Below, piece by piece: positions 1 to 64,000 of a DNA stretch of 64,000 nucleotides. A program made the translations under genes and the position numbers. Numbering within the stretch: position 1 is the stretch's first letter; each line of letters begins with the position of its first letter. The stretch is taken from positions 1-64,000 of the forward strand of contig NZ_JANGCE010000002.1 in the NCBI RefSeq assembly GCF_024462775.1, read 5' to 3'. The notes below the pieces were generated by a model, which was not told where the DNA came from, searched no databases, and was given only the letters and a program-made list of their open reading frames with translations. The DNA is from Butyricicoccus faecihominis. Lineage in GTDB: Bacteria; Bacillota; Clostridia; Oscillospirales; Butyricicoccaceae.

Positions 1-22
1 GGCGGGCCTATCATGGCCCGCC
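1..22. terminator. GC-rich hairpin at the window edge
   Basis: The inverted repeat GGCGGGCC / GGCCCGCC has an 8-bp stem around a 6-base loop, just beyond the stop of the leftward XRE gene. There is no clear T-run inside the window, so a terminator is only plausible. Confidence 0.3.
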
Positions 23-40
23 GCCTGCCGCGGTCGGTCG

Positions 41-283
41 TTATCTGATTTCCTGCTCAAGGGAGTTCATGGCCGGCGTGTCAAAAAACTCGCCCAGCGT
101 GATGTCGAGCCCATCGCAGATCTTTTTGATCGTCACGACGCCCGGGTTGTCGCTTCTGCCATACAGTACGTTTTTGACCGTGGAAGGCGGCACAGCGGAC
201 AATTCCGCCAGCCGGTTGATCGAGATGTGCCGCTCCTTGCACAATTCTACGATTCTGGCAGCTACGGTGTCTCTGGTATTCAT
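41..283 (-). CDS. Small XRE-family helix-turn-helix regulator
   Basis: This 80-residue protein is almost entirely one Cro/C1-type helix-turn-helix domain. The N-terminal helix is followed by the recognition region around INRLAELSAVPPSTVKNVL (residues about 22-40) and by the usual IKKICDGLDITLGEFF ending. It is expected to bind DNA as a dimer. An AGGAGG ribosome binding site lies about 8 bases before the ATG. The gene is divergent from the nitroreductase gene at 494, so it could control that promoter, but nothing in the sequence proves this. The family call is firm; the target is unknown. Confidence 0.85.
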   Translation of the reverse strand: MNTRDTVAARIVELCKERHISINRLAELSAVPPSTVKNVLYGRSDNPGVVTIKKICDGLDITLGEFFDTPAMNSLEQEIR

Positions 284-419
284 GTCTTTATCCTCCTGCT
301 CTTCCTTTTATAATTTTACTGAAAAGGGAGATCAAAAGTAGGCTATATATAATCTAGCGTATTATGTTGGCATGACTTGCATTGGACGTGTCGTAAAATG
401 AAATTTCCTGTTCCTCTCC

Positions 420-448
420 TTGCATTGCCCGAACAGAGCGGCTATACT
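420..448 (+). promoter_or_regulatory. Sigma-70-type promoter for the nitroreductase-Sir2-SPL operon
   Basis: TTGCAT (420-425) and TATACT (443-448) are separated by 17 bases and lie about 45 bases upstream of the nitroreductase start. The match is good but not perfect. Confidence 0.5.
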
Positions 449-493
449 GTAGTTATCACGATATTTTTAAACAAAACCGAGGAGGTCACTGTC

Positions 494-1015
494 ATGAACG
501 AATTGATGCAGCTTATCCAATCGCGCCGTTCCACGCGCGCTTTCCAGCCCGAACTGCCCCCCAAGGAACAGGTGATGCAGCTGGTGGAGGCGGCGGAATG
601 GGCGCCTTCCGGCATGGGCAAATATCTTTGGCATTTCACCGTGGTCTACAGTGCGGAAAAATCGCTTCGTTTGGCGCGCGCGGTAGCCGAAGCGGATAAC
701 CGCGGGCCGGATTATAATTTTTACGGCGCGCCGGTCAACATCATCATTTCGTACAAGCGGGATGAAAACCACGCCTTTGTCGACGGCGCCGCCGCCATGG
801 AAAACTTGCTGCTGATGGCGACCGCGCTCGGCCTTGGCTCGTGCTGGATCAACCAGCTTCGCGTCACCTGCGATACCCCCGCCGTGCGTGCGCTGCTCAC
901 CGAATACGGCGTGCCGGCGGATCATATCGTCATCTGTTCCGCCGCGATCGGCTACATCGCAAAGGAGACCCCGGCAAAGCCCCGCAAGGAAGGTACCGTT
1001 ACGTTCACCGAGTAA
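494..1015 (+). CDS. Nitroreductase-family FMN oxidoreductase
   Basis: This 173-residue protein belongs to the nitroreductase superfamily, whose members use FMN and NAD(P)H to reduce nitro compounds, quinones or flavins. The FMN-binding RRSTRAF signature is at about residues 10-16 and a second typical segment, AAEWAPSGMGKYLWHF, follows at about 33-48. The ATG at 494 is chosen because AGGAGGT (480-486) lies 7 bases upstream; an open frame continues further upstream but has no ribosome binding site. The natural substrate cannot be told. It is followed 16 bases later by the Sir2 gene, which suggests one transcript from the promoter at 420-448. Confidence 0.85.
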   Translation: MNELMQLIQSRRSTRAFQPELPPKEQVMQLVEAAEWAPSGMGKYLWHFTVVYSAEKSLRLARAVAEADNRGPDYNFYGAPVNIIISYKRDENHAFVDGAAAMENLLLMATALGLGSCWINQLRVTCDTPAVRALLTEYGVPADHIVICSAAIGYIAKETPAKPRKEGTVTFTE

Positions 1016-1031
1016 AAAGGAGGCGTCCCTC

Positions 1032-1748
1032 ATGGAGGCACAGATAAAGCAGCTCAAGGAATGGATCGATCAGAGCGACAATATCGTTTTTTTCGGCGGC
1101 GCCGGCGTTTCAACGGAGAGCGGCATCCCGGATTTCCGCTCCGTAGACGGTCTTTATAATCAGCAGTACAAATACCCGCCCGAAACCATTTTGTCCCGCA
1201 CGTTTTTTGACGCGAATCCGGAGGAGTTCTACCGCTTTTACCGAAATAAAATGCTGGCGCTGGACGCGGCGCCAAACGCCGCGCATTTAAAGCTGGCCGA
1301 ATGGGAAAAGGCGGGCAAGCTTCGCGCCATCGTCACCCAAAACATAGACGGCCTGCACCAGAAGGCCGGATCCAAGGAAGTGCTGGAGCTGCACGGCTCG
1401 GTCCTGCGCAACTATTGCATGCGCTGCCGCAGGCCGTACGATGCGCGCGACATCGCCGCCGGCAAGGGCGTGCCGAAATGTGCATGCGGCGGCATGATCA
1501 AGCCCGATGTCGTTCTGTATGAGGAAAGCTTGGATTCCTATACGATGAACAAAAGCGTGGAATATATCCGCCGCGCGGACATACTGATCATTGGCGGCAC
1601 CTCGCTCGCGGTATACCCCGCCGCCGGACTGATCAATTACTACGGCGGGACCAAGCTGGTGCTCATCAATAAAACGCCGACGCCCGCCGACCGACGCGCC
1701 GATCTGGTGATCCACGGGCCGATCGGCGAAATCTTCTCGCAGCTGTGA
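1032..1748 (+). CDS. NAD-dependent protein deacylase, Sir2 family
   Basis: This 238-residue single-domain sirtuin removes acyl groups from lysine using NAD+, giving nicotinamide and O-acyl-ADP-ribose. Seen directly are GAGVSTESG (residues 23-31), QNID (103-106), the catalytic His121 and a zinc site made by Cys129, Cys132, Cys150 and Cys152. The Tyr-x-x-Arg pair typical of desuccinylases is not evident in the helix around residue 67, so a deacetylase like Thermotoga Sir2 is the better guess. The start at 1032 follows AAGGAGG (1017-1023). Its stop codon overlaps the GTG start of the next gene (GTGA), so the two are probably translationally coupled. Confidence 0.92.
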
Positions 1749-2629
1749 CCATCAGGGAAGTGCAGTGCGCCGCCGCGTGCCGCCGTTTAAAGCGAGACTT
1801 TCCCTACCGGTGGGATCTGAACCCTTATCGCGGCTGCGCGCACCGCTGCCAGTACTGCTTCGCGGTGTATTCGCACAAATATTTGGAATCCGCCTCGTTT
1901 TACGATGAGATCTTCGTCAAGACCAACATCGTACAAAGGCTGGAATACCAGCTTTCCCGGCCCGACTGGCCGCGCGAGGTGGTCAACATCGGCGGCATCA
2001 CGGACAGTTACCAGCCCGCCGAAGCAAAATACCGGCTGATGCCGGATATCCTTCGCTTACTGATCCGCTACCGCACGCCCTGCATCATCTCCACCAAGTC
2101 CGATCTCATCCTGCGCGATTTTGATCTGATCGACGAGCTTTCGCGAAAATCCTTCGTCATCATCGCTTCAACCATCACCACGGTGGACGAGGACCTGCGC
2201 CGCGTGCTGGAGCCGGGCGGCGCGTCCTCGGCGCGCCGTTTTGAAATGCTCCGCGCGTTTTCGCGAACAAAGGCCTGCACCGGCCTGCATATCATGCCCA
2301 TCATCCCCTACCTTACCGATGGACGCGATAACCTCGAAGGGCTGGCCGCCGCCGGCAAAGCAGCCGGCGTGCAGTATGTGCAGGCGGCCATCCTGTACCT
2401 GCGCGGCGGCACGCGACAGGTGTTTTTCGATTTTATCCGCCGCGAACGGCCCGCGCTTGCCGAAAAGCTGCGCCTGCTGTACGCCCCCGGCGCCGACCGA
2501 AAAGCGTACAAGGATAGTCTGTATCAAATGTTTTCCGCCGTCAAGAAAAAACATGGACTGACGGACGACTATGCCGCGATCATGCGCGACCGGCTGCCGC
2601 GTGAAAGCGAGCAGCTTTCGCTTTTTTAG
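1745..2629 (+). CDS. Radical SAM protein of the SPL (spore photoproduct lyase-like) family
   Basis: This 294-residue radical SAM enzyme carries CAHRCQYC near residue 31 (CX3CX2C, for a 4Fe-4S cluster and S-adenosylmethionine). It is preceded by NPYRGC, the signature of the SplB-like/Rv2578c group. True spore photoproduct lyase repairs thymine dimers in spores; most members of this wider group have no known substrate. The GTG start at 1745 overlaps the Sir2 stop by four bases, and the upstream frame gives no better start. The nitroreductase, Sir2 and radical SAM grouping hints at a redox or NAD-linked repair role, but that is inference. The family call is strong. Confidence 0.85.
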   Translation: MTIREVQCAAACRRLKRDFPYRWDLNPYRGCAHRCQYCFAVYSHKYLESASFYDEIFVKTNIVQRLEYQLSRPDWPREVVNIGGITDSYQPAEAKYRLMPDILRLLIRYRTPCIISTKSDLILRDFDLIDELSRKSFVIIASTITTVDEDLRRVLEPGGASSARRFEMLRAFSRTKACTGLHIMPIIPYLTDGRDNLEGLAAAGKAAGVQYVQAAILYLRGGTRQVFFDFIRRERPALAEKLRLLYAPGADRKAYKDSLYQMFSAVKKKHGLTDDYAAIMRDRLPRESEQLSLF

Positions 2630-2694
2630 CGCGGTATGATTTTTCTTCCTCCCGGCCATACTAAGGGCACAGAAACGTAGAAGGAGGAAGAAAA

Positions 2695-2910
2695 ATGATC
2701 GCAGATAAGATCGCGCTGATCCTCGCCATTATCGGCGGGCTGAACTGGGGGAGCATCGGCCTGTTCGGCTTTGACTTGGTAGCCGCCCTGTTCGGCGGCC
2801 CCGCCACCATCATGAGCCGCATCATCTACGGCTTGGTCGGTCTGGCCGCCGTTTGGTGCATTTCCCTGCTCTTCCGAGAAGACCGAGCGGAGCACCGCCA
2901 CGCCTCCTAA
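2695..2910 (+). CDS. DUF378 small membrane protein (YuzA-like)
   Basis: This 71-residue protein has two transmembrane helices (about residues 5-27 and 40-62). The conserved GLNWGSIGLFGFDLVAALFG block between and within them is diagnostic of DUF378. The function of the family is unknown; it is a common small inner-membrane protein of Firmicutes. An AAGGAGG site precedes the ATG, and a strong terminator follows at 2920-2958. It may be read with the SPL gene 66 bases upstream or from its own promoter. Confidence 0.85.
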   Translation: MIADKIALILAIIGGLNWGSIGLFGFDLVAALFGGPATIMSRIIYGLVGLAAVWCISLLFREDRAEHRHAS

Positions 2911-2919
2911 AAGGCAAAG

Positions 2920-2958
2920 AAAAGAGCGTATCCGTCCTTTTTTCGGATACGCTCTTTT
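2920..2958. terminator. Bidirectional intrinsic terminator
   Basis: The stem AAAAGAGCGTATCCG (2920-2934) pairs with CGGATACGCTCTTTT (2944-2958) and has A-rich and T-rich flanks. It sits between converging genes (DUF378 rightward, metY leftward) and can end both. Confidence 0.9.
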
Positions 2959-2974
2959 TTATTGGGATATGGCT

Positions 2975-4270
2975 TTAATCCGCCAGCGCCTGCTTGAGAT
3001 CGGCTAGAATATCGCGGATATTTTCAATGCCAATGGACAGACGGACCGTGCCGGGGCGGATTCCCTGCTCGGCCAGCTCGGCTTCGGTCAACTGGCCGTG
3101 GGTCGTGGTCGCCGGGTGAATGACAAGGCTTTTCGCGTCCGCCACATTGGCGAGCAGCGAAAACAGCTGCAGCCGGTCGATGAACGCCTGCGCTTCCTTT
3201 GCGCCGCCCTTGATATCAAAGGTAAATATCGATCCCGCGCCATGGGGGAAATACCGCTCATACAGCGCGCGGTACGGGCTGTCCGGCAACGAAGGATGAT
3301 TGACGCGCGCAACCTTCGGATGATCCTTTAAAAATTCGACCACCGAGATCGCGTTCTCCACATGGCGCTCTACGCGGAGCGAAAGCGTTTCCAGCCCTTG
3401 CAGAAGCAGAAAGGCGTTGAACGGCGAGATTACCGCGCCCGTATCGCGCAACAGGATGGCGCGCAGATAAGTGACAAACGCCGCCGGACCGGCCGCGTCC
3501 GCAAACACCATGCCGTGGTAGCTCGGATTGGGCTCGCTGAGTGCGGGGAATTTGCCGGAGGCCTTCCAATCGAACGCGCCGCCCTCTACGATCACGCCGC
3601 CAAGCGAAGTGCCGTGCCCGCCGATGAATTTCGTCGCCGAGTGGATGACGATATCCGCGCCGTGCTCGATCGGGCGAAGCAGATAAGGCGTTGCAAAGGT
3701 CGAATCGACCACAAACGGCACGCCATGCGCGTGTGCGACCGCCGCGACAGAATCCAGATCAACCAGATTGGAATTTGGGTTGCCCAGTGTTTCGCAGAAT
3801 AAAAGCTTGGTATTCGGCCGGATCGCGGCGGCAAAATTCTTTGGTTCGTCCGGGTCGACAAAAGTAGTCTCGATGCCGTAAGCGGGCAGCGTTTGCGCCA
3901 GTAGGTTGTAGGTGCCGCCGTAAATCGTCTTCGCGGCGACGATATGCCCGCCGCCCGCGGCCAGACCCTGCAAGGCATACGCGACGGCCGCCGCACCGGA
4001 AGCGACCGCGAGCGCCGCCGCGCCGCCTTCCAGCGCAGCCATGCGCTTTTCAAACACGTCCTGTGTTGAATTATTCAGGCGGCCGTAAATATTGCCCGCG
4101 TCCGAAAGGTCGAACCGCGCCGCCGCGTGCGCGCAGTCGCGGAATACATAGGAAGTGGTTTGATAGATCGGCACCGCGCGCGCATCGCTCGCGGGGTCGG
4201 GGCTCTCCTGCCCGATATGCAGCTGCTTGGTCTCAAACGCCCAGTTCTCGGTGTTCTGTATCTTTTCCAT
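2975..4270 (-). CDS. metY: O-acetylhomoserine sulfhydrylase (aminocarboxypropyltransferase)
   Basis: This 431-residue, Cys/Met-metabolism PLP-dependent enzyme makes homocysteine (or methionine) from O-acetylhomoserine and sulfide (or methanethiol). The length fits MetY (about 430) rather than the shorter MetB and MetC. The family blocks are clear: [12 protein letters not shown] near the N-terminus, the PLP lysine in [10 protein letters not shown], and the C-terminal RLSIGIE. The ATG at 4270 is chosen because a GGAG-type site lies about 10 bases upstream; a longer frame exists but would start inside the leader. It is a single gene with its own promoter (4426-4454) and a possible leader peptide (4327-4383). 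No SAM riboswitch or T-box could be recognised in the short leader. Confidence 0.92.
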
Positions 4271-4326
4271 GATGATAAATCTCCTTTTTACTCGTTTTGC
4301 TTTCGTTTCCCTTGTAAAAAGCAGCT

Positions 4327-4383
4327 TCACATTCGCCCAAACCGAAAATTGGCGCGCAGCAGCTCTTCAAATAGATAATTCAT
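4327..4383 (-). CDS. Possible 18-residue leader peptide upstream of metY
   Basis: The frame ATG...TGA lies between the metY promoter and the metY start, and encodes [19 protein letters not shown] weak GAGG lies about 9 bases before the ATG. It is the only small frame placed correctly on this transcript. It has no Cys and only one internal Met, so it is not a plain amino-acid attenuator. A real peptide is plausible but unproven. Confidence 0.35.
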
Positions 4384-4425
4384 GGCCGCGCCTCAATTCA
4401 TATTATTTAAATAGGATTTATGGGA

Positions 4426-4454
4426 ATTATACCGTACCTTGCCTTCCCTGTCAA
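4426..4454 (-). promoter_or_regulatory. Sigma-70 promoter of metY
   Basis: Reading leftward, TTGACA (4454-4449) and TATAAT (4431-4426) are separated by exactly 17 bases, which is a consensus match. The expected transcript carries a leader of about 150 bases before metY. Confidence 0.8.
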
Positions 4455-4480
4455 GTTCTTTTCAAAAGAAAAGAAAAGAA

Positions 4481-4704
4481 AAAAGGGGGCTGTAAAAAAA
4501 CTGTTGCAAAATAGAAGAGTACCCAAATGTCATTCTGAACGAAGTGAAGAATCTCGCGCGAACGCGCGTTCCCAGCGTAACTTCCGCGCGTTGGCACGAG
4601 ATTCTTCGTCGCTTCGCTCCTCAGAATGACAAAATTGGTAGCATTCTTCGCTTTGCAACAGTTTTCTATTCATTTGTGAAAATTTATTCTACAGACCCTT
4701 TTTT
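4481..4704. repeat. 224-bp palindromic MITE-like element
   Basis: The outer ends are imperfect inverted repeats: AAAAGGGGGCTGTA (4481-4494) against TACAGACCCTTTTT (4690-4703). Inside them AAACTGTTGCAAA (about 4498-4510) is mirrored by TTTGCAACAGTTT (about 4653-4665). Further in, GTCATTCTGAACGAAG (from 4529) is mirrored by GCTCCTCAGAATGAC (to about 4630), with GAATCTCG / CGAGATTC nested within. There is no reading frame of any size. Nested terminal repeats with a non-coding core suggest a non-autonomous transposable element or a large structured RNA. No clear target-site duplication can be read because both flanks are A/T runs. Confidence 0.6.
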
Positions 4705-4709
4705 CGCAC

Positions 4710-5768
4710 TCAATTCAGGCTGTCCAACAGCTCGGTCAGGCTTGGGTTATAGCCGTTTTGGATGTAAAAATGGGCAAAGGCGTTGGCAAACGCCACACGG
4801 TCGCCGTCCTCCATGCCCATGACCGCGGCAAAGCACGAGGCGGCGTTAAAATTATCGCCCGCGCCGGTCGATATCTTCGGTTCTTCCACAAAATCCGTCG
4901 CAAGCCGGGTCACACCGCGCGCGGTCAGCAGCAGGCTGTCGCGCAGGGTGTGAACGAGCACCTCGTCAATCCCATACTTGCCGCGCAGCGCGTTTGCGAT
5001 ATCCTCGATCTCCCCCGCGCTGTTCAGCACAGCGGCGGATACGGTAAGCGCTTCGTTTTCGTTCAGGCTTAAAACGGCGGTGCGTTTTTCGGCAAAGCCG
5101 CCGATCAGGCGCAGCACCGCGTCGATCTGCTCCGCCGTTTTGCGGGACACGTCGCACAAGTCGAAAAACGCAAACCGCGTCTTATCCGTAGAATCAAGCG
5201 CTTTTAGCGCGTGCCGCCATAGATTGTGCGAAAAGGATAGTTCGCTCCAGTTGACCAGCGCGATCAGATCGGCCCCTTCGAAAAGCGCGGGCGCGCGGCC
5301 GTCCGTCGCGTCCAGCACGGTTTGCCAAGGGTCGCCCGGCAGCGTGCAATCTGCCGCGAGCATGACCTTGCCGTCCTGAAACTCCATGCAGGTGGATTGC
5401 CCCGAGGGGGCGAACGGGTAAAGCGTGCACGGCATGCGGCGGAACGGCTCTTCCACCGCCCCGTCGCCCAGCATGCCGATGCAGCTCACATCCAGCCCCA
5501 GACCGCCCGCGCCGCGCGACAAAAACGGCAGGTTGCCGCCGAGCTGGCGCGCCTCCACTTTCAATTCGACCGAGCAGCTCTTTTCCGCCTTGCCGACCAA
5601 AAACTCGCCGAACTGTCGGATGGTATCGAACGGCTGCGCGGGCGTATCCGCCGTAGCGGCCTGCCGAAGCGGGCGCACGATCAGATCCGTAAACCCGTCA
5701 AACCCAACGGTAAGCTTTTTCCGCGCGATCTCGGCCCGCCGTTCCAGCAGGCCGTCAAAGCGGCTCAC
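4710..5768 (-). CDS. PfkB-family carbohydrate kinase
   Basis: This 352-residue ribokinase-fold sugar kinase shows the C-terminal PfkB signature STGAGDNFNA near residue 304, whose Asp is the catalytic base, and a Gly-rich RQLGGNLPF sugar-site segment near residue 73. It would phosphorylate a sugar with ATP in the cytoplasm. Its GTG start overlaps the stop of the NagB-like gene by four bases (GTGA), so it is the last gene of the sugar operon that begins at 13495. The N-terminal 40 residues are longer than usual. The substrate is unknown; the context points to the sugar imported by the adjacent ABC system. Confidence 0.8.
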   Translation of the reverse strand: MSRFDGLLERRAEIARKKLTVGFDGFTDLIVRPLRQAATADTPAQPFDTIRQFGEFLVGKAEKSCSVELKVEARQLGGNLPFLSRGAGGLGLDVSCIGMLGDGAVEEPFRRMPCTLYPFAPSGQSTCMEFQDGKVMLAADCTLPGDPWQTVLDATDGRAPALFEGADLIALVNWSELSFSHNLWRHALKALDSTDKTRFAFFDLCDVSRKTAEQIDAVLRLIGGFAEKRTAVLSLNENEALTVSAAVLNSAGEIEDIANALRGKYGIDEVLVHTLRDSLLLTARGVTRLATDFVEEPKISTGAGDNFNAASCFAAVMGMEDGDRVAFANAFAHFYIQNGYNPSLTELLDSLN

Positions 5769-6487
5769 AGCCGGGCAGCGGCCGCTTCATCCACCACAAC
5801 GTAGCAGTTCGGGTGGTTTTGCAGCACGCTGGCGGGCACACGGTTGGTCACCTCGCCGCGCACCGCTTTTTCGATGATCTCCGCCTTGTGCGCGCCGTTC
5901 GCGATTAGAATAACCTTTTTTGCCGCCATGATCTGGGCGATGCCCTGCGAGATGCCGTATTCCGGGTGGAACTTCTCGCCGAAATACTTGGTCATGACCC
6001 GCTTGGTCGTATCGGACAGCGGAATGATATGGGCGTTCAGTCCAAAATCAACGCCATCCTCGTTAAAGCCCAGATGCCCGTTCATACCGATGCCGAGCAC
6101 CGATACGTCCAGCGGACCATAGGAGACGATATAAGCGTCGAGAGCCCGGCGCTCGGCTTCGATATCTTCCGCCTTGCCGTTGATGATATGCAGATCGAGA
6201 AACGGCTTTTGGAGACGGCTCAAAAACTCCGCGCGGTTGAACAGGCCGCAGGAGCCCTCGTCCTCATTCGACAGCCCCACCCACTCGTCCAGCGAAACAT
6301 AGCGCGCCCGCGCGATATCGACCTCGCCCGCGTTGACCAGATCGGCGAAGGCGTGCACCATGCCGCGCGGCGTATCGCCGCCCGGAAAGCTGATAAGCGC
6401 CTGCGGGTTCTCGCGCACGCTGTCCGCGGCGAGCGCGGCGGCGCGCGCGCTCATTTCCTCGTAATCCTTGCAAACAATAATTTTCAC
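5765..6487 (-). CDS. Glucosamine-6-phosphate deaminase-like sugar-phosphate isomerase (NagB family)
   Basis: This 240-residue NagB/RpiA-fold protein has SLDEWVGL (residues 65-72, with the Asp-Glu pair), LGIGMNGHLGFNE (131-143) with the ring-opening His138 and Glu143, and a phosphate-site segment SFPGGDTPRG (33-42). True NagB converts glucosamine-6-phosphate to fructose-6-phosphate and ammonia. No NagA deacetylase is nearby, and the gene is coupled to a PfkB kinase. A free amino sugar phosphorylated in the cytoplasm, or a related non-amino sugar phosphate, is therefore possible. It has a good ribosome binding site 13 bases after the preceding gene. Confidence 0.75.
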   Translation of the reverse strand: MKIIVCKDYEEMSARAAALAADSVRENPQALISFPGGDTPRGMVHAFADLVNAGEVDIARARYVSLDEWVGLSNEDEGSCGLFNRAEFLSRLQKPFLDLHIINGKAEDIEAERRALDAYIVSYGPLDVSVLGIGMNGHLGFNEDGVDFGLNAHIIPLSDTTKRVMTKYFGEKFHPEYGISQGIAQIMAAKKVILIANGAHKAEIIEKAVRGEVTNRVPASVLQNHPNCYVVVDEAAAARL

Positions 6488-6500
6488 CGAATATTCCTCC

Positions 6501-7400
6501 TCAGTCGATGATATGGATATCGCGCAGGTAATTCAGATTGCGTTTGGCCGAAGCGAAAGCCTGCGCCGTCGTGGCGCGCGGCATGTCGGATTCGACCACC
6601 GCGATGCCTGAAAAACCGATATCGTCCATCGCCTTCTTCACTTCTTTAAAATCGATGATGCCGTCCGGCAGGTCGCACATCACGTTAATATCGAACGCGG
6701 TATCCGAATCGATATGCTCCTCCATAACCTTTTTGTACACCGCGCCGTCCACCTGTTTGAAGTGCAGGTAGGCGATACGGCTGACAAAGCGGCGCATAAA
6801 ATTGGGCGCCGACGGATCGCCGGGCTGGCCGTTACCGTTGTCATAGGCGTGGTGGCCCGTATCAAAGCAGAGGTTCAGGCCGGTATAGTCCATCAGGCGG
6901 ACGATCTCCTCCTCGTACTCGATCATGGTCTTGATATGCGGATGATAGACCACCTCGATGCCGAACTCGTTTTTGGTATACTCGCCCATGTCGCGGATCT
7001 TGCCCAAAAACGCGTTCCACACGGCGGCGTCCATATCCTTCTTCTTCTCGCTGTACAGGCCCACGTCGGATTCGTCCATCGTCACCAGATACTTGGCGCC
7101 CAGCGCGTTCAGGCGCTTGCACAGCGCTTCGACGCGCGGGCGGAAATCGGCAAAGGACGCGCCCTGATCAAATTGATAACAGGCCGTGCCCGCGCATACC
7201 GCAAGGCCGCGCTTTTGCAGCTCTTCCCGCAGCTTTGCTTCATCGGTCGGCAGATAGCCGTCCGGGCCCAGCTCCAAAGCCTTATAGCCCGCCTCGGCCG
7301 CCTGATCGAGAAACACCTCATACGGCGTGCCCGAGGGCGTGCCGTCGGCGTACCAAACGCCCCAAGAGCAGGGCGCGGTCGCGATCTTTACATGACTCAT
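6501..7400 (-). CDS. Sugar-phosphate isomerase/epimerase, xylose-isomerase-like TIM barrel
   Basis: This 299-residue AP-endonuclease-2/xylose-isomerase-like barrel resembles IolE/IolI inosose dehydratases and isomerases. Candidate metal-binding positions are the Glu in ALELGPDGY near residue 43, VVYHPHIKT (His), CFDTGHHAYD and the late VVESDMPR (Glu). It acts in the cytoplasm, probably on a keto-sugar made by the Gfo/Idh dehydrogenase encoded just upstream. Such pairs are known to isomerise or cleave 3-keto sugars and glycosides. It is not the inositol-pathway IolE of this window, which is at 39948-40847 and sits among iol genes. The exact reaction is unknown. Confidence 0.7.
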   Translation of the reverse strand: MSHVKIATAPCSWGVWYADGTPSGTPYEVFLDQAAEAGYKALELGPDGYLPTDEAKLREELQKRGLAVCAGTACYQFDQGASFADFRPRVEALCKRLNALGAKYLVTMDESDVGLYSEKKKDMDAAVWNAFLGKIRDMGEYTKNEFGIEVVYHPHIKTMIEYEEEIVRLMDYTGLNLCFDTGHHAYDNGNGQPGDPSAPNFMRRFVSRIAYLHFKQVDGAVYKKVMEEHIDSDTAFDINVMCDLPDGIIDFKEVKKAMDDIGFSGIAVVESDMPRATTAQAFASAKRNLNYLRDIHIID

Positions 7401-7412
7401 ATCCGTTTCTCC

Positions 7413-8501
7413 TTATCCCTTCTGCTCTTTCATCACGCGGATGATCTCGCGGAACAGCACGAGATCCGCCACGGCGTCCTCCAGATTGGTCTTGGGCTGC
7501 TTGCCGGTCTCGATGCATTCGGCCAAAAGCTTGAGTTCGGTGTGGAACGCATCGTGGAAGTCGGGGCCGTAGGTGGTAGTCTTGGTATCGGCGTCGTTCG
7601 ATTCGGTCACCTGCACCGCCGCCGGCTGATAGCGCAGATAGGGCGTTTCGTACTTGACCAGCACCTTGCGCGTCTTCTGGAACACCTCAATCGCGGCGTC
7701 AAACTGTACGATGTTCTGGTTGTTGACCAGCTCGTATGTACCGAGGAAACCGTCCTCGAACTCCATCACGATAACGACCTGCTCTCCGTTCGCGGCGGTC
7801 GTGACCGAATGGATCTTCTTCGGCACGCCGAACAGCTCGCGCACGGCGGCGAAGGAGTGGCAGCCAAGGCCGGTCATCATCTGATAGGTGGTGCGCATCT
7901 CGTCGGTCGCGTCCGCGCCGATCGCGCGGTCCAGATGCTGGCGGCGGCGCGCGCCGCCCTCTTTTATGACCTCAGCGGGCACATCGCTCGGATAGAAGAT
8001 CGGTCTCGTCTGACCGATAAAGAACGGCGCTTCAAGGATGATGTCGCGGAAGCGCAAATATTCGGTCTTCATGGGCTTTTCGGTCAAGATCTCCTTGGCC
8101 TTTAGGTACGGCCCCGCATAGCGGCGCATGTATCCCACCATGACGATCTGATCCGGGTACTGCTTCTTCAGTTCGATCAGCTCGTTCAGCTCGTCCAGAC
8201 ACAGCGTGACCGGCTTTTCCACAAACACGTGCTTGCCCGCCTTTAACGCGCGCGCGGCGTATTCGCCGTGGTACTGGTCGGGCGACAGAATGAGCACCGC
8301 GTCGATATCCGCTTTTTCGATCAGCTCGATCGCGTCCAGATAAGTATCCTTGATGTGGTATTTCTTCGCGATAAAATTAACCAGCGAGGGCGCGACGTCG
8401 GAAACCGCCGTCACCTCATATTGCTCGCACATATCCTGTAGGATCGGCAGGTGCATGCACTGGGAAACCTCGCCCAGACCGATAACGCCAATTTTAATCA
8501 T
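7413..8501 (-). CDS. Gfo/Idh/MocA-family NAD(P)-dependent oxidoreductase
   Basis: This 362-residue protein has an N-terminal Rossmann domain (GVIGLGEVSQ, residues 5-14) and the family hallmark FVEKPVTL near residue 92, whose Lys acts in hydride transfer. A C-terminal alpha/beta substrate domain follows. Members oxidise or reduce one hydroxyl of a sugar or polyol. Its ATG overlaps the stop of the DUF624 gene (ATGA), and it is followed 13 bases later by the TIM-barrel gene, so the two probably act in sequence. The substrate is not predictable. Confidence 0.85.
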   Translation of the reverse strand: MIKIGVIGLGEVSQCMHLPILQDMCEQYEVTAVSDVAPSLVNFIAKKYHIKDTYLDAIELIEKADIDAVLILSPDQYHGEYAARALKAGKHVFVEKPVTLCLDELNELIELKKQYPDQIVMVGYMRRYAGPYLKAKEILTEKPMKTEYLRFRDIILEAPFFIGQTRPIFYPSDVPAEVIKEGGARRRQHLDRAIGADATDEMRTTYQMMTGLGCHSFAAVRELFGVPKKIHSVTTAANGEQVVIVMEFEDGFLGTYELVNNQNIVQFDAAIEVFQKTRKVLVKYETPYLRYQPAAVQVTESNDADTKTTTYGPDFHDAFHTELKLLAECIETGKQPKTNLEDAVADLVLFREIIRVMKEQKG

Positions 8502-9187
8502 GTTTCATTTCCTCCATTGTTGTTTTTACGAACGATCAGCCGCTTGATATCCGACCACGCGGCAAAGCTCATGACAAAGCTCGAAAGGCCAAACGGGATG
8601 AACAGCACGAGCGGCAGCGAAAGCGGAAACAGCCACAGGCTCAGGCCGAGCAGCACCGCGCCCACCGCGAGCGCGGGCAGGCTGTGCTGCAAGCAGGCGA
8701 GCGGCAGGATCAGCGCGTTTTTTACCATTGCCCGCGTGGGAAGCTCCATGGAAGAAGCCATTGGCCAAAGGTAGCCGAAGAACAATCCGCCGAACACCGC
8801 GCCCATCAGCACAGCGCCGAGCAGCAGCGGACTCTGCCGCACAGCGGGCGCGCCGCATACCAGCAGCAGCACGCCGATGCAAAACAGCTCCGCAAGGCCG
8901 AATCCGAGATTTCTCCCAAAATCCTGTTTAAACTGCTGTCGGAAATCAGCCCATACGTCGTTCGGCTTATCGCGCACCATGTTCATCGTGCAGCGGCTGA
9001 GCGCGCACCGCGCGGCGCCCAAGGTAAAGAGCGGCAGCGCGCATGCCAGAAACAGCAGGTTTAGCTTCAGCACCTGCCAAAACTCGCGCCCGAGGATTTC
9101 AAAGAACAGGGCGAGACCCTCCTTGGGCTTCGCGTCCTTTTCAATGCCGGGTCCTTCCTTTAAGTAGCTTGGTCGGAACAGCGTCAT
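8498..9187 (-). CDS. DUF624 (YesL-like) membrane protein
   Basis: This 229-residue protein has about five hydrophobic helices from residue 40 onward, and the DUF624 pattern with a Gly-rich start and a ...NDVWADFRQQFKQDF... loop. YesL-type proteins are found beside CUT1 sugar ABC transporters and YesM/YesN regulators in Firmicutes, as here. Their role is unknown, perhaps as an accessory of the transporter or sensor. It lies between the ABC ATPase and the Gfo/Idh gene, whose start it overlaps. Confidence 0.8.
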   Translation of the reverse strand: MTLFRPSYLKEGPGIEKDAKPKEGLALFFEILGREFWQVLKLNLLFLACALPLFTLGAARCALSRCTMNMVRDKPNDVWADFRQQFKQDFGRNLGFGLAELFCIGVLLLVCGAPAVRQSPLLLGAVLMGAVFGGLFFGYLWPMASSMELPTRAMVKNALILPLACLQHSLPALAVGAVLLGLSLWLFPLSLPLVLFIPFGLSSFVMSFAAWSDIKRLIVRKNNNGGNET

Positions 9188-9215
9188 GGCGTCTCCCCTC
9201 TTTCGCTGCGCGTGA

Positions 9216-10328
9216 TCAGTTGCTGATCACCCGCTCGGTTTCTTTATCAAACAGGTGCATTTTGTTGCGGTCCACCGCAAGGCGCACGGTGTCGCCCGCA
9301 CGGGCCTGCACGCGGCTGGGCGCGCGCACGGTGAGCGGCACGCCGGCGGTATCGCCGTACAGATAGATCTCCGCGCCCATCAGCTCGGCCAGATCAACGT
9401 GCAGCTCGATCACGCTCTCCCTCGAAGCGTCAAGGAAGGCGGGCTCGGTGTGCAGGTCCTCGGGCCGTACGCCTAGCACGACCGGCTTGCCTTCGTAGGC
9501 GGTCAGATCGGCGCGGTCGGCCATGCCCTCGTGCAGCGGGATGGAATAGGGACCGAAATCGACATAATAGGCCCCGTCTTTCTTCGTCAGCGTCGCATCG
9601 ATAAAGTTCATCTGCGGCGAACCGATGAAGCCCGCGACAAAAAGATTGCAGGGACTGTCGTACAGGTTCTGCGGCGTATCGACCTGCTGGATCACGCCGT
9701 CCTTCATCACGACGATGCGGTCGCCCATGGTCATGGCTTCGGTCTGATCATGGGTCACGTAGACAAACGTGGTCTCAAGCCGCTTGTGCAGCTTGGTTAT
9801 CTCGGTGCGCATCTGGGTGCGCAGCTTCGCGTCCAGATTGGAAAGCGGCTCGTCGAGCAGGAAAACCGCGGGATCGCGCACCATGGCGCGGCCCAATGCG
9901 ACGCGCTGCCGCTGGCCGCCCGAAAGCGCCTTGGGCTTGCGGTTGAGCAAATGCTCGATGTCGAGGATTTTGGCGGCCTCGTGCACTTTTTTGTCGATCA
10001 CTTCCTTGCTCTCTTTGCGGAGCGAAAGCGCGAACGCCATGTTTTTATACACCGTCATATGCGGATACAGCGCGTAGTTTTGGAATACCATCGCGATATC
10101 GCGATCCTTGGGCGCTACGTCGTTCACCACGCGGTCGCCGATCGAAAGCTCGCCGCCCGTGATTTCCTCCAGCCCCGCGATCATGCGCAGCGTCGTCGAT
10201 TTGCCGCAGCCCGACGGGCCGACGAGAATGATAAATTCCTTATCCTTGATCTCGAGATTCAGATTTTCAATGACCTTTACGTCACCGGGGTAGGTCTTAT
10301 CGATATTTTTGAGCGTTATACTTGCCAT
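9216..10328 (-). CDS. Sugar ABC transporter ATP-binding protein (MsmX/UgpC type)
   Basis: This 370-residue ATPase energises CUT1 carbohydrate importers. It has Walker A GPSGCGKST (residues 38-46), the ABC signature LSGGQRQRVALGRA (about 135-148), Walker B VFLLDEPLSNLDA, the switch His in THDQTEAMT, and a C-terminal regulatory TOBE/OB domain from about residue 240. Many Firmicutes share one such ATPase among several importers. Here it sits directly after the two permease genes and probably serves them first. It is cytoplasmic and membrane-associated. Confidence 0.93.
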   Translation of the reverse strand: MASITLKNIDKTYPGDVKVIENLNLEIKDKEFIILVGPSGCGKSTTLRMIAGLEEITGGELSIGDRVVNDVAPKDRDIAMVFQNYALYPHMTVYKNMAFALSLRKESKEVIDKKVHEAAKILDIEHLLNRKPKALSGGQRQRVALGRAMVRDPAVFLLDEPLSNLDAKLRTQMRTEITKLHKRLETTFVYVTHDQTEAMTMGDRIVVMKDGVIQQVDTPQNLYDSPCNLFVAGFIGSPQMNFIDATLTKKDGAYYVDFGPYSIPLHEGMADRADLTAYEGKPVVLGVRPEDLHTEPAFLDASRESVIELHVDLAELMGAEIYLYGDTAGVPLTVRAPSRVQARAGDTVRLAVDRNKMHLFDKETERVISN

Positions 10329-10344
10329 CTTGCTTCTCCCTTTC

Positions 10345-11190
10345 TCATTCCTTCACGGAGCCGGCGGTCAGGCTGGATACGACCTGCTCCTGGAACACCG
10401 CGAACACGATTATGGACGGGATGACCGCGATCGTGACCGCGGCGAACATCGCCGTGTAGTTAAAGCTGAACTGCGCGGTGAAGTAGCTCAGCGACAGGGG
10501 CAGCGTGCGCGCGGACTGGCCGCTGGTCAGCACCAAGGCGAACGTAAATTCGTTCCATGAATTGAGGAAAGCCAGAACGGCCGCCGAGGTAAGGCCGCCC
10601 TTTGCGCACGGCATCATGATCTGGAAGAAGGTGCGCACAAAGCCCGCGCCGTCCACATAGGCGGCTTCCTCCAGCGCCTTGGGGATCGATAGGAACGTGC
10701 CGCGCAGAATGAGCAGACTCATCGGCAGATTGAGCGCGGTGTACACCAGTATCAGCCCCGCCTTGGTATCGTACAGGCCCAGCGTCTGCACGACGCTGTA
10801 CACCGGATGCAGCAGCGCCGTCATCGGGATGACCATCGCGAGCGACAGGACGAAATACAGCACGTCCCTGCCCTTGAAACGGCAGCGCGCGAACACGTAA
10901 GCCGCCATTGCGAGGAACAGCACGTTCAAAGCGGTCGCCGCGACCGTGATGATCACGCTGTGTCCAAAGTAGCTGAGAATCGGCGAGATCGTCAGCGCGT
11001 CCTTATAGCCGACAAAGCTGAAGCTTTTGGGCAGCGCCACGCCGTTTGACAATATTTCGGCGTTTGTCTTGAATGAGGACATGATGACCCACACGATCGG
11101 GAACAGTGCGACGAACACGCACAGGGTGAGGAAAATGTATTTAAGCACGCACAAAACGCGCTCTTTTGTATTCATTTGAGCAAATTTCAC
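10345..11190 (-). CDS. Carbohydrate ABC transporter permease (MalG-like)
   Basis: This 281-residue integral membrane protein has six predicted helices. The EAA motif of binding-protein-dependent permeases (EEAAYVDGAGFVRTFFQIMMP, about residues 188-208, shown only by its key residues Glu-Ala-Ala and the later Gly) contacts the ATPase. It forms the channel with the MalF-like partner encoded 15 bases upstream. An unusually hydrophilic N-terminal 15 residues precede the first helix. Confidence 0.92.
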   Translation of the reverse strand: MKFAQMNTKERVLCVLKYIFLTLCVFVALFPIVWVIMSSFKTNAEILSNGVALPKSFSFVGYKDALTISPILSYFGHSVIITVAATALNVLFLAMAAYVFARCRFKGRDVLYFVLSLAMVIPMTALLHPVYSVVQTLGLYDTKAGLILVYTALNLPMSLLILRGTFLSIPKALEEAAYVDGAGFVRTFFQIMMPCAKGGLTSAAVLAFLNSWNEFTFALVLTSGQSARTLPLSLSYFTAQFSFNYTAMFAAVTIAVIPSIIVFAVFQEQVVSSLTAGSVKE

Positions 11191-11204
11191 GTTTTGCCGC
11201 CTCC

Positions 11205-12077
11205 TTAATAATCCTCTTCGTTGACTTTGAGCGCCTTATTGATGACCGTCATCGCGACGATGCCGATCACAACGATGAACACGCCGATCGTGTTGGCGTA
11301 GCCATAGTTGTTTTCGCCCTTATACACGCCGTAGAGCAAAAGCGGCAGGTTGGTCGTCGCCTTGCCCGGGCCGCCGTTGGTCGTAATGTAGATCAGATCG
11401 AACATTTGCAGCATATAGGTCGCCGCCATGACCATGGTGGTGCCGATGATCTTTTTCAGCAGCGGCAGCACGACGAACACATCGGTCTGGAAGGGCGTCG
11501 CGCCGTCCACGCGGGCGGCCTCTAAAACAGATTCGTCAATGGAAAGCGCCTGCGCGAGTACCAGCGTGGTCGTGTAGCCCGCGAACAGCACCCAGATCAG
11601 CGTGACCGAGGGGAACGCCGTGGAGGAATCCATCAACCAGTTGTGCGTCAGGCTTTCCAGCCCGACCGCCTTGAGCACCGAATTGATCACGCCGAACTGC
11701 GGGTTGAAAATGTTCAGGAAGATCATGCCGATCGCGGCGTTCGAGATAATATTCGGCACCATGTACGCGGTACGGACAAATTTCCAGCCGCGCGGCTTTT
11801 TATAAAGGATCAGCGCGATAAACGTGCCCAGCGCCACGTGCACGATGCACTGTATGCCGATCCACACGACCGTATTGGTCAGCGCTTGGAAGAAATCCGG
11901 GTCGTGGAACAGGCGGATGTAGTTATCAAAGCCAATAAACGTCATACCCTGACCGGTCAGCCGGTAGTCGAACATCGAGGTGGCGAACACCATGATGAGC
12001 GGCACCGCATAGATCAGCAGGAACAGCACGACGGCGGGCAGCAGGAAGACGGGAATCCACCCTTTTTTAATTTTCAC
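11205..12077 (-). CDS. Carbohydrate ABC transporter permease (MalF-like)
   Basis: This 290-residue permease has six predicted transmembrane helices and an EAA loop (LEAARVDGATPFQ near residue 188). It pairs with the MalG-like permease in a CUT1 importer. It lies downstream of the binding-protein gene across a strong hairpin (12102-12143), which would let the binding protein be made in excess over the permeases. Confidence 0.92.
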   Translation of the reverse strand: MKIKKGWIPVFLLPAVVLFLLIYAVPLIMVFATSMFDYRLTGQGMTFIGFDNYIRLFHDPDFFQALTNTVVWIGIQCIVHVALGTFIALILYKKPRGWKFVRTAYMVPNIISNAAIGMIFLNIFNPQFGVINSVLKAVGLESLTHNWLMDSSTAFPSVTLIWVLFAGYTTTLVLAQALSIDESVLEAARVDGATPFQTDVFVVLPLLKKIIGTTMVMAATYMLQMFDLIYITTNGGPGKATTNLPLLLYGVYKGENNYGYANTIGVFIVVIGIVAMTVINKALKVNEEDY

Positions 12078-12101
12078 GTGCGTTTCATTCCTTTCCTGTC
12101 A

Positions 12102-12143
12102 GCAAAAGGGACCCGGCGGAGCATTTCCGCGGGGCCCCTTTGC
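12102..12143. promoter_or_regulatory. Intercistronic stem-loop after the binding-protein gene
   Basis: GCAAAAGGGACCCGGCGGA (12102-12120) pairs imperfectly with TCCGCGGGGCCCCTTTGC (12126-12143), forming a long GC-rich hairpin without a real T-run. Such elements commonly stabilise the upstream message or partly terminate transcription, as between malE and malF. A similar hairpin follows the inositol binding-protein gene in this window (35643-35676). Confidence 0.65.
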
Positions 12144-12172
12144 CGTACCTTTTTCGGGGGTGAAGGTTTGTC

Positions 12173-13495
12173 TTACTGATTCTTCGCGGCTGCGTCGGTC
12201 AGCGCCTGACAGAAGCCGGCGGGATCGAGGTCGGTCGAATACAGGCGCGGCAGCTCTTGGCTGACTACGTCCAGCAGGTTGGAGAACATCGTCGCCTGCA
12301 TGTTGTCGGTACGTACGATCGCGTCAGCGGCCTGACCCAGGAATTCAACCAGCAGCGGGTATTTGCTTTCGGCTTCCGCGGATACCTCTACGGTAGAGGA
12401 AGCGGGTACCATGCCCTGCATTTCAAGACCGAGCTGCTGTGCATGGGCGGAGGTGAAGAACTTGACCATCGCGATCGCGGCTTCCTCCACCTTGGGATCG
12501 TCCTGCTTGGTGACAAAGTAGCCTTGGATCGGCGCGTCGTATACGAAGCTGTCCGGATAGATGGCGGAGCCGACCTTTTCGGCAAAGTCCGCGGTGGTCT
12601 TGGTGGTATCGGAGAAATCGCCGATCATCCAAGGGCCGTTCGCGATCATCGCGGCCTGACCGGAGAGGAAGTTGTTGGCCGCATGCTCATACTTGCCGCC
12701 GATCGCGTCAAGCGTGGTATAGTCCTTGAGCATCTTCTGCACCTTGCCCACAGCGTCTTCCATGGCGGGGAAATTGTAATCGGTCGGGTTCATGGTCTGC
12801 ATGAACTTCAGGCCTTCGTCGCCCGAGGTAGCGACCATGGCGCCCCACCAAAGCTGCGTGACCCAAGCGGAATCCGCGGTGTCGAGCGCGAGCGGCGTAA
12901 TGCCTGCGGCCTTGAGCGTGTCGCACTGCTGGAAGAACTCGTCCCAAGTCTTGGCGGGCTCCTTGATGCCGGCCTGCTCGAACAGTTCCTTGTTATAGAA
13001 GTAGCCTACGACCGAGCCTTCGACAGACGAAGCGTAGATTTTACCGTCGCGGCTGTTGGTGTTGAGCGCCGCCTCCGAATAAAGCGCCTTCCACTCGGGG
13101 TCGGCGTTGACCGCATCGGTCAGGTCGACGACCAGATCCTTGGCCAGCGCCAGATCGAGCAGGTTGTAGCCCGCGCCGTAAACCACCGGCGGCAGGTCGC
13201 CCGTGCCGAGCTGTACCTTGATCTTATCGACATAGTTTGCATCGCCCGGCACTTCTTCCAGCTTGATCTGGTACTTGCCGGCATATTCCGCGTTGAATTC
13301 CTCTACCAGCTTGGCCACCACGGTCGCCGCCGTGTTCACGCCGCACTGGAACGTCGGGTAATTGATGGTGACCACGCCGTCGCCACCGGCGGCGTTCGGT
13401 TCCGCCTCGCCCTGTTTGCCGTCCCCACCGCAGCCGGTGAGCAGGGTCGCCATGATTGCCGCTGCCGAAATGAGCGCTAGCATTCTCTTCTTCAT
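12173..13495 (-). CDS. Sugar-binding lipoprotein of a CUT1 ABC transporter
   Basis: This 440-residue extracellular solute-binding protein (family 1) has a lipoprotein signal peptide ending in the lipobox LLTGC with Cys22, followed by a Gly/Asp/Glu-rich linker to about residue 43. It would be anchored to the outer face of the membrane and deliver a sugar or oligosaccharide to the two permeases. It is the first gene of the leftward operon, driven by the promoter at 13556-13584. The AGGAGG site before the ATG is strong. The ligand cannot be read from sequence. Confidence 0.92.
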   Translation of the reverse strand: MKKRMLALISAAAIMATLLTGCGGDGKQGEAEPNAAGGDGVVTINYPTFQCGVNTAATVVAKLVEEFNAEYAGKYQIKLEEVPGDANYVDKIKVQLGTGDLPPVVYGAGYNLLDLALAKDLVVDLTDAVNADPEWKALYSEAALNTNSRDGKIYASSVEGSVVGYFYNKELFEQAGIKEPAKTWDEFFQQCDTLKAAGITPLALDTADSAWVTQLWWGAMVATSGDEGLKFMQTMNPTDYNFPAMEDAVGKVQKMLKDYTTLDAIGGKYEHAANNFLSGQAAMIANGPWMIGDFSDTTKTTADFAEKVGSAIYPDSFVYDAPIQGYFVTKQDDPKVEEAAIAMVKFFTSAHAQQLGLEMQGMVPASSTVEVSAEAESKYPLLVEFLGQAADAIVRTDNMQATMFSNLLDVVSQELPRLYSTDLDPAGFCQALTDAAAKNQ

Positions 13496-13555
13496 GAATG
13501 GGTTCCTCCTTTTTCTCTGGAGCGTCTTTTCATCCGCTCCCCCTTTGATGGATTT

Positions 13556-13584
13556 ATTATATCGTTTAGCCGCGCACCATACAA
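13556..13584 (-). promoter_or_regulatory. Promoter of the CUT1 sugar operon
   Basis: Reading leftward, TTGTAT (13584-13579) and TATAAT (13561-13556) are spaced by 17 bases. It lies about 60 bases upstream of the binding-protein start. It is the probable target of the YesN-type regulator encoded divergently. Confidence 0.65.
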
Positions 13585-13751
13585 TTCATGCTGCGGCGCA
13601 AAACTGGGATTATTCCGCTCTGTTCCCTGCCCGCCTGCGCACCGGCCGCGCCGGTATTTTTAAAAACAGACTTTTCTTGCACTGTTCCTAGTAAAATCTT
13701 GTCCCATCTGACCGGACGCGCGCCCTTGGCTATTCCCTTGGGCACGCAACT

Positions 13752-13914
13752 ATGGTATAATAGCCGCAAAACGGCTATTATACTTTGATTAAATTAATTA
13801 TACCACCAGCGGCGCATAAGTGTATTTTAACACTTCGAAAATGCTTGCCGCTGTGGTATAATGGCCGCGAACGGCCATTATACCACTTATTAAATGACTA
13901 TACCACCAGCGGCA
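13752..13914. repeat. Duplicated palindrome array between the sugar operon and its two-component system
   Basis: Two related units of about 100 bases occur in tandem. Each begins with TGGTATAAT inside a hairpin: TATAATAGCCG-CAAAA-CGGCTATTATA at 13756-13782, and a perfect 15-bp stem GTGGTATAATGGCCG / CGGCCATTATACCAC at 13853-13886. Each ends in TATACCACCAGCGGC (about 13799-13813 and 13900-13913). A smaller AAGTGT / ACACTT hairpin lies at 13818-13836. The TATAAT boxes are extended -10 sequences, and because of the symmetry they face both ways. They may be operators, promoters or a small repeat family. Confidence 0.6.
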
Positions 13915-13995
13915 CATTAGTAAGAGCTGACCGCTATGTTTTCGCCCGCCGCTGAGGTACAGTAGGAGCCGCCACTACCGAAGGGAGACCGCCGC

Positions 13996-15768
13996 ATGAA
14001 AGCGAAGAGAAAGAAACTGCCGCTTACGCTGATCGCCGTCGTACTGTGCTGCGCGCTCGTCGTGGTTCCGGTTTTATGCTCTATCATTTATTTTACCACA
14101 TCGGTCTCCACGCGTCTGGAAAATACCGCGCGGGAAACCGTTACCTTCTACCTCGATCAGTTTGCCGACCACAGCAGCTCTATTCTTGACACGCTGCGCA
14201 ACAGCATTTATTATCTGATGAGCGACGACCGCACGCAAAGCATCATGCGCCGCGAGGATATGCCCGATCAGCTGGAACGGCTCGCCGTGGAAGAGGGGCT
14301 CAGCCGCGCGTTTTTTCTCGGCAATCAGCTCGATCCCAGCGTGGTCACCGGCATCTATTTAGTCAAAAACGGGCGTCAGTACCTGTCGCTGCTGCGCAGC
14401 GGCATTTTTCTGGGCACGGCCAACCGTATTTTGAACGTGTATGAGCAATGCGGCACGGAAAACTCCGCGCGCGACCTGTACACCCTGCCCGACCAGCCGG
14501 ACTATTGCTATTTTATCGTCGACTTTCTCGATCTGGAAACCATGGTCCCGCTTGGCAAGGTGATTATCGAACTGAACGCGGCGCACTTGGTCGATACCTC
14601 TTATATCGATTCGATCTATCAGCAGGCCGCGGTGCTGCTCCGCTCGACGGACGGCCGCGTGCTTGCCGCGCCGGACAGCGAGGCGTTCTCTACCGCCGCG
14701 ACGGACGCGGGCGAAGGTTATCTCGACGTCGAGGGCAAATCCTACTACCACGCCAGCCGCGTGCTCTCCCCCAGCCGCGTGCAAGTCGATATTTTTGTGC
14801 CCAAGAGCGAAATTTTTGAAACGACCAATGAGACGGTCAAGGTATACGTTTTCTTTACCGCCGTTGTGCTGGTCATCACACTGCTGCTCGGCGCGGGCGT
14901 GCTGTATCTGGTCTATAAGCCCGTGCGGCAGATGCTGCAAAAGATCGACCGCCTTGCGACCGGCGACCTGACCGCCCGCATGGAGGACACGCCCTACCGC
15001 GAAACCGAACGCATGGCGGAGACCTTTAACGACATGGCCGACCGTCTGGAAGAGCTGTTCGACGAGGTATACGAAAAGGGTCTTTTGCTGCGGGACGCGG
15101 AATTCAACCTATTGGAATCCCAAATCCGTCCCCACTTCATCTTTAATGTACTGGAACTGATCAACATGCGGTGTCTGGCCGCGGGCGAACCCGGTATCTG
15201 CCACACGGTATCCAACCTCGCCCAGCTGATGCGCGCCAACATCACGCACAAAAACAAACAGACCATCTCGCTGCAAGAGGAACTGCGCTACGTGCGCTAT
15301 TATCTGGAATTGCAAAAGGAGCGTTTTGAGGACAAGCTGAACTACTCGATCGATCTGGAGGATCCCGACATGCTCGGCTATTACCTGCCCAAGCTGACCA
15401 TTCAGCCGCTGGTCGAAAACAGCATTGTGCACGGGCTGGAAAACAAGCGGGGCGGCGGCACCGTGCGCGTCAGCATCTGGGAGGAGACCGAAGCGATGTG
15501 CATCCGCGTGTCGGACGACGGCATCGGTTTCGACCCGTCGCTCGTCAACCTCGATATATCCGAAAGCGCCGATGAAAGCACACGCCACAACCACGTGGCG
15601 CTCGGCAACATCAACCGCCGTATCCAACTGCTTTACGGGCGGCAATACGGCATGCAGGTGACCTCTTCCCCCGGCCGCGGAACCGATATCCTGCTCACGC
15701 TGCCGGTAGACCGCGGCCCCTCACCCGAAGAAAGGAGCGCCCCTGATGCTGAAAGTGATGATTGTTGA
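13996..15768 (+). CDS. Sensor histidine kinase, YesM family
   Basis: This 590-residue membrane kinase has a first transmembrane helix at about residues 8-30, a large extracytoplasmic sensor region to about 285, a second helix near 287-307, a HAMP linker, and a His_kinase domain. The phospho-acceptor lies in ESQIRPHFIFN and is followed by a HATPase domain (NSIVHGLENK, DDGIGFD, GRGTDI). YesM kinases usually sense a sugar or its binding protein and phosphorylate a YesN regulator. It overlaps the regulator gene by 23 bases, so the pair is co-translated. It is divergent from the CUT1 operon it probably controls. Confidence 0.9.
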   Translation: MKAKRKKLPLTLIAVVLCCALVVVPVLCSIIYFTTSVSTRLENTARETVTFYLDQFADHSSSILDTLRNSIYYLMSDDRTQSIMRREDMPDQLERLAVEEGLSRAFFLGNQLDPSVVTGIYLVKNGRQYLSLLRSGIFLGTANRILNVYEQCGTENSARDLYTLPDQPDYCYFIVDFLDLETMVPLGKVIIELNAAHLVDTSYIDSIYQQAAVLLRSTDGRVLAAPDSEAFSTAATDAGEGYLDVEGKSYYHASRVLSPSRVQVDIFVPKSEIFETTNETVKVYVFFTAVVLVITLLLGAGVLYLVYKPVRQMLQKIDRLATGDLTARMEDTPYRETERMAETFNDMADRLEELFDEVYEKGLLLRDAEFNLLESQIRPHFIFNVLELINMRCLAAGEPGICHTVSNLAQLMRANITHKNKQTISLQEELRYVRYYLELQKERFEDKLNYSIDLEDPDMLGYYLPKLTIQPLVENSIVHGLENKRGGGTVRVSIWEETEAMCIRVSDDGIGFDPSLVNLDISESADESTRHNHVALGNINRRIQLLYGRQYGMQVTSSPGRGTDILLTLPVDRGPSPEERSAPDAESDDC

Positions 15769-17350
15769 CAATGAAGCCGCGATCCGCAAAGGACTGATCC
15801 ACTGCATCCGCTGGGAATCGCTCGATTGCACGATCGCCGCGCAGGCGGAGGACGGCATCGACGCGATCGAACAGATCGCCCATATCGAGCCCGATATCGT
15901 CATCAGCGATATCCGCATGCCCGGCATGGACGGTTTAGAGCTGGCGCGGCGGCTCAGCGAAGAATACCCACGCATTCAGGTCATCATCCTGACCGGTTTT
16001 CCCGATTTTGAATACGCGCAGCGGGCGATCGAATACCGCGTGGTGGATTTTGTCTTAAAGCCGACCTCGGTCGAAAGCCTGACACAGGCGATCGAAAAGG
16101 CCAAGGCCCGCATTCTTCAGGAGCGATCCAGTCAAGAGCTTGAGAGGGCGCTCGCGAACCAATCCGAACAGACGCTGCGTTTGGAGCGCGGCATGCTGCT
16201 GCACGATCTGATCCATCGGGTCGATCTGTCCCATCTGTTCGCGCTGAACCGCATGGCGCAGCTCGGTCTCGATCTGACCAGCTACTATGTTCTGCGGCTG
16301 GATATCGCCCCCCTCGCCCCGGAGAAGGATGAATCCGATTTTCTCTCCTACCTGCGGCAATCGCAGGAGGTGCTGACCGAGTGTTTGGAAGAATACCCCG
16401 TCCACTTTGTGCCGCGCGGCGATCAAATGTGCTACGCGGTCGTATGCGCGCCGGAATCCGCCACGCTGGAAGCGCTCTGCGTCGAAACCGTCGATATCAT
16501 CGGCAGTCTGCCCCGCTTTTCCCTGTCCATCGGCGTCAGCCTGCACTGCTGCGATCCCCTGATGATGGCGGACGCCGCCGAACAGGCCGAGCAAGCCGTC
16601 CAGTTCGCGCAGTACTCGCCGGAACGGCCTGTCATGTGTTTTGAGGATATGCCCGCCATCCCGCAGCAGGTGACGGAACGCACCTTTTCCGATTTGCGGC
16701 TGCTCAAGTCGGCGATTGAGAACAGGCAGCGCACGGTCGCGCTCGATATCCTGCGCCGCCTGTTCGCCTACATGCGCGAAAACAAACTGCCCGTGGAAAC
16801 GGTGCGCAACATTTGTGTTTACATCCATCAGTTCTGTATCAGTCTGCTTTTTTTGCCAGATACCGAGGGCTACCTTTCGGAAAGCAGCCTGCCCGCGCTG
16901 AAAAAGCTGATCGATGGCGGCTCCCCTGAAGCGCTTGAACAAAATATGCTGTCCTTCGTTCAGCAAATGCTCGATCTGACCGGCGGCGACACCGCGGACG
17001 CGGACGGACTGATCCGTTCGGTCAAGGCTTATATCGCGCAGCACTACGCCGAGGAGCTTTCCCTCGAAAGTCTGGCGGGTCAAGTGTATCTCAGCCCCAG
17101 CTACTTAAGCAAGCTTTTTAAGCGCGAGGTCGGCGAAAATTTGAGCACCTATGTGCAGAATGTACGCATTGAAGAAGCGAAAACGCTGCTGCTCACGACC
17201 GGACTGAAAACCTATGAAGTCGCGGAGCGCGTTGGCATTCCCGATCCGGTGTATTTTTCACGTATTTTCAAAAAGCTGACCGGCGTCAAGCCGAAGGATT
17301 TTCGGCAAGCGGAAAGCGAAAAGTCGTCCTCCACGGATCACGCCCCGTGA
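15746..17350 (+). CDS. Response regulator with AraC DNA-binding domain, YesN family
   Basis: This 534-residue regulator has an N-terminal receiver domain (MIVDNEAA start, phospho-Asp in VISDIRMPGMDG near residue 55, Lys in VLKPTS near 105). A long middle region resembles the regulatory segment of YesN proteins, and two AraC helix-turn-helix motifs occupy the last 100 residues (LAGQVYLSPSYLSKLFKRE and YEVAERVGIPDPVYFSRIFK). Its ribosome binding site lies inside the end of the kinase gene. It probably activates the sugar ABC operon at 13495. Confidence 0.9.
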   Translation: MLKVMIVDNEAAIRKGLIHCIRWESLDCTIAAQAEDGIDAIEQIAHIEPDIVISDIRMPGMDGLELARRLSEEYPRIQVIILTGFPDFEYAQRAIEYRVVDFVLKPTSVESLTQAIEKAKARILQERSSQELERALANQSEQTLRLERGMLLHDLIHRVDLSHLFALNRMAQLGLDLTSYYVLRLDIAPLAPEKDESDFLSYLRQSQEVLTECLEEYPVHFVPRGDQMCYAVVCAPESATLEALCVETVDIIGSLPRFSLSIGVSLHCCDPLMMADAAEQAEQAVQFAQYSPERPVMCFEDMPAIPQQVTERTFSDLRLLKSAIENRQRTVALDILRRLFAYMRENKLPVETVRNICVYIHQFCISLLFLPDTEGYLSESSLPALKKLIDGGSPEALEQNMLSFVQQMLDLTGGDTADADGLIRSVKAYIAQHYAEELSLESLAGQVYLSPSYLSKLFKREVGENLSTYVQNVRIEEAKTLLLTTGLKTYEVAERVGIPDPVYFSRIFKKLTGVKPKDFRQAESEKSSSTDHAP

Positions 17351-17376
17351 ATGCTGACCGGAGCCGCGGCAACCGC

Positions 17377-17420
17377 AAAAAAAGCGCCTTTCCCTCATAA
17401 ACGGGAAAGGCGCTTTTTTT
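17377..17420. terminator. Bidirectional intrinsic terminator
   Basis: The stem AAAAAAAGCGCCTTTCCC (17377-17394) pairs with GGGAAAGGCGCTTTTTTT (17403-17420) around an 8-base loop. It lies between the converging response-regulator and glyQS genes and can end both. Confidence 0.92.
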
Positions 17421-17425
17421 GCTTC

Positions 17426-18817
17426 TTAATATGCCAGTTTCTTGGCGAGGTAATGGGTCAGGTCGTCGATTTTAACGCGCTCCTGCTCCATGCTGTCGCG
17501 GTCGCGCACGGTCACGCAGTTATCCTCAGCGGTCTCAAAATCGACCGTGACGCAGTACGGCGTGCCGATCTCGTCCTCGCGGCGGTAACGCTTGCCGATC
17601 GATCCGGCGTCGTCAAAGTCGACGTTCCACTTCTGGGCCAGCTTTTCCCAGACAGGCTGGGCCTGCTCGGACAGCTTCTTGGAAAGCGGCAGTACGGCGG
17701 CCTTAAACGGTGCGAGCGCCGGATGCAGGCGCAGCACGGTGCGGATATCGTCCTTGCCGTTCTTATCCTGACCGACGACCTCCTCGTCGTACGCTTCGCA
17801 CAGGAACGCGAGAGCGACGCGGTCGGCGCCGAGCGAAGGCTCGATCACGTACGGGATATACTTCTCGTTCGCTTCCTGATCGAAGTATTCCATGGATACG
17901 CCCGAGGTGTTCTGGTGCTGGGTCAGGTCAAAGTCGGTACGGTCCGCAATACCCCACAGCTCGCCCCAGCCGAACGGGAACATAAACTCGATATCGGTGG
18001 TGGCGTTGGAGTAGTGGGAAAGCTCCTCCGGGTCGTGATCGCGCAGGCGCAGGTTCTCATCCTTCATGCCCAGCGAGAGCAGCCAGTTGTGGCAGTAATC
18101 CTTCCAGTACTTAAACCATTCAAGGTCGGTACCGGGCTTGCAGAAAAACTCCAGCTCCATCTGCTCGAACTCGCGGGTACGGAACGTGAAGTTGCCGGGG
18201 GTGATCTCGTTGCGGAAAGACTTGCCCACCTGACCTACGCCGAACGGAATCTTTCTGCGCGTGGTGCGCTGAATGTTCTGGAAGTTGACGAAAATGCCCT
18301 GCGCGGTCTCCGGGCGCAGGTAGATTTCGTTCTTGGCGTTTTCGGTAACGCCCTGAAAGGTTTTAAACATCAGGTTGAACTGACGGATATCGGTAAAGTT
18401 ATGGCCGCCGCAGTTCGGGCACGCGATCTGGTGCTCGTTGATGTAGTCGAGCATCTTTTGGTTGGACCAGCCGGCCGGGTTTTCGCCGGTCGTATCTTCA
18501 ATCAGTTGATCGGCGCGGTGGCGGGTCTTGCAGTCCTTGCAATCCATCAGCGGATCGGAAAAGCCGCCCACGTGACCCGAAGCGACCCAAGCAGTCGGGT
18601 TCATCAGGATAGCCGCGTCCAAACCGACGTTATACGGCGATTCCTGCACGAACTTCTTTCGCCATGCGGCCTTGACGTTGTTTTTAAATTCCACGCCAAG
18701 GGGGCCGTAGTCCCAAGTGTTTGCGAGGCCGCCGTAAATCTCGCTGCCCGCGTACACAAAACCGCGACCCTTGCAAAGTGCGACGATCTTTTCCATGGTC
18801 TTTTCGCTGTTATTCAT
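17426..18817 (-). CDS. glyQS: Glycine--tRNA ligase, homodimeric type
   Basis: This 463-residue class II synthetase charges tRNA-Gly. The eukaryote-like homodimeric form is shown by the N-terminal [16 protein letters not shown], the zinc-like Cys pair CPNCGGHNF, motif 2 around [19 protein letters not shown] (key Arg and Glu) and motif 3 in [12 protein letters not shown]. The ATG at 18817 is preferred to one two codons earlier because it leaves 7 bases after AAGGAG rather than 2. No T-box leader was seen; the transcript probably begins about 70 bases upstream at the promoter 18894-18922. Confidence 0.95.
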
Positions 18818-18880
18818 TATCATTCTCCTTTTGGCGCATCTGGCTGATACGCGCTTTTTTCGTCAAACTGAAAAAAATGC

Positions 18881-18909
18881 TTGACATAGACCTATTCTAC
18901 CGATATAAT
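18881..18909 (+). promoter_or_regulatory. Consensus promoter of tRNA-Ala
   Basis: TTGACA (18881-18886) and TATAAT (18904-18909) are spaced by 17 bases, a perfect consensus about 60 bases before the tRNA. It is interlocked with the leftward glyQS promoter. Confidence 0.85.
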
Positions 18910-18922
18910 TATTACTTGTCAA
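18894..18922 (-). promoter_or_regulatory. Promoter of glyQS, interlocked with the tRNA promoter
   Basis: Reading leftward, TTGACA (18922-18917) and TAGAAT (18899-18894) are spaced by 17 bases. The two -10 boxes lie between the two -35 boxes, so polymerases bound to the two promoters would exclude each other. Confidence 0.7.
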
Positions 18923-18970
18923 GGGACTACGGCAGACTTCCCCAAAAACTCCTTTGATTCACTTGAATAT

Positions 18971-19046
18971 GGGCCTGTAGCTCAGTTGGGAGAGCGTTCG
19001 GTTCGCATCCGAGAGGTCGAGAGTTCGAATCTCTTCAGGTCCACCA
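18971..19046 (+). tRNA. tRNA-Ala (anticodon CGC)
   Basis: A complete 76-base cloverleaf can be drawn. The acceptor GGGCCTG / CAGGTCC contains the G3-U70 pair that marks alanine tRNAs. The anticodon loop is TTCGCAT, the T-arm is GAGAG-TTCGAAT-CTCTT, and CCA is encoded. It reads GCG codons, which are frequent in this genome. Confidence 0.95.
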
Positions 19047-19049
19047 AAA

Positions 19050-19079
19050 ACAGACTTGCTTCGGCAAGTCTGTTTTTTT
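19050..19079 (+). terminator. Terminator of tRNA-Ala
   Basis: ACAGACTTGC (19050-19059) and GCAAGTCTGT (19064-19073) form a hairpin with a TTCG loop followed by a run of T. It starts four bases after the CCA end. Confidence 0.92.
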
Positions 19080-19088
19080 ATTACCTTT

Positions 19089-19124
19089 AAAAGGTGCAAA
19101 TCTGCTTTGATTTGCACCTTTTTT
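19089..19124. terminator. Second intrinsic terminator
   Basis: AAAAGGTGCAAATC (19089-19102) pairs with GATTTGCACCTTTT (19109-19122) and has T- and A-runs on its two sides. It may back up the tRNA terminator and end leftward transcription from 20087. Confidence 0.85.
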
Positions 19125-19241
19125 CTATCCATGCACTTGCCGAGCTCTCGAATACAGCATTTTTGCGTAAGTTTGCCTCTCCACACGCCAATTTGCTTTT
19201 TGTTTCCGTGAAACATACAAGGCGGTATTCCTTCGGTCATG

Positions 19242-20087
19242 TTACTGCATGATCAAAAAATTGCTGGTTGCGCCGCGCTTGTTTGTAATTCGTTCAGCTT
19301 CCAGCTTAGAAACGTCAGCGTTTGGATTGCGTTGCTTTTTATCTTGGATGAGAGATTGAATGCCTGCATTGACAATCAGCGCATAGGCGGGAAAACGTTC
19401 GCATAGAAAGTACATAAGATCGTCCACTGAAGTAATAAACCTATTTAGGCGAGGCACCTGCTCCAGTAATGCGTGAATAGCCGGAGCGCAGTCTTCTAAC
19501 TCCCAATACATATCCTCACAGGTAAAGTAGGGATACGATCCGCAGTTGCCTTTTGCCGAGGCCTTTGCATAATCTTCCAGAGCATCAAAGTGTACGGTAC
19601 ATATAGAAAAATACCATTTCTCACCAACCTGCACAAACCATACGCCTGGATCGACTTCTATATAGTCTGTCTTCCTCGGCCCCCATGGTGTTAACTGCTG
19701 CGGTTTCCACGCTCCAAAGTACGAACTAAAGTGTTCCGCACCATATGCGCGGGTCTGCATAATTTCCTGCTCTAAGTCTTTTTTATCCTCTTCGGTGCAG
19801 ATGTTGAGCCGATATTGATATAGCTCATACAACAGAACAAACCGCCCATTCTCATAATCAAAGTAAAAGAATTGCCCGCCAGCGTAAGGGGTACCGTATT
19901 GAAGCGCGGTGTCCGAAACAATATTTGCGCATTTTGCTTTGTCAGCAATATAGATACCGGCATCCCGATCTGTCTCCAACTCATAAATGCCGATACCCTC
20001 GACGACTTCTTCCCACCATAGAATTTTGCCCCATTCGGCTTCGTCAAACGGGAACGGAACTGGCTGTTTTAGAATAGCTTTACTCAT
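19242..20087 (-). CDS. Protein of unknown function, 281 residues
   Basis: I do not recognise a family. The protein is soluble, rich in aromatic and acidic residues (many Trp and Tyr), with no signal peptide or membrane helix, and it ends in a basic segment. The ATG at 20087 follows a clear GGAGGT; a GTG further upstream would lie on top of that site. It is probably co-transcribed with the sigma-like gene 20 bases upstream from the promoter at 20565-20593. Base composition is more AT-rich than the genes to the left, fitting an accessory region next to tRNA-Ala. Confidence 0.6.
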   Translation of the reverse strand: MSKAILKQPVPFPFDEAEWGKILWWEEVVEGIGIYELETDRDAGIYIADKAKCANIVSDTALQYGTPYAGGQFFYFDYENGRFVLLYELYQYRLNICTEEDKKDLEQEIMQTRAYGAEHFSSYFGAWKPQQLTPWGPRKTDYIEVDPGVWFVQVGEKWYFSICTVHFDALEDYAKASAKGNCGSYPYFTCEDMYWELEDCAPAIHALLEQVPRLNRFITSVDDLMYFLCERFPAYALIVNAGIQSLIQDKKQRNPNADVSKLEAERITNKRGATSNFLIMQ

Positions 20088-20107
20088 GTTGACCTCCGCC
20101 ACCTATC

Positions 20108-20512
20108 TTACTTCATTTGCCTGCGCCAAATTTTTTCTTCAGCTTTCATTTGCTTCTGGAGAGTCTTGGCGGTATTGAAATCCACATCTTTTTGCAGGGC
20201 TTCCCAGTCGCTGTTATTTTTCGTGTTGCGGATTGCATTCATCTTCAATTTTAAGTATTCGTTCAGGATGCGCTGCAAGACAACCACTTCACCCAATTTG
20301 AGTGTGACAGAAACGTTTTTCTGGTTTTGCTCTAAATAGAATTCCTGTCTACGCATCAAGTCCTGCTTGCCTAGCGCATTATGATAAATTTGCGACGCGC
20401 GCGAGCGCGAAATGCCAAGCGTTTCAGCAATCTTAGCAAAGGTAAGCCCATCCATGGAATACAGGCTCAAAACCTTTTGCTCTTGTGGTGTTAATTCCAT
20501 ATTTATGTGCAT
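20108..20512 (-). CDS. Sigma-70 region-4-like DNA-binding protein
   Basis: This 134-residue protein has an N-terminal helix-turn-helix of sigma region 4 or LuxR type (LTPQEQKVLSLYSMDGLTFAK, with IAETLGISRSRASQIY as the recognition part, about residues 7-43). A charged helical tail follows that may form a coiled coil. No region 2 is present, so it is not a full sigma factor. Similar small proteins are common in mobile and conjugative elements of clostridia. A GGGGA site precedes the ATG by 7 bases. Confidence 0.7.
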   Translation of the reverse strand: MHINMELTPQEQKVLSLYSMDGLTFAKIAETLGISRSRASQIYHNALGKQDLMRRQEFYLEQNQKNVSVTLKLGEVVVLQRILNEYLKLKMNAIRNTKNNSDWEALQKDVDFNTAKTLQKQMKAEEKIWRRQMK

Positions 20513-20904
20513 TGTAAAATCCCCTATCTAAAAATAATTATAGATATTTATCCCTTTTCTAATTAGTGTATCATCATACTTACCATTAGTCAATACAATT
20601 ACAAACCTATAGCAAGTGACTTTGATGATAAACTATTGCAAAGAGCAGCGAAATCCAAGGGAAATATAAATTACAAAATCATTTGGGATTTTAGCTGATT
20701 CTCTGTTAAAAAGCGGGAGATTATCTTAATATACTTGCTTTTGGGACCGAGCATCTGTGTTCGTTAGGCAATATAGCGGAACCGTACTGCGATATTATAG
20801 CTAATTTGGAGAGTTTCGCGGAGACTGAGTAAATTTTGTAATGAAATCCGAGCACCAATAGCAAGTAGAAATGATGCTAGACTAAATAAGAGAGTGGTGA
20901 GTTT
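20513..20904. other. AT-rich intergenic region without a gene
   Basis: About 390 bases separate two divergent regulators. A promoter for the leftward pair is visible at 20565-20593. The rest is AT-rich with stop codons in all frames; I see no RNA structure of note. Confidence 0.5.
20565..20593 (-). promoter_or_regulatory. Promoter of the sigma-like/unknown gene pair
   Basis: Reading leftward, TTGACT (20593-20588) and TACACT (20570-20565) are spaced by 17 bases, about 50 bases upstream of the start at 20512. Confidence 0.5.
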
Positions 20905-21228
20905 ATGATTATTCCTTTTGGTGAGAACCTGCGCAAGCTACGTAATGAACGGCAACTGACACAGGCGCAATTAGCAAAGCGCGTGGGTGTTTCCGATTCC
21001 ATGATAGCTTTATATGAAACTGGAGATCGGCTGCCATCGCTATCCTCGCTAATTGACATTGCAAGAGTGTTTGGTGTTTCGACAGACTTTCTGCTTGGTG
21101 TAGATCGATTTCGTGAAGATGTTTTGGATGTATCAGGGTTAGAGCCGAAGCAGGTGAAAGCTATTAGCACCTTAGTCGATCAATACCGAGAACTGCTTGA
21201 TGAGCTGTCAAAGATGGAAGAAAATTGA
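20905..21228 (+). CDS. XRE-family transcriptional regulator
   Basis: This 107-residue protein has an N-terminal Cro/C1 helix-turn-helix (residues about 5-62: ENLRKLRNERQLTQAQLAKRV, recognition helix VSDSMIALYETG). A C-terminal helix containing YRELLDELSKMEE may dimerise. Its DFLLGVDR segment is typical of this family. Nearby unknown genes suggest a mobile-element regulator; its target is not visible. Confidence 0.85.
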   Translation: MIIPFGENLRKLRNERQLTQAQLAKRVGVSDSMIALYETGDRLPSLSSLIDIARVFGVSTDFLLGVDRFREDVLDVSGLEPKQVKAISTLVDQYRELLDELSKMEEN

Positions 21229-21385
21229 TTTTCACATTGGTGATACGTTTCAAGGAATCATAGTAAACCTGTCGGTTATATATTTTAATGCCAGCATGTA
21301 TTAATGAAATCATCTGTGCAATGAAGTAAGGACGGATTGAAAACAGGATATTTTGGTTATTAATAAGGATTATTGGGTGATTTAG

Positions 21386-21697
21386 ATGAAGGAAGATCAA
21401 ATTTTACAGGCGTTGACCACACTCACTGAAATGGTACAGGATGTATCTACAAGAATGCAATCGGTTGAACGGACGGTTGATAAACTATCGGTCAACCAAG
21501 AAGGTGTGATTATGCCGCGGCTTGAGTTGCTATATGAGGGGCATGTTACCTTAATTCGTCAGCTTCAAGATCATGCAAGCGAAGAAGATATGCTGGATGT
21601 AAAGTCAGATATCCGGATGCATGCGGATGAAATTAAGCGAATCAATCAGGTTGTAAAGACTGTTCAGGATGACATTACAGAACTGAAAAGAGCATAA
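21386..21697 (+). CDS. Small coiled-coil protein of unknown function
   Basis: This 103-residue protein is predicted to be nearly all helix, with heptad-like patterns at residues 8-40 and 60-100, and no membrane segment or known motif. It is followed at once by a strong terminator. Such stand-alone coiled coils occur beside XRE regulators in clostridial accessory DNA. The frame is well formed, but the ribosome binding site is weak. Confidence 0.55.
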   Translation: MKEDQILQALTTLTEMVQDVSTRMQSVERTVDKLSVNQEGVIMPRLELLYEGHVTLIRQLQDHASEEDMLDVKSDIRMHADEIKRINQVVKTVQDDITELKRA

Positions 21698-21700
21698 TGT

Positions 21701-21731
21701 AAAAGCCCATTCCGACACGGAATGGGCTTTT
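21701..21731. terminator. Bidirectional intrinsic terminator
   Basis: AAAAGCCCATTCCG (21701-21714) and CGGAATGGGCTTTT (21718-21731) form a 14-bp stem with a 3-base loop. It lies between the coiled-coil gene and the end of the leftward GRE cluster and can end both. Confidence 0.92.
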
Positions 21732-21796
21732 ATTTATATGGTAGCAAATTTTTTCACCCGAAACATGAAAGTCCTATCCATACGCTTTGCATTCGC

Positions 21797-22312
21797 TTAT
21801 CTCATGCATTCTTTGGAGGGGGCATCTGAGGGCGCTTTGCTCGCGGCTTGGCTGCTTTCCGAAAGCGGCTCAATGTTATCTTCTATCTTCTGTATTTGCT
21901 TCAGCCGCACCTCGTGTCTTCCATATTCATACGTGCTGTCCAGAAAGCTGTCTACAATCAAAAGAGCCAATTCCTTTCCTACCACGCGTTCCCCAAGTGC
22001 CAGCATGTTGGCATTGTTGTGCTTGCGCGAGCTAGCGGCGGAGTAAGCATCGCTGCAGGTACCGCAGCGAATGCCTTTCACCTTATTGGCTGCAATCCCC
22101 ATGCCGATCCCCGTACCGCAGAACAGGATTCCTAAGCTGCATTCACGCCCCGCCACTGCCCTTGCCGCTTTCCATGCATATTCCGGGTAGTTACAGCAGT
22201 CACTGCTATCAGTCCCATAGTCCTTCCATGGCTCTCCTCTGGCATTCAGATGCTCTTTAACCACATTTTTGAGTTCCAATCCCACGTGGTCGCTCGCGAG
22301 TGCAATCATCAT
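21797..22312 (-). CDS. RpiB/LacAB-family sugar-phosphate isomerase
   Basis: This 171-residue protein has the RpiB fold signatures: ASDHVG at residues 6-11, the catalytic Cys65 in FCGTGIGMGIAANK, and RKHNNANMLALG (His98). RpiB interconverts ribose-5- and ribulose-5-phosphate; relatives act on allose, galactose or tetrulose phosphates. It is about 20 residues longer than usual, with an added Ser/Ala-rich tail. It is the last gene of the GRE cluster. No kinase is encoded in the cluster, so its phosphorylated substrate must be made elsewhere. Confidence 0.85.
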   Translation of the reverse strand: MMIALASDHVGLELKNVVKEHLNARGEPWKDYGTDSSDCCNYPEYAWKAARAVAGRECSLGILFCGTGIGMGIAANKVKGIRCGTCSDAYSAASSRKHNNANMLALGERVVGKELALLIVDSFLDSTYEYGRHEVRLKQIQKIEDNIEPLSESSQAASKAPSDAPSKECMR

Positions 22313-22400
22313 TTTTCACCTCTTGTTTCGCGTACGGGTCATGTCATCAATTCGCGATACACCGCCCACCTTTGAGGCTCAAACGGCTGTTTATCGCAGC

Positions 22401-23837
22401 TCACTGAAAAGTTCTGCGGAGAACAATCGTCTTGAGCTGGCTCATTTCCTCCAACGTATGTTTTCCCCCTTCACGGCCCAGTCCGCTCATCTTGTAGCCG
22501 CCAAAAGGCTGGTCAAAAGTTCGGTAGTTACCAGTGCCGCCAATAATGCAGGCGCCAGCTTCCATACCCCGCGCTACTTGAAACAGCTTTTGCAGGTCTG
22601 CACCGATTACTCCGGAAGATAGGCCGTATTTTGTGTGGTTAGCAATTAAAATGGCTTGCTCTACTGTATCGAATCCAATAACCGGCCACACAGGTCCAAA
22701 CACTTCCATATCACCAGCGATATCCATCTCTGGCGTGACCTCCGTAAGAATCGTAGGTTGTATATACGCATTCTCCCGTTTGCCTCCGCATAGCAGCTTG
22801 GCTCCCTGTTTCATCGTCCTGTATATCTGCTTCTCCACCTCTTCAGCCGCCTTAACCGATACCAACGGCCCTAAGTCGACTGAGCGGTCAAATGGATCTC
22901 CATACCGTAGCTGACCCACTGCCGCAGCCAGCCGTTCTGTAAATGCTTCTCGTATGGAATTTTGAATCAAAAACCGCTTGCTTGCGCTGCACACTTGTCC
23001 ACTGTTTAACATACGGCCAAACATGGTTTGTTCGACAGCCCATTCCAGATCTGCGTCTTCTAAAATTATCAGGGCGTCATTTCCGCCCAGTTCCAACATA
23101 ACCGGATGCAGATACTCTGCACTATTTTTGGCGATCTGTGCGCCGACCTCGGTGCTTCCAGTCATACTCACGGCGCTTAGTCGGTCGTCTCCCGTCAGCC
23201 AATTTCCAATTTTTGCACCGCTCCCCGTTATGATCTGAATTGCATTGGCCGGCACACCGCATTCTCGCATTAGTTGCGTCAACCGAATGTCGCATAACGG
23301 CGTCTCCGATGAAGGTTTCACGATCGCTGCGTTACCCATCAGCAGGGCCGGGACAACCTTCATTGCAAAAAGATCCACCGGAAAATTATATGGCAGGATA
23401 CAGGCAACGACACCTAAAGGTTCCCGTACAGTAAACGTCAGATCACCAACAAAATTATCCCAATTACCGGAAGGGAATGTCTCGCCGCCAAGGTTACGCA
23501 CAATATCACAATATTGGCCAGTGATTTTGGCAGCATTTCGCACCTCGGTTTCCGATTGCTCCAGCGTTTTACCTTGCTCCGCCGATTCCAGTTCACTGAT
23601 ACTCTTTTGTTCCTCCATCAGGCGCTTTTGAAACCTTCGCATAATGTCTATTCGTTTCGCAAGTGGAGTTGCCGACCATTGACCAAATCCTTTTTGCGCA
23701 CAGGTAATCGCTTCGTCCACATCTTCCCTCGACGCTGCCGGGACAGTATCCAATACTTGCATTGAGGAGGGACTATAAACCGACAGCTTCTCTCCGCCTC
23801 GCGCTTCTGTTTCCCGTTCTCCAATCAGCATTTTCAT
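22401..23837 (-). CDS. NAD(P)-dependent aldehyde dehydrogenase
   Basis: This 478-residue aldehyde dehydrogenase oxidises an aldehyde to a carboxylic acid. The catalytic Cys283 (GQVCSASKR), the general base Glu249 (LELGGND) and Asn151 (PYNFP) are all present. That points to hydrolytic dehydrogenases such as succinate-semialdehyde, lactaldehyde or glycolaldehyde types, not to CoA-acylating ones. The ATG at 23837 follows GGAGGT by 7 bases. It lies 14 bases after the permease gene. In this operon it is the natural acceptor of an aldehyde released by the glycyl radical dehydratase. Confidence 0.88.
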   Translation of the reverse strand: MKMLIGERETEARGGEKLSVYSPSSMQVLDTVPAASREDVDEAITCAQKGFGQWSATPLAKRIDIMRRFQKRLMEEQKSISELESAEQGKTLEQSETEVRNAAKITGQYCDIVRNLGGETFPSGNWDNFVGDLTFTVREPLGVVACILPYNFPVDLFAMKVVPALLMGNAAIVKPSSETPLCDIRLTQLMRECGVPANAIQIITGSGAKIGNWLTGDDRLSAVSMTGSTEVGAQIAKNSAEYLHPVMLELGGNDALIILEDADLEWAVEQTMFGRMLNSGQVCSASKRFLIQNSIREAFTERLAAAVGQLRYGDPFDRSVDLGPLVSVKAAEEVEKQIYRTMKQGAKLLCGGKRENAYIQPTILTEVTPEMDIAGDMEVFGPVWPVIGFDTVEQAILIANHTKYGLSSGVIGADLQKLFQVARGMEAGACIIGGTGNYRTFDQPFGGYKMSGLGREGGKHTLEEMSQLKTIVLRRTFQ

Positions 23838-23850
23838 AGCATTGACCTCC

Positions 23851-24816
23851 TCAAGATTTAACCGCGCGTACACCGGTTCTACGTCTCTTGCCCAGTTTAT
23901 CAATAGCGACGGCAACGACCAAAACCACACCCTTAATGACCATTTGATAAAATTCACTGATACCTAGAATGATCATACCGTTTGATAGAACGCCCATAAT
24001 GAACGCACCAGCAAGTACACCGGACAACTTGCCCTCCCCGCCGGTCACACTAACGCCGCCCAGAAATACTGCAGTGATGACATCCATTTCTCCCTGCATG
24101 CCTGTAGTCGGCTGTCCAGAGTTCATACGGGAGAGCATGACCACGGCTGCTATCGACGCAAGAAAACCGCTGACGATGTAAGTCGACATTTTAATCCAGT
24201 CCGTATTGACGCCGGCTAAACGTGTTGCTTCCTCATTACCGCCTGCAGCGTAGATATAGCGGCCGTATCTGGTCTTATTGAGAACGAATCCGCCGATCAC
24301 AAAGATGACGGACATAATGATAAGCGGTACTGGAACAATTCCGATATATCCCTGTCCCCAAACACGAAAACTGTCTGGCAAACCATAGATTGGCAATCCG
24401 TTCGAAATGATATAAGCAATGCCTCGGTCAATCGTCATAAGCGCCAGAGTGCCCACCATAGGCGGCATTTGCAGTTTGACAACAAAAATACCGGCGAATA
24501 CACCTGAAATTGTGCCGATCAGCACTGCTATAAGCACTGCAAATAATGGCGGCATGCCCACTTTGACAATGAAGTTTGCGGCCAATACACTGACTAGCCC
24601 CAGTAACGAACCGACCGATATGTCTATTCCACCTGTCAAAATGACAAAAGTCATGCCTACCGCCATTATTCCATAGACTGCTACCTGCTTACCAATGTTC
24701 AATAGGTTTTCTACCTTAAAAAACGCAGGCGACAACAGACTGAACATCAACATCAGCCCCAGAAGCACCACCCAAATCAAAAAATCGTGAGCGGATGCAA
24801 ATTGTTTCTTTTTCAT
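23851..24816 (-). CDS. Ribose-type ABC transporter permease
   Basis: This 321-residue protein of the BPD_transp_2 (RbsC-like) family has about eight to ten hydrophobic helices. GGIDISVGSLLGLVSVLAAN (near residue 63) and GGVSVTGGEGKLSGVLAG (near 255) are the conserved family blocks. It forms the channel of the pentose/polyol-type importer. Its ATG overlaps the stop of the ATPase gene by four bases. Confidence 0.9.
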   Translation of the reverse strand: MKKKQFASAHDFLIWVVLLGLMLMFSLLSPAFFKVENLLNIGKQVAVYGIMAVGMTFVILTGGIDISVGSLLGLVSVLAANFIVKVGMPPLFAVLIAVLIGTISGVFAGIFVVKLQMPPMVGTLALMTIDRGIAYIISNGLPIYGLPDSFRVWGQGYIGIVPVPLIIMSVIFVIGGFVLNKTRYGRYIYAAGGNEEATRLAGVNTDWIKMSTYIVSGFLASIAAVVMLSRMNSGQPTTGMQGEMDVITAVFLGGVSVTGGEGKLSGVLAGAFIMGVLSNGMIILGISEFYQMVIKGVVLVVAVAIDKLGKRRRTGVRAVKS

Positions 24817-26327
24817 ATGCTTCCCTCCTGTTTTGCGTCACGTGATGCGCATTCCAGTATTTTGTCCTGCGTCGCCTCGCCCCTTAGGAACTCTCCGGTA
24901 AGGCTGCCTTCATGCATTACCACAATGCGGTCCGACATTCCCAAAAGCTCGGGCATCTCTGATGAAATCATGACCAGTGCGATACCACTCTCCAACAATC
25001 GGTTCATCAGTTTATAGATTTCCTGCTTGGCTCCTACGTCGATTCCACGAGTGGGCTCATCCAGAATCAGTACCTTCGGCTCTGTGGCCAGCCATTTGGC
25101 TAATACCACCTTTTGCTGGTTCCCGCCCGACAGGTTACGCACCAACTGTTCCGGTCCGGGCGTCTTAATGGATAATTTTTCGATATATTCGTCTACAACT
25201 TTTCGCTCCGCTTTATCACGTATTACCACGTTTTTGCAGCTGCAAATCATTTTAAGACACGCCAACGTGACATTTTCACGAATACTCTGCCCCAACACCA
25301 ACCCTTGCTGTTTGCGATCCTCCGTTACCAATGCAATACCGTTTTGTATGGCATCTTTGGGCGAGCGGATATATATTTCCTTGCCATTCAAAAGCAACTG
25401 CCCGGATATGATGGGATCTGCGCCAAATACAGCGCGTGCTAATTCGGTTCTGCCGGCACCAATCAACCCCGCTATACCCAGAATCTCTCCGCTGCGAACC
25501 TCCAAGTCAATATCCTGCAAATATGCGGTTCGTAATTTTCTAATTTGTAGTACCGCAGCGGCCGGATTGGCGCTATGTGCAGGAAACTGATCCGACAGAT
25601 CACGCCCCACCATCAGTGAAATTAGTTGGCGACGGTCAATCTCTGAAGTTTGTCGTGTTGCCACGTGCGTGCCATCTCGTAGCACCGTGACACGGTCGGA
25701 AATGCGGAACACCTCCTCCAGACGGTGCGAGATATAGATAATTGTCACACCCCGTTCTTTCAGGCGCTTTACTAATGCGAGAAGCACTTCCACCTCATCC
25801 TGTACCAGTGGCGCAGTGGGCTCATCCATAATCAAAAAGCGTACATTCTGGCGCACCGCCTTCGCTATTTCGACCAGCTGCATACTGGCGACCGACAGTT
25901 CCTTCACTGACATCTCCGGATCAATGGATACCCCCAGCATATCAAGCAGTTCCCTTGCCTTTTGAATCATCGCACGTTTATCGATCACAATGCCATGATG
26001 CAGCTCACTTCCCAAAAAGATATTCTCATAGACTGCAAGATAGGGAACCAACGTAAACTCCTGATAGATAACGCCAAAGCCTAAACTTTGTGATAATTGA
26101 GGGGTTAGTTTGTGATACGTTTTTCCCTCGAGGCATACCTCACCTGAAGTCGGCGCATGTGCACCCGATAACACTTTGATAAGCGTGGATTTCCCCGCGC
26201 CGTTTTCACCGACCAGCGCGTGGACTTCTCCCTGCTCGAATTGCAGAGAGATATCGTCCAAGGCGATGACGCCAGGAAATTCCTTGCGGATATGCTTTAA
26301 CTCCAGAATGGTGCGGTTTCCGTTCAT
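24813..26327 (-). CDS. Ribose-type ABC transporter ATP-binding protein with two ATPase domains
   Basis: This 504-residue RbsA/MglA-type protein has two ABC domains. The first has Walker A GENGAGKST and the degenerate signature of this family; the second has LSGGNQQKVVLAKWLA and VLILDEPTRGIDVGAK. It powers import with the RbsC-like permease. The start at 26327 is chosen because GGAGGG lies 7 bases upstream; the ATG five codons earlier is part of that site. Confidence 0.92.
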   Translation of the reverse strand: MNGNRTILELKHIRKEFPGVIALDDISLQFEQGEVHALVGENGAGKSTLIKVLSGAHAPTSGEVCLEGKTYHKLTPQLSQSLGFGVIYQEFTLVPYLAVYENIFLGSELHHGIVIDKRAMIQKARELLDMLGVSIDPEMSVKELSVASMQLVEIAKAVRQNVRFLIMDEPTAPLVQDEVEVLLALVKRLKERGVTIIYISHRLEEVFRISDRVTVLRDGTHVATRQTSEIDRRQLISLMVGRDLSDQFPAHSANPAAAVLQIRKLRTAYLQDIDLEVRSGEILGIAGLIGAGRTELARAVFGADPIISGQLLLNGKEIYIRSPKDAIQNGIALVTEDRKQQGLVLGQSIRENVTLACLKMICSCKNVVIRDKAERKVVDEYIEKLSIKTPGPEQLVRNLSGGNQQKVVLAKWLATEPKVLILDEPTRGIDVGAKQEIYKLMNRLLESGIALVMISSEMPELLGMSDRIVVMHEGSLTGEFLRGEATQDKILECASRDAKQEGSI

Positions 26328-26368
26328 CGCTTTTCCCTCCATGTCAGTGTCCGCGGCGCGGTGCGTAT

Positions 26369-27376
26369 TTAGGATAAGAAATCCTTTACATTCTCTTTCG
26401 TAATCGCTGTAGTTTCATAGGCTAGAACTTTTTCTACCGTTTCACCATTGACCAATTTTTCCGCCGTCTCAATCAAGGTTCTGCCCATTGGAATCGGTGC
26501 TTGATCAACCGTAATTTGGAAGATGCTATCTCCACTGTCGATCAGTTCTAGCGCCTCCTGCATGCCATCAACACCAGCTAGCAGATATTTGTCCGGGTCC
26601 GTCTTACCTGCTGCAATAAACGCCTCCAACGCACCCAAACAGGAACCGTCATTATGGCCGATAAATACCTTTAAATCAGGATATGCCTGCAGAAAATTTT
26701 CAGCAGCTTCCAGACCGGTCGTAGCGTCTGTGGAGGTTGCAGTTCTTACAAATTCGGCATTGGGTGCGAATTCGGCAAGTGCCTCCATATAGCCTTTGGT
26801 TCGGTCTACAACAGAGGGTAGTACATCATAGTTCGTGCCGACCACTTGAATTTTTTCATCACCATAATGGGCCTTTATCCACTCCGCTGTTGTTTTTCCT
26901 TGCAGGTAACCGATATCATACTGAGGAATGTACATCCAGAAATCGTAATTTTCCAGCTCATAGTTGTTGCATAGCACCTTGATCCCCTTCTCTATGGCCT
27001 GATTGCAGACCACGCTGCAGGCCGTTGGATCAAGTGGGGAGATAATCATGGCATCAACGCCCATATGTACCCAGTTCTCAATGGCTGCGACCTGTTTTTC
27101 CGCACTGCCGGTAGCATCATGTACCAGAAGTTCAAGATCATGCTCCTCGGCATAATCTTCAATAGCGCCCAGCCATGCGGCCCAGTACACATTGGCCTGA
27201 TCCGCCACAGAAACACCTACTCTAATTTTTTCATTGCTTTTATCCGGCGTATCTGATTCCGCAGCCGAGGGGGAATCATTTGTCTCCTGACCCGGAACCT
27301 TCACAGCGCATCCTCCCAGTAGCATAGAAGTCGCCGTCATCAGCGCGAGCAGTCCCAACAGTCGATTCTTTTTCAT
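26369..27376 (-). CDS. Ribose-type sugar-binding lipoprotein
   Basis: This 335-residue periplasmic-binding-protein type I (Peripla_BP_4) has a lipoprotein signal ending in LLGGC (Cys23). The mature part begins with an acidic and Ser-rich linker, then RVGVSVADQANVYWAAW, typical of ribose, galactose or polyol binders. It is anchored outside the membrane and feeds the ATPase/permease pair downstream. The gene follows the glycyl radical enzyme by 66 bases. The ligand is unknown and is the key to this cluster. Confidence 0.9.
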   Translation of the reverse strand: MKKNRLLGLLALMTATSMLLGGCAVKVPGQETNDSPSAAESDTPDKSNEKIRVGVSVADQANVYWAAWLGAIEDYAEEHDLELLVHDATGSAEKQVAAIENWVHMGVDAMIISPLDPTACSVVCNQAIEKGIKVLCNNYELENYDFWMYIPQYDIGYLQGKTTAEWIKAHYGDEKIQVVGTNYDVLPSVVDRTKGYMEALAEFAPNAEFVRTATSTDATTGLEAAENFLQAYPDLKVFIGHNDGSCLGALEAFIAAGKTDPDKYLLAGVDGMQEALELIDSGDSIFQITVDQAPIPMGRTLIETAEKLVNGETVEKVLAYETTAITKENVKDFLS

Positions 27377-27441
27377 AACCTTACCTCCTCATTCACACTT
27401 TGCATTCTTCTTAAACTTGCGCAATACCGTACTGTGTCGTT

Positions 27442-29760
27442 TTACTGCTGGTTTATCACCTCATTTCCTAATCCATCCATTTTGGCACGCTTGATAATCG
27501 TATTTTGAATATTGGGAGACAGCTCTACGAAATACGCAGAAAAACCTCCCATTCTAACGCGCATACTCCTATGCTTTTCAGGGTGTTCCTGCGCATCACG
27601 CAGCAGATCCTCGCTGACTCCAGTAATTGTCAGAATTGTTCCGCCCAGCTCCATAAAAGAGCGAATCAGTCCCGTAACTCTATGGATTCCTTCCTCTCCC
27701 TGCACTTCATTAGCGTTTAGATAAAGATCCAGCGGTGCTCCCGTGCTATAAGGGAGCAGATTTGCATGGGTCACCGAATTGATCGCTGCTGTGGGACCTC
27801 GCATATCCATCCCCAAAGAAGGAGAATAATTGCTCCCGATGGGCTCCCGATACAGTCGCCCATCAGCTGAAGCGCCGATATTTCTTCCAAAGCGCGCGTA
27901 GTTTTCGTAAGTGGCGATTCCAAATGTAATCATCAGTCCGTCGTTTCCAATCTCATTCGCTTTTTGACGAGTAACAGCTGTAAAATCCCCAAGCAACCGT
28001 GCGGCAATATCATCGCAAAACGCTTCGTCGTTACCGAATTTAGGTATTTTCATAAGCAGCGCTTGCCGCAGCGACTCTTGTCCCTTAAAATTATGCTCCA
28101 GAGCACCGGCAAGTTGTTCTAGCGTAAGCCAGTGTTGGTCGAATACCGCCATCTTAATAGCCGCGAGCGAATCCGCGCAATTTGAAAGGCCGGTCATGCA
28201 TACAGCGAAAATATCATAGCGTGCGCCGCCATTGGATACATCCAATCCCTTTTCAATGCAATCATCCATCATTGTAGCGAGCAGCGGAGACGGTGCTATC
28301 TTCCATCGCCTGCGGTGATGTTTCATCTTATTCCGGATCGTGCGTTCCACTTGATTGGCAAGCTGTTGTAAAAAGGCACTATAAAATTCCTCAAAGGATG
28401 CAAAGCATTTCAAATCACCAGTATCTATTCCTTCCTGATGTCCCCGTACCAAGCTCCTGCCACGAAACAGCGCATATTCAAGCATCTGCAGAACCTCAAT
28501 AAACACATAGGAAAAATTTGATTTGCCCGGTATCAGTACCTCCCAGCAGCCATCGTTGGAATAGTCGCGCGCCTCCCGAAGAGGTACTCCGGCCTCTACC
28601 AGCGCCGGGATGAAAAAATCATCATTATACAGCGCGGGCTCACCCGAGCCGCAGCGGAGGATAGCAGCACATCGGTCGAGCAGTGTCTGTGGCGTATTTT
28701 TGTGCAATCGAACCGACAGAACCGGTGAAATCACCTCTAAATAGGCCCAACATTCGAGAATCAGCTCGGTCAGTTCGTTGCTCGCATCCTCCCCATCAGG
28801 CGTTTGACCGCCGATGATCATATTCATCAGGAAATGGTTGGATGAACTGCCGTAGTTATAGTCTTCAAAATTGTCTCTCAGAAAAATGGCTGTCACGTCT
28901 TCGGGATCACAGCCTTCGCGTAAATCCTCAGGTTTTAAATGATCTTCCCAATCATCTGAATTGACCTGTACTTTTTCGCTGAACTTTGCCAGCCAGCTCG
29001 TAACAAGCTCCTCGGCTCGCTCGGCAGACAATCTGCCTTGCTCCCTATCGTGTTTAAAAAAAGGATACAGATATTGATCAGCGCGGGCAACCGGCAACCA
29101 CTCCAGCGTACTTTGAAACGCCATGTATGTAAGCCACATGCTTTGTAGTGCTTCATGGAAGGTCTGAGCCGGGTTTTCCGGAACGCGGCCACAGATATCT
29201 GCGATCTCAATCAATTCCTCACGCCTGATCCGGTCATCAGCTTGTTGTGCCTCCTTCAGGGCCAACTGCGCATACCGCTGCGCCAGACAAGAAACGGCAT
29301 TTAAGCTGATCAGCATAGCACGAAACAGGTTTAGTTTGTCTGTATCCGGTCGGTCTAGGTTCAACTCTTTTCGCTCTCTGTTCGTTACCTCCTCCCGAAT
29401 ACCCCGCAGGCCAAGCCTAAGCAGCTTATCAAAATTCGGCGGGTGATGCCCCCAGACGGATTTAATGGTATAGCAGGATTGAGCAGCTTCCGCCTTTTCC
29501 TCAGGTGTGGCGTAGTCCACAAAGGTTTGTCCCATACCCACTGACGACATGGTGCATATCCCAACCACCAATTCATCCTGCTTGATTTCGATTGGCATGT
29601 TCCGCATCGTGTATTCGATAGCCAAAGCTTTTCGTACCACCAGCGGTTCCGACAACACAGTGTCATCTGTAAGTATGGATTCGTCTTCTCCCCACCAAGT
29701 TTTCTTTTTTTGAAATTCCACATCGAACATTCGTTGCTTGATTTTCTCAATGCGTTTCAT
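27442..29760 (-). CDS. Glycyl radical enzyme (pyruvate formate-lyase family), probable dehydratase/eliminase
   Basis: This 772-residue protein has a PFL-like domain and a C-terminal glycine radical domain. The radical site is RMGGFSAYF with Gly739. The thiyl Cys405 and partner Glu407 stand in the loop NDGCWEV. The Cys-x-Glu arrangement is that of eliminases (glycerol, propanediol, choline and hydroxyproline type enzymes). Pyruvate formate-lyase itself has Cys-Cys. The Trp between them and the Gly in place of the usual Ser/Ala before the radical Gly are unusual. Later blocks SADGRLYREPIGSNYSPSLG and GPTAAINS fit the family. Its ATG overlaps the AraC stop (ATGA). The activase is encoded at 30735-31649. 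The substrate is unknown. Confidence 0.88.
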   Translation of the reverse strand: MKRIEKIKQRMFDVEFQKKKTWWGEDESILTDDTVLSEPLVVRKALAIEYTMRNMPIEIKQDELVVGICTMSSVGMGQTFVDYATPEEKAEAAQSCYTIKSVWGHHPPNFDKLLRLGLRGIREEVTNRERKELNLDRPDTDKLNLFRAMLISLNAVSCLAQRYAQLALKEAQQADDRIRREELIEIADICGRVPENPAQTFHEALQSMWLTYMAFQSTLEWLPVARADQYLYPFFKHDREQGRLSAERAEELVTSWLAKFSEKVQVNSDDWEDHLKPEDLREGCDPEDVTAIFLRDNFEDYNYGSSSNHFLMNMIIGGQTPDGEDASNELTELILECWAYLEVISPVLSVRLHKNTPQTLLDRCAAILRCGSGEPALYNDDFFIPALVEAGVPLREARDYSNDGCWEVLIPGKSNFSYVFIEVLQMLEYALFRGRSLVRGHQEGIDTGDLKCFASFEEFYSAFLQQLANQVERTIRNKMKHHRRRWKIAPSPLLATMMDDCIEKGLDVSNGGARYDIFAVCMTGLSNCADSLAAIKMAVFDQHWLTLEQLAGALEHNFKGQESLRQALLMKIPKFGNDEAFCDDIAARLLGDFTAVTRQKANEIGNDGLMITFGIATYENYARFGRNIGASADGRLYREPIGSNYSPSLGMDMRGPTAAINSVTHANLLPYSTGAPLDLYLNANEVQGEEGIHRVTGLIRSFMELGGTILTITGVSEDLLRDAQEHPEKHRSMRVRMGGFSAYFVELSPNIQNTIIKRAKMDGLGNEVINQQ

Positions 29761-30635
29761 CTGTCTCCGTTCCTTTCTCTTGTATTGTTATCTGTCACCG
29801 GAAGTCGCTTTCTATTCTTGGAGGGAGAGCTGTTTTGAAATTTTTTGTATACTTTATTAAAGTAATTAATCGTACTAAAGCCTACCGATAGCGCAATCTC
29901 CGTAATCGATTTATTCGTCGTATAAATCAATTCATTCGCCTTCATACAGCGATATATATTTAAATATTCAAAAAACGATTTTCCCATGACCCTTTTAAAA
30001 AATCGGCAAAAGTAATTAGGCGATAGATTTAAAATCTCGGCAGCGTCCTGCAAGGATATCTTATTGGGATAATTCATTTCAACATAGCGCAGTAAGATTT
30101 CGATTCGCTGAAGGTCTTCCTGATGATTGTCAACCATTTGATCATCTGCGATAATACCAGAAAATTCAAATATAATGGAAGAGATAATTTGAAAGATCGT
30201 CCCTAAACTGTCCAACTCATATCCCGGCGCTTGCTGTGTTGAGTTTTCAAACATCCGCTTCATATTATTGTGGATTCTTTTCGTATGATCACAGCTTCTC
30301 GGCAGCAGCTTCATTTTATCTGGCACAGAGCAGACCTTTAACAAATCTACGCCATATTCTGTCACCAAAGAAACATGAAATTGTGCAACCAAAACCTTGG
30401 CAATTCCCACAAGTTCATGAACGTCATATGCATTGAAAACCAGTATGTCACCCTGTTTCGCCTGCAGAGATGTTTGGTTTACCGTAAGCGTTGCTTGTCC
30501 CTCGTCAATACAAAGAATTTCTAAAAATTTATGCCAATGCGGTAAGGTGACACGGTGTTCATCATAAATCTGAATGTGGATTTTTACAGGCAGCTTTTTT
30601 GTCCCCAGTGAGCAAACTTCCTCCAGAATCTTCAC
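29757..30635 (-). CDS. AraC-family regulator with cupin sensor domain
   Basis: This 292-residue protein has an N-terminal cupin-like ligand domain (LPHWHKFLEILCIDEGQ at about residues 31-47) and two C-terminal AraC helix-turn-helix motifs (DAAEILNLSPNYFCRFFKR and ITEIALSVGFSTINYFNKVYK). It sits between the activase and the glycyl radical enzyme, and its stop codon overlaps the start of the latter. Regulator and enzyme are therefore co-translated and probably share the promoter at 30691-30719. It most likely senses the substrate or a pathway intermediate. Confidence 0.88.
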   Translation of the reverse strand: MKILEEVCSLGTKKLPVKIHIQIYDEHRVTLPHWHKFLEILCIDEGQATLTVNQTSLQAKQGDILVFNAYDVHELVGIAKVLVAQFHVSLVTEYGVDLLKVCSVPDKMKLLPRSCDHTKRIHNNMKRMFENSTQQAPGYELDSLGTIFQIISSIIFEFSGIIADDQMVDNHQEDLQRIEILLRYVEMNYPNKISLQDAAEILNLSPNYFCRFFKRVMGKSFFEYLNIYRCMKANELIYTTNKSITEIALSVGFSTINYFNKVYKKFQNSSPSKNRKRLPVTDNNTRERNGDR

Positions 30636-30660
30636 GACCGTCTCCTCCTTGCCTTCATCA

Positions 30661-30719
30661 GTTTGTCGTTTTACAAACCAAGTTAATACTATTATACTAA
30701 GAAGCAGCAGCTATAAGAA
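30661..30719 (-). promoter_or_regulatory. Promoter and palindromic operator upstream of the AraC-GRE genes
   Basis: Reading leftward, TTCTTA (30719-30714) and TATAAT (30696-30691) are spaced by 17 bases. Just downstream, GTTTGT-CGTTTT-ACAAAC (30661-30678) is a perfect 6-bp inverted repeat between the start site and the ribosome binding site. This is a likely operator position. Confidence 0.5.
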
Positions 30720-30734
30720 ACGGTAATTTGTATT

Positions 30735-31649
30735 CTATTTTCCAGATCCTCCTATACTTATCTGAAACCCCAACTCCTCTAAATACCTTTTTGCGTGCTC
30801 AATCGTTTTTTCATCAGGCGGATACCAGTTCTGGCATTGGTAGTCCATATCCATATGGTTCCATTTTTCTTTGCCCATCTGGTGAAAAGGCAGTAACTGA
30901 ATCTCATGAATTTCTGCATATCTAGCCAACCTCGCCATATCCTGTAAATTCTCATTTCCATCGTTCACACCTTGGATGAGAGGTACTCGTATGATAATAT
31001 GCTTACCCATCTCAGCTGCGGTGAGTAGGTTTTTTTTAATTAAGCTGTTATCTTTGCCCGTATAGTAACGATGCGACTGCCGATCAATCAGCTTGAGATC
31101 GAACAGCAACAAATCTGTCGCTTCCAAAATTTTAACAAACTGATTTTCCTCACAATATCCACAGGTTTCCATTGCTGTATGAATTCCCTGTCTGCGTAAA
31201 TAAAGTAACAGATCTAATATAAATCGACCTTGCGCAGTAGGCTCTCCCCCGCTCAACGTGACTCCTCCATTAGAATTCTTATAGTAAACTTTGTCTCTCA
31301 TTACTGCGGATAGGATATCTTTCGCTGTCATCCATTGGCCAATTTGCTTTCTTGCGCCTGTACAACATACTTTCACACATTGAAAACACTTGGTACATTT
31401 TGTTCGATCGAGGCTGAGATTACCTTTTTCCAGCTTTATCGCACCGGCTTTGCAAATTTTCACACAATATCCGCAGCCAATACACTGTGCGGTATTGACG
31501 GAGAGGTCCGGTTCAAAAGACTGTGTTTCGGGATTTTGACACCAAATACACTGAAGTGGACAGCCTTTAAAGAATATTACGGTTCTGATTCCCGGCCCGT
31601 CATGAACAGAAAACCGCTGAATATCTGTAATCAGCACCTGCTCTCTCAT
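30735..31649 (-). CDS. Glycyl radical enzyme activase (radical SAM)
   Basis: This 304-residue activating enzyme abstracts hydrogen from the radical glycine of its partner using S-adenosylmethionine. The radical SAM cluster ligands are Cys30, Cys34 and Cys37 (GCPLQCIWC). A ferredoxin-like insert carries two further 4Fe-4S motifs: Cys56, 59, 62, 66 and Cys85, 88, 91, 95. The double-cluster insert is typical of activases for eliminases and decarboxylases, not of PFL activase. The ATG at 31649 follows GAGGAGA; a TTG seven codons upstream overlaps that site. It is the first gene of the cluster. Confidence 0.92.
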   Translation of the reverse strand: MREQVLITDIQRFSVHDGPGIRTVIFFKGCPLQCIWCQNPETQSFEPDLSVNTAQCIGCGYCVKICKAGAIKLEKGNLSLDRTKCTKCFQCVKVCCTGARKQIGQWMTAKDILSAVMRDKVYYKNSNGGVTLSGGEPTAQGRFILDLLLYLRRQGIHTAMETCGYCEENQFVKILEATDLLLFDLKLIDRQSHRYYTGKDNSLIKKNLLTAAEMGKHIIIRVPLIQGVNDGNENLQDMARLARYAEIHEIQLLPFHQMGKEKWNHMDMDYQCQNWYPPDEKTIEHAKRYLEELGFQISIGGSGK

Positions 31650-32248
31650 ACTTACACACTCTCCTCGCAAGACAAACTACTCCTATAAACGCTTAAACGC
31701 ATTTCTCAAATCATAATATCGTACCAGTTCGGGGCTATATGATTCAGATACATTTACCGCAAATAATCGGAAATGTTCTGCACGTTTCTCTCAGAACGTT
31801 ACAAAATGCCGCATATTTATGCTCCGATATCTTTATATACAAGTGATCAAAATTATAAATTTTATTATTTAACTACCTTCTCTTTATTCCATATTACTAT
31901 TAAAAGTCCAATGCTTATATCTTCATATTAACAAGTTGTTATACAATATTAGCTTTTTGTATCGTCTTACGGGCGCTATTTCGATGAAGTCTTAATCACC
32001 AATTCTAGGTGCCCCTTTGTGTCCGCCTATGCTTATTTAATGTGCTCGGTAAACCTGTAATTTTAATTAACGAGGGGCTTTAGACATAGCCCATACCGGT
32101 CGTGTTTCTACATAAAATTACGGCATTTGTCATGCCCCCAACCGTGGGAACAAGCCCTAAAAAAGCAAAGTCATGGCCACCCGTAAAACGGGTGGCCATG
32201 ACAAGTACTACAAGAATGTTATTGCAGCCAAACGGTCGGCTGCTTTTG
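31650..32248. other. AT-rich intergenic region between the GRE cluster and the inositol regulon
   Basis: About 600 bases hold no convincing gene. The left two thirds are very AT-rich and should contain the activase promoter, though no clear -35/-10 pair stands out. The right end holds the terminator of the deoR unit (32158-32202). It is the boundary between AT-rich and GC-rich DNA, but I found no tRNA-Ala repeat marking an insertion end. Confidence 0.45.
32158..32202 (-). terminator. Terminator of the inositol transporter-deoR operon
   Basis: GTCATGGCCACCCGT (32170-32184) and ACGGGTGGCCATGAC (32188-32202) form a perfect 15-bp stem. Read leftward it is followed by a run of T (complement of 32158-32164). 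Confidence 0.85.
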
Positions 32249-33022
32249 TCACTCTGCTATGAATACCTTGATCTTATACTTTTCCAACAGCCGCATCCAT
32301 TTCTCGTCCGGCTGGTGGTCGGTGACGATCGTCTGCACCGCATCGAAATCAGCCAGCTTCGGGAAGCCAAGCTTTTCAAATTTTGAGCTGTCGCAGAGCA
32401 ACACCGTCTGCTTAGACGAGGCAAACATTGCCTTTTTAATATTGGCTTCGGATTCGATCGCGTCGAATACGCCGAATTTTTGGGAGATGCCGCAGCAGGA
32501 AAAAAAGGTCTTATCCGCATAGAAGCCGGTGCGGATCAGTGTTTCCGCTGTTTCACCCACGTAGGAGAGGTTATTTTTACGCAGCGCGCCCCCTGTGCAA
32601 ATGACGCGAACGCCCTCTTCGTCGCATAGCTCCATCACCACCCGCTCGGCGTTCGTGATAACGGTCAGATCCTGCCGCCCCTTTAAATACTTGGCCACAA
32701 AAAGCGAAGTAGAGGAACCGTCTATGAAAATCGTTTCCCCGTCGGCGACCAGACCGGCGGCAGCGGCGCCGATGCGTTCCTTGACCTTGCCGTTGATGAC
32801 CTCGCGCTCACCGACGCGCACCGTTTTTTCACCGGCGGTATCAGACAGGACCGCGCCGCCATAGGTGCGCTTGAGCCACCCCTGCCCCTCTAAAGTTTCA
32901 AGATCCTTGCGGACCGTTCCGGGGGACACGCCGAAGTGCTGGCACAGCTCCACGCAGGTGACGCCGTGCCGTTCTCTGACCAGACCCACTATTTTTTGCC
33001 TGCGCTCTGCCGGTAATATCAT
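32249..33022 (-). CDS. DeoR-family repressor, probable inositol regulator
   Basis: This 257-residue protein has an N-terminal DeoR winged helix (VTCVELCQHFGVSPGTVRKDL, about residues 20-40) and a C-terminal sugar-phosphate-sensing domain (DGETIFIDGSSTS near 93, TNAERV, VICTGG). DeoR-type IolR is the usual inositol repressor in Firmicutes. Here it is the last gene of the inositol importer operon, 87 bases after the permease. It probably binds the CTTTCG/CGTTTC-containing elements shared by the promoters at 36878-36914 and 45751-45790. The effector is likely a phosphorylated inositol intermediate. Confidence 0.82.
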   Translation of the reverse strand: MILPAERRQKIVGLVRERHGVTCVELCQHFGVSPGTVRKDLETLEGQGWLKRTYGGAVLSDTAGEKTVRVGEREVINGKVKERIGAAAAGLVADGETIFIDGSSTSLFVAKYLKGRQDLTVITNAERVVMELCDEEGVRVICTGGALRKNNLSYVGETAETLIRTGFYADKTFFSCCGISQKFGVFDAIESEANIKKAMFASSKQTVLLCDSSKFEKLGFPKLADFDAVQTIVTDHQPDEKWMRLLEKYKIKVFIAE

Positions 33023-33109
33023 ACGAATCCCCGCCTTTACGATCTGATCAGCGCCAGCCTGACCGGCAGGATACGGCGCTGTTATGGTTATCTGTATCTT
33101 ACTGACAAT

Positions 33110-34102
33110 CTATCTGGCCGCCAACCGCCGGGCGCGCGCCTCCATTGATCCGCGGATCACATCGATCAGCACCGCAATGATAATGACAAGGCCGATCACG
33201 ATAAACTGTGCGTCCGACTGCGCGCCAAGCAGCGTCAGGCCGTTTCGGATGATCGCAATGATCAGCGCGCCGATCATGGTGCCCACCATGGTGCCCTTGC
33301 CGCCGAGGAACGACGCGCCGCCGATGATGCAGGAGGCGATCGCATCGGTGTCGTACGGCTGCTGTGCGTTGGTACCGTTGGCGATACCGGTTCGTCCGAC
33401 CAGCACGATACCGGCCAGCGCGCACATGAATCCCGACAGCGTATAACAAAAGGTGAGCACGTTTGCCGAGTTGATACCCGACATGCGCGCCGCCTCCGGA
33501 TTGCCGCCCACGCAGTAGATCGAACGGCCGAGCGCCGTGCGCGTCAAGAAAACATGCATGGCGGCGTAAATGACAATGACCACAAGAAAGCCGACCGGAA
33601 ATACGCCGCCTATCGTGGCCGAACCCAGCCAAGTGACGCCGTCAGGAAAGTCGGACACCATTTTGGAATCGACCAGCATAAGCGCGACGCCACATAATAC
33701 GCTCTTCATGCCCATGGTGGAAACGAAGGGATGGGGCAGGTGCAGCCGGGTGAGCATAGTGCCGTTGATCCAACCGATCAGCGTGCCGGTGAGAATGGCC
33801 ACGGCGATCAGGACAAGCGGACTGGTCACGCCATGATTTTTCATCATCCCCATCAAACAGCCGACTGTGATCGCATTCGCGCCAACCGACAGATCGATAC
33901 CGGCCGTGATCAGGCACAGCAGCATGCCGACGCATAAAAGCGCGTTACTCGTCGCCTGCTTCAAAACCGCCATCAGGTTGGTAAGCTTTAAAAAGTTCGG
34001 CGTGGCGATCGCCAAAATGACGCACAAAAGGACGAGCGCGATCAAGGTGCTGAGTTTGGACAATATCTTTTTCAGATTCTTTTTGGTCTGTTCGTTACTC
34101 AT
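33110..34102 (-). CDS. Ribose/inositol-type ABC transporter permease
   Basis: This 330-residue BPD_transp_2 permease has about eight to ten helices. LITAGIDLSVGANAITVGCL and GGASFLGGKGTMVGTMIGAL are the family blocks. The start (34102) overlaps the ATPase gene by eight bases. The position within the inositol regulon indicates that it imports myo-inositol or a stereoisomer. Confidence 0.88.
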   Translation of the reverse strand: MSNEQTKKNLKKILSKLSTLIALVLLCVILAIATPNFLKLTNLMAVLKQATSNALLCVGMLLCLITAGIDLSVGANAITVGCLMGMMKNHGVTSPLVLIAVAILTGTLIGWINGTMLTRLHLPHPFVSTMGMKSVLCGVALMLVDSKMVSDFPDGVTWLGSATIGGVFPVGFLVVIVIYAAMHVFLTRTALGRSIYCVGGNPEAARMSGINSANVLTFCYTLSGFMCALAGIVLVGRTGIANGTNAQQPYDTDAIASCIIGGASFLGGKGTMVGTMIGALIIAIIRNGLTLLGAQSDAQFIVIGLVIIIAVLIDVIRGSMEARARRLAAR

Positions 34103-35600
34103 CTAAGTTCCCTCCCCAAGCGGCTTTCATCAGAGATTCCTGATTAAAATGTGCGCTGCCCCGCGGTACCGTGGCCATGATGCGCCCCTCCCGCATAACG
34201 ATCACACGGTCGCTCATGCCCAATATCTCAGGCATCTCGGATGATACCATGATGACGCACTTGCCCGCCTTGACCAAATCGTTCATCACGTGGTAGACCT
34301 CTACCTTTGCGCCAACGTCAATGCCGCGCGTCGGTTCATCAAAAATGTATATATCAGCGTCCGAATTGATCCATTTGCCAATGACCACCTTTTGCTGGTT
34401 GCCGCCGGAAAGCTGGCCCACGATCGTATCCGTTCCCGGCGTTTTGATGCGCAGCGCGCTCACATTGTCTTTTGTGCGCTGTTCGATCTGTGTATGATTG
34501 AGAAACAGGCCCTTGCAAAAGCCCTTTAAATTCGCCAAAATTAGATTGGTGCGGACCGGCTGGGCCAAAACAAGCCCCTGCCCTTTCCGGTCCTCCGTCA
34601 AGAAGCCGATGCGGTGACGGATTGCCTGCTGCGGGCTCCTGATATGCACGGGCGCTCCGCCAATGAATACCTTGCCCTCATCCAGCGGATCCGCGCCGAA
34701 AACAGCGCGCATGGTCTCGGTCCGTCCCGCGCCCACCAGACCCGCGAAGCCGAGTATTTCTCCATAATGCGCTTCAAACGAAACGTCATGCAAAACGCCG
34801 TACGCGGTTAAGTGCTCGGCCTTCAGCGCAACGCCGCCCCGTTCCGCCGTCGCCTTGGGATACATATTATCCAGCGTGCGGCCGACCATCGCGGTGATCA
34901 GCGAATCGTTATCCCATTCGCCGATGTCCTTGGTCGCGATGTGCTCGCCGTCGCGCATAACGGTCACGCGGTCGCAAATTTCAAACAGCTCCTCCAGCTT
35001 ATGTGATACGAATAGAATGGCGATGCCGCGTTTTTTCAGGTCGTTCACGGTCTGCATGAGCTGAGCGACCTCTTTTTCACCGAGAGACGAGGTCGGTTCA
35101 TCCATAATGATAAGCTTGGCGTCTATCAGTACCGCCTTAGCGATCTCGATCATCTGCTGCACGCCCATGCCGAACGATCCGGCAGGCTTGGTCACATCCA
35201 GATCCTGCCCTAAAAAGTGCATGATCTCGCCAGCCTTTTTACGCATCGCACCGTAATCGAGCAGACCCAGCTTGTTTTTTATTTGATTGTTGATGAAAAT
35301 GTTGTCGGTCACGCTCAGCAGCTTAACGATATTCAGCTCCTGATATACGCAGGCGATGCCCGCCGCTTTGGATTGGTTGGGATCGGCAAATTTGCACGCT
35401 TTTCCGTCAATCAAAATCCTTCCCTCATCCGCGCGGTGCACGCCGGTCAGCGCTTTGATAAGCGTGGACTTTCCCGCGCCGTTCTCCCCAATCAGGCCGT
35501 GCACCTCGCCGGGCCTGATCCGGAGCGACATATCGCGCAGCGCGACCACACCGGGGAAGCTCTTTGTCATGTGTTCCAGTTCCAATACATATTCACTCAT
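34095..35600 (-). CDS. Inositol-type sugar ABC transporter ATPase with two ATPase domains
   Basis: This 501-residue RbsA-like protein has Walker A GENGAGKST, the second-domain signature LSGGNQQKVVIGKW, and Walker B DIYIFDEPTRGIDVGAK. The ATG at 35600 follows GGAGGAGA by about 7 bases; the longer frame would begin inside the intercistronic hairpin. Together with the binding protein upstream and the permease downstream it forms a complete importer. Confidence 0.9.
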   Translation of the reverse strand: MSEYVLELEHMTKSFPGVVALRDMSLRIRPGEVHGLIGENGAGKSTLIKALTGVHRADEGRILIDGKACKFADPNQSKAAGIACVYQELNIVKLLSVTDNIFINNQIKNKLGLLDYGAMRKKAGEIMHFLGQDLDVTKPAGSFGMGVQQMIEIAKAVLIDAKLIIMDEPTSSLGEKEVAQLMQTVNDLKKRGIAILFVSHKLEELFEICDRVTVMRDGEHIATKDIGEWDNDSLITAMVGRTLDNMYPKATAERGGVALKAEHLTAYGVLHDVSFEAHYGEILGFAGLVGAGRTETMRAVFGADPLDEGKVFIGGAPVHIRSPQQAIRHRIGFLTEDRKGQGLVLAQPVRTNLILANLKGFCKGLFLNHTQIEQRTKDNVSALRIKTPGTDTIVGQLSGGNQQKVVIGKWINSDADIYIFDEPTRGIDVGAKVEVYHVMNDLVKAGKCVIMVSSEMPEILGMSDRVIVMREGRIMATVPRGSAHFNQESLMKAAWGGNLDE

Positions 35601-35642
35601 TTTGCGGTCTCCTCCATGCTCCGATCGGGCCGGTTGAAAAGC

Positions 35643-35676
35643 GGCGCCCCGCATAAAAATATTTATGCGGGGCCGC
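35643..35676. promoter_or_regulatory. Intercistronic stem-loop after the inositol binding-protein gene
   Basis: GGCGCCCCGCATAAA (35643-35657) and TTTATGCGGGGCCGCC (35661-35676) form a strong hairpin in the gap between the binding-protein and ATPase genes. It has no T-run. It probably protects the binding-protein message or attenuates downstream transcription. Confidence 0.65.
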
Positions 35677-35710
35677 CTTGCGCACGGGCAAGAAACGCTC
35701 TTGTCCGTTC

Positions 35711-36754
35711 TTATTTCAGCATTGCGGTGTAGCTTTCAAGCAGGTCGTAGCGCTCCTGCGCGTTTTCTTTATTGACGATCGAAGCGCCGGTGTCGATGAA
35801 TGTGGGAATGGTCTCGCCTTTTGCCGCCTTCAGGCAGGCTTCCACGGATTTGTAGCCCATGCCGAAGCCGTCCTGTGCGACGGACAGCGTTTCGCGGCCG
35901 TCCAAGATCGCCTCGCACGCGGAGGTGATGCCGTCAAAGCCGACAAAAACAGTCTTTTCATAAGCCGGATTTCCCTTGACCGCGCGCGCCGCAGCAATCG
36001 CGTAATCATCGCCGCTGACGAGGACCGCGCCCACGCCGTCCGGGTAATTCTGGGAAATGGATTCCATGATGGTCGCGGCCTTGTCCGGCGCGGAATCGCA
36101 GTACTGTACCTCGATCACCTTGCCGCCCGCGCCCTCAAAGCCCTTTTTATAACCGGCCAGCCGTGTCTCCGTTGTGGTATCGCCCTGCACGCCCATGATG
36201 CAGACCGCGGTCTTCTCGATACCGAGCTCGTCGCAGGCCTCAGCCGCCGCCTTGCCGCCTACCTCGCCCGCCGCCTCGTTGCCCGTACCGACGAAGGACA
36301 GGCACTTATCGGAATCAATGTTGGTATCGACCGCCACGACCGGCACCGTGATATCCGCGATACGGGTAGCGACGGTATCCGCCTGTAACGGCGCGATCAC
36401 AAACCCGTCAAACTCGCCCGAGCTGATTTTGGTCTCGATCATGTTCATCTGCTCGTCATACGCGATTTCGGACACTGCGCCGATCACCTCCACATCGATC
36501 CCCAGATCGATGCCCGCCTGCTTTGCGCCGGCGCCTATGTAGCCCCAGTACTCGGTCGCCAGCGTTTTTAGGATCACGCATAGCTTATAATCGCCATCGG
36601 CTTTCTGCGCGGTATCCGGCGCCGCTGTGCCGGTGTTCGCGGCGGCGTCGGGCTGCGCCGTCTTGTCTGTGCCCGTATCTCCGTTCGAGCAGCCCACCGA
36701 AAGCCCCATCATCATAAGCGCCATAAACATTGCCAGTTTCCGTTTCATCCTCAT
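35711..36754 (-). CDS. Inositol-type sugar-binding lipoprotein
   Basis: This 347-residue Peripla_BP_4 protein has a lipobox LSVGC (Cys22) and a low-complexity Asp/Thr/Ala linker to about residue 52. The fold then starts with YKLCVILKTLATEYWGY. It is the first gene of the importer operon and is read from the promoter at 36878-36906, which resembles that of the iolG operon. The ligand is inferred to be myo-inositol from this shared regulation and the adjacent catabolic genes. Confidence 0.88.
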   Translation of the reverse strand: MRMKRKLAMFMALMMMGLSVGCSNGDTGTDKTAQPDAAANTGTAAPDTAQKADGDYKLCVILKTLATEYWGYIGAGAKQAGIDLGIDVEVIGAVSEIAYDEQMNMIETKISSGEFDGFVIAPLQADTVATRIADITVPVVAVDTNIDSDKCLSFVGTGNEAAGEVGGKAAAEACDELGIEKTAVCIMGVQGDTTTETRLAGYKKGFEGAGGKVIEVQYCDSAPDKAATIMESISQNYPDGVGAVLVSGDDYAIAAARAVKGNPAYEKTVFVGFDGITSACEAILDGRETLSVAQDGFGMGYKSVEACLKAAKGETIPTFIDTGASIVNKENAQERYDLLESYTAMLK

Positions 36755-36877
36755 TTTCTCCTTTCCATAGTGACGAAGTTATTTAAAAGAAAGACTTTCC
36801 TTTCTTTTGCCACGTATTCTTTGCCGTTTGTTGCTGTTCTTTATCGTTTCTCTGCGTTATATTTCTTTCTTGATACG

Positions 36878-36914
36878 ATTATAGGCGTATATTGACGATT
36901 CCGAAAGGAAAATC
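36878..36914 (-). promoter_or_regulatory. Promoter/operator module of the inositol importer operon
   Basis: Read leftward, the element is GATTTTCCTTTCGG, 17 bases, then TATAAT (36883-36878), followed downstream by GAAACGATAAAGAA (about 36836-36849). The same blocks with the same 24-base offset occur upstream of iolG (45751-45790). TTTCGG acts as the poor -35 box. CTTTCG and GAAACG are typical of DeoR-family operators. Confidence 0.6.
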
Positions 36915-37028
36915 TTGCGCAGTTCCATCATGTTTTTAACGATAAACTTTATCTATTTGTATTTTCTTGTTGATTTTAAGAGAATGCCGCCCGCCCTTAT
37001 CCTATTGGCGCGGTCAATCTCTCAAAAA
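36915..37028. other. Spacer between the inositol importer promoter and the iol operon terminator
   Basis: No gene or further structure is seen here. Together with its neighbours it makes up the 339-base gap 36755-37093, which holds the importer promoter and the terminator of the upstream operon. Confidence 0.4.
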
Positions 37029-37068
37029 AGAAGGGCGCGTTGCGGAAAATTTGCAACATGCCCTTCTT
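37029..37068 (-). terminator. Terminator of the iol catabolic operon
   Basis: AGAAGGGCGCGTTGC and GCAACATGCCCTTCT (within 37029-37068) form a nearly perfect stem. Read leftward it is followed by TTTTTTGAG. It lies 26 bases after the stop of the dehydrogenase gene. Confidence 0.82.
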
Positions 37069-37093
37069 CGTGTGTTGTGAAACCGTCCACTTG

Positions 37094-38197
37094 TTAAACG
37101 CGTTTCCGGTAGGCGTGCCCCAGTGCGTCGGCCAACAGGATCGCATCATACACCGCGTCCGCGGTGACGGTCAAGTTTGTGTTAAAAATACTTTCGCCCG
37201 GCGCGGTCGCCTTTTCGGCCACCATGCGCATTTCAGCAGACACGGCCTGTGCGATCCCCATATCCTCCAGCGTGATCGGCAGGCCGATGTCGTCTAAAAA
37301 CGCGAACGCTTCCCACAGTTCGGTCTCGTCTACGTTTTCCAGTACCAACTCGGCCAGCGTGCCGAAGGCTACTTTTTCACCATGCATGCAGTGGCAGGTC
37401 GGGTGCCAGGTCAGGCCGTCGTGGATGGCATGCGCGGCGCTTTTGCCGCCGCTTTCAAACCCCACGCCGGAAAGCAACGTGTTTGCTTCCACTATGTTTT
37501 CCAAAGCCTGCGTGCACACGCCGGCGCGCACCGCCTGCATGGCCCGCCGTGCGTCGCGCCGCAGCGTTTCCCAGCAGAGCCGCGCCATGCCCCCCGCGGT
37601 GAGCGATACCTTGCCGCCCGCGACCGTGTCTCCATTTGCCAGCACGCACCGCCGTGATTCGATATAGGTCGCAAACGCATCGCCGATACCGGCGGCAAGC
37701 AGGCGCGCGGGCGCGCGGCTGATGATCTCCGTATCCATCACGACCAGATCGGGATTGCGCCGCAGACGAAGGCGGCTTTCCAGCTGCCCCTTTTCATTGT
37801 AGATGACCGCGAGCGCCGAGCACGGCGCATCTGATGAAGCCGCCGTCGGCACGATACCTACCGGCACCCGTGCAAAGTGCGCCGCCGCCTTGGCCGTGTC
37901 CAATGTTTTGCCGCCGCCGATTCCGAGCACCGCGTCGCATTCCTTTTCGCAGATCAATGCGGCCACGCGCTCTATTTCCGCCGTACTGCATTCGGCGCCG
38001 CCCTCGATCAGTAAAAGCTCATCCTCTGACAGGCTCCGCCGCAGGGCCGCCGTGACCCGCTCTATTGTTTCTTCGCCGATCGTCGGGTTGACGACCGCGA
38101 GAAACCGGCTGCCGAAAGCCGCCAAATGCTCCTTCAGCTCGCTGAGCACGCCTCTGCCCTGCACATATTTCCCGGGAAAAATGCTTATATTCGCCAT
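37094..38197 (-). CDS. Glycerol-dehydrogenase-like metal-dependent alcohol dehydrogenase
   Basis: This 367-residue member of the GldA branch of iron/zinc alcohol dehydrogenases has NAD-binding GIGGGKTLDTAK (near residue 96), TAASSDAPCSAL, and metal ligands in GIGDAFATYIE and in AIHDGLTWHPTCHCMHGEKVAFG (several His). It is the last gene of the iol operon. No malonate-semialdehyde dehydrogenase (iolA) was found in the window. The enzyme could reduce malonate semialdehyde to 3-hydroxypropionate or reoxidise NADH on another aldehyde or ketone; that is inference. Alternatively it could oxidise an inositol isomer. Confidence 0.78.
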   Translation of the reverse strand: MANISIFPGKYVQGRGVLSELKEHLAAFGSRFLAVVNPTIGEETIERVTAALRRSLSEDELLLIEGGAECSTAEIERVAALICEKECDAVLGIGGGKTLDTAKAAAHFARVPVGIVPTAASSDAPCSALAVIYNEKGQLESRLRLRRNPDLVVMDTEIISRAPARLLAAGIGDAFATYIESRRCVLANGDTVAGGKVSLTAGGMARLCWETLRRDARRAMQAVRAGVCTQALENIVEANTLLSGVGFESGGKSAAHAIHDGLTWHPTCHCMHGEKVAFGTLAELVLENVDETELWEAFAFLDDIGLPITLEDMGIAQAVSAEMRMVAEKATAPGESIFNTNLTVTADAVYDAILLADALGHAYRKRV

Positions 38198-38255
38198 AAC
38201 CGCTCCCCTTTATCAATCAAAAAGTCCGATCAGCCGCTCTGTAACACGGCGCCTT

Positions 38256-39026
38256 TTACCACCCTGCTTGCAGCGCGGCAAAGCGCTCATTAAAGATTGG
38301 CCGCACATATGGATTGCCCGGCAGGTTGCGGATGCACCATACGCTGTATTGCCAGTAGCCCGGCGCTGTGACGCAGGGATGATCCGCGTTCGGCGTGATC
38401 TTGACCGCCGTGTTGTTAGTCGTAACAAACGCCTTGTCTCCCACATTCGCAATGCCGAAGCCGTTTGCCGGATAATACTGAAAGAAAAACACCTCAGGCT
38501 GGGGGTGGTAGTGATTCGGATAACCGCCCCAGCGGCCCGGCTTGAGGATTACCTCGCCCAGCACAAGATTGGATGCCGGGCAATTATCCTGCGATATGAT
38601 ATCCCGCACCACGCGCTCGGTGCTGCCCTCCAGCGTGTCCGCGCCGCGGCGCACGTTTTTCGCATCCGCGGGCGTCAACAGCCGGGAGGAAAAAGCGCGT
38701 TCGTTTTCTGTTTGGTGCACGGTCAGCTCGCTATGGTCGGCATGTCCCTCTATGCGCACCGCCGCCCCGGCGGGCACGTGCAGGCAAAAGGGGCCGTCAT
38801 CCCGCCACAAGCCGCGCTTGACGCGCACGCGCCTTCCATCCCAGCAGAACGTCACGTCGCCGCGCACGAGCAGGAACGCGCGCTCTTCGTGCGACGCGTC
38901 CTCATAGCATGTTTTTCCGGCAAGCAGCAGGTAACCGAACTCCATTTGCAGCTCACCGTCGCCAACCGACGGACCGGCCACCGGATTATAGCCCGGCCGG
39001 AACGGTGTAACGCCATCTTTTTTCAT
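38256..39026 (-). CDS. iolB: 5-deoxy-glucuronate isomerase (IolB) paralogue 1
   Basis: This 256-residue double-cupin protein of the IolB/KduI family isomerises 5-deoxy-glucuronate to 2-deoxy-5-keto-gluconate in inositol breakdown. The metal site is visible in YPNHYHPQPEVFFFQY (two His and a Glu) with a later His in NADHPCVTAPGY. It is encoded directly after a second IolB gene (39110-39922), from which it differs clearly: it is about 14 residues shorter, and ILKPGRWGGY in this copy corresponds to VHAPGRWSGY in the other. One copy may act on a stereoisomeric substrate. Confidence 0.85.
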   Translation of the reverse strand: MKKDGVTPFRPGYNPVAGPSVGDGELQMEFGYLLLAGKTCYEDASHEERAFLLVRGDVTFCWDGRRVRVKRGLWRDDGPFCLHVPAGAAVRIEGHADHSELTVHQTENERAFSSRLLTPADAKNVRRGADTLEGSTERVVRDIISQDNCPASNLVLGEVILKPGRWGGYPNHYHPQPEVFFFQYYPANGFGIANVGDKAFVTTNNTAVKITPNADHPCVTAPGYWQYSVWCIRNLPGNPYVRPIFNERFAALQAGW

Positions 39027-39044
39027 TTTTCAGCTCCTTCCTTT

Positions 39045-39074
39045 GCCGCCCGCGGTCCCATCGCCGCGGGCGGC
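39045..39074. promoter_or_regulatory. Hairpin between the two iolB genes
   Basis: GCCGCCCGCGG (39045-39055) and CCGCGGGCGGC (39064-39074) form an 11-bp GC-only stem with no T-run. It lies in the 83-base gap between the paralogues and may adjust their relative expression. Confidence 0.6.
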
Positions 39075-39109
39075 CCAGCAGAAAATTAAGAAGAGGAAGA
39101 AGAGAGCGT

Positions 39110-39922
39110 TCAAGGAAGCAAATATTTTTCGTTCTCCGGCACCCAGATGCCGGGCAGCCATGTGTGCTGCATCTCAAACAGCGGAATGTACGGATTTGCT
39201 TTGTCGTCCCGGATACACCAGATGTAGTAAAGGTTATAGCCGGGCGCGCCCACACAGGGATGCACCTCGTTTGGATAAATGGTAACGGTCTCGTCGTCCT
39301 CCAAATAGACCGCGTCGTCTCCCAGACGCTGCAAGCCGAAACCATTCGACGGATAGAACTTGAAATAATAGATCTCCGGCTGCGGATGGTAGTGGTTCGG
39401 ATAGCCCGACCAGCGCCCCGGCGCGTGCACATCCTCGCCTAAAACAAGGTTGGAATCCGGGTTGATCGAACGGTCGATGATCGTGCGCCACACGCGCATA
39501 GCCGTGTCGTCGTTTACGTTTTTACCGCGCACCTTGGTCACCACATCCTGTGGGGTATAGAGCTTGGACGGAAAAATGCAGTCGTTATCCGTTGCGTGGC
39601 AGGCGATCTGCACCGTGTCGGAGCGGCCCGTGATCTTAACGGCCACGCCCGCTGGCACGGACAGGCACCACGGCTGCTCGTCGCGCCACATGCCGCGGCC
39701 CGCGCGCACGCAATGTCCCTCCCACTCAAAATCCACCACCCCGCCGATTAGCAGGTAGGCGCGTTCCTTGTCCTCACGGTTTTCATAAATAAGGCCTTGG
39801 TTCATCATCAGAATGCCGAAATCCATCAGCATCTCCGGATATCTGTCCGGATTTCCCATTTCTACTATGCTGTTATAGCCCTTATGATAGGGCTTGGTAC
39901 CGGGTACTTTCATAAAGCGCAA
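39110..39922 (-). CDS. iolB: 5-deoxy-glucuronate isomerase (IolB) paralogue 2
   Basis: This 270-residue IolB/KduI-family protein has the same metal-binding block (YPNHYHPQPEIYYFKF, later His in NEVHPCVGAPGY) and the IolB-like N-terminus FMKVPGTKPYHKGYNSIV. Its ending, TWLPGIWVPENEKYLLP, is closer to typical IolB than that of the neighbouring copy. I would therefore take this one as the canonical enzyme. It follows iolE by 25 bases. Confidence 0.87.
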   Translation of the reverse strand: MRFMKVPGTKPYHKGYNSIVEMGNPDRYPEMLMDFGILMMNQGLIYENREDKERAYLLIGGVVDFEWEGHCVRAGRGMWRDEQPWCLSVPAGVAVKITGRSDTVQIACHATDNDCIFPSKLYTPQDVVTKVRGKNVNDDTAMRVWRTIIDRSINPDSNLVLGEDVHAPGRWSGYPNHYHPQPEIYYFKFYPSNGFGLQRLGDDAVYLEDDETVTIYPNEVHPCVGAPGYNLYYIWCIRDDKANPYIPLFEMQHTWLPGIWVPENEKYLLP

Positions 39923-39947
39923 GCCTTCTTTCTCAATCGTATGCCGT

Positions 39948-40847
39948 TTAAAATCCCAGCTTTTCGCGCAGGAATTTGCGCGCGTTCATCGTATAGGTCA
40001 GCGGGTGGGCCTTGCTCGGGTCCTGCTCCGCCTCCACAACGACCCAGCCGCCCCAATTATGCCGGTCGAGAATGCCGAAGAACGTATCCCAATCGACCGC
40101 GTCGCCGTCACCCGGGGTGGTGAACATACCGGCGGTCACACCCTTGAGAAAGCTCATATTCTCGTCCCGCACGCGCTGCATGACCGCCCGGCGTCCGTCC
40201 TTGATGTGCACGAGCGGGATACGGCCGATATAGGTTTCCAGCAGCGCGCACGGATCCTCGCCCGCCGCGGCGGTATGTCCCGCGTCTAGGATCAAATGGA
40301 CGAGCGCCGGGTCCGTGCTGTCCATCACGCGTGCAATGTCCCCGGCCGTTTGCACGCCGGTGCCCATGTGCGGATGAATACCGAACAGGATTCCCTTTTC
40401 CGCCGCCAGCCTGCCGCATTCGTTCAGCCCCTTTGCCAGCGCGTCAAACTGCGCGTCCGTCAGCCGCGGCGGCGCGGGATAGAGCGGCACGTCGCCCGAT
40501 AAATGAATGGTCACGCCGCATTCGCCCGCGCCGATGACCGGCGCGCCCAGGGCGGACATAAAATCGAGGTGCTTTTGGAATCGCTCGATCGTTTCCTGCA
40601 TCGGCCGCTGGGTGAAGCGCATGGAGAACCACGCGTTCGCAAGCTTGAGCCCGCGCAGGTCGAGTTCGTATTTGAGCAAGGCGGGATCGGTCGGGTACGC
40701 GCTGCCCAGCTCCAGCCCCTCGTAACCGCCCAGCGCGATCTCCGAAGCGGTCTGCTGCCATGTGATGTCTCCCGCCAGCTCCGGTTCGTCGTCGCTCATC
40801 CAGGAGATCGGCGAGCAGCCGATATGTACTTTTTTCGGATCCAGCAT
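39948..40847 (-). CDS. iolE: Myo-inosose-2 dehydratase
   Basis: This 299-residue xylose-isomerase-like TIM barrel dehydrates 2-keto-myo-inositol to the trihydroxycyclohexanedione. The IolE signature is IGCSPISWMSDDEPELAGDI (about residues 9-28), where other members have WTNDDMPELGGD. Metal ligands are expected at EGLELG (Glu), HPHMGTGV (His), LDAGHTAA and VVVEAEQD (Glu). It lies between iolD and the iolB pair in one operon. This firm context separates it from the related barrel at 6501-7400. Confidence 0.92.
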   Translation of the reverse strand: MLDPKKVHIGCSPISWMSDDEPELAGDITWQQTASEIALGGYEGLELGSAYPTDPALLKYELDLRGLKLANAWFSMRFTQRPMQETIERFQKHLDFMSALGAPVIGAGECGVTIHLSGDVPLYPAPPRLTDAQFDALAKGLNECGRLAAEKGILFGIHPHMGTGVQTAGDIARVMDSTDPALVHLILDAGHTAAAGEDPCALLETYIGRIPLVHIKDGRRAVMQRVRDENMSFLKGVTAGMFTTPGDGDAVDWDTFFGILDRHNWGGWVVVEAEQDPSKAHPLTYTMNARKFLREKLGF

Positions 40848-40872
40848 AGTCTTTTCTCCTTTTCTAAATGCT

Positions 40873-42735
40873 TTAATACTGGCGAACCAGCTTCAAGTGC
40901 TCGTCGATCTCTTGGCGCGCCTCGCGCACGCTCTCGTGCTCCGATACCTCGGCCAGACCGACGCGCCACCAGCTTTCATACCGCGGCAACCATGAGAACG
41001 GCTCGGTTTTAACGTCGATCAGGGTCGTGATCTCTTCCCGCTGCGCGTTTTGCAGCGCTGTTTGAAATTCCTCCAGCGTGCGGGCGGTATAGCCCTTTGC
41101 GCCGTAGCCCCGTGCGATCATCGCAAAATCGACCGGCACCTTGTCCTCGATCCAGCCCTTGGGCCGGTCGTTGCGATACCGGAAATCCGTTCCAAACGAG
41201 CAAACGCCGTTTGAGGTTTGCAGCTCGTGGATGCATTGATGGCCCATGTTATCGAAAACGATGATAATCAGCTTTTTGTGCTCCTGCAAGCTGGTATGAA
41301 TATCCGAATGCGCCATGAAGAACACACCGTCGCCCAGAAGCGCGTAGACTGACTGGTCCGGCGCGGCGATCTTCGCGCCCAGCGCGCCCGAGATCTCATA
41401 GCCCATGCACGAATAGCCGTATTCCAGATGATAAGTGCCCGGCTTATGAACGCGCCAAGCTTTTTGCAGCTCGCCCGGCAGACTGCCCGACGCGGCGACG
41501 ATGATCGCGTCTTCCTCCACCCCACGGTTGAGCTGCTGCAATACCTCGGTCATGCGCAGGCCGTTCGGGTCCTTTCGCCGTTCTTGCGCCGCGACCTCAT
41601 CGAGCCACGCCGCCTTTTCCTTTTCATACTCATCCGTATAGGCGGAGCGCCAGTTACCGTTTCGCAGCGCTTCTGTAAGCTGCGAAAGCGCTTTTTTCGC
41701 ATCCGCCTGCACGGAAACGCCGTCCATCTTAAAGGAATCAAAGCGGTTCAAATTGATCGAAATCAGCGTCGCGTCTTCCCGGAAGCCGCCCTTGGAGCAA
41801 GTGATAAAATCGTTCAGGCGCGCGCCGATCGACAGCACCAGATCGGCCCCTTGCAGCATACGGTTTGCCGCGGCGTTGCCCGTCGTACCGCCGCCGCCCA
41901 TGTTATAGGGTTTCTCCCACGGGATCAGTCCCTTGCCCGCCGCCGTTTCAACCATGGGCACGCGGAAGGTCTCGCAGAAGTCCATCAGTTCGGCAGCCGC
42001 GCCTGCGTATCCAACACCGCCGCCGCAGATGACGACCGGCCGCCTGCTGGAAGCAAGGCGCGCCGCCAGCTTTTGCAGCTGTTCCTCGGTGACCGGCCGG
42101 CGGTCCACCGTCCAAACCCGCTTGCCAAAGAAGTAGTCCGGAAAATCATAGGCCTCTCCCTGCACATCCTGCGGCAGCGAAATGCAGCACGCGCCCGTCT
42201 CGGCCGGATCGGTCAGCACACGGAACGCGTTGAGGCACGCGGTCATCAGCTGTTCGGGCCGGTCGACGCGGTCCCAGTATTTGCACACCGCCCGAAAGGC
42301 GTCGTTCGTGGTCACCGTATAATTGGAAGCGTTCTCCACCTGCTGTAAAACCGGATCGGGCTGACGGGTGGCGTACACATCCGAAGGGAAATACAGCGCG
42401 GGAATGCGGTTTACCGTGGCGGTCGCGGCGGCGGTCACCATGTTGGCCGCGCCGGGGCCGATCGACGAGGTACAGGCGTAGATCCTCATGCGGCCCATTT
42501 GCTTGGCGTAACCGGTCGCGATGTGCGCCATATCCTGTTCGTTTTTACCGCCGATAAAGGCAAAATCCGGATTGTCATAATGCGCCAGCGCCTCGCCAAA
42601 GCCTAACACATTGCCGTGGCCAAAAATGCCGATCACGCCGGTAACAAACTTGTTTTCCTTGCCGTCGCGTTCGATATATTGCTGATCGAGAAAGCGCACC
42701 AGCGCTTGCCCAACCGTCATACGAATCGTCTTCAT
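40873..42735 (-). CDS. iolD: 3D-trihydroxycyclohexane-dione hydrolase (ThDP-dependent)
   Basis: This 620-residue thiamine-diphosphate enzyme opens the ring of the dione formed by IolE, giving 5-deoxy-glucuronate. The N-terminal pyrimidine domain starts MTVGQALVRFLDQQYIERDG as in IolD and includes GIFGHGNVLGFGEAL. The ThDP/Mg motif is GDGVFFMAHSDI followed about 17 residues later by the Asn of FDNMGHQC. The length matches IolD (about 630) and exceeds the acetolactate synthases. Confidence 0.94.
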   Translation of the reverse strand: MKTIRMTVGQALVRFLDQQYIERDGKENKFVTGVIGIFGHGNVLGFGEALAHYDNPDFAFIGGKNEQDMAHIATGYAKQMGRMRIYACTSSIGPGAANMVTAAATATVNRIPALYFPSDVYATRQPDPVLQQVENASNYTVTTNDAFRAVCKYWDRVDRPEQLMTACLNAFRVLTDPAETGACCISLPQDVQGEAYDFPDYFFGKRVWTVDRRPVTEEQLQKLAARLASSRRPVVICGGGVGYAGAAAELMDFCETFRVPMVETAAGKGLIPWEKPYNMGGGGTTGNAAANRMLQGADLVLSIGARLNDFITCSKGGFREDATLISINLNRFDSFKMDGVSVQADAKKALSQLTEALRNGNWRSAYTDEYEKEKAAWLDEVAAQERRKDPNGLRMTEVLQQLNRGVEEDAIIVAASGSLPGELQKAWRVHKPGTYHLEYGYSCMGYEISGALGAKIAAPDQSVYALLGDGVFFMAHSDIHTSLQEHKKLIIIVFDNMGHQCIHELQTSNGVCSFGTDFRYRNDRPKGWIEDKVPVDFAMIARGYGAKGYTARTLEEFQTALQNAQREEITTLIDVKTEPFSWLPRYESWWRVGLAEVSEHESVREARQEIDEHLKLVRQY

Positions 42736-42754
42736 AGGATTGCCGTCCTTTCCG

Positions 42755-43630
42755 TTACTTGATGATACCCGCGCAGCCGAGCATGGTCATTTTCTTTTCC
42801 GCCTCTTCCCGGATACGCTGCAAAGGCAGCCGGAACAGTTTGGAACGGTCGAACGCGGCCGCGTCCTTTTCAAACTCCTGCCGCAGCGTGTTGCCGAACG
42901 CCATACGCAGCGCGGTGCCGATATTGACTTTGGCCACGTGCGTTGGCAGCAGCTTTTGCATGTCCCCGTCCTTGATGCCGGTCGAACCGTGCAGCACGAG
43001 CGGAACCTCGGTCTCGCGCTCGATCTCATGCAGCAGGTCAAAATTGATCACCGCGTCCTGCGTTTCCATACGGTGCACATTGCCGATGGATACCGCCAGC
43101 CAATCCACGCCGGTCTCGCGCGCAAAGCGGCCCGCTTCCGCGGGATCGGTCTTTGCGGCGTGATACGCCGCGCCGCCCGCGCCGTCCGAGTAGCCGACCG
43201 CGCCGATCTCGGCTTCGACCGCGACGCCCAGTCCGTGCGCCAGCTCGACCACCTGCCGGGTCTGACGGATATTTTCCTCAAGCGGCAGCTGGGAGCCGTC
43301 GAACATGACCGAATCAAAACCCGCTTTGCAGGCGCGTTCCAACACGGTAAGATCGGTCGTATGGTCCAGATGTCCGCAAACGGGTACCGAAGCATGCCGG
43401 GTCAGCATATTGAGCGCATCGGCCCACATGTCGATCGGAAACAGGTCGACGGCCAGTTTGTTCACCATCAGCATGACGGGCGCGCCTATTTTTTCCGCCG
43501 CCTTCACGATCTCGTATGCGTCGTCCAGCGAAAACACATTAAACCCGGCAAAAATATGATTTTGCTGTACAGCCTTTGTCATCAGATCGGTGAAAAACGG
43601 TTGAAATTTATTTTTCGGCAGAGTAAGCAT
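42755..43630 (-). CDS. iolJ: Class II aldolase of inositol breakdown (6-phospho-5-dehydro-2-deoxygluconate aldolase)
   Basis: This 291-residue class II fructose-bisphosphate-aldolase-like protein splits the phosphorylated deoxyketogluconate into dihydroxyacetone phosphate and malonate semialdehyde. The zinc and catalytic segments are visible: GHLDHTTDL (His and Asp), VEAEIGAVG (Glu), SIGNVHRM (His), PLVLHGSTGIKD (His). The ATG at 43630 has AAAGGAGG about 10 bases upstream; other starts are out of frame or lack a site. The context next to iolC and iolD supports IolJ over a glycolytic or tagatose aldolase. Confidence 0.88.
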   Translation of the reverse strand: MLTLPKNKFQPFFTDLMTKAVQQNHIFAGFNVFSLDDAYEIVKAAEKIGAPVMLMVNKLAVDLFPIDMWADALNMLTRHASVPVCGHLDHTTDLTVLERACKAGFDSVMFDGSQLPLEENIRQTRQVVELAHGLGVAVEAEIGAVGYSDGAGGAAYHAAKTDPAEAGRFARETGVDWLAVSIGNVHRMETQDAVINFDLLHEIERETEVPLVLHGSTGIKDGDMQKLLPTHVAKVNIGTALRMAFGNTLRQEFEKDAAAFDRSKLFRLPLQRIREEAEKKMTMLGCAGIIK

Positions 43631-43646
43631 GGTTTCATAGCCTCCT

Positions 43647-44648
43647 TTATTCTCCTTGCACGGCCTCATGGGCCGCCATATATTCCTCCCGCTCGGCGCG
43701 GGTGGGCATGGAATCCGAGCAGTCGTTGCGCGAAATAACGATAGAGGATGCCGCCGCGCCGCGTTTCATGCACTCGTCCACGCGGCAGCCGTCCAGCAGC
43801 CCGCTGATGAAGGAAGCGGCGTAGGAATCGCCCGCGCCGAAGGTATTGATCACCCGCGCCGGATAAATACAGCCCGGGTACCGCGCGCCGTCCGCCTGAA
43901 AGCCTACCGAGCCGGCCTTTCCGTGCTTGACGACGATCACCTTGGCTTTTTCCCGGAACAGGCGATCGGCCGTACGCTGATCGTCCCGGTTACCGGGACA
44001 GACGATGCCCTCGATCATGTTGAACTCCTCGCGCGTGCCGAGCAGAATCTCGCATTTTTCGCAAGCAAGATTGTAGTAAACAGCCGTCTCCTCACGGCTT
44101 TTCCATGTAAAGGGGCGGTAGTCGATATCCATCATGATCCGCACATTGTGCTTGATCGCATATTCGATGGCGACAAACACCGCCTCCCGCGACGGGCTGC
44201 CCGCAAGCGCCGTACCTGATATCATCAAGATTTTCGCCTGTGCGATGTAGCTTTCGCTGACATCGTTTGGCTCTAAATTCAGATCGGCCACGCGGTCGCG
44301 GTAGAAGATGATGTTCGCCTTTTCCGGACTCAGGATTTCGGACACCGCGATCTGGGTGTTCGCACCCGTTTTGTCGTACACGATGCCGCGCGTGTCGATA
44401 CCGGCCTGCTGAAAACGCGAGATGATGAACCGCCCGAAGCCGTCGGGCGCGATCTTGCCGATAAATCCGGTTTTCAGCCCCAGCCGCGCCGTGCCGATCG
44501 CGATATTGGCGGGCGAGCCGCCGATATGCGGCGAAAAGCTACGGATTTCCTCCATCGGGCAGTTCACGTCGTTCGCATACATGTCGATACCGACACGGCC
44601 AAGCGCGATCACATCAAAGGGCCGGTTCTTTTCAAAATGCAAATCCAT
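43647..44648 (-). CDS. iolC: 5-dehydro-2-deoxygluconokinase
   Basis: This 333-residue PfkB kinase phosphorylates 2-deoxy-5-keto-gluconate. The opening FDVIALGRVGIDMYAN is typical of IolC. The sugar site GGSPANIAIGTARLGLKTG and the C-terminal INTFGAGDSYAASFISGLL (catalytic Asp) are intact. The ATG at 44648 is preferred over a GTG four codons upstream, which would fall on the ribosome binding site. It lies between iolG and iolJ with short gaps. Confidence 0.93.
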   Translation of the reverse strand: MDLHFEKNRPFDVIALGRVGIDMYANDVNCPMEEIRSFSPHIGGSPANIAIGTARLGLKTGFIGKIAPDGFGRFIISRFQQAGIDTRGIVYDKTGANTQIAVSEILSPEKANIIFYRDRVADLNLEPNDVSESYIAQAKILMISGTALAGSPSREAVFVAIEYAIKHNVRIMMDIDYRPFTWKSREETAVYYNLACEKCEILLGTREEFNMIEGIVCPGNRDDQRTADRLFREKAKVIVVKHGKAGSVGFQADGARYPGCIYPARVINTFGAGDSYAASFISGLLDGCRVDECMKRGAAASSIVISRNDCSDSMPTRAEREEYMAAHEAVQGE

Positions 44649-44663
44649 TTGCAGTTCCACTCC

Positions 44664-45680
44664 TTATTTCAGCTCCACCGTTTTTCCTGCGCGCAGCGCC
44701 TCGGTCGCGGCATAGGTCGCTTCGGTGCATTTGGTGCCGTCGTAAACCGTTACTTCAGGCTTTCGTCCTTCGCTGACACAGTTGATAAACTCGATCATTT
44801 CATTGAGGAACGCCTCGCGCCAGCGTTCCAGAAAATCCTCGGTGCATTGCTGCACCGCGCCGGTATGGTCGTAGATGAGCACGCGGTTTTTCTCCGGCAC
44901 CACCGCAATGCGCAGGATGCCCTCGGTGCCCTGTATCTCGGTCTCCACATGCGAACCGTGCGGCGCGATACGGCCCGAATCAAACAGGGCGACCGTGCCG
45001 TTTTTAAACTCCATCAGCGCCACGGCGTTGTCTACATCGCCGCAGTCGGCAAGCTCCTGATATTTATAGCAGCCGCCTGCCGCCGTGATCTTTTTTACAT
45101 CGCTTTCCAGCAGCCAGCGCGCCAAGTCAATGTCGTGCACGGTCAGGTCGCGGAAGATACCGCCGCTCGTTGGCGCGAATGGCAAAAAGCTGTCGATGCG
45201 CGAATCCGGGTCCAGACTGGTACACTTGACTAAAAACGGCTTGCCGATCTTGCCTTCGCGGATCATTTGCTTGGCCGCCGCGTAAGAGGGGTCGAACCGG
45301 CGCATGAACCCCAACTGGAACACTAGCTCCGGGTGTGCCTCGACCGCTTGCTCCGCTTGCTTGCACTGCGGCACATCCACGCCCAGCGGTTTTTCCGAAA
45401 ATACGTGCAGACCGCGCGCCATCGCCTTACCGATCTGCTCGCAATGCTGCCCCGAGGGGGACACGATCACAACCGCTTCCATTTCCATATTGGTCAGGAA
45501 CTGATCAAAATCGGTGTACACGGACGGGACGCCCCAGTTATCTTTTACAAACGCCGCCTCTTCGGGCCGTACGCTGCACGCGGCGACAAGCGCCGCGTTC
45601 GGAATCTGGAACATCAGGTTGTTTGCGTGGCGCATGCCCAGCCGCCCAAGGCCGACGATGCCAACTTTTACCTTTTTCAT
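44664..45680 (-). CDS. iolG: Inositol 2-dehydrogenase, Gfo/Idh/MocA family
   Basis: This 338-residue NAD-dependent dehydrogenase oxidises myo-inositol to 2-keto-myo-inositol, the first step of the pathway. It has GIVGLGRLGMRHANNL (Rossmann Gly motif, residues 8-23), FSEKPLGVD (catalytic Lys) and FRDLTVHDIDLARWLL (with the Asp and His of the active site). It is the first gene of the catabolic operon, and its promoter shares blocks with the importer promoter. Scyllo-inositol or another isomer is an alternative substrate. Confidence 0.9.
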   Translation of the reverse strand: MKKVKVGIVGLGRLGMRHANNLMFQIPNAALVAACSVRPEEAAFVKDNWGVPSVYTDFDQFLTNMEMEAVVIVSPSGQHCEQIGKAMARGLHVFSEKPLGVDVPQCKQAEQAVEAHPELVFQLGFMRRFDPSYAAAKQMIREGKIGKPFLVKCTSLDPDSRIDSFLPFAPTSGGIFRDLTVHDIDLARWLLESDVKKITAAGGCYKYQELADCGDVDNAVALMEFKNGTVALFDSGRIAPHGSHVETEIQGTEGILRIAVVPEKNRVLIYDHTGAVQQCTEDFLERWREAFLNEMIEFINCVSEGRKPEVTVYDGTKCTEATYAATEALRAGKTVELK

Positions 45681-46097
45681 TTGTCATCACCTTTTCTCTA
45701 TTTGCTAAGTTCTGCGTTTCTCTATCGTTTCTTTACTTTTCTTAGGTATGATTATAGCGAAACCGCCAGCTTAGCGAAAGGAAAATCCTGCTCTGTTTTC
45801 ACGGAATTTTAATTTAATTTTGGCCGCCTTTGTATTTTATTGCGCATTTCCCCGCGCATTTTCCCTTGCAGATAGAAAAAAACGGTTCGTCGACTGACGC
45901 CCCGTTCCATTTGTCTGCAATCTGCTGTGGTTTTACTGTTTTGCGTCCTCGCTCAAATCATCAACAAATATAGCATACTCAACAATTTTTAATTATCATT
46001 TTATTGCGTTTTATATCTTGTTTTAGCGCTTTGAAATTTGATATCATCAAAGTGTCATAAAAATATCGGTTTCTGTGCGATTCAAGGAGGTCGTTTT
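45681..46097. other. Divergent regulatory region iolG / AraC
   Basis: This 417-base gap contains the iolG promoter module (45751-45790) on the left. On the right is AT-rich DNA with a possible TTGAAA (46031-46036) for the rightward AraC gene. No further gene is seen. Confidence 0.45.
45751..45790 (-). promoter_or_regulatory. Promoter/operator module of the iolG operon
   Basis: Read leftward, GATTTTCCTTTCGC (45788-45775 region), then TATAAT (45756-45751), then the downstream repeats AAAGAAACGATAGAGAAACGCAG (two GAAACG copies, about 45710-45732). Order and spacing match the importer promoter at 36878-36914, which is strong evidence for joint control by the DeoR-type or AraC-type regulator. Confidence 0.62.
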
Positions 46098-46943
46098 ATG
46101 GAGACAATGGTTTGGCGCAAAGATCTTACGCTACCACAGTTGTTGTATGTCGATAACACCACGGCCGCGAATCACATCCACTGTATGCATAAGCACGGCC
46201 GTATCCTCGAGATCTTGCTGATCGTATCCGGACACGGCATCTACTGTGTGGAGGATGAACGCTATCTGATCGAAAGCGGCGATATTATCATTTGCAACGC
46301 CGGTTCGATCCACGATCAAATCCCGTGCGACCGCGAACCCTACGTTACCGCCTGTATCGGCCTGACCGATCTGCACCTTCCCGAGCTGCCTCAAAATTGC
46401 CTGATCGCGCCCGATTCGCCCTCGCTGTTCCATCATCCCGCGCAGTTCGGTGAAATCGTCAAGCTGACACAGCTGATCTGCGCGCATATTCACGGCTTTT
46501 CCGAGACCGACCGCCTGCTTTGCCGTCACCTGTTGACTTGTCTACTGGAAAACGTGCTGCAAATGATCTCCTTCTGGCCGCGCCAAAACCCACAGAAAGA
46601 CGAGCCGCTCATGCGGCAGATTAAGGCCTATATCGATGAGCATTACGCCGAGGAGCTTTCCTTGGCCCAGCTCAGCGCGTTGTTTTATATCAGCCCCTAT
46701 CATCTGTCGCATTTATTTAAAAAATATCTGAACTATTCGCTGATTCAATACGTCATCCGACGGCGTATCGGCGAGGCGCAGTCGTTGCTGATGAGCACCC
46801 GTATCAGCATTACCGATATCGCCGGGCGGACAGGTTTTGCCGATACCAGCCACTTCAGTAAGCTTTTTGTCAAATATGTCGGCATGAGCCCTAGCGAATA
46901 CCGCAAGTACCGCCACGAAAAGGCCCCTGCTGCGAATAATTAG
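46098..46943 (+). CDS. AraC-family regulator beside the iol operon
   Basis: This 281-residue protein has an N-terminal cupin (HIHCMHKHGRILEILLIVSGHG, key His residues near 20-28) and two AraC helix-turn-helix motifs at the C-terminus (LAQLSALFYISPYHLSHLFKK and ITDIAGRTGFADTSHFSKLF). The start at 46098 follows AAGGAGG (46084-46090) by 7 bases. It is divergent from iolG and probably activates it in response to inositol or a derivative, alongside the DeoR regulator at 32249-33022. Confidence 0.87.
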   Translation: METMVWRKDLTLPQLLYVDNTTAANHIHCMHKHGRILEILLIVSGHGIYCVEDERYLIESGDIIICNAGSIHDQIPCDREPYVTACIGLTDLHLPELPQNCLIAPDSPSLFHHPAQFGEIVKLTQLICAHIHGFSETDRLLCRHLLTCLLENVLQMISFWPRQNPQKDEPLMRQIKAYIDEHYAEELSLAQLSALFYISPYHLSHLFKKYLNYSLIQYVIRRRIGEAQSLLMSTRISITDIAGRTGFADTSHFSKLFVKYVGMSPSEYRKYRHEKAPAANN

Positions 46944-47143
46944 CCGCTTCCTCTTCCTACATATCAAAAAGTCCTCTTCGCGCCGCGGCGCATATAAAAA
47001 GGAATCGCGCCCTACGATCTCGGTGAATCCCTTGTTTTTTCCTATGCGTTTCCCTTCACTAAATGACATTGATCATGTATCTCACTTTTTTAACAAACCG
47101 GCTTCTCTTGCGACAGACTGTCAAAATATTTTTCGACAGTTCA

Positions 47144-47177
47144 AACAGCGCCATCCGCATATGCGGATGGCGCTGTT
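47144..47177. terminator. Perfect 34-base palindrome between converging genes
   Basis: AACAGCGCCATCCGCAT is followed directly by its exact reverse complement (47144-47177). The T-runs on both sides are short, so it is a weak or protein-assisted terminator for the AraC gene and the hybrid kinase gene. Confidence 0.6.
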
Positions 47178-47194
47178 TAGGCGATTGTATATAT

Positions 47195-50100
47195 TTAATC
47201 TTGTTCCGGGTTCATGAAGTCGTATAGGGTTTGATAGAGGCGTTTCGGATCGATCGGCTTTGCCAGATGCGCGTTCATTCCCGCCGCCTTGCTTTTTTCG
47301 ATATCATCGTCGAACGCATTCGCGGTCATGGCAATGATCGGGATGCTTTCCGCATCCGCGTTGCTGAGGTGGCGGATGTTGGTGGTAGCCGTCAGTCCAT
47401 CCATTAAGGGCATGCGGATATCCATTAGGATCGCGCTGTAATAGCCCTCCGGAGATTTACTGAACATTTCCAGCGCCCGCAGACCGTTTTCCGCCGTGTC
47501 GACCTGAAAGCCCTTATCCTCCAGCAGCATCACGGCTACCTCGGTATTAATGGCGTTGTCCTCGGCCAAAAGCAAGCGCTTTCCCGTAAAATCAAAATCC
47601 ACGTTTTGTTCCGGCTGCGACAGCGCTTCCTTGTGACCCAGCGCCTTGGTAAATGCCGAAACCAAGGAGGATTTGAACATTGGCTTGCTCATCAGCAGGT
47701 TGACGCCCGCCAGCTTAGCCTCGTGCTCAATCGAGATCCAGTCATAGGCGGTCATGATGATGATGGTGACCTCGGGCCCGACAATGGCGCGAATCCGGCG
47801 GGCGGTCTCGATACCGTCCATCTCCGGCATCTTCCAGTCGATCAGGATCATATCGTAATACTGTTCCGCGCTTCTGAGCTCCGTGACCCGGTCGACAGCC
47901 TTGCGGCCGCTGTCCACCCATTCCGCCTTAACGCCCATTTCACGCAGGGTGACGATGGCGCTTTCGCATACCGCAACATCATCGTCCACAACCAACGTTT
48001 TCAGGTGCGCGAAATTGCAATCCTGAAGTTTCTGGTGATGGCGCAGCTTTTCTTCCTCCGTGATACCAAGCTTTACATCCACCGTAAATTCCGTGCCGAT
48101 GCCCCGGATCGAGCGCACGGTGATTTTGCCGTCCATCATATCCACGATGTTCTTGGAGATCGCAAGCCCCAGACCTGTGCCGCCATAAAGCGCGGTCGTA
48201 CCCGTGGATTCCTGCGAAAACGGTTCAAAAATATGCGGGAGAAACTCTTCGCTCATGCCGACGCCCGTATCGTTTACAATAAAGCGAATGGTGGCGTCGT
48301 TTTTATTCTTTCTGCGCAGGGCGGCGGAGAACGTCACTTTGCCGCCTTCACCGGTGAACTTGATCGCATTGGACAGGATATTGATGAGCACCTGCTGCAG
48401 CTTCATGGCGTCGCCGATATAGTAGTCGTCAAGCACCGCGTCTACGATGCATTCATAATCCACGCCCTTTGTATCCGCCTGTGAATAGCAGATGGAATTG
48501 ATGCCGTTTAAAAAATCCTCTGTGGGGATTTTCTCGTTTTTCAGCAGCATTTTGCCGCTTTCGATCCGGCTCATATCCAAAATATCATTGATCAGAGACA
48601 AAAGGAACCGCGAAGAGATCCCGATTTTCGAGATGCAATCCGCCACCTGTTCATCATCCCCGATGGACTGCGCAGCAATGGTGCTCATGCCGATGATCGC
48701 GTTCATGGGGGTACGGATCTCGTGGCTCATGCGGGATAAAAAGTCGCTTTTAGCGGCGTTTGCCTGCTCTGCCGCCACCAAAGCCGAGGCCAGCTCCTCC
48801 TTCTGCCGCTGTTCCTGCAAGACGATATCGGTCACATCGGCCCGCGTCATACAAACACGGTGCAGCTCCTGATTGACGTAAAACACCTGAAACTTCTTGA
48901 CCCGTGGACCGCGCTCTTCCTGCACCTCCAACACAAAGGTATAGGAATCGGTCTCGGCAAGTTGCTTACGCATGTAGGTAAAGTCTACTTTGCGTAAAAA
49001 CTCTTCATGGGCGGCAGCTCCCATGCTGCGTTCCGCGATCAGGCGGGCTTCTTTTTGAAAGCCGCCCTGAAACGGGATGCTCTTGCTCCAGTTATCATCA
49101 TGGGCGACCAGACGGTATTCGCCTTTCAGCAAATCGATCTCGGTGATGATGTCATAATCGAACTGTGCGATTTTATTGAGCAGCTGCTCTTGCAGCTTCT
49201 GCTCGGTAACGTCCAACGTATAAAAGAAAATGATGATATCGCCGGTTTCGGGGTTCCGGCAAGAGCGAAAGCTTGTGTTGCTCCAAAACACGCTGCCGTC
49301 ATTTTGCTTTTGCAGAAAATCAAAATGATACTCTATTTTTCCGACGGCATAATCGGCCAAAATCTTGTCGCGGCATAAATTCTGCAATATCTCCTGCCCC
49401 ACCTGCGCTTCGAGGGCGGAAGCCGCCAAATTTTCTATCGTTTGGTCATAGGTATCCCCAATCTGCGCGATCGATACATCGGAAATGGAAACATAGTTCT
49501 CTACCCGGTTCTTGGTGACATTGACGCGCCCTTGATTGCTGCCCTCCGCGGAGGAAGCTTCTACGAAATAAGCCAGTTCCTTTTCATAGAGCTCCCGCAC
49601 TCGCTCCTGCATCTGTTTTTCCTCTGTGATATCGACGAATACGCAGTAAAAATATTTTGCATCCGCCTGCTCGGAAACGAGCTGCGCCTTTATCGCGATC
49701 CATTTTATCACGCCGTCCTTGCAGATCAGGCGGTTTTCATTGCGTATGGTATTACTATGTTCGAGCTGCGCGAGCAGCTTGTCCGTCATGACCGCCAGAT
49801 CCTCCGGATAGATCACGGCGGCCATCCGGTTGCCCATAGCCGCAAATTCTTCCCGGGTATAGCCCATAAACTCAAATAAGCCGTCGTTCGCGTCGATCAC
49901 AGAAAAGTCCGCGTCGAACCGGCAGCGGAAAACAGCGCCGGGGATGTTGTTGTAAAGCCGCAGGACCTCGTCCTGCGCCTGCCGCTGCGCCGTGATATCG
50001 ATGCAGACCGAGGAGATCGCCGGTCTGCCGTCCTCAGCCGTCATCCTGCGCCCCAGATCGTGCACCCAAATATACGAGCCGTCCTTTTTCTTCATTCGAT

Positions 50101-50785
50101 ATTCAACGACATAGCTCTCCGATTCTGCAAGCTGGGCGGCCACCTGTTCGTCGACCAAGACACGGTCGTCCGGATGCATGCAGTTTGAAACCAATCCGCC
50201 GATATCGGTCACAAATTCTTGTTCGCTTTCATAGCCGAGGTAGCTGAGCATTTGCCGGTTGATAAAATAAAAGGGAAAACCCGTTTCTATGTATCCGCCC
50301 ATCATACCGCCGGGCAGCGAATCGTTTAGCAGCTCCTGCCTTTGCTGGGCAATGTTTTGGATCACCAGCGTTTGGGGGTAGTGCTCGCTCCCTCGCTGGC
50401 TGCTTCCCGGCTCGGCCACATGAAAGCTGATGATTTTCCACGTTCCGTCCTCCGCCCCGAGCAGGGTGAAAAATCCGCGCAGATGCCAAGTATACTGTGA
50501 ATTTTGCAGCACGATTTCCATGGAAATCCCGCCGACGTCTGCGGTCAATCGCTGCTCATTTATCACGGACAGCTCGCATGCAAACGGTTCCGGCATTTCT
50601 GCAATGTCCTGCCGAATGTACTCGTCCATCGCCGCTTTGCCTCGGGCAAATTCATTCCTCCCCGTGCCGACGAAAGTCACCCCGTCAGATAAAAGTGCCA
50701 TTGCCGCATCTGCATCGCGCTGTTCAAACCATGCTTTACAAAAATCGCATACAATATCCTTGACTCCCCTGATTCGTGTCATCAT
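47195..50785 (-). CDS. Hybrid sensor histidine kinase with SnoaL-like and multiple PAS domains and two receivers
   Basis: This 1196-residue cytoplasmic protein has no transmembrane helix. Domains in order are: a SnoaL/NTF2-like domain (about 5-130), two clear PAS/PAC units (about 165-275 and 280-390), further PAS-like regions to about 680, HisKA (LSRMSHEIRTPMNAIIGMS, about 700), HATPase (NAIKFTGEGG, NDTGVGM, GGTGLGLAISK), receiver 1 (VVDDDVAV, phospho-Asp in LIDWKMPEMDG) and receiver 2 (LAEDNAIN, phospho-Asp in LMDIRMPLMDG). No HPt domain or DNA-binding partner is encoded nearby. It probably senses a soluble ligand; the SnoaL domain at the front is unusual. Confidence 0.9.
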   Translation of the reverse strand: MMTRIRGVKDIVCDFCKAWFEQRDADAAMALLSDGVTFVGTGRNEFARGKAAMDEYIRQDIAEMPEPFACELSVINEQRLTADVGGISMEIVLQNSQYTWHLRGFFTLLGAEDGTWKIISFHVAEPGSSQRGSEHYPQTLVIQNIAQQRQELLNDSLPGGMMGGYIETGFPFYFINRQMLSYLGYESEQEFVTDIGGLVSNCMHPDDRVLVDEQVAAQLAESESYVVEYRMKKKDGSYIWVHDLGRRMTAEDGRPAISSVCIDITAQRQAQDEVLRLYNNIPGAVFRCRFDADFSVIDANDGLFEFMGYTREEFAAMGNRMAAVIYPEDLAVMTDKLLAQLEHSNTIRNENRLICKDGVIKWIAIKAQLVSEQADAKYFYCVFVDITEEKQMQERVRELYEKELAYFVEASSAEGSNQGRVNVTKNRVENYVSISDVSIAQIGDTYDQTIENLAASALEAQVGQEILQNLCRDKILADYAVGKIEYHFDFLQKQNDGSVFWSNTSFRSCRNPETGDIIIFFYTLDVTEQKLQEQLLNKIAQFDYDIITEIDLLKGEYRLVAHDDNWSKSIPFQGGFQKEARLIAERSMGAAAHEEFLRKVDFTYMRKQLAETDSYTFVLEVQEERGPRVKKFQVFYVNQELHRVCMTRADVTDIVLQEQRQKEELASALVAAEQANAAKSDFLSRMSHEIRTPMNAIIGMSTIAAQSIGDDEQVADCISKIGISSRFLLSLINDILDMSRIESGKMLLKNEKIPTEDFLNGINSICYSQADTKGVDYECIVDAVLDDYYIGDAMKLQQVLINILSNAIKFTGEGGKVTFSAALRRKNKNDATIRFIVNDTGVGMSEEFLPHIFEPFSQESTGTTALYGGTGLGLAISKNIVDMMDGKITVRSIRGIGTEFTVDVKLGITEEEKLRHHQKLQDCNFAHLKTLVVDDDVAVCESAIVTLREMGVKAEWVDSGRKAVDRVTELRSAEQYYDMILIDWKMPEMDGIETARRIRAIVGPEVTIIIMTAYDWISIEHEAKLAGVNLLMSKPMFKSSLVSAFTKALGHKEALSQPEQNVDFDFTGKRLLLAEDNAINTEVAVMLLEDKGFQVDTAENGLRALEMFSKSPEGYYSAILMDIRMPLMDGLTATTNIRHLSNADAESIPIIAMTANAFDDDIEKSKAAGMNAHLAKPIDPKRLYQTLYDFMNPEQD

Positions 50786-50978
50786 TCTCTTTTTTCCTTC
50801 CCATGGCGGTTCTATATCTGACCATTCCGCATCAAGCAGGCCGCAGGTAAATTATAGTCCTTTTTATTATAGCACGGTATCTCAAAACGGTCTACTATGC
50901 AATCTCGCAGAGATATGGCCTAGAGATTTTATTGTACGGTTTTAGCGGGAATGCCTAGCAAAAGCTGTATAAAAGGCA

Positions 50979-51007
50979 TTGACAAACCAGCCAATGCCTT
51001 TTATAAT
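50979..51007 (+). promoter_or_regulatory. Consensus promoter of tRNA-Pro
   Basis: TTGACA (50979-50984) and TATAAT (51002-51007) are spaced by 17 bases, a perfect match, 58 bases upstream of the tRNA. Confidence 0.88.
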
Positions 51008-51064
51008 AAATTAGTATTGCTCTATCGCATGAAATGCAAATTTTGTGCAAAACAGCATGGACAT

Positions 51065-51140
51065 CCGGGTGTAGCGCAGTTGGTAGCGCGCCTGCTTTGG
51101 GAGCAGGATGCCGCAGGTTCGAATCCTGTCACTCGGACCA
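51065..51140 (+). tRNA. tRNA-Pro (anticodon TGG)
   Basis: This is a complete 76-base cloverleaf: acceptor CCGGGTG / CACTCGG, D-arm GCGC-AGTTGGTA-GCGC, anticodon stem CCTGC / GCAGG with loop TTTGGGA, T-arm GCAGG-TTCGAAT-CCTGT, and encoded CCA. It reads CCA and related proline codons. Confidence 0.95.
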
Positions 51141-51317
51141 AAAGTACAAGGCAAAAAAGATTATGGCCCGTAAAGCCAGTGTTTTCAAGCCTTGTGGGGC
51201 CCTCAGCTAAGAAAAGTTGAAGGCCTTTATTCTTAGATATCAGACCACCCAAAGGTCACTCCGGCAGGAGTCGAACCCCCGGCTATCGGGAGAATAAGGC
51301 GGATGTACAACGGAATA
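51141..51317. other. Non-coding stretch after tRNA-Pro with a T-arm-like remnant
   Basis: There is no gene here. On the minus strand at about 51259-51286 the sequence CCGGGGGTTCGACTCCTG looks like the T-arm and 3' end of a decayed tRNA or tmRNA. It may be an old integration site at the left edge of the redox cluster. Only the resemblance is seen; no cloverleaf can be completed. Confidence 0.3.
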
Positions 51318-51358
51318 AAGCACAAGGGCGGCTCCGGCAGGAACCGCCCTTGTGCTTT
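51318..51358. terminator. Bidirectional intrinsic terminator
   Basis: AAAGCACAAGGGCGG (51318-51332 region) pairs with CCGCCCTTGTGCTTT (from 51344), with an inner TCC / GGA extension and T-runs on both strands. It ends the leftward lysR gene and any rightward read-through from tRNA-Pro. Confidence 0.85.
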
Positions 51359-51366
51359 TTCTGGAG

Positions 51367-52260
51367 CTATATGCTATTTGTAGCCAAAAGCAAACTCCGC
51401 TGTAATTGAGCTAGAAACACCTCGGCTGCCCTGGTAAACACTTGGTACTTTTTCCAGACGACATACATTTTTGTTTCAAGGGCGGGCGTCAGCGGACGGA
51501 AGCACAATTCACTGTCAACACCAACGTTGATGAGCTTGCCGAAGGTGAGGACATAGCCCAAGCCCTCCCGCGCTAATATACCCGCGTTATAGGCCAAATT
51601 GAAGGTGGCCACGATGTTCAGGGAGTCCACCCTTTCCCCGAACCACTTGGGGAAGTCCTCCGTGATCCCCTGACGGGAACAGATGAGCGGTAAATGTAAT
51701 AGATCTTCGATTTGGACAGCCTCCTTTTGGGCAAGGGGACTGTCCTTTCGCATGACCACTCCCCAGGTATCAGAGGACGGCATCTCCAGGTAATTGTATT
51801 TTGACAAATCCACCGTCTGGGCGATCACCGCGAAGTCCAGCAGCCCCCGGTCCAGCCGCTCCGACAGGTCCTCCGTGTTGCCGCTGTACAAATGCAGGCG
51901 GATGCGGGGGTATTGCTCCTGCATGGCCTTGACGCAGCGGGCCAGGTGCTTGATGTCGTCGGACTCGGCGCAGCCCACCCGAATATCTCCGCCGGTCAGC
52001 TCCCCCAGGGCCTTGAATTCCTCCTCGGTCTTATCCACCATGTCCAAGATGTCCTCCGCCCGCTTGCGCAGCAGCATCCCCTCCTCGGTGAGGCGGACGC
52101 TGAAACTGCTGCGGACAAACAGCTTTTTCCCCAGCTCGCCCTCCAAGTCCTTGAGCTGCTTGGACAGCGTGGGCTGGGAAATGTGAAGCCGCTGTGCCGC
52201 GTGGGTCACGCTCCCCTCACGGGCCACCTCCAGAAAATACCGCAAAACCCGAATTTCCAT
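51367..52260 (-). CDS. LysR-family regulator of the redox cluster
   Basis: This 297-residue regulator has a winged helix-turn-helix at residues 1-60 (VTHAAQRLHISQPTLSKQLKDL) and a periplasmic-binding-protein-like effector domain from about 90. The ATG at 52260 follows GGAGGTG. A much longer frame upstream lacks a ribosome binding site and is rejected. It is divergent from the redox operon, and a TGTTATT-N9-AATAACA palindrome (52293-52315) overlaps its own -35 box. This is the classic arrangement of an autoregulated LysR activator. Confidence 0.92.
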   Translation of the reverse strand: MEIRVLRYFLEVAREGSVTHAAQRLHISQPTLSKQLKDLEGELGKKLFVRSSFSVRLTEEGMLLRKRAEDILDMVDKTEEEFKALGELTGGDIRVGCAESDDIKHLARCVKAMQEQYPRIRLHLYSGNTEDLSERLDRGLLDFAVIAQTVDLSKYNYLEMPSSDTWGVVMRKDSPLAQKEAVQIEDLLHLPLICSRQGITEDFPKWFGERVDSLNIVATFNLAYNAGILAREGLGYVLTFGKLINVGVDSELCFRPLTPALETKMYVVWKKYQVFTRAAEVFLAQLQRSLLLATNSI

Positions 52261-52278
52261 GATAACACCTCCAAGGAC

Positions 52279-52307
52279 AGTATACCAGGAGATGTTATTT
52301 GATTCAA
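52279..52307 (-). promoter_or_regulatory. Promoter of the lysR gene
   Basis: Reading leftward, TTGAAT (52307-52302) and TATACT (52284-52279) are spaced by 17 bases. The -35 box lies inside the LysR-type palindrome. Confidence 0.65.
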
Positions 52308-52315
52308 GAATAACA
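52293..52315. promoter_or_regulatory. LysR-type operator
   Basis: The perfect inverted repeat TGTTATT-TGATTCAAG-AATAACA includes a T-N11-A core, as expected for LysR proteins. It is located between the two divergent promoters. Confidence 0.65.
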
Positions 52316-52334
52316 CAATATAGAAAATGGGTAT

Positions 52335-52363
52335 TTGCTATATCAGAAAAGGGACCGTATAAT
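52335..52363 (+). promoter_or_regulatory. Promoter of the redox operon
   Basis: TTGCTA (52335-52340) and TATAAT (52358-52363) are spaced by 17 bases. The box lies 20 bases downstream of the LysR-type palindrome, a position suited to activation. Confidence 0.6.
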
Positions 52364-52385
52364 TGAGACAAAGGGAGGTGAAGCC

Positions 52386-52628
52386 GTGCCAGAAGCGTCG
52401 GATACCCAGAGCATCCTGCGTCAAAACCTGATGGACGCGGGTTGTGACCAGGAGATGGTCCAGCGGTGCGCCGCATTGGCCGGGGAAGAAAGGACAGCGG
52501 AGGTGCTGCGCATCCTCTCACGCCACAGGCGAACTCTGCTGGACACGGTCCACCAGAGGGAAAAGCAGATCGACTGTCTGGACTACCTCGTTTACAAACT
52601 GAAAAAAGAACAATCTATGGAGGAATGA
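52386..52628 (+). CDS. Small helical protein of unknown function at the head of the redox operon
   Basis: This 80-residue protein starts at GTG (52386) because GGGAGGTG (52373-52380) lies just upstream. It is predicted to be all helix, with ASDTQSILRQNLMDAGCDQE at the front and a charged coiled-coil-like tail (HQREKQIDCLDYLVYKLKKE). It contains three Cys. Its stop touches the start of the alcohol dehydrogenase gene. I do not recognise a described function; a regulatory or partner role for the dehydrogenase is a guess. Confidence 0.65.
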   Translation: MPEASDTQSILRQNLMDAGCDQEMVQRCAALAGEERTAEVLRILSRHRRTLLDTVHQREKQIDCLDYLVYKLKKEQSMEE

Positions 52629-53807
52629 ATGATGATCCACTTTGACTTCAACAACCCCACCCACCTGCTTTTCGGCAGCGGCGCGATCTCCCGGCTCGGC
52701 AAGCAGGAGCTCCCCGGCAAAAAGGCGCTTCTGCTGATGTCCAACGGCAAATCCGCCAAGTTGAGCGGCGCCTACGACAAGGTGACGGCCCAGCTCCAGT
52801 CGGCGGGCGTTACATGGGCCGAGTTCCCCAAAATCATGGAGAACCCCCTCAAGAGCGCCGTCATGGAGGGTGCGGCCTTTGCCCGCGAGAACGGCTGCGA
52901 CTTTATCCTGGCCCTGGGCGGCGGCGCGGTGCTGGACGCCTCCGTGGCGGTCTCCGCCATGGCGACCAACCCCGGCGACCTGTGGGACTATGTGCAGGGC
53001 GGAACCGGCAAGGGCCAGTCCCTCCAGAATCCCGGCCTGCCCATCGTCACCGTGACCCTGACCGCCGGCACCGGCTCGGAGATCAACTACTACGGCGTCA
53101 TCTCCAACCCGGACACCAAAGAGAAAATCGGCTTCGGAGGACACCCCTCTCTTGTGCCTGTCCTCGCCATCGTGGACCCGGAGCTGATGCGCACCGTGCC
53201 TCCAAAGTACACCGCCTACCAGGGTTTTGACGCCCTGTTCCACAACACCGAGGTTATGATGTCCAACGGCCTCAATCTCCTTAGCGAAACTTTGGCTCTC
53301 TCCGCCATTGAGAGCATTGCCAAATACCTGCCCCGGGCCGTCCGGGACGGCGGCAATCTGGAAGCCCGGGAGCGGGTCGCCTACGGCAGCACCATCGCAG
53401 GTATGACCATGCAGCTCACCTCTACCACCGCCCAGCACTCTATGGAGCACTCCATGAGCGCGTACCACCACAATCTACCCCACGGCGCGGGCCTCATCAT
53501 GATTTCCGTAGAGTTCGCCCGGTTCTTCATCGAGCGCCACGTCTGTGACGGCCAGTTCATCAAGATGGCGCGGGCCATGGGTCTTGAAAATGCCGACAAG
53601 CCGGAGAATTTTATCACCGCCCTGATGCAGCTTCAGGAGGACTGCGGCGTGGCGGACCTGAAAATGAGCGACTACGGCTTCACCCCGGACGAATTTCTGA
53701 CGCTGGCTGCGGGTGCTCGCTCCATGCAGGGGGGGCTGTTCGCCGCCAACCCCTGTGAGCTGACCGACAAGGACTGCGCGGGCATTTTTGAAAAATCTTA
53801 CCGCTGA
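52629..53807 (+). CDS. Iron-containing alcohol dehydrogenase (butanol dehydrogenase-like)
   Basis: This 392-residue group III alcohol dehydrogenase shows the NAD(P) motif LGGGAVLDASVAVS (near residue 97), TAGTGSEINYYGVI, and the metal-binding series GFDALFHNTE and HSMEHSMSAYHHNLPHGAGL (several His). It resembles BdhA/YqhD-type aldehyde reductases. Translation may start at either of two adjacent ATG codons; the second is 8 bases after GGAGG. It is the first enzyme of the LysR-controlled operon. The codon choice here, with many CTC, GCC and CGG, looks different from the window's core genes. Confidence 0.9.
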   Translation: MMIHFDFNNPTHLLFGSGAISRLGKQELPGKKALLLMSNGKSAKLSGAYDKVTAQLQSAGVTWAEFPKIMENPLKSAVMEGAAFARENGCDFILALGGGAVLDASVAVSAMATNPGDLWDYVQGGTGKGQSLQNPGLPIVTVTLTAGTGSEINYYGVISNPDTKEKIGFGGHPSLVPVLAIVDPELMRTVPPKYTAYQGFDALFHNTEVMMSNGLNLLSETLALSAIESIAKYLPRAVRDGGNLEARERVAYGSTIAGMTMQLTSTTAQHSMEHSMSAYHHNLPHGAGLIMISVEFARFFIERHVCDGQFIKMARAMGLENADKPENFITALMQLQEDCGVADLKMSDYGFTPDEFLTLAAGARSMQGGLFAANPCELTDKDCAGIFEKSYR

Positions 53808-53824
53808 TTAAGGAGGAACTTTCT

Positions 53825-54301
53825 ATGAACACACTGATTGCATACTTTTCCTACACCGGGAATACCAAGGGGATCGCCCGGCAAATTCAGGGACTGACAG
53901 GCGGGGACCTGTTTGAGATTCGTCCCGCCGCACCCTATTCTCAGGACTACGATACCGCCGAGCGGCAGGGCCGCAAGGAGACCCGCGACGGCTACCGCCC
54001 GCCTCTGGCGGAGCAGGCGCCCGACCTGTCCGGCTATGACGCCGTCCTGCTGGGGACCCCCAACTGGTTTAACACCGTGGCGCCCCCGGTGGCCTCGTTT
54101 CTGGCGGAAAACGACTTTGCGGGCAAGCACATCGCCCTGTTCTGCACCAACGGGGGCGGCGGTCTGGGGCATATCCCCACCGACATCAAGACGCTGTGCA
54201 AGGACGCCAAGCTGCTGGACGGTCTGAACCTCTACGAGGACGGCGGCGCTGGAGCCAAGGCAAAAATTGCTGACTGGCTGAAGAAAAATGGCCTGATGTA
54301 A
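53825..54301 (+). CDS. Flavodoxin
   Basis: This 158-residue flavodoxin-fold protein has the FMN phosphate loop FSYTGNTKGIA (residues 8-18). A WFNTVAPPVASFL segment corresponds to the FMN-stacking loop. It is cytoplasmic with no signal peptide. It would carry electrons for the operon's reductases. It lies 17 bases after the alcohol dehydrogenase gene with a GGAGG site. Confidence 0.88.
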   Translation: MNTLIAYFSYTGNTKGIARQIQGLTGGDLFEIRPAAPYSQDYDTAERQGRKETRDGYRPPLAEQAPDLSGYDAVLLGTPNWFNTVAPPVASFLAENDFAGKHIALFCTNGGGGLGHIPTDIKTLCKDAKLLDGLNLYEDGGAGAKAKIADWLKKNGLM

Positions 54302-54314
54302 AGGGGGACTTTCC

Positions 54315-55070
54315 GTGAATGAGGTAATCAAATCCCTGCTTGCCCACCGTTCCGTCCGGGCGTATACGGAGAAGGCGGTAGAGGATGAGGTTTTAGACCA
54401 AATCATAGGGGCTGTACAGATCGCCCCTAACTGGGTCAATCTCCAACACGTCTCCGTGATTGTAGTGAAGGACCAGTCGCGCCGGAAGAAATTTGCCGCG
54501 CTCTGCGGAGACCAGCAGCACATCGCCCAGGCCCCGGTCTTTTTGATATTCTGCGCGGACTACTACCGCACCTGGCTCGCCTGCCGAGCCAAAGGCCAGC
54601 CCTTTGACGAGGTGGTGGGACAGATCGACAATGTCCTCGTTGGGGCCCACGAGGTGGGCATTGCTCTGGGCACCGCCGTGGCGGCTGCGGAATCCTTTGG
54701 ACTGGGCACTGTACCTATCGGGGACATCCGGCTGCACGCTCTGGATGCGGTCACGGAGCTGGGACTACCCAAGTATGTGCTTCCCCTGTTAGGGCTTTGT
54801 GTGGGCTATCCGGCGGAGTGGCCCGGCCAGAAGTTTCGTCTACCCAAAGAGGCGGTCTGCTTTGAGGAACGCTACAATCAGTCGCTTGCACCTCTTTTGG
54901 CACAGTACGATGAAGCCTACGCCGCTTATTTGATGGAACGTCCTCAGAACAGCCGCGTGGGGACTTGGACACAGTTGGCCGCCGACTTCTACCGCCCGCC
55001 CTATGACCATTACCCGGAGGTCCCGGAACTGTTGCGGCGGCAGGGCTTTTTCCACAGTGAACAGTTATAA
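54315..55070 (+). CDS. Nitroreductase family, NfsA/FRP-type NADPH oxidoreductase
   Basis: This 251-residue flavin reductase or nitroreductase has an FMN-binding HRSVRAYTEKAV segment at about residues 11-22. The longer NfsA-type C-terminus wraps the dimer (KFRLPKEAVCFEERYNQ). It is cytoplasmic and follows the flavodoxin gene by 13 bases, so the two may exchange electrons. It differs from the shorter nitroreductase at 494-1015. Confidence 0.88.
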   Translation: MNEVIKSLLAHRSVRAYTEKAVEDEVLDQIIGAVQIAPNWVNLQHVSVIVVKDQSRRKKFAALCGDQQHIAQAPVFLIFCADYYRTWLACRAKGQPFDEVVGQIDNVLVGAHEVGIALGTAVAAAESFGLGTVPIGDIRLHALDAVTELGLPKYVLPLLGLCVGYPAEWPGQKFRLPKEAVCFEERYNQSLAPLLAQYDEAYAAYLMERPQNSRVGTWTQLAADFYRPPYDHYPEVPELLRRQGFFHSEQL

Positions 55071-55093
55071 GAAATAGAACAAAGGAGTATTGC

Positions 55094-55366
55094 TATGATA
55101 CCATTTTTATTGGCAATCCCATTTGGTATGGGGATATGCCCATGATTTTATACAGCTTTTTGGAGCAGTATGACCTCTCCGGCAAGACCATTGTACCTTT
55201 TATCACCTCCGGCGCCAGCGGGTTCTCCGGCACCATCGGCACCATGCAGGAGCTTCAGCCGGGTGCAAATGTGGTTGAAAACGGGTATTCCATCACCAGA
55301 AACCGGATGGAGGAGGCTCCGGCGGGCGTTGCGGCTTGGCTGAAAGAGCTGGGTTATCTAAACTGA
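55094..55366 (+). pseudogene. Truncated flavodoxin remnant
   Basis: Reading from 55094 the frame gives YDTIFIGNPIWYGDMPMILY and continues as the C-terminal half of a flavodoxin, ending KELGYLN. The N-terminal FMN loop is missing, and the only in-frame ATG (55136) would give 76 residues. It closely matches the 3' part of the lipoprotein gene that follows (55850-56127), at DNA level too. It is therefore the left-over of a tandem duplication. An AAAGGAG site is fused to the fragment in a different frame. Confidence 0.8.
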
Positions 55367-55395
55367 CCACACACAGACAAGAAAGGATGATCACG

Positions 55396-56127
55396 ATGAA
55401 AAAGCAATTATCAGCCCTGCTCCTGAGCGCTGCGTTGATACTCGGCCTGACGGCGTGTGGCGGGGGACAGGGCGGTGTCTCCAACCAGAGCGCTCCTCCC
55501 CAATCCTCTGCACCCACCCCGAGCACGACTCCCGAGAGCATGGAGCCCGGTAATGTCACATCGGCTCCCGACGGCAAGGCTCTAGTGGCTTATTTCTCCG
55601 TGCCGGAGACGGACAGTGCGGAGAATATGAACGCCGAGGAGGAAAACAGCACCGTAGTCATTGACGGCGAGGTGCTGGGCAACACCCAATATGTTGCCTA
55701 TGTCATTCAGGAGAACACCGAGGCAAACCTCTTCCGTATTGAGCCGGTGACGGCCTATCCCATGGATCACGCCGAGCTGGAGAAGGTTGCCACTGAAGAA
55801 AAACGCCAAAACGCCCGCCCGGAACCTTCCGCTCAGGTGGAGGATATGGAACAGTACGATACCATTTTTCTGGGCTACCCGAATTGGTATGGCGATCTGC
55901 CGATGATCCTTTACAGCTTTTTGGAGCAGTATGACCTTGCGGGAAAGACCATTATCCCCTTTGTCACCTCCGGGGCCAGCGGGTTCTCCGGCACCATCGG
56001 TACCATCCAAGAGCTTCAGCCAGATGCGACTGTAATTACGGACGGGCTTTCCATCACTCGGGCCGTTGTGCAGGACGCGGAGCCGGAAATACTTATCTGG
56101 CTGAACGGTATGGGCTATGCGGGCTAA
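55396..56127 (+). CDS. Flavodoxin-like lipoprotein
   Basis: This 243-residue protein has a lipoprotein signal peptide ending in GLTAC (Cys21), a Ser/Pro/Thr-rich linker to about residue 58, and then a flavodoxin fold of the Flavodoxin_4 type. The fold shows LVAYFSVPETDS, LGNTQYVAYVI, DTIFLGYPNWYGDLP and TSGASGFSGTI. It should be anchored outside the membrane, an unusual place for a flavodoxin. The ATG at 55396 has AAAGGA 8 bases upstream. It is followed with no gap by the DUF4405-type membrane gene, suggesting that electrons reach it through the membrane. Confidence 0.87.
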   Translation: MKKQLSALLLSAALILGLTACGGGQGGVSNQSAPPQSSAPTPSTTPESMEPGNVTSAPDGKALVAYFSVPETDSAENMNAEEENSTVVIDGEVLGNTQYVAYVIQENTEANLFRIEPVTAYPMDHAELEKVATEEKRQNARPEPSAQVEDMEQYDTIFLGYPNWYGDLPMILYSFLEQYDLAGKTIIPFVTSGASGFSGTIGTIQELQPDATVITDGLSITRAVVQDAEPEILIWLNGMGYAG

Positions 56128-56814
56128 ATGAAAATGTCTCGAAAGGCCGTCATAGACGTGCTGCTGACGGTGCTTCTTCCGCTGCTGATGGCCTATAACC
56201 TGATTGGAGAGGCGGCCCATGAATGGCTGGGCTTGGGAATGTTCCTGCTGCTCGGCCTCCATCACATCCTAAATGTCAGATGGAGCGGAGTAATTCTCCG
56301 GGGACGGTACGGCCCGTACCGCATTTTACAGACGGCGGCGGTATTGCTTCTTTTCCTTTCCATGCTTGGCTCAATGATGAGCGGGATCGTCCAGTCCAAA
56401 CACATTTTTACAATGGTGCTGACCGGGCGGGCGATCTCCGCCATGAGAACAACGCATATGCTGTGCGCTTACTGGGGCTTTCTCCTGATGGGGTTTCACT
56501 TGGGCCTGCACTGGCCGGTCATCTTCAACAGGTGGAGGGGCGCTGCGGCAAAGCCGCTCCCACCGGCCTGCCGGGCGGCTGTGTGGCTGATGTCTGCATA
56601 CGGCGTTTATGCGTTTGCGCGCCGCGATCTGACCGAATATTTATTTTTGAAAACCCAGTATGTATTCTTTGACTTTTCAGAACCCCTCCCATGGTTCTTA
56701 CTGGACTATGCGGCAATCTTGGCCTTGCTGACCGTTATTGGACACATTGCCGCAAAAACGGCGATTCGTCTTTCGGTGAGGACCCAATCCCAAGAAAGGA
56801 AGGCGCTCGCATGA
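56128..56814 (+). CDS. DUF4405-type (flavinylation-associated cytochrome-like) membrane protein
   Basis: This 228-residue protein has about five hydrophobic helices. His residues suited to bind heme b lie within or beside them: His31, His45, His46, His110, His124 and His128. This pattern resembles cytochrome b561 and the DUF4405 family that accompanies extracytoplasmic flavin electron transfer. It begins directly after the lipoprotein flavodoxin gene and overlaps the SLH-AKR gene (ATGA). Inferred role: carrying electrons from the cytoplasm to the outer-face redox proteins. Heme binding is not proven. Confidence 0.72.
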   Translation: MKMSRKAVIDVLLTVLLPLLMAYNLIGEAAHEWLGLGMFLLLGLHHILNVRWSGVILRGRYGPYRILQTAAVLLLFLSMLGSMMSGIVQSKHIFTMVLTGRAISAMRTTHMLCAYWGFLLMGFHLGLHWPVIFNRWRGAAAKPLPPACRAAVWLMSAYGVYAFARRDLTEYLFLKTQYVFFDFSEPLPWFLLDYAAILALLTVIGHIAAKTAIRLSVRTQSQERKALA

Positions 56815-58343
56815 AATTAAAAAAATTGCTGTCTATTGGTCTGCTGGCGGTCCTGCTGTTGCAAACGGCCGCCTGTGCCTCCGCGTCCGCCCCTCCTGCG
56901 GAATCAGATGGCGGTGCTACAACCGTAGAAACGGTGGCACCGGCCTTTACGGACGTCCCCGCCGACGCCTGGTACGCGCAGGCCGTCCTGTATTGTCAGG
57001 AACGAGGGCTGATTGGCGGTACGACCGCCGACTCGTTTTCTCCCGACCGTTCCATGACCCGCTCCATGCTGGCCGCCGTACTGTACCGGCTGGCCGGAAG
57101 CCCCGCCGTTTCCACCGCCCCTGGATTTTCGGATACACAGGCCGGGGCTTGGTATGCGGACGCCGTTACCTGGGCGGCGGAGGCAGGAGTTGTCTCCGGC
57201 TATGGGAACGGTCTGTTTGGGACCAACGACGCCGTCAATCGGGAGCAGACCGTGACCACCCTGTGGCGATATGCAAATTCCCCCGAGTCTGGGGCGACGG
57301 CGGCCTTTACGGATACCGGCGACCTCTCAGTCTGGGCGCGTTCGGCGGCAAACTGGGCCTGGGCCCAGAGGATCGCTGCCGGGCGGGAGGGAAACCGCTT
57401 TGCACCCAAAGAAACCATTACGCGCGCGGAGGTATGTGTTATGTTACATCGTTGGCTGAATCTTTCTAACAGCGGTGCGCCGACAGCGACACCGTCTCCC
57501 GAAATCACGCTTCCACCTGACGGAGGAATTGCGTTCGACTTTGATAGCAAGACCGTCACACTGAACAGTGGCTATGAAATGCCCATCAACGGACTGGGGA
57601 CCTACTCCCTGACCGGCGAGACCTGTGTCGCCTCCGTCACTGCGGCGCTGGAGCGTGGCGTGCGGCTCATCGACACCGCCCATATCTACGGCAACGAGGC
57701 AGAGGTAGGACAGGCGGTGCGGGATTCCGGCATCCCCCGAGAGGAGATTTTCGTCATCACCAAGCTCTATCCCAACCAGTTTGCGGGCGCGGAGGACGCA
57801 ATCGACGAGGCGCTTCAGAAACTGGATATCGGATATATCGACCTGATGCTGCTCCACCATCCAGGCGCAAACGACGTGGAGGCGTACAGCGCGATGGAAA
57901 GGGCTGTGGCAGCGGGTAAGGTCCGCTCCATCGGACTGTCCAACTGGTATGTTGAGGAGCTGGAGGAATTCCTGCCTCAGGTAACGATTCCCCCGGCTCT
58001 GGTGCAAAACGAGATACACCCCTACTATCAGGAAAACGACGTGATCCCCTATATCCAGAGCTTGCGCATCGTAGTACAGGGCTGGTATCCCTTTGGTGGC
58101 CGCGGACATACGGCGGAGTTGCTGGGGAATGAGGTCATAAATGAGATTGCCGCAGACCACAATAAATCCGCAGCTCAGGTCATTCTGCGCTGGAATCTCC
58201 AAAAGGGTGTAGTGGTCATCCCCGGCTCCAGCAATCCCGACCATATTCAGGAGAACACGGAGCTTTATGATTTCGAGCTGACAGATGGGGAGATGGCAAG
58301 GATCAACGCCCTGAATCGAGGCGAAAAGCATGATTGGTATTGA
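56811..58343 (+). CDS. Lipoprotein with three SLH domains fused to an aldo/keto reductase
   Basis: This 510-residue protein has a signal peptide with lipobox TAAC (Cys22) and three S-layer homology domains (about 45-88, 105-148, 165-208; FTDVPADAWYAQAV, FSDTQAGAWYADAV, FTDTGDLSVWARSA). A Pro/Thr linker follows, and then a complete aldo/keto reductase barrel (243-510). The catalytic tetrad is intact: Asp288, Tyr293, Lys318 and His349. The NADP-binding IPGSSNPDHI is also present. It would lie on the cell surface, bound by lipid and cell-wall polymer. An NAD(P)H-type enzyme outside the membrane is odd. The start at 56811 overlaps the previous stop by four bases. Confidence 0.88.
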   Translation: MKLKKLLSIGLLAVLLLQTAACASASAPPAESDGGATTVETVAPAFTDVPADAWYAQAVLYCQERGLIGGTTADSFSPDRSMTRSMLAAVLYRLAGSPAVSTAPGFSDTQAGAWYADAVTWAAEAGVVSGYGNGLFGTNDAVNREQTVTTLWRYANSPESGATAAFTDTGDLSVWARSAANWAWAQRIAAGREGNRFAPKETITRAEVCVMLHRWLNLSNSGAPTATPSPEITLPPDGGIAFDFDSKTVTLNSGYEMPINGLGTYSLTGETCVASVTAALERGVRLIDTAHIYGNEAEVGQAVRDSGIPREEIFVITKLYPNQFAGAEDAIDEALQKLDIGYIDLMLLHHPGANDVEAYSAMERAVAAGKVRSIGLSNWYVEELEEFLPQVTIPPALVQNEIHPYYQENDVIPYIQSLRIVVQGWYPFGGRGHTAELLGNEVINEIAADHNKSAAQVILRWNLQKGVVVIPGSSNPDHIQENTELYDFELTDGEMARINALNRGEKHDWY

Positions 58344-58714
58344 TGAAATGATTCTCTATTCCATTCCTGACAAGCCCCAGTTCATTCTGAGATTTATTTG
58401 TGAAAAATAATCCGTGTGGTGACAAAATAGCAAATATCATTTTTGCCTGATTATAAATAAATGGCTTAAACACTGGCTTTTGCATGGATTCTCACCTTAT
58501 CAGCGCAAAAATATGCCACATTTCGACAAGAAAACAGGGGAAATAGAGGGAATTTCGTTGGTTCAAGTCCCTACAGTTGCAGCAGCTCAGAAACACCCCT
58601 GATGGCACGAATCCCCGTCTGCGGCGAGGCTTCTTAGCCGGGCGGGGTGTTTCTTCGCTTTCGCCCGCGATCCGCTACGAGGGGCTCTGACGAGAAGAAA
58701 ACGGGATAGACATG
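58344..58714. other. Intergenic region at the right end of the redox cluster
   Basis: There is no gene. The first 200 bases are AT-rich. At about 58555-58585 the string GGTTCAAGTCCC resembles a tRNA T-arm. An imperfect long hairpin follows (AAACACCCC near 58591 with CGGGGTGTTT near 58644-58653), which could terminate the operon. Together they may mark an old insertion boundary. Confidence 0.35.
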
Positions 58715-58747
58715 AAAAAAGCAGGTGCACCATGCACCTGCTTTTTT
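58715..58747 (-). terminator. Terminator of rpsU
   Basis: AAAAAAGCAGGTGCA (58715-58729) and TGCACCTGCTTTTTT (58733-58747) form a 15-bp stem with a 3-base loop. It has T-runs in both directions and lies directly after the rpsU stop. Confidence 0.93.
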
Positions 58748-58750
58748 TAA

Positions 58751-58933
58751 TTAGCGAAACTTTTTCTTCTTGGCGCGCGCAGCCTCAGACTTCTTGCGGC
58801 GCTTGACGCTCGGGCTTTCATAATGCTCACGCTTGCGGAGCTCGGAAAGCGTACCCGCCTTAGCGCACGAGCGCTTAAAACGGCGCAGCGCGCTGTCAAT
58901 AGATTCATTTTCCTTGATGCGGACTTCCGACAC
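58751..58933 (-). CDS. rpsU: 30S ribosomal protein S21
   Basis: This 60-residue basic protein has the S21 pattern [34 protein letters not shown] and a Lys/Arg-rich tail. The GTG at 58933 is the start because a GGAGGG-type site lies about 7 bases upstream and the length then equals that of other Firmicutes S21. A longer frame exists but is not needed. S21 binds near the 3' end of 16S rRNA and helps initiation. Confidence 0.95.
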
Positions 58934-59053
58934 AGTTTTCCCTCCCTCCGCGCGTTCCCTTTGGAGACGCTTTGCACGGACATGCGCGCACATGCCGCGC
59001 ATAGAACCGTAAGAATATTATATCTTTTTTTGGCCTTCCTGTCAACCCATAAA

Positions 59054-61456
59054 TCAACGGACTACAAGATTGACGATCTTATTCGGCACAACGATCTGCT
59101 TGACGACTTCCTTGCCCTCGATCGCGCGCTGTACCTTCTCCTCGGCAAGAGCCGCGTCGATGGCCGCCTGCTTGTCGGAATCGACCGGCAGTTTAACAGT
59201 GGCCTTGAGCTTGCCATTGATCTGCACGGCCATCTCCACGCTGTCCTCGACGGTCTTGGCGTCCTCATACTGCGGCCACGAAGCGACCGAGAGTAAGCCC
59301 TCGCCGCCGATCTGCCGCCACAGCTCCTCGGTGATATGAGGCGCAAAGGGGTTCAGGAGCGCCAGAAACGTTTTGTACTCCGCCATGTTGACGCCTTTAT
59401 CCGCAAACTCATTGAGCATGCTCATCAGCGCCGCGATCGCCGTGTTGGCCTTGAGGTTTTCAATATCCTCCCCGACCTTCTTGATCGTGCGGTGCATCAG
59501 CACCTCATGCTGCGCGGAATAGCTGTCGCCCGGCTGTACCTTTTCGGCAAGCGCCCAAACGCGCTCTAAGAAACGGCGGCAGCCCTTGATGGATTTGGGG
59601 CTCCACGGCGCGGCCTTCTCAAAATCACCGATAAACATTTCATACAGGCGCATGGTATCCGCGCCGTATACATCGACGATCTCATCCGGGTTGACCACGT
59701 TGCCGCGGGACTTGGACATTTTTTCGCCGTTCTCGCCTAAGATCATGCCGTGGCTGGTGCGCTTGGCATACGGCTCCTTTGTCGGCACAACGCCGATGTC
59801 GTACAGGAACTTATGCCAGAAGCGCGAATACAGCAGGTGAAGCGTGGTGTGCTCCATGCCGCCGTTGTACCAATCGACCGGAGACCAATACTCGAGCGCT
59901 TCCTTGGAAGCGAGAGCGTTCTCATTGTGCGGGTCCATATAGCGCAGGAAATACCAACTCGAACCGGCCCACTGGGGCATGGTATCGGTCTCGCGCTTGG
60001 CGGGCGCGCCGCAGTGCGGGCAAACCGTGTTCACCCAATCCGTCATCTTGGCAAGCGGGCTTTCGCCGTTTTCGGTGGGCTCGTAGGAGTCGACGTTCGG
60101 CAGCGTCAGCGGCAGCTGATCCTCCGGCACCGGCACCCAGCCGCACTTTTCGCAATAGACGAGCGGAATGGGCTCGCCCCAATAGCGCTGACGGGAGAAT
60201 ACCCAGTCGCGCAGCTTAAAATTAACCTTTTCGTGGCCAAGGCCCTTTTCAGTCAGGAAGGCGATGATCTTCTGCTTCGCTTCCGCAACGGACAGGCCGT
60301 TTAAGAAATCGGAGTTGACGAGCGTGCCGGTCTCCACGTCGGTGAACGCGGCTTCCTGCACATTGCCGCCGGCAATCACCTCGATAATGGGCAGGTCGAA
60401 CGCCTTGGCAAAATCCCAGTCGCGGTCGTCATGCGCGGGCACCGCCATGATCGCGCCCGTGCCGTAGCCCATCAACACATAGTCAGACACAAAGATCGGA
60501 ATCTGCTCGCCGTTGACAGGGTTGATCGCGGCCACGCCGTCCAAACGGACGCCGGTCTTTTCCTTGTTCAGCTCAGTGCGTTCAAAATCCGACTTGCGCG
60601 CGGCTTCCTCACGGTAGACGCGGATCGCCTCGATATTTTTCAGCTTGTCCGCCCAAGTCTCGACCGCCGGATGCTCGGGCGAAATAACCATGTAGGTTGC
60701 GCCGAACAGCGTATCCGGGCGGGTGGTATAAACAGTGAGCTTGTCTCCCTCGGTGGTGGTAAAATCGACTTCCGCGCCGGTGGAGCGGCCGATCCAGTTG
60801 CGCTGCTGGGTCTTGACGCGTTCGATATAATCGACCTCGTCCAGATCGTCGAGCAGCCGCTGGGCGTACTCGGTGATCTTCAGCATCCACTGGCTCTTAT
60901 TTTTATGCACAACTTCGCTGCCGCAGCGCTCGCACGTGCCGCCCACCACCTCTTCGTTGGCCAGCACGCACTTGCACGAGGTGCACCAGTTCACGTTCAT
61001 TTCCTTCTTATAGGCCAGCCCCTTTTTAAAGAGCTGCTGAAAGATCCACTGCGTCCACTTATAGTAGGCAGGATCGGTCGTATTGACCTCGCGCGACCAG
61101 TCGAACGACAGGCCAAGGCTTTTCAGCTGGCTCTTGAAGCGCGCGATGTTCTGCTTTGTGACTTCAGCCGGATGGACATGGTTTTTAATCGCGTAGTTCT
61201 CCGTCGGCAGACCGAAAGCGTCCCAGCCCATCGGATAGAGCACGTTGTAGCCCTGCATGCGCTTTTTGCGCGCCACAATATCGAGCGCGGTATAGGAACG
61301 CGGATGGCCGACGTGCAGGCCCTGACCGGACGGATACGGGAACTCGACGAGGGCGTAGAACTTCTCCTTATCAGAGTTGTTGGACGCCTCGAAGCAGTGC
61401 GCATCGTCCCAGATGTCCTGCCACTTCTTTTCCACTTGTTTATGATCGTACTTCAA
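59054..61456 (-). CDS. leuS: Leucine--tRNA ligase
   Basis: This 800-residue class I synthetase contains the HIGH-type motif (HVGHP near residue 50), an editing domain in the middle, the zinc-like [13 protein letters not shown] insert, [10 protein letters not shown], and the C-terminal anticodon-binding part. I place the start at a TTG (61456) because GGGGGA lies 7 bases before it, giving [12 protein letters not shown] as in Bacillus LeuS. A TTG five codons earlier lacks a ribosome binding site. No T-box leader was seen in the short upstream gap. Confidence 0.93.
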
Positions 61457-61477
61457 CGGTATTTCCCCCAAATGAAT

Positions 61478-61562
61478 TAGTAATTAGAAATTAGTAGTTA
61501 GTAATGATATGAGCTCGTCCGCGTTACCGCTTTTGAATGACTCATTTCTAATTACTAATTAC
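61478..61562. repeat. AT-rich inverted repeat between rsfS and leuS
   Basis: Copies of the short unit ATTAGTAATTAG run in one direction (about 61478-61510) and are mirrored by CTAATTACTAATTACTAAT (about 61547-61565). They can form a long AT hairpin around a GC-richer loop. It contrasts sharply with the GC-rich flanks. It may be a small mobile repeat or a processing site. Confidence 0.6.
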
Positions 61563-61575
61563 TAATTTTCTGGGA

Positions 61576-61947
61576 TCACTCGGTAATACCGAGTGATCCC
61601 AGCGAGACGGGCGTGCCGTCCTTCCACAAATTCTCAAGATTATAGAATTTGCGCGCTTCGGGCATGAACACATGAACCAGTACGCTGCCGTAATCGAGCA
61701 GCATCCACTGGGCGGATTCATAGCCCTCGATGTGGTGCGGCAGGGTCTCATGGTCATATTTTAGGCGCCATTCAACGTTGTCCGCCAGCGCCTTGACCTG
61801 CGTGCTCGAGGAGGCCGAGCAGATGACGAAATATTCGGTCAGCTCGGTCAGGTGCTCTACATGCAGCACCTCGACATCGTTGCCCTTCTTTTCTAAAAGC
61901 GCTTCGCAGATCGCCTTTACTGTTTGCTGTGCAGTCAATTCATGCAC
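61576..61947 (-). CDS. rsfS: Ribosomal silencing factor
   Basis: This 123-residue protein of the RsfS/Iojap family binds ribosomal protein L14 and blocks subunit joining under starvation. Conserved parts are EYFVICSASSSTQVKALADNV, the WMLLDYG strand and VHVFMPEARKFYNLENLW. It lies in the usual Firmicutes order yqeK, LCP gene, rsfS, all leftward, with a gap of 15 bases after the LCP gene. Confidence 0.95.
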   Translation of the reverse strand: MHELTAQQTVKAICEALLEKKGNDVEVLHVEHLTELTEYFVICSASSSTQVKALADNVEWRLKYDHETLPHHIEGYESAQWMLLDYGSVLVHVFMPEARKFYNLENLWKDGTPVSLGSLGITE

Positions 61948-61962
61948 TCCTTACTTATTGTT

Positions 61963-63594
61963 TTATGCTTCCGGGTCGATCGAACCGCCGCCGGATTCCC
62001 CGCCGCCGGTCTCACCGCCCGTGCTGCCGCCGCCGGATTCCCCGCCGCCGGTCTCGCCACCTGTGCCGCCGCCGGATTCTCCGCCGCCGGTCTCGCCGCC
62101 CGTGCCGCCGCCGGTTTCTCCACCGCCGGTCTCGCCGCCCGTGCCGCCGCCGGATTCTCCGCCGCCGGTCTCGCCGCCCGTGCTGCCGCCGGGTTCTCCG
62201 TCAGAGGTTCCCGGCGTAGTGGGCGTGCCGGGCGTTGTGCCTGTTCCCGTGCCGTCGCCCGATCCGTTACTGTCGCCTTGCTCAGGATCGATCGCGCCGG
62301 AACCGGAGCCGCCCTCGTTGCTGTCGCTGCCCGAGCCGGAGCCGGAATCAGGCCAAACGTAATCGTCGCCCGGGTCTGTGCTTACATGTCCGCCGCCCGA
62401 ATAGCTTTCCGGTCCGTCCACCATGTCCAGCGTGGTGATCGGCTCGGCAAAGGGATTCATATACTGGTTGACCAGATCGAGCGTTTGCTGATAATACGGG
62501 AAATAGAATGAATACGCGACCGGGTCGCTGCCCGCCGTGCTCATTTGCCCATAGCCCGGCAGGGTAAAGAACTGGATATTCTCGTTTTTGATATTCATCG
62601 CCTGCATGCCCATCCATAGGATCTGACCGGCGGTGAAGTCGGTTTTGACGTTATTGAAGATCGCGTCCGAAATGTCCTTGATCTTGAGGATGTTCTTCAT
62701 CTGGAACAAATCGCTCGCGATCTTTTTCAGGAACTTCTGCTGGTTTTCCACACGGCCCTGATCGCCCGTTTCATACTGCATCGAATAGTCGTTCGAGTGC
62801 CGCCAGCGCAGGAACTCGACCGTCTGCTTGCCGTTGAGGTGCTGCATACCGGCGTACAGGTCGATGTGCAGATCCTGCGAGGGATCGTCGTACTGCATAC
62901 GGAACGGCACCTCGTAATCCACGCCGCCGATCGCGTCCACGATCGCGGCGATACCGTCAAAGTTGACGACAACATACTTATCCGGTTTAAAGCCAAGCAG
63001 ACGTTCGACTTCCTTCTTGGTCTGCTCGATATTGCCGCCCTTGCCGCCGGTCTTGATGCCGTATGCCGCGTTAATCTTACGGGACGCGCCCGAATAGCCG
63101 TTGTTGCACATGGTATCGCGCGGGATATTCATGATATTGATGGTCTTTTTCTTGGTATCCATGCGCGCGACCATGATGGCGTCCGTTCGCGTTTCATCCT
63201 CGTCCACCGCGCATACGACGAAGGTAAACAGATCGTCCACGCGCGTGCCGGCGTTTAAAAGCTCGTTGACATCCACCTTGTCTCCGTTTTCGGTATCATG
63301 GATGGTGGGATCGTTCTTGATTTCCGGCGGGCGGATAAAGATCCACGCCGCGGTTGCAAGACCCACGCATAGCACCGCCACGATGACCGCCGCGATGATG
63401 ATGCGTTTGCGCTTTTGATTTTTCGTTAGCGGCGTTTTTACTTTGCCGCCTTTTCCGGCTTTTGCCGGCTTTCCGCCCTTGCCCTGTGGCTTCGGCGCCG
63501 TCTTATGTGTGCCAGTGGCCGCTTTTGGAGCTGACTTTGGCGAGCCGCTCCCTGTCGTTTTCTTGCGGCCGCCGCCGCCTCCAAACAGTTTCAA
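61963..63594 (-). CDS. LytR-CpsA-Psr (LCP) family cell-wall polymer ligase with Gly-rich repeat tail
   Basis: This 543-residue protein begins with a basic cytoplasmic segment rich in Lys, Gly and Pro (residues 1-65). One transmembrane helix follows (about 66-90) and then the LCP domain (about 110-400) with TDAIMVARMDTKKKTINIMN, IPRDTM, and the Arg/Asp residues of FLRWRHSN. LCP enzymes transfer teichoic-acid-type polymers to peptidoglycan outside the membrane. The C-terminal 140 residues are low complexity, ending in five copies of a 13-residue Gly-rich unit (TGGETGGGESGGG). The tail is probably a flexible wall-spanning spacer. Confidence 0.92.
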   Translation of the reverse strand: MKLFGGGGGRKKTTGSGSPKSAPKAATGTHKTAPKPQGKGGKPAKAGKGGKVKTPLTKNQKRKRIIIAAVIVAVLCVGLATAAWIFIRPPEIKNDPTIHDTENGDKVDVNELLNAGTRVDDLFTFVVCAVDEDETRTDAIMVARMDTKKKTINIMNIPRDTMCNNGYSGASRKINAAYGIKTGGKGGNIEQTKKEVERLLGFKPDKYVVVNFDGIAAIVDAIGGVDYEVPFRMQYDDPSQDLHIDLYAGMQHLNGKQTVEFLRWRHSNDYSMQYETGDQGRVENQQKFLKKIASDLFQMKNILKIKDISDAIFNNVKTDFTAGQILWMGMQAMNIKNENIQFFTLPGYGQMSTAGSDPVAYSFYFPYYQQTLDLVNQYMNPFAEPITTLDMVDGPESYSGGGHVSTDPGDDYVWPDSGSGSGSDSNEGGSGSGAIDPEQGDSNGSGDGTGTGTTPGTPTTPGTSDGEPGGSTGGETGGGESGGGTGGETGGGETGGGTGGETGGGESGGGTGGETGGGESGGGSTGGETGGGESGGGSIDPEA

Positions 63595-63613
63595 AGATTT
63601 CCTGCCTCCAGTT

Positions 63614-64000
63614 TCAGTCCTGCGCGTCCCTCCAGCGGACGCCCTGCGCGATCAAGTCGTTGTACGCGGCGATCGTATCGCCGTGGATCAGCTTGGCCCG
63701 CGTCACCAGCTCGATCAACGTTTGGTCGAAGCAATACAGTAGCGCGCGGTCGATGTCTTCTTTTGCGAGTTCGCGCGCATTTTTCACACCGGGAAAGTCG
63801 CGCGTATCCTCGATATAATCCGCCAAATAGAGTATCTTATCGAGCACAGTCATTCCCGCCTTGCCGGTGGTATGGCAGGCAATCGCGTCGCACACATCCT
63901 GCGGCGCGCCGTACTCATCCTTTGCGATGGCGGCGGCCGTTTTTCCGTGCAGCATTTTTGGCTCGGAGAATTCAGCGTTACAGGGTATTATACCGTATTT
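63614..64000 (-). CDS. yqeK: YqeK-type HD phosphohydrolase (partial, 5' end beyond the window)
   Basis: At least 128 residues are inside the window. The frame stays open to the last base (KYGIIPCNAEFSEPKMLHGK...), so the start lies outside. The segment matches the C-terminal part of the HD-domain diadenosine-tetraphosphate hydrolase YqeK: CHTTGKAGMTVLDKILYLADYIE with His and Asp ligands, and DFPGVKNARELA. It degrades Ap4A in the cytoplasm. The order yqeK, LCP, rsfS is normal for Firmicutes. Confidence 0.9.
   Translation of the reverse strand, partial: KYGIIPCNAEFSEPKMLHGKTAAAIAKDEYGAPQDVCDAIACHTTGKAGMTVLDKILYLADYIEDTRDFPGVKNARELAKEDIDRALLYCFDQTLIELVTRAKLIHGDTIAAYNDLIAQGVRWRDAQD

Follow-up and report, generated by a model that had tools for sequence, protein, structure and literature searches.

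The window, a 64,000-nucleotide stretch of Butyricicoccus faecihominis DNA, contained at positions 56811 to 58343 of the forward strand a single uninterrupted frame, from ATG to stop codon, encoding a 510-residue predicted surface lipoprotein in which three S-layer homology (SLH) domains precede an aldo/keto reductase (AKR) domain; we refer to this protein as SLH-AKR. Its N-terminus, MKLKKLLSIGLLAVLLLQTAAC, was, by eye, basic at the start and hydrophobic in the core and ended like a lipobox at Cys22 (56811 to 56876); it had no twin arginine and was also matched as a lipoprotein signal by a simple lipobox pattern. Three SLH stretches were recognized by Pfam (E value, 3.7e-29) at approximately residues 45 to 207 (56943 to 57431). 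The AKR domain, YvgN/DkgA-like and with what looks like an NADH-type loop, spanned residues 247 to 510 (57549 to 58340), and residues 262 to 502 matched Aldo_ket_red (PF00248; E value, 3.5e-48; 164.6 bits against a cutoff of 24). The AlphaFold model, with a mean pLDDT of 86.1 and a pTM of 0.59, was mostly above a pLDDT of 90 in the SLH and AKR parts and low in the signal, the linker (residues 222 to 236), and the last residues. Among the Foldseek matches listed for the AKR part, 50 of 50 were AKRs, including structures of YvgN (41% identity), 2,5-diketo-D-gluconate (2,5-DKG) reductase, DkgA (33%), and prostaglandin F synthase; the NCBIfam DkgA and DkgB equivalogs scored below their cutoffs (198.1 versus 425 bits and 185.3 versus 327 bits, respectively). 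Judged by its sequence matches, SLH-AKR is a member of the Aldo/keto reductase superfamily. The preliminary description of this DNA had proposed that one frame joins a lipoprotein signal, three SLH domains, and an AKR and that the enzyme lies outside the membrane; the former was borne out by the open 510-residue frame and the Pfam domains, and the latter agrees with the lipobox-like signal, as read by eye, and the three SLH domains. SLH binding needs a pyruvyl transferase of the PF04230 kind, which acts in wall polymer pyruvylation, and the source genome had one PF04230 match, presumably a candidate CsaB-type enzyme. The very C-terminus, EKHDWY (residues 505 to 510), was kept in at least 90% of the aligned family.

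The SLH-AKR gene is the last of three tightly joined genes on the forward strand. The TAA of a flavodoxin lipoprotein gene (55396 to 56127; Flavodoxin_4 E value, 4.1e-24; NCBIfam PRK06934, 197.6 bits against a cutoff of 172) abuts, with zero gap, the ATG at 56128 of a gene for a DUF4405 membrane protein (56128 to 56814; Pfam E value, 4.7e-9), and the DUF4405 stop shares 4 nucleotides, ATGA, at 56811 with the SLH-AKR start. Further upstream on the same strand lie genes for an iron-containing alcohol dehydrogenase (52629 to 53807; Pfam Fe-ADH E value, 7.5e-43), a flavodoxin (53825 to 54301; Flavodoxin_4 E value, 6.6e-25), and a nitroreductase-family protein (54315 to 55070; Pfam E value, 1.3e-19), the last two having no export signal by eye, followed by the remnant of a second flavodoxin (55094 to 55366). 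The remnant comprises the C-terminal part only, its N-terminal half being gone, and shares 68% identity with the flavodoxin lipoprotein encoded immediately downstream. A divergent LysR-type regulator gene (51367 to 52260, reverse strand), whose start was assigned to the first Met within the LysR domain, completes the group. Elsewhere in the window, a reverse-strand gene at 61963 to 63594 encodes a protein with a long Gly/Glu/Thr-rich repeat tail, which we take to be LytR-CpsA-Psr-like.

The genes from the LysR-type regulator to SLH-AKR occupy a strain-variable island of approximately 7.4 kb (51142 to 58589) whose left end lies at a tRNA-Pro(TGG) gene (51065 to 51140, forward strand) and whose right end resembles, by eye, a tRNA 3' end. 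Another genome of the same species (G040, a single contig) carried both flanks of the island, with a 99% match to the window, and lacked approximately 51142 to 58589, its tRNA-Pro running directly into the sequence that resumes at window position 58590. No integrase was found among the seven island genes scanned with Pfam, and gain in the source strain and loss in G040 cannot be told apart. A unit of approximately 125 to 150 bases with complementary ends, AAACACCCC...GGGGTGTTT, occurred once at the right edge of the island (58590 to 58710) and in four tandem copies at the equivalent G040 site (C1, 2314357 to 2314960).

The AKR domain belongs to a wider family. A first scan, kept to the best 80 of 502 relatives, gave 79 loci, in which the AKR matches were 63 to 83% identical in the best segment, and these loci, the window, and two further sets of 18 and 17 made up the 115 proteins used for architecture counts. 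Residue counts were based on 110 unique AKR rows, with three proteins left out as too short (L160, L129, and L091) and two (L118 and L119) that duplicate L068 and L099; the L090 row is a second AKR without an export signal that arose from frame choice. Alignments A1 and A2 covered 43 of the 115 proteins and 31 of the 40 flavodoxin-containing proteins, respectively. An E value of 1e-85 or better was reached by the AKR in 19 of the 394 genomes from the order (the source genome included), in 21 of 400 genomes of a second family (f13), and in 1 of 87 genomes of the window's own family, namely, the window itself; the other 86 contained no complete SLH-AKR. A genome of the same genus carried the last 89 AKR residues at 79% identity at a contig edge, below the strict cutoff of 1e-85, and more distant AKR members in the scanned genomes were 51 to 64% identical. 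Plasmid carriage was considered and dropped, the Enterococcus plasmid records (n = 3) being 44.8% identical.

The 115 proteins comprised 72 with an AKR alone (fragments included), 30 flavodoxin-AKR proteins (one a duplicate), 1 cyclophilin-like-AKR protein, and 12 with SLH domains. The last group consisted of the window protein, L152 (three SLH domains and a more distant AKR, 51% identical), and ten SLH/flavodoxin/AKR proteins, five of which add a cyclophilin-like domain. Flavodoxin and AKR were thus fused in 40 of 115 proteins, with the flavodoxin always N-terminal of the AKR, and 75 had no flavodoxin domain. None of the 79 loci from the best of 502 relatives had SLH domains. The SLH-AKR proteins outside the window came from 11 genomes, all of family f13 and making up 11 of its 21 AKR-bearing genomes, and so the genome survey run here removed the concern, raised in the preliminary description, that the architecture might be unique to one genome. 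Pfam confirmed about seven to eight of the SLH proteins (L122, L123, L133, L150, L151, L152, L155, and L161); L044 and L154 were also checked, and L154 had choline-binding repeats in place of SLH. The cyclophilin-like domain recurred as a separate exported gene or as a flavodoxin/AKR fusion (L103, at 6868 to 7383, L044, L133, L150, L153, L161, and L162) and was PF18050 in the four Pfam-checked cases.

Signs of export were common. The proteins of the 79 loci from the best of 502 relatives began with a lipoprotein signal, a membrane segment, stretches that look Big2-like by eye, or a whole flavodoxin preceding the AKR. A simple pattern found a lipobox in 71 of the 110 unique proteins and a hydrophobic N-terminus of another kind in 29. 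Of the 10 that had neither, seven seem truncated or disrupted at their start, and the other three (L090, L165, and L166) look unexported. Some members from Bacilli had an N-terminal membrane segment only and were counted against the surface reading. On such N-terminal patterns, the window AKR is a member of a family of AKRs, most of them predicted to be exported, in gut Firmicutes.

The catalytic tetrad (D288, Y293, K318, and H349), which the preliminary description had called intact, was invariant in alignment A1 (43 sequences) and in 110 of 110 AKR domains. The same description had also called the NADP-loop segment intact, and here the comparisons disagreed. The cofactor loop is IPGSSNPDHIQEN, read as IPGSSNPDH, as opposed to IPKS...R in the NADPH-type AKRs compared; the usual 2'-phosphate-holding Lys and Arg are replaced by Gly472 (58224 to 58226) and His478 (58242 to 58244), and Phe is replaced by Tyr265. 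The loops of other AKRs in the source and related genomes, as caught by a pattern, were mostly IPKS or IPKT, then Arg. Within the family, Gly was found at position 472 in 109 of 110 AKR domains (the single Gln, judged by its loop, was in L090), His at 478 in 110 of 110, and Tyr at the F22 position in 108 of 110. E481 and N482, presumably adenine-side residues by AKR numbering, were each present in 109 of 110, and His350, next to the catalytic His, in 108 of 110, the same site being Trp in YvgN. The alignment showed these three residues in PDB entry 1m9h too, as Tyr22, Gly232, and His238, where the wild-type entries 1a80 and 1hw6 had Phe, Lys, and Arg; the title of 1m9h names F22Y and K232G, then Arg 238, and a fourth change, which we take to be A272G, lies outside the aligned stretch. 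This mutant was reportedly engineered to accept NADH. Because the engineered enzyme carries the same three residues, the SLH-AKR pocket looks NADH-type, which is its simplest reading from these residues. Since the Lys/Arg pair is typical rather than universal, superfamily membership stands. An origin of the Gly/His loop as an adaptation to export was ruled out, because two relatives with no visible export signal, L010 and L116 (the L116 copy apparently lacking its own start), have the pair as well; the loop change thus came before export.

In a quick tree that gave long-branch warnings, the AKR family grouped together (SH-aLRT, 99), adjoining L010 and L116 (98), and the window AKR paired with L150 (86, below the tool's starred level), an SLH-cyclophilin-flavodoxin-AKR protein. 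By plain identity the nearest row was an AKR-only lipoprotein (L043, 83%). Among those compared, the window SLH region scored best against L150 (55.8% over 181 residues), with 59.5% identity to L161 over a shorter 111 residues. As L150 is both the partner in the AKR tree and the top SLH match, the two halves of the window protein may have a common history, with the middle domains perhaps lost from the window form or gained by L150.

The preliminary description had suggested that electrons might come from the adjacent flavodoxin lipoprotein and a membrane cytochrome-like protein. The tie to flavodoxin held up, with a gene pair in the window and flavodoxin-AKR fusions in other genomes. A flavodoxin was fused or in the flanks in 50 of the 79 loci from the best of 502 relatives, and the other 29 had none fused or in the stretch examined. 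Of the 48 loci flanked by 3 kb or more to either side, 30 had one. Other neighbors in these 79 loci were LysR (40), a separate flavodoxin (37), FMN reductase (34), hexapeptide transferase (31), alpha/beta hydrolase (27), iron-containing alcohol dehydrogenase (4), and DUF4405 (1, L116), all lower bounds because genes were called as crude open frames and many loci were cut by contig ends. The tie to the membrane cytochrome was kept in part: a heme-type DUF4405 protein, by Pfam, adjoins the window gene, but across the family just 1 of 79 loci (best of 502 relatives) had a DUF4405 gene close to the AKR in a single-sequence search that may miss distant copies, so that it was set aside as a general electron source and retained as a local partner. 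The window DUF4405 is the only match in the source genome at an E value of 0.001, and all eight of its His residues, putative heme ligands among them, are common to the L116 copy. The L116 gene beside DUF4405 was considered as a flavodoxin lipoprotein and rejected on its likeness to alpha/beta hydrolases found at other loci. According to PMC11334425, another DUF4405 protein binds heme b, DUF4405 genes cluster with extracytosolic Flavodoxin_4 genes, and the flavinylated residue lies after the first strand, in a flavodoxin insertion. The window flavodoxin has, by alignment, a 24-residue insertion after its first strand, within which a flavinylation motif is not clear. The window's contig (C12) contained no match to apbE, the one ApbE match of the genome being on another contig (C53).

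Read together, the sequence comparisons establish surface signals, an intact tetrad, an apparently NADH-type pocket, recurrent pairing with flavodoxin, and local coupling to DUF4405. Our preferred reading, to which we assign a probability of roughly 0.4, is that SLH-AKR is an NAD(H)-type carbonyl reductase of the cell surface, held there by lipid and SLH domains and working with an extracytosolic flavodoxin. Electrons would cross the membrane, in the window through DUF4405, to the flavodoxin FMN; the flavodoxin would keep the AKR-bound nicotinamide reduced; and the AKR would reduce extracellular carbonyl compounds (aldehydes, ketones, and perhaps sugars or quinone-like molecules), possibly to detoxify them or to dispose of electrons. 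The full relay, from membrane cytochrome to surface flavodoxin to a nicotinamide held in the surface AKR, with carbonyl reduction outside the cell and no export of NADH, is a more doubtful proposal than the reading as a whole. For the proposed transfer from flavodoxin, the chief weaknesses are that no enzyme handing flavodoxin electrons to an AKR-bound NAD is known to us and that many family members have no flavodoxin in reach. Docking of the flavodoxin on the AKR was dropped, since a fused flavodoxin-AKR model had a pTM of 0.63, too low for confident docking.

The main rival, tentative but somewhat better placed than the full relay, is that the surface AKR works with NADH or NAD set free by lysing cells or by the host and that the flavodoxin is a neighbor with its own substrate, serving the same response through a separate reaction. 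The NADH-type pocket suits this explanation, as do the 75 of 115 proteins without a flavodoxin domain and the 29 of 79 loci (best of 502 relatives) without one nearby; free extracellular NADH is probably scarce, though, and the fusion of flavodoxin to AKR in 40 of 115 proteins, with the flavodoxin always first, argues for a shared task. An outside supply would be unnecessary if NAD(H) were a permanent group in the AKR, recycled by a second substrate such as an alcohol or a sugar. There is a precedent in the periplasmic glucose-fructose oxidoreductase, whose permanent cofactor is recycled in this way, and the complete tetrad and the near-invariant E481 and N482 are compatible with such a group. 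That enzyme, however, is exported folded, by Tat, and a simple RR pattern occurred in only 2 of the 110 N-termini, neither convincing; Tat export of the AKR family was accordingly rejected, and the cofactor would have to be loaded outside. A permanent group, which also leaves the flavodoxin unexplained, therefore strikes us as improbable.

Slightly less probable still is a protein that has turned the AKR fold to noncatalytic binding or a moonlighting surface role. The preliminary description had offered binding without catalysis as an alternative, and both the cofactor problem outside the cell and His350, where YvgN has Trp, speak for it; the conservation of the tetrad in all 110 domains made it less likely. 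An assembly artifact fusing an SLH gene to an AKR gene could be entertained from the lack of the whole island in G040 and of a complete SLH-AKR in the other 86 family genomes, yet 11 other genomes encode an SLH-AKR protein, flavodoxin-containing or not, and L150 is both the quick-tree AKR neighbor and the best-scoring SLH match of the window protein, leaving an artifact hardly credible.

Because cells do not export NAD(P)H, nicotinamide enzymes are regarded as cytosolic. A gut-bacterial family with a surface AKR, often fused to flavodoxin, would make extracellular NAD(H) chemistry and its electron source testable, and it could bear on the transformation of dietary or host carbonyl compounds by gut bacteria. 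The natural likeness to an engineered NADH pocket offers an immediate and cheap prediction. With the reaction itself a prediction, the family points to a little-noticed kind of extracellular chemistry. Each component, whether AKR, SLH anchor, extracytosolic flavodoxin, or DUF4405 cytochrome, is already known singly; neither their combination at the surface nor an exported AKR family appeared in open-access titles or abstracts among the matches listed.

Several known systems resemble parts of this one. The YvgN/DkgA-type AKRs, including 2,5-DKG reductase, are cytosolic, and several bind NADPH through the Lys/Arg pair; SLH-AKR resembles them in fold and tetrad, with 33 to 41% identity to YvgN, DkgA, 2,5-DKG reductase, and prostaglandin F synthase, and differs in being exported, in its Gly/His loop, and in the conserved C-terminal EKHDWY. 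In the engineered 2,5-DKG reductase A of 1m9h, Tyr22, Gly232, and His238 match residues that the AKR family carries naturally, whereas 1m9h is a laboratory mutant. The flavinylated Flavodoxin_4/DUF4405 system described in PMC11334425 resembles the window's flavodoxin lipoprotein, with its insertion after the first strand, and its His-conserved DUF4405; it differs in that the window contig has no apbE, and "aldo" is absent from the main text of PMC11334425. SLH-anchored surface enzymes provide the remaining parallel. One from the same genus (L015, on contig 190 of G007) carries three SLH domains and an enzyme part that, by eye, is carboxylesterase-like. In such proteins, as in SLH-AKR, an SLH triplet precedes the enzyme domain, but the enzyme part of SLH-AKR, unlike that of L015, is a nicotinamide oxidoreductase.
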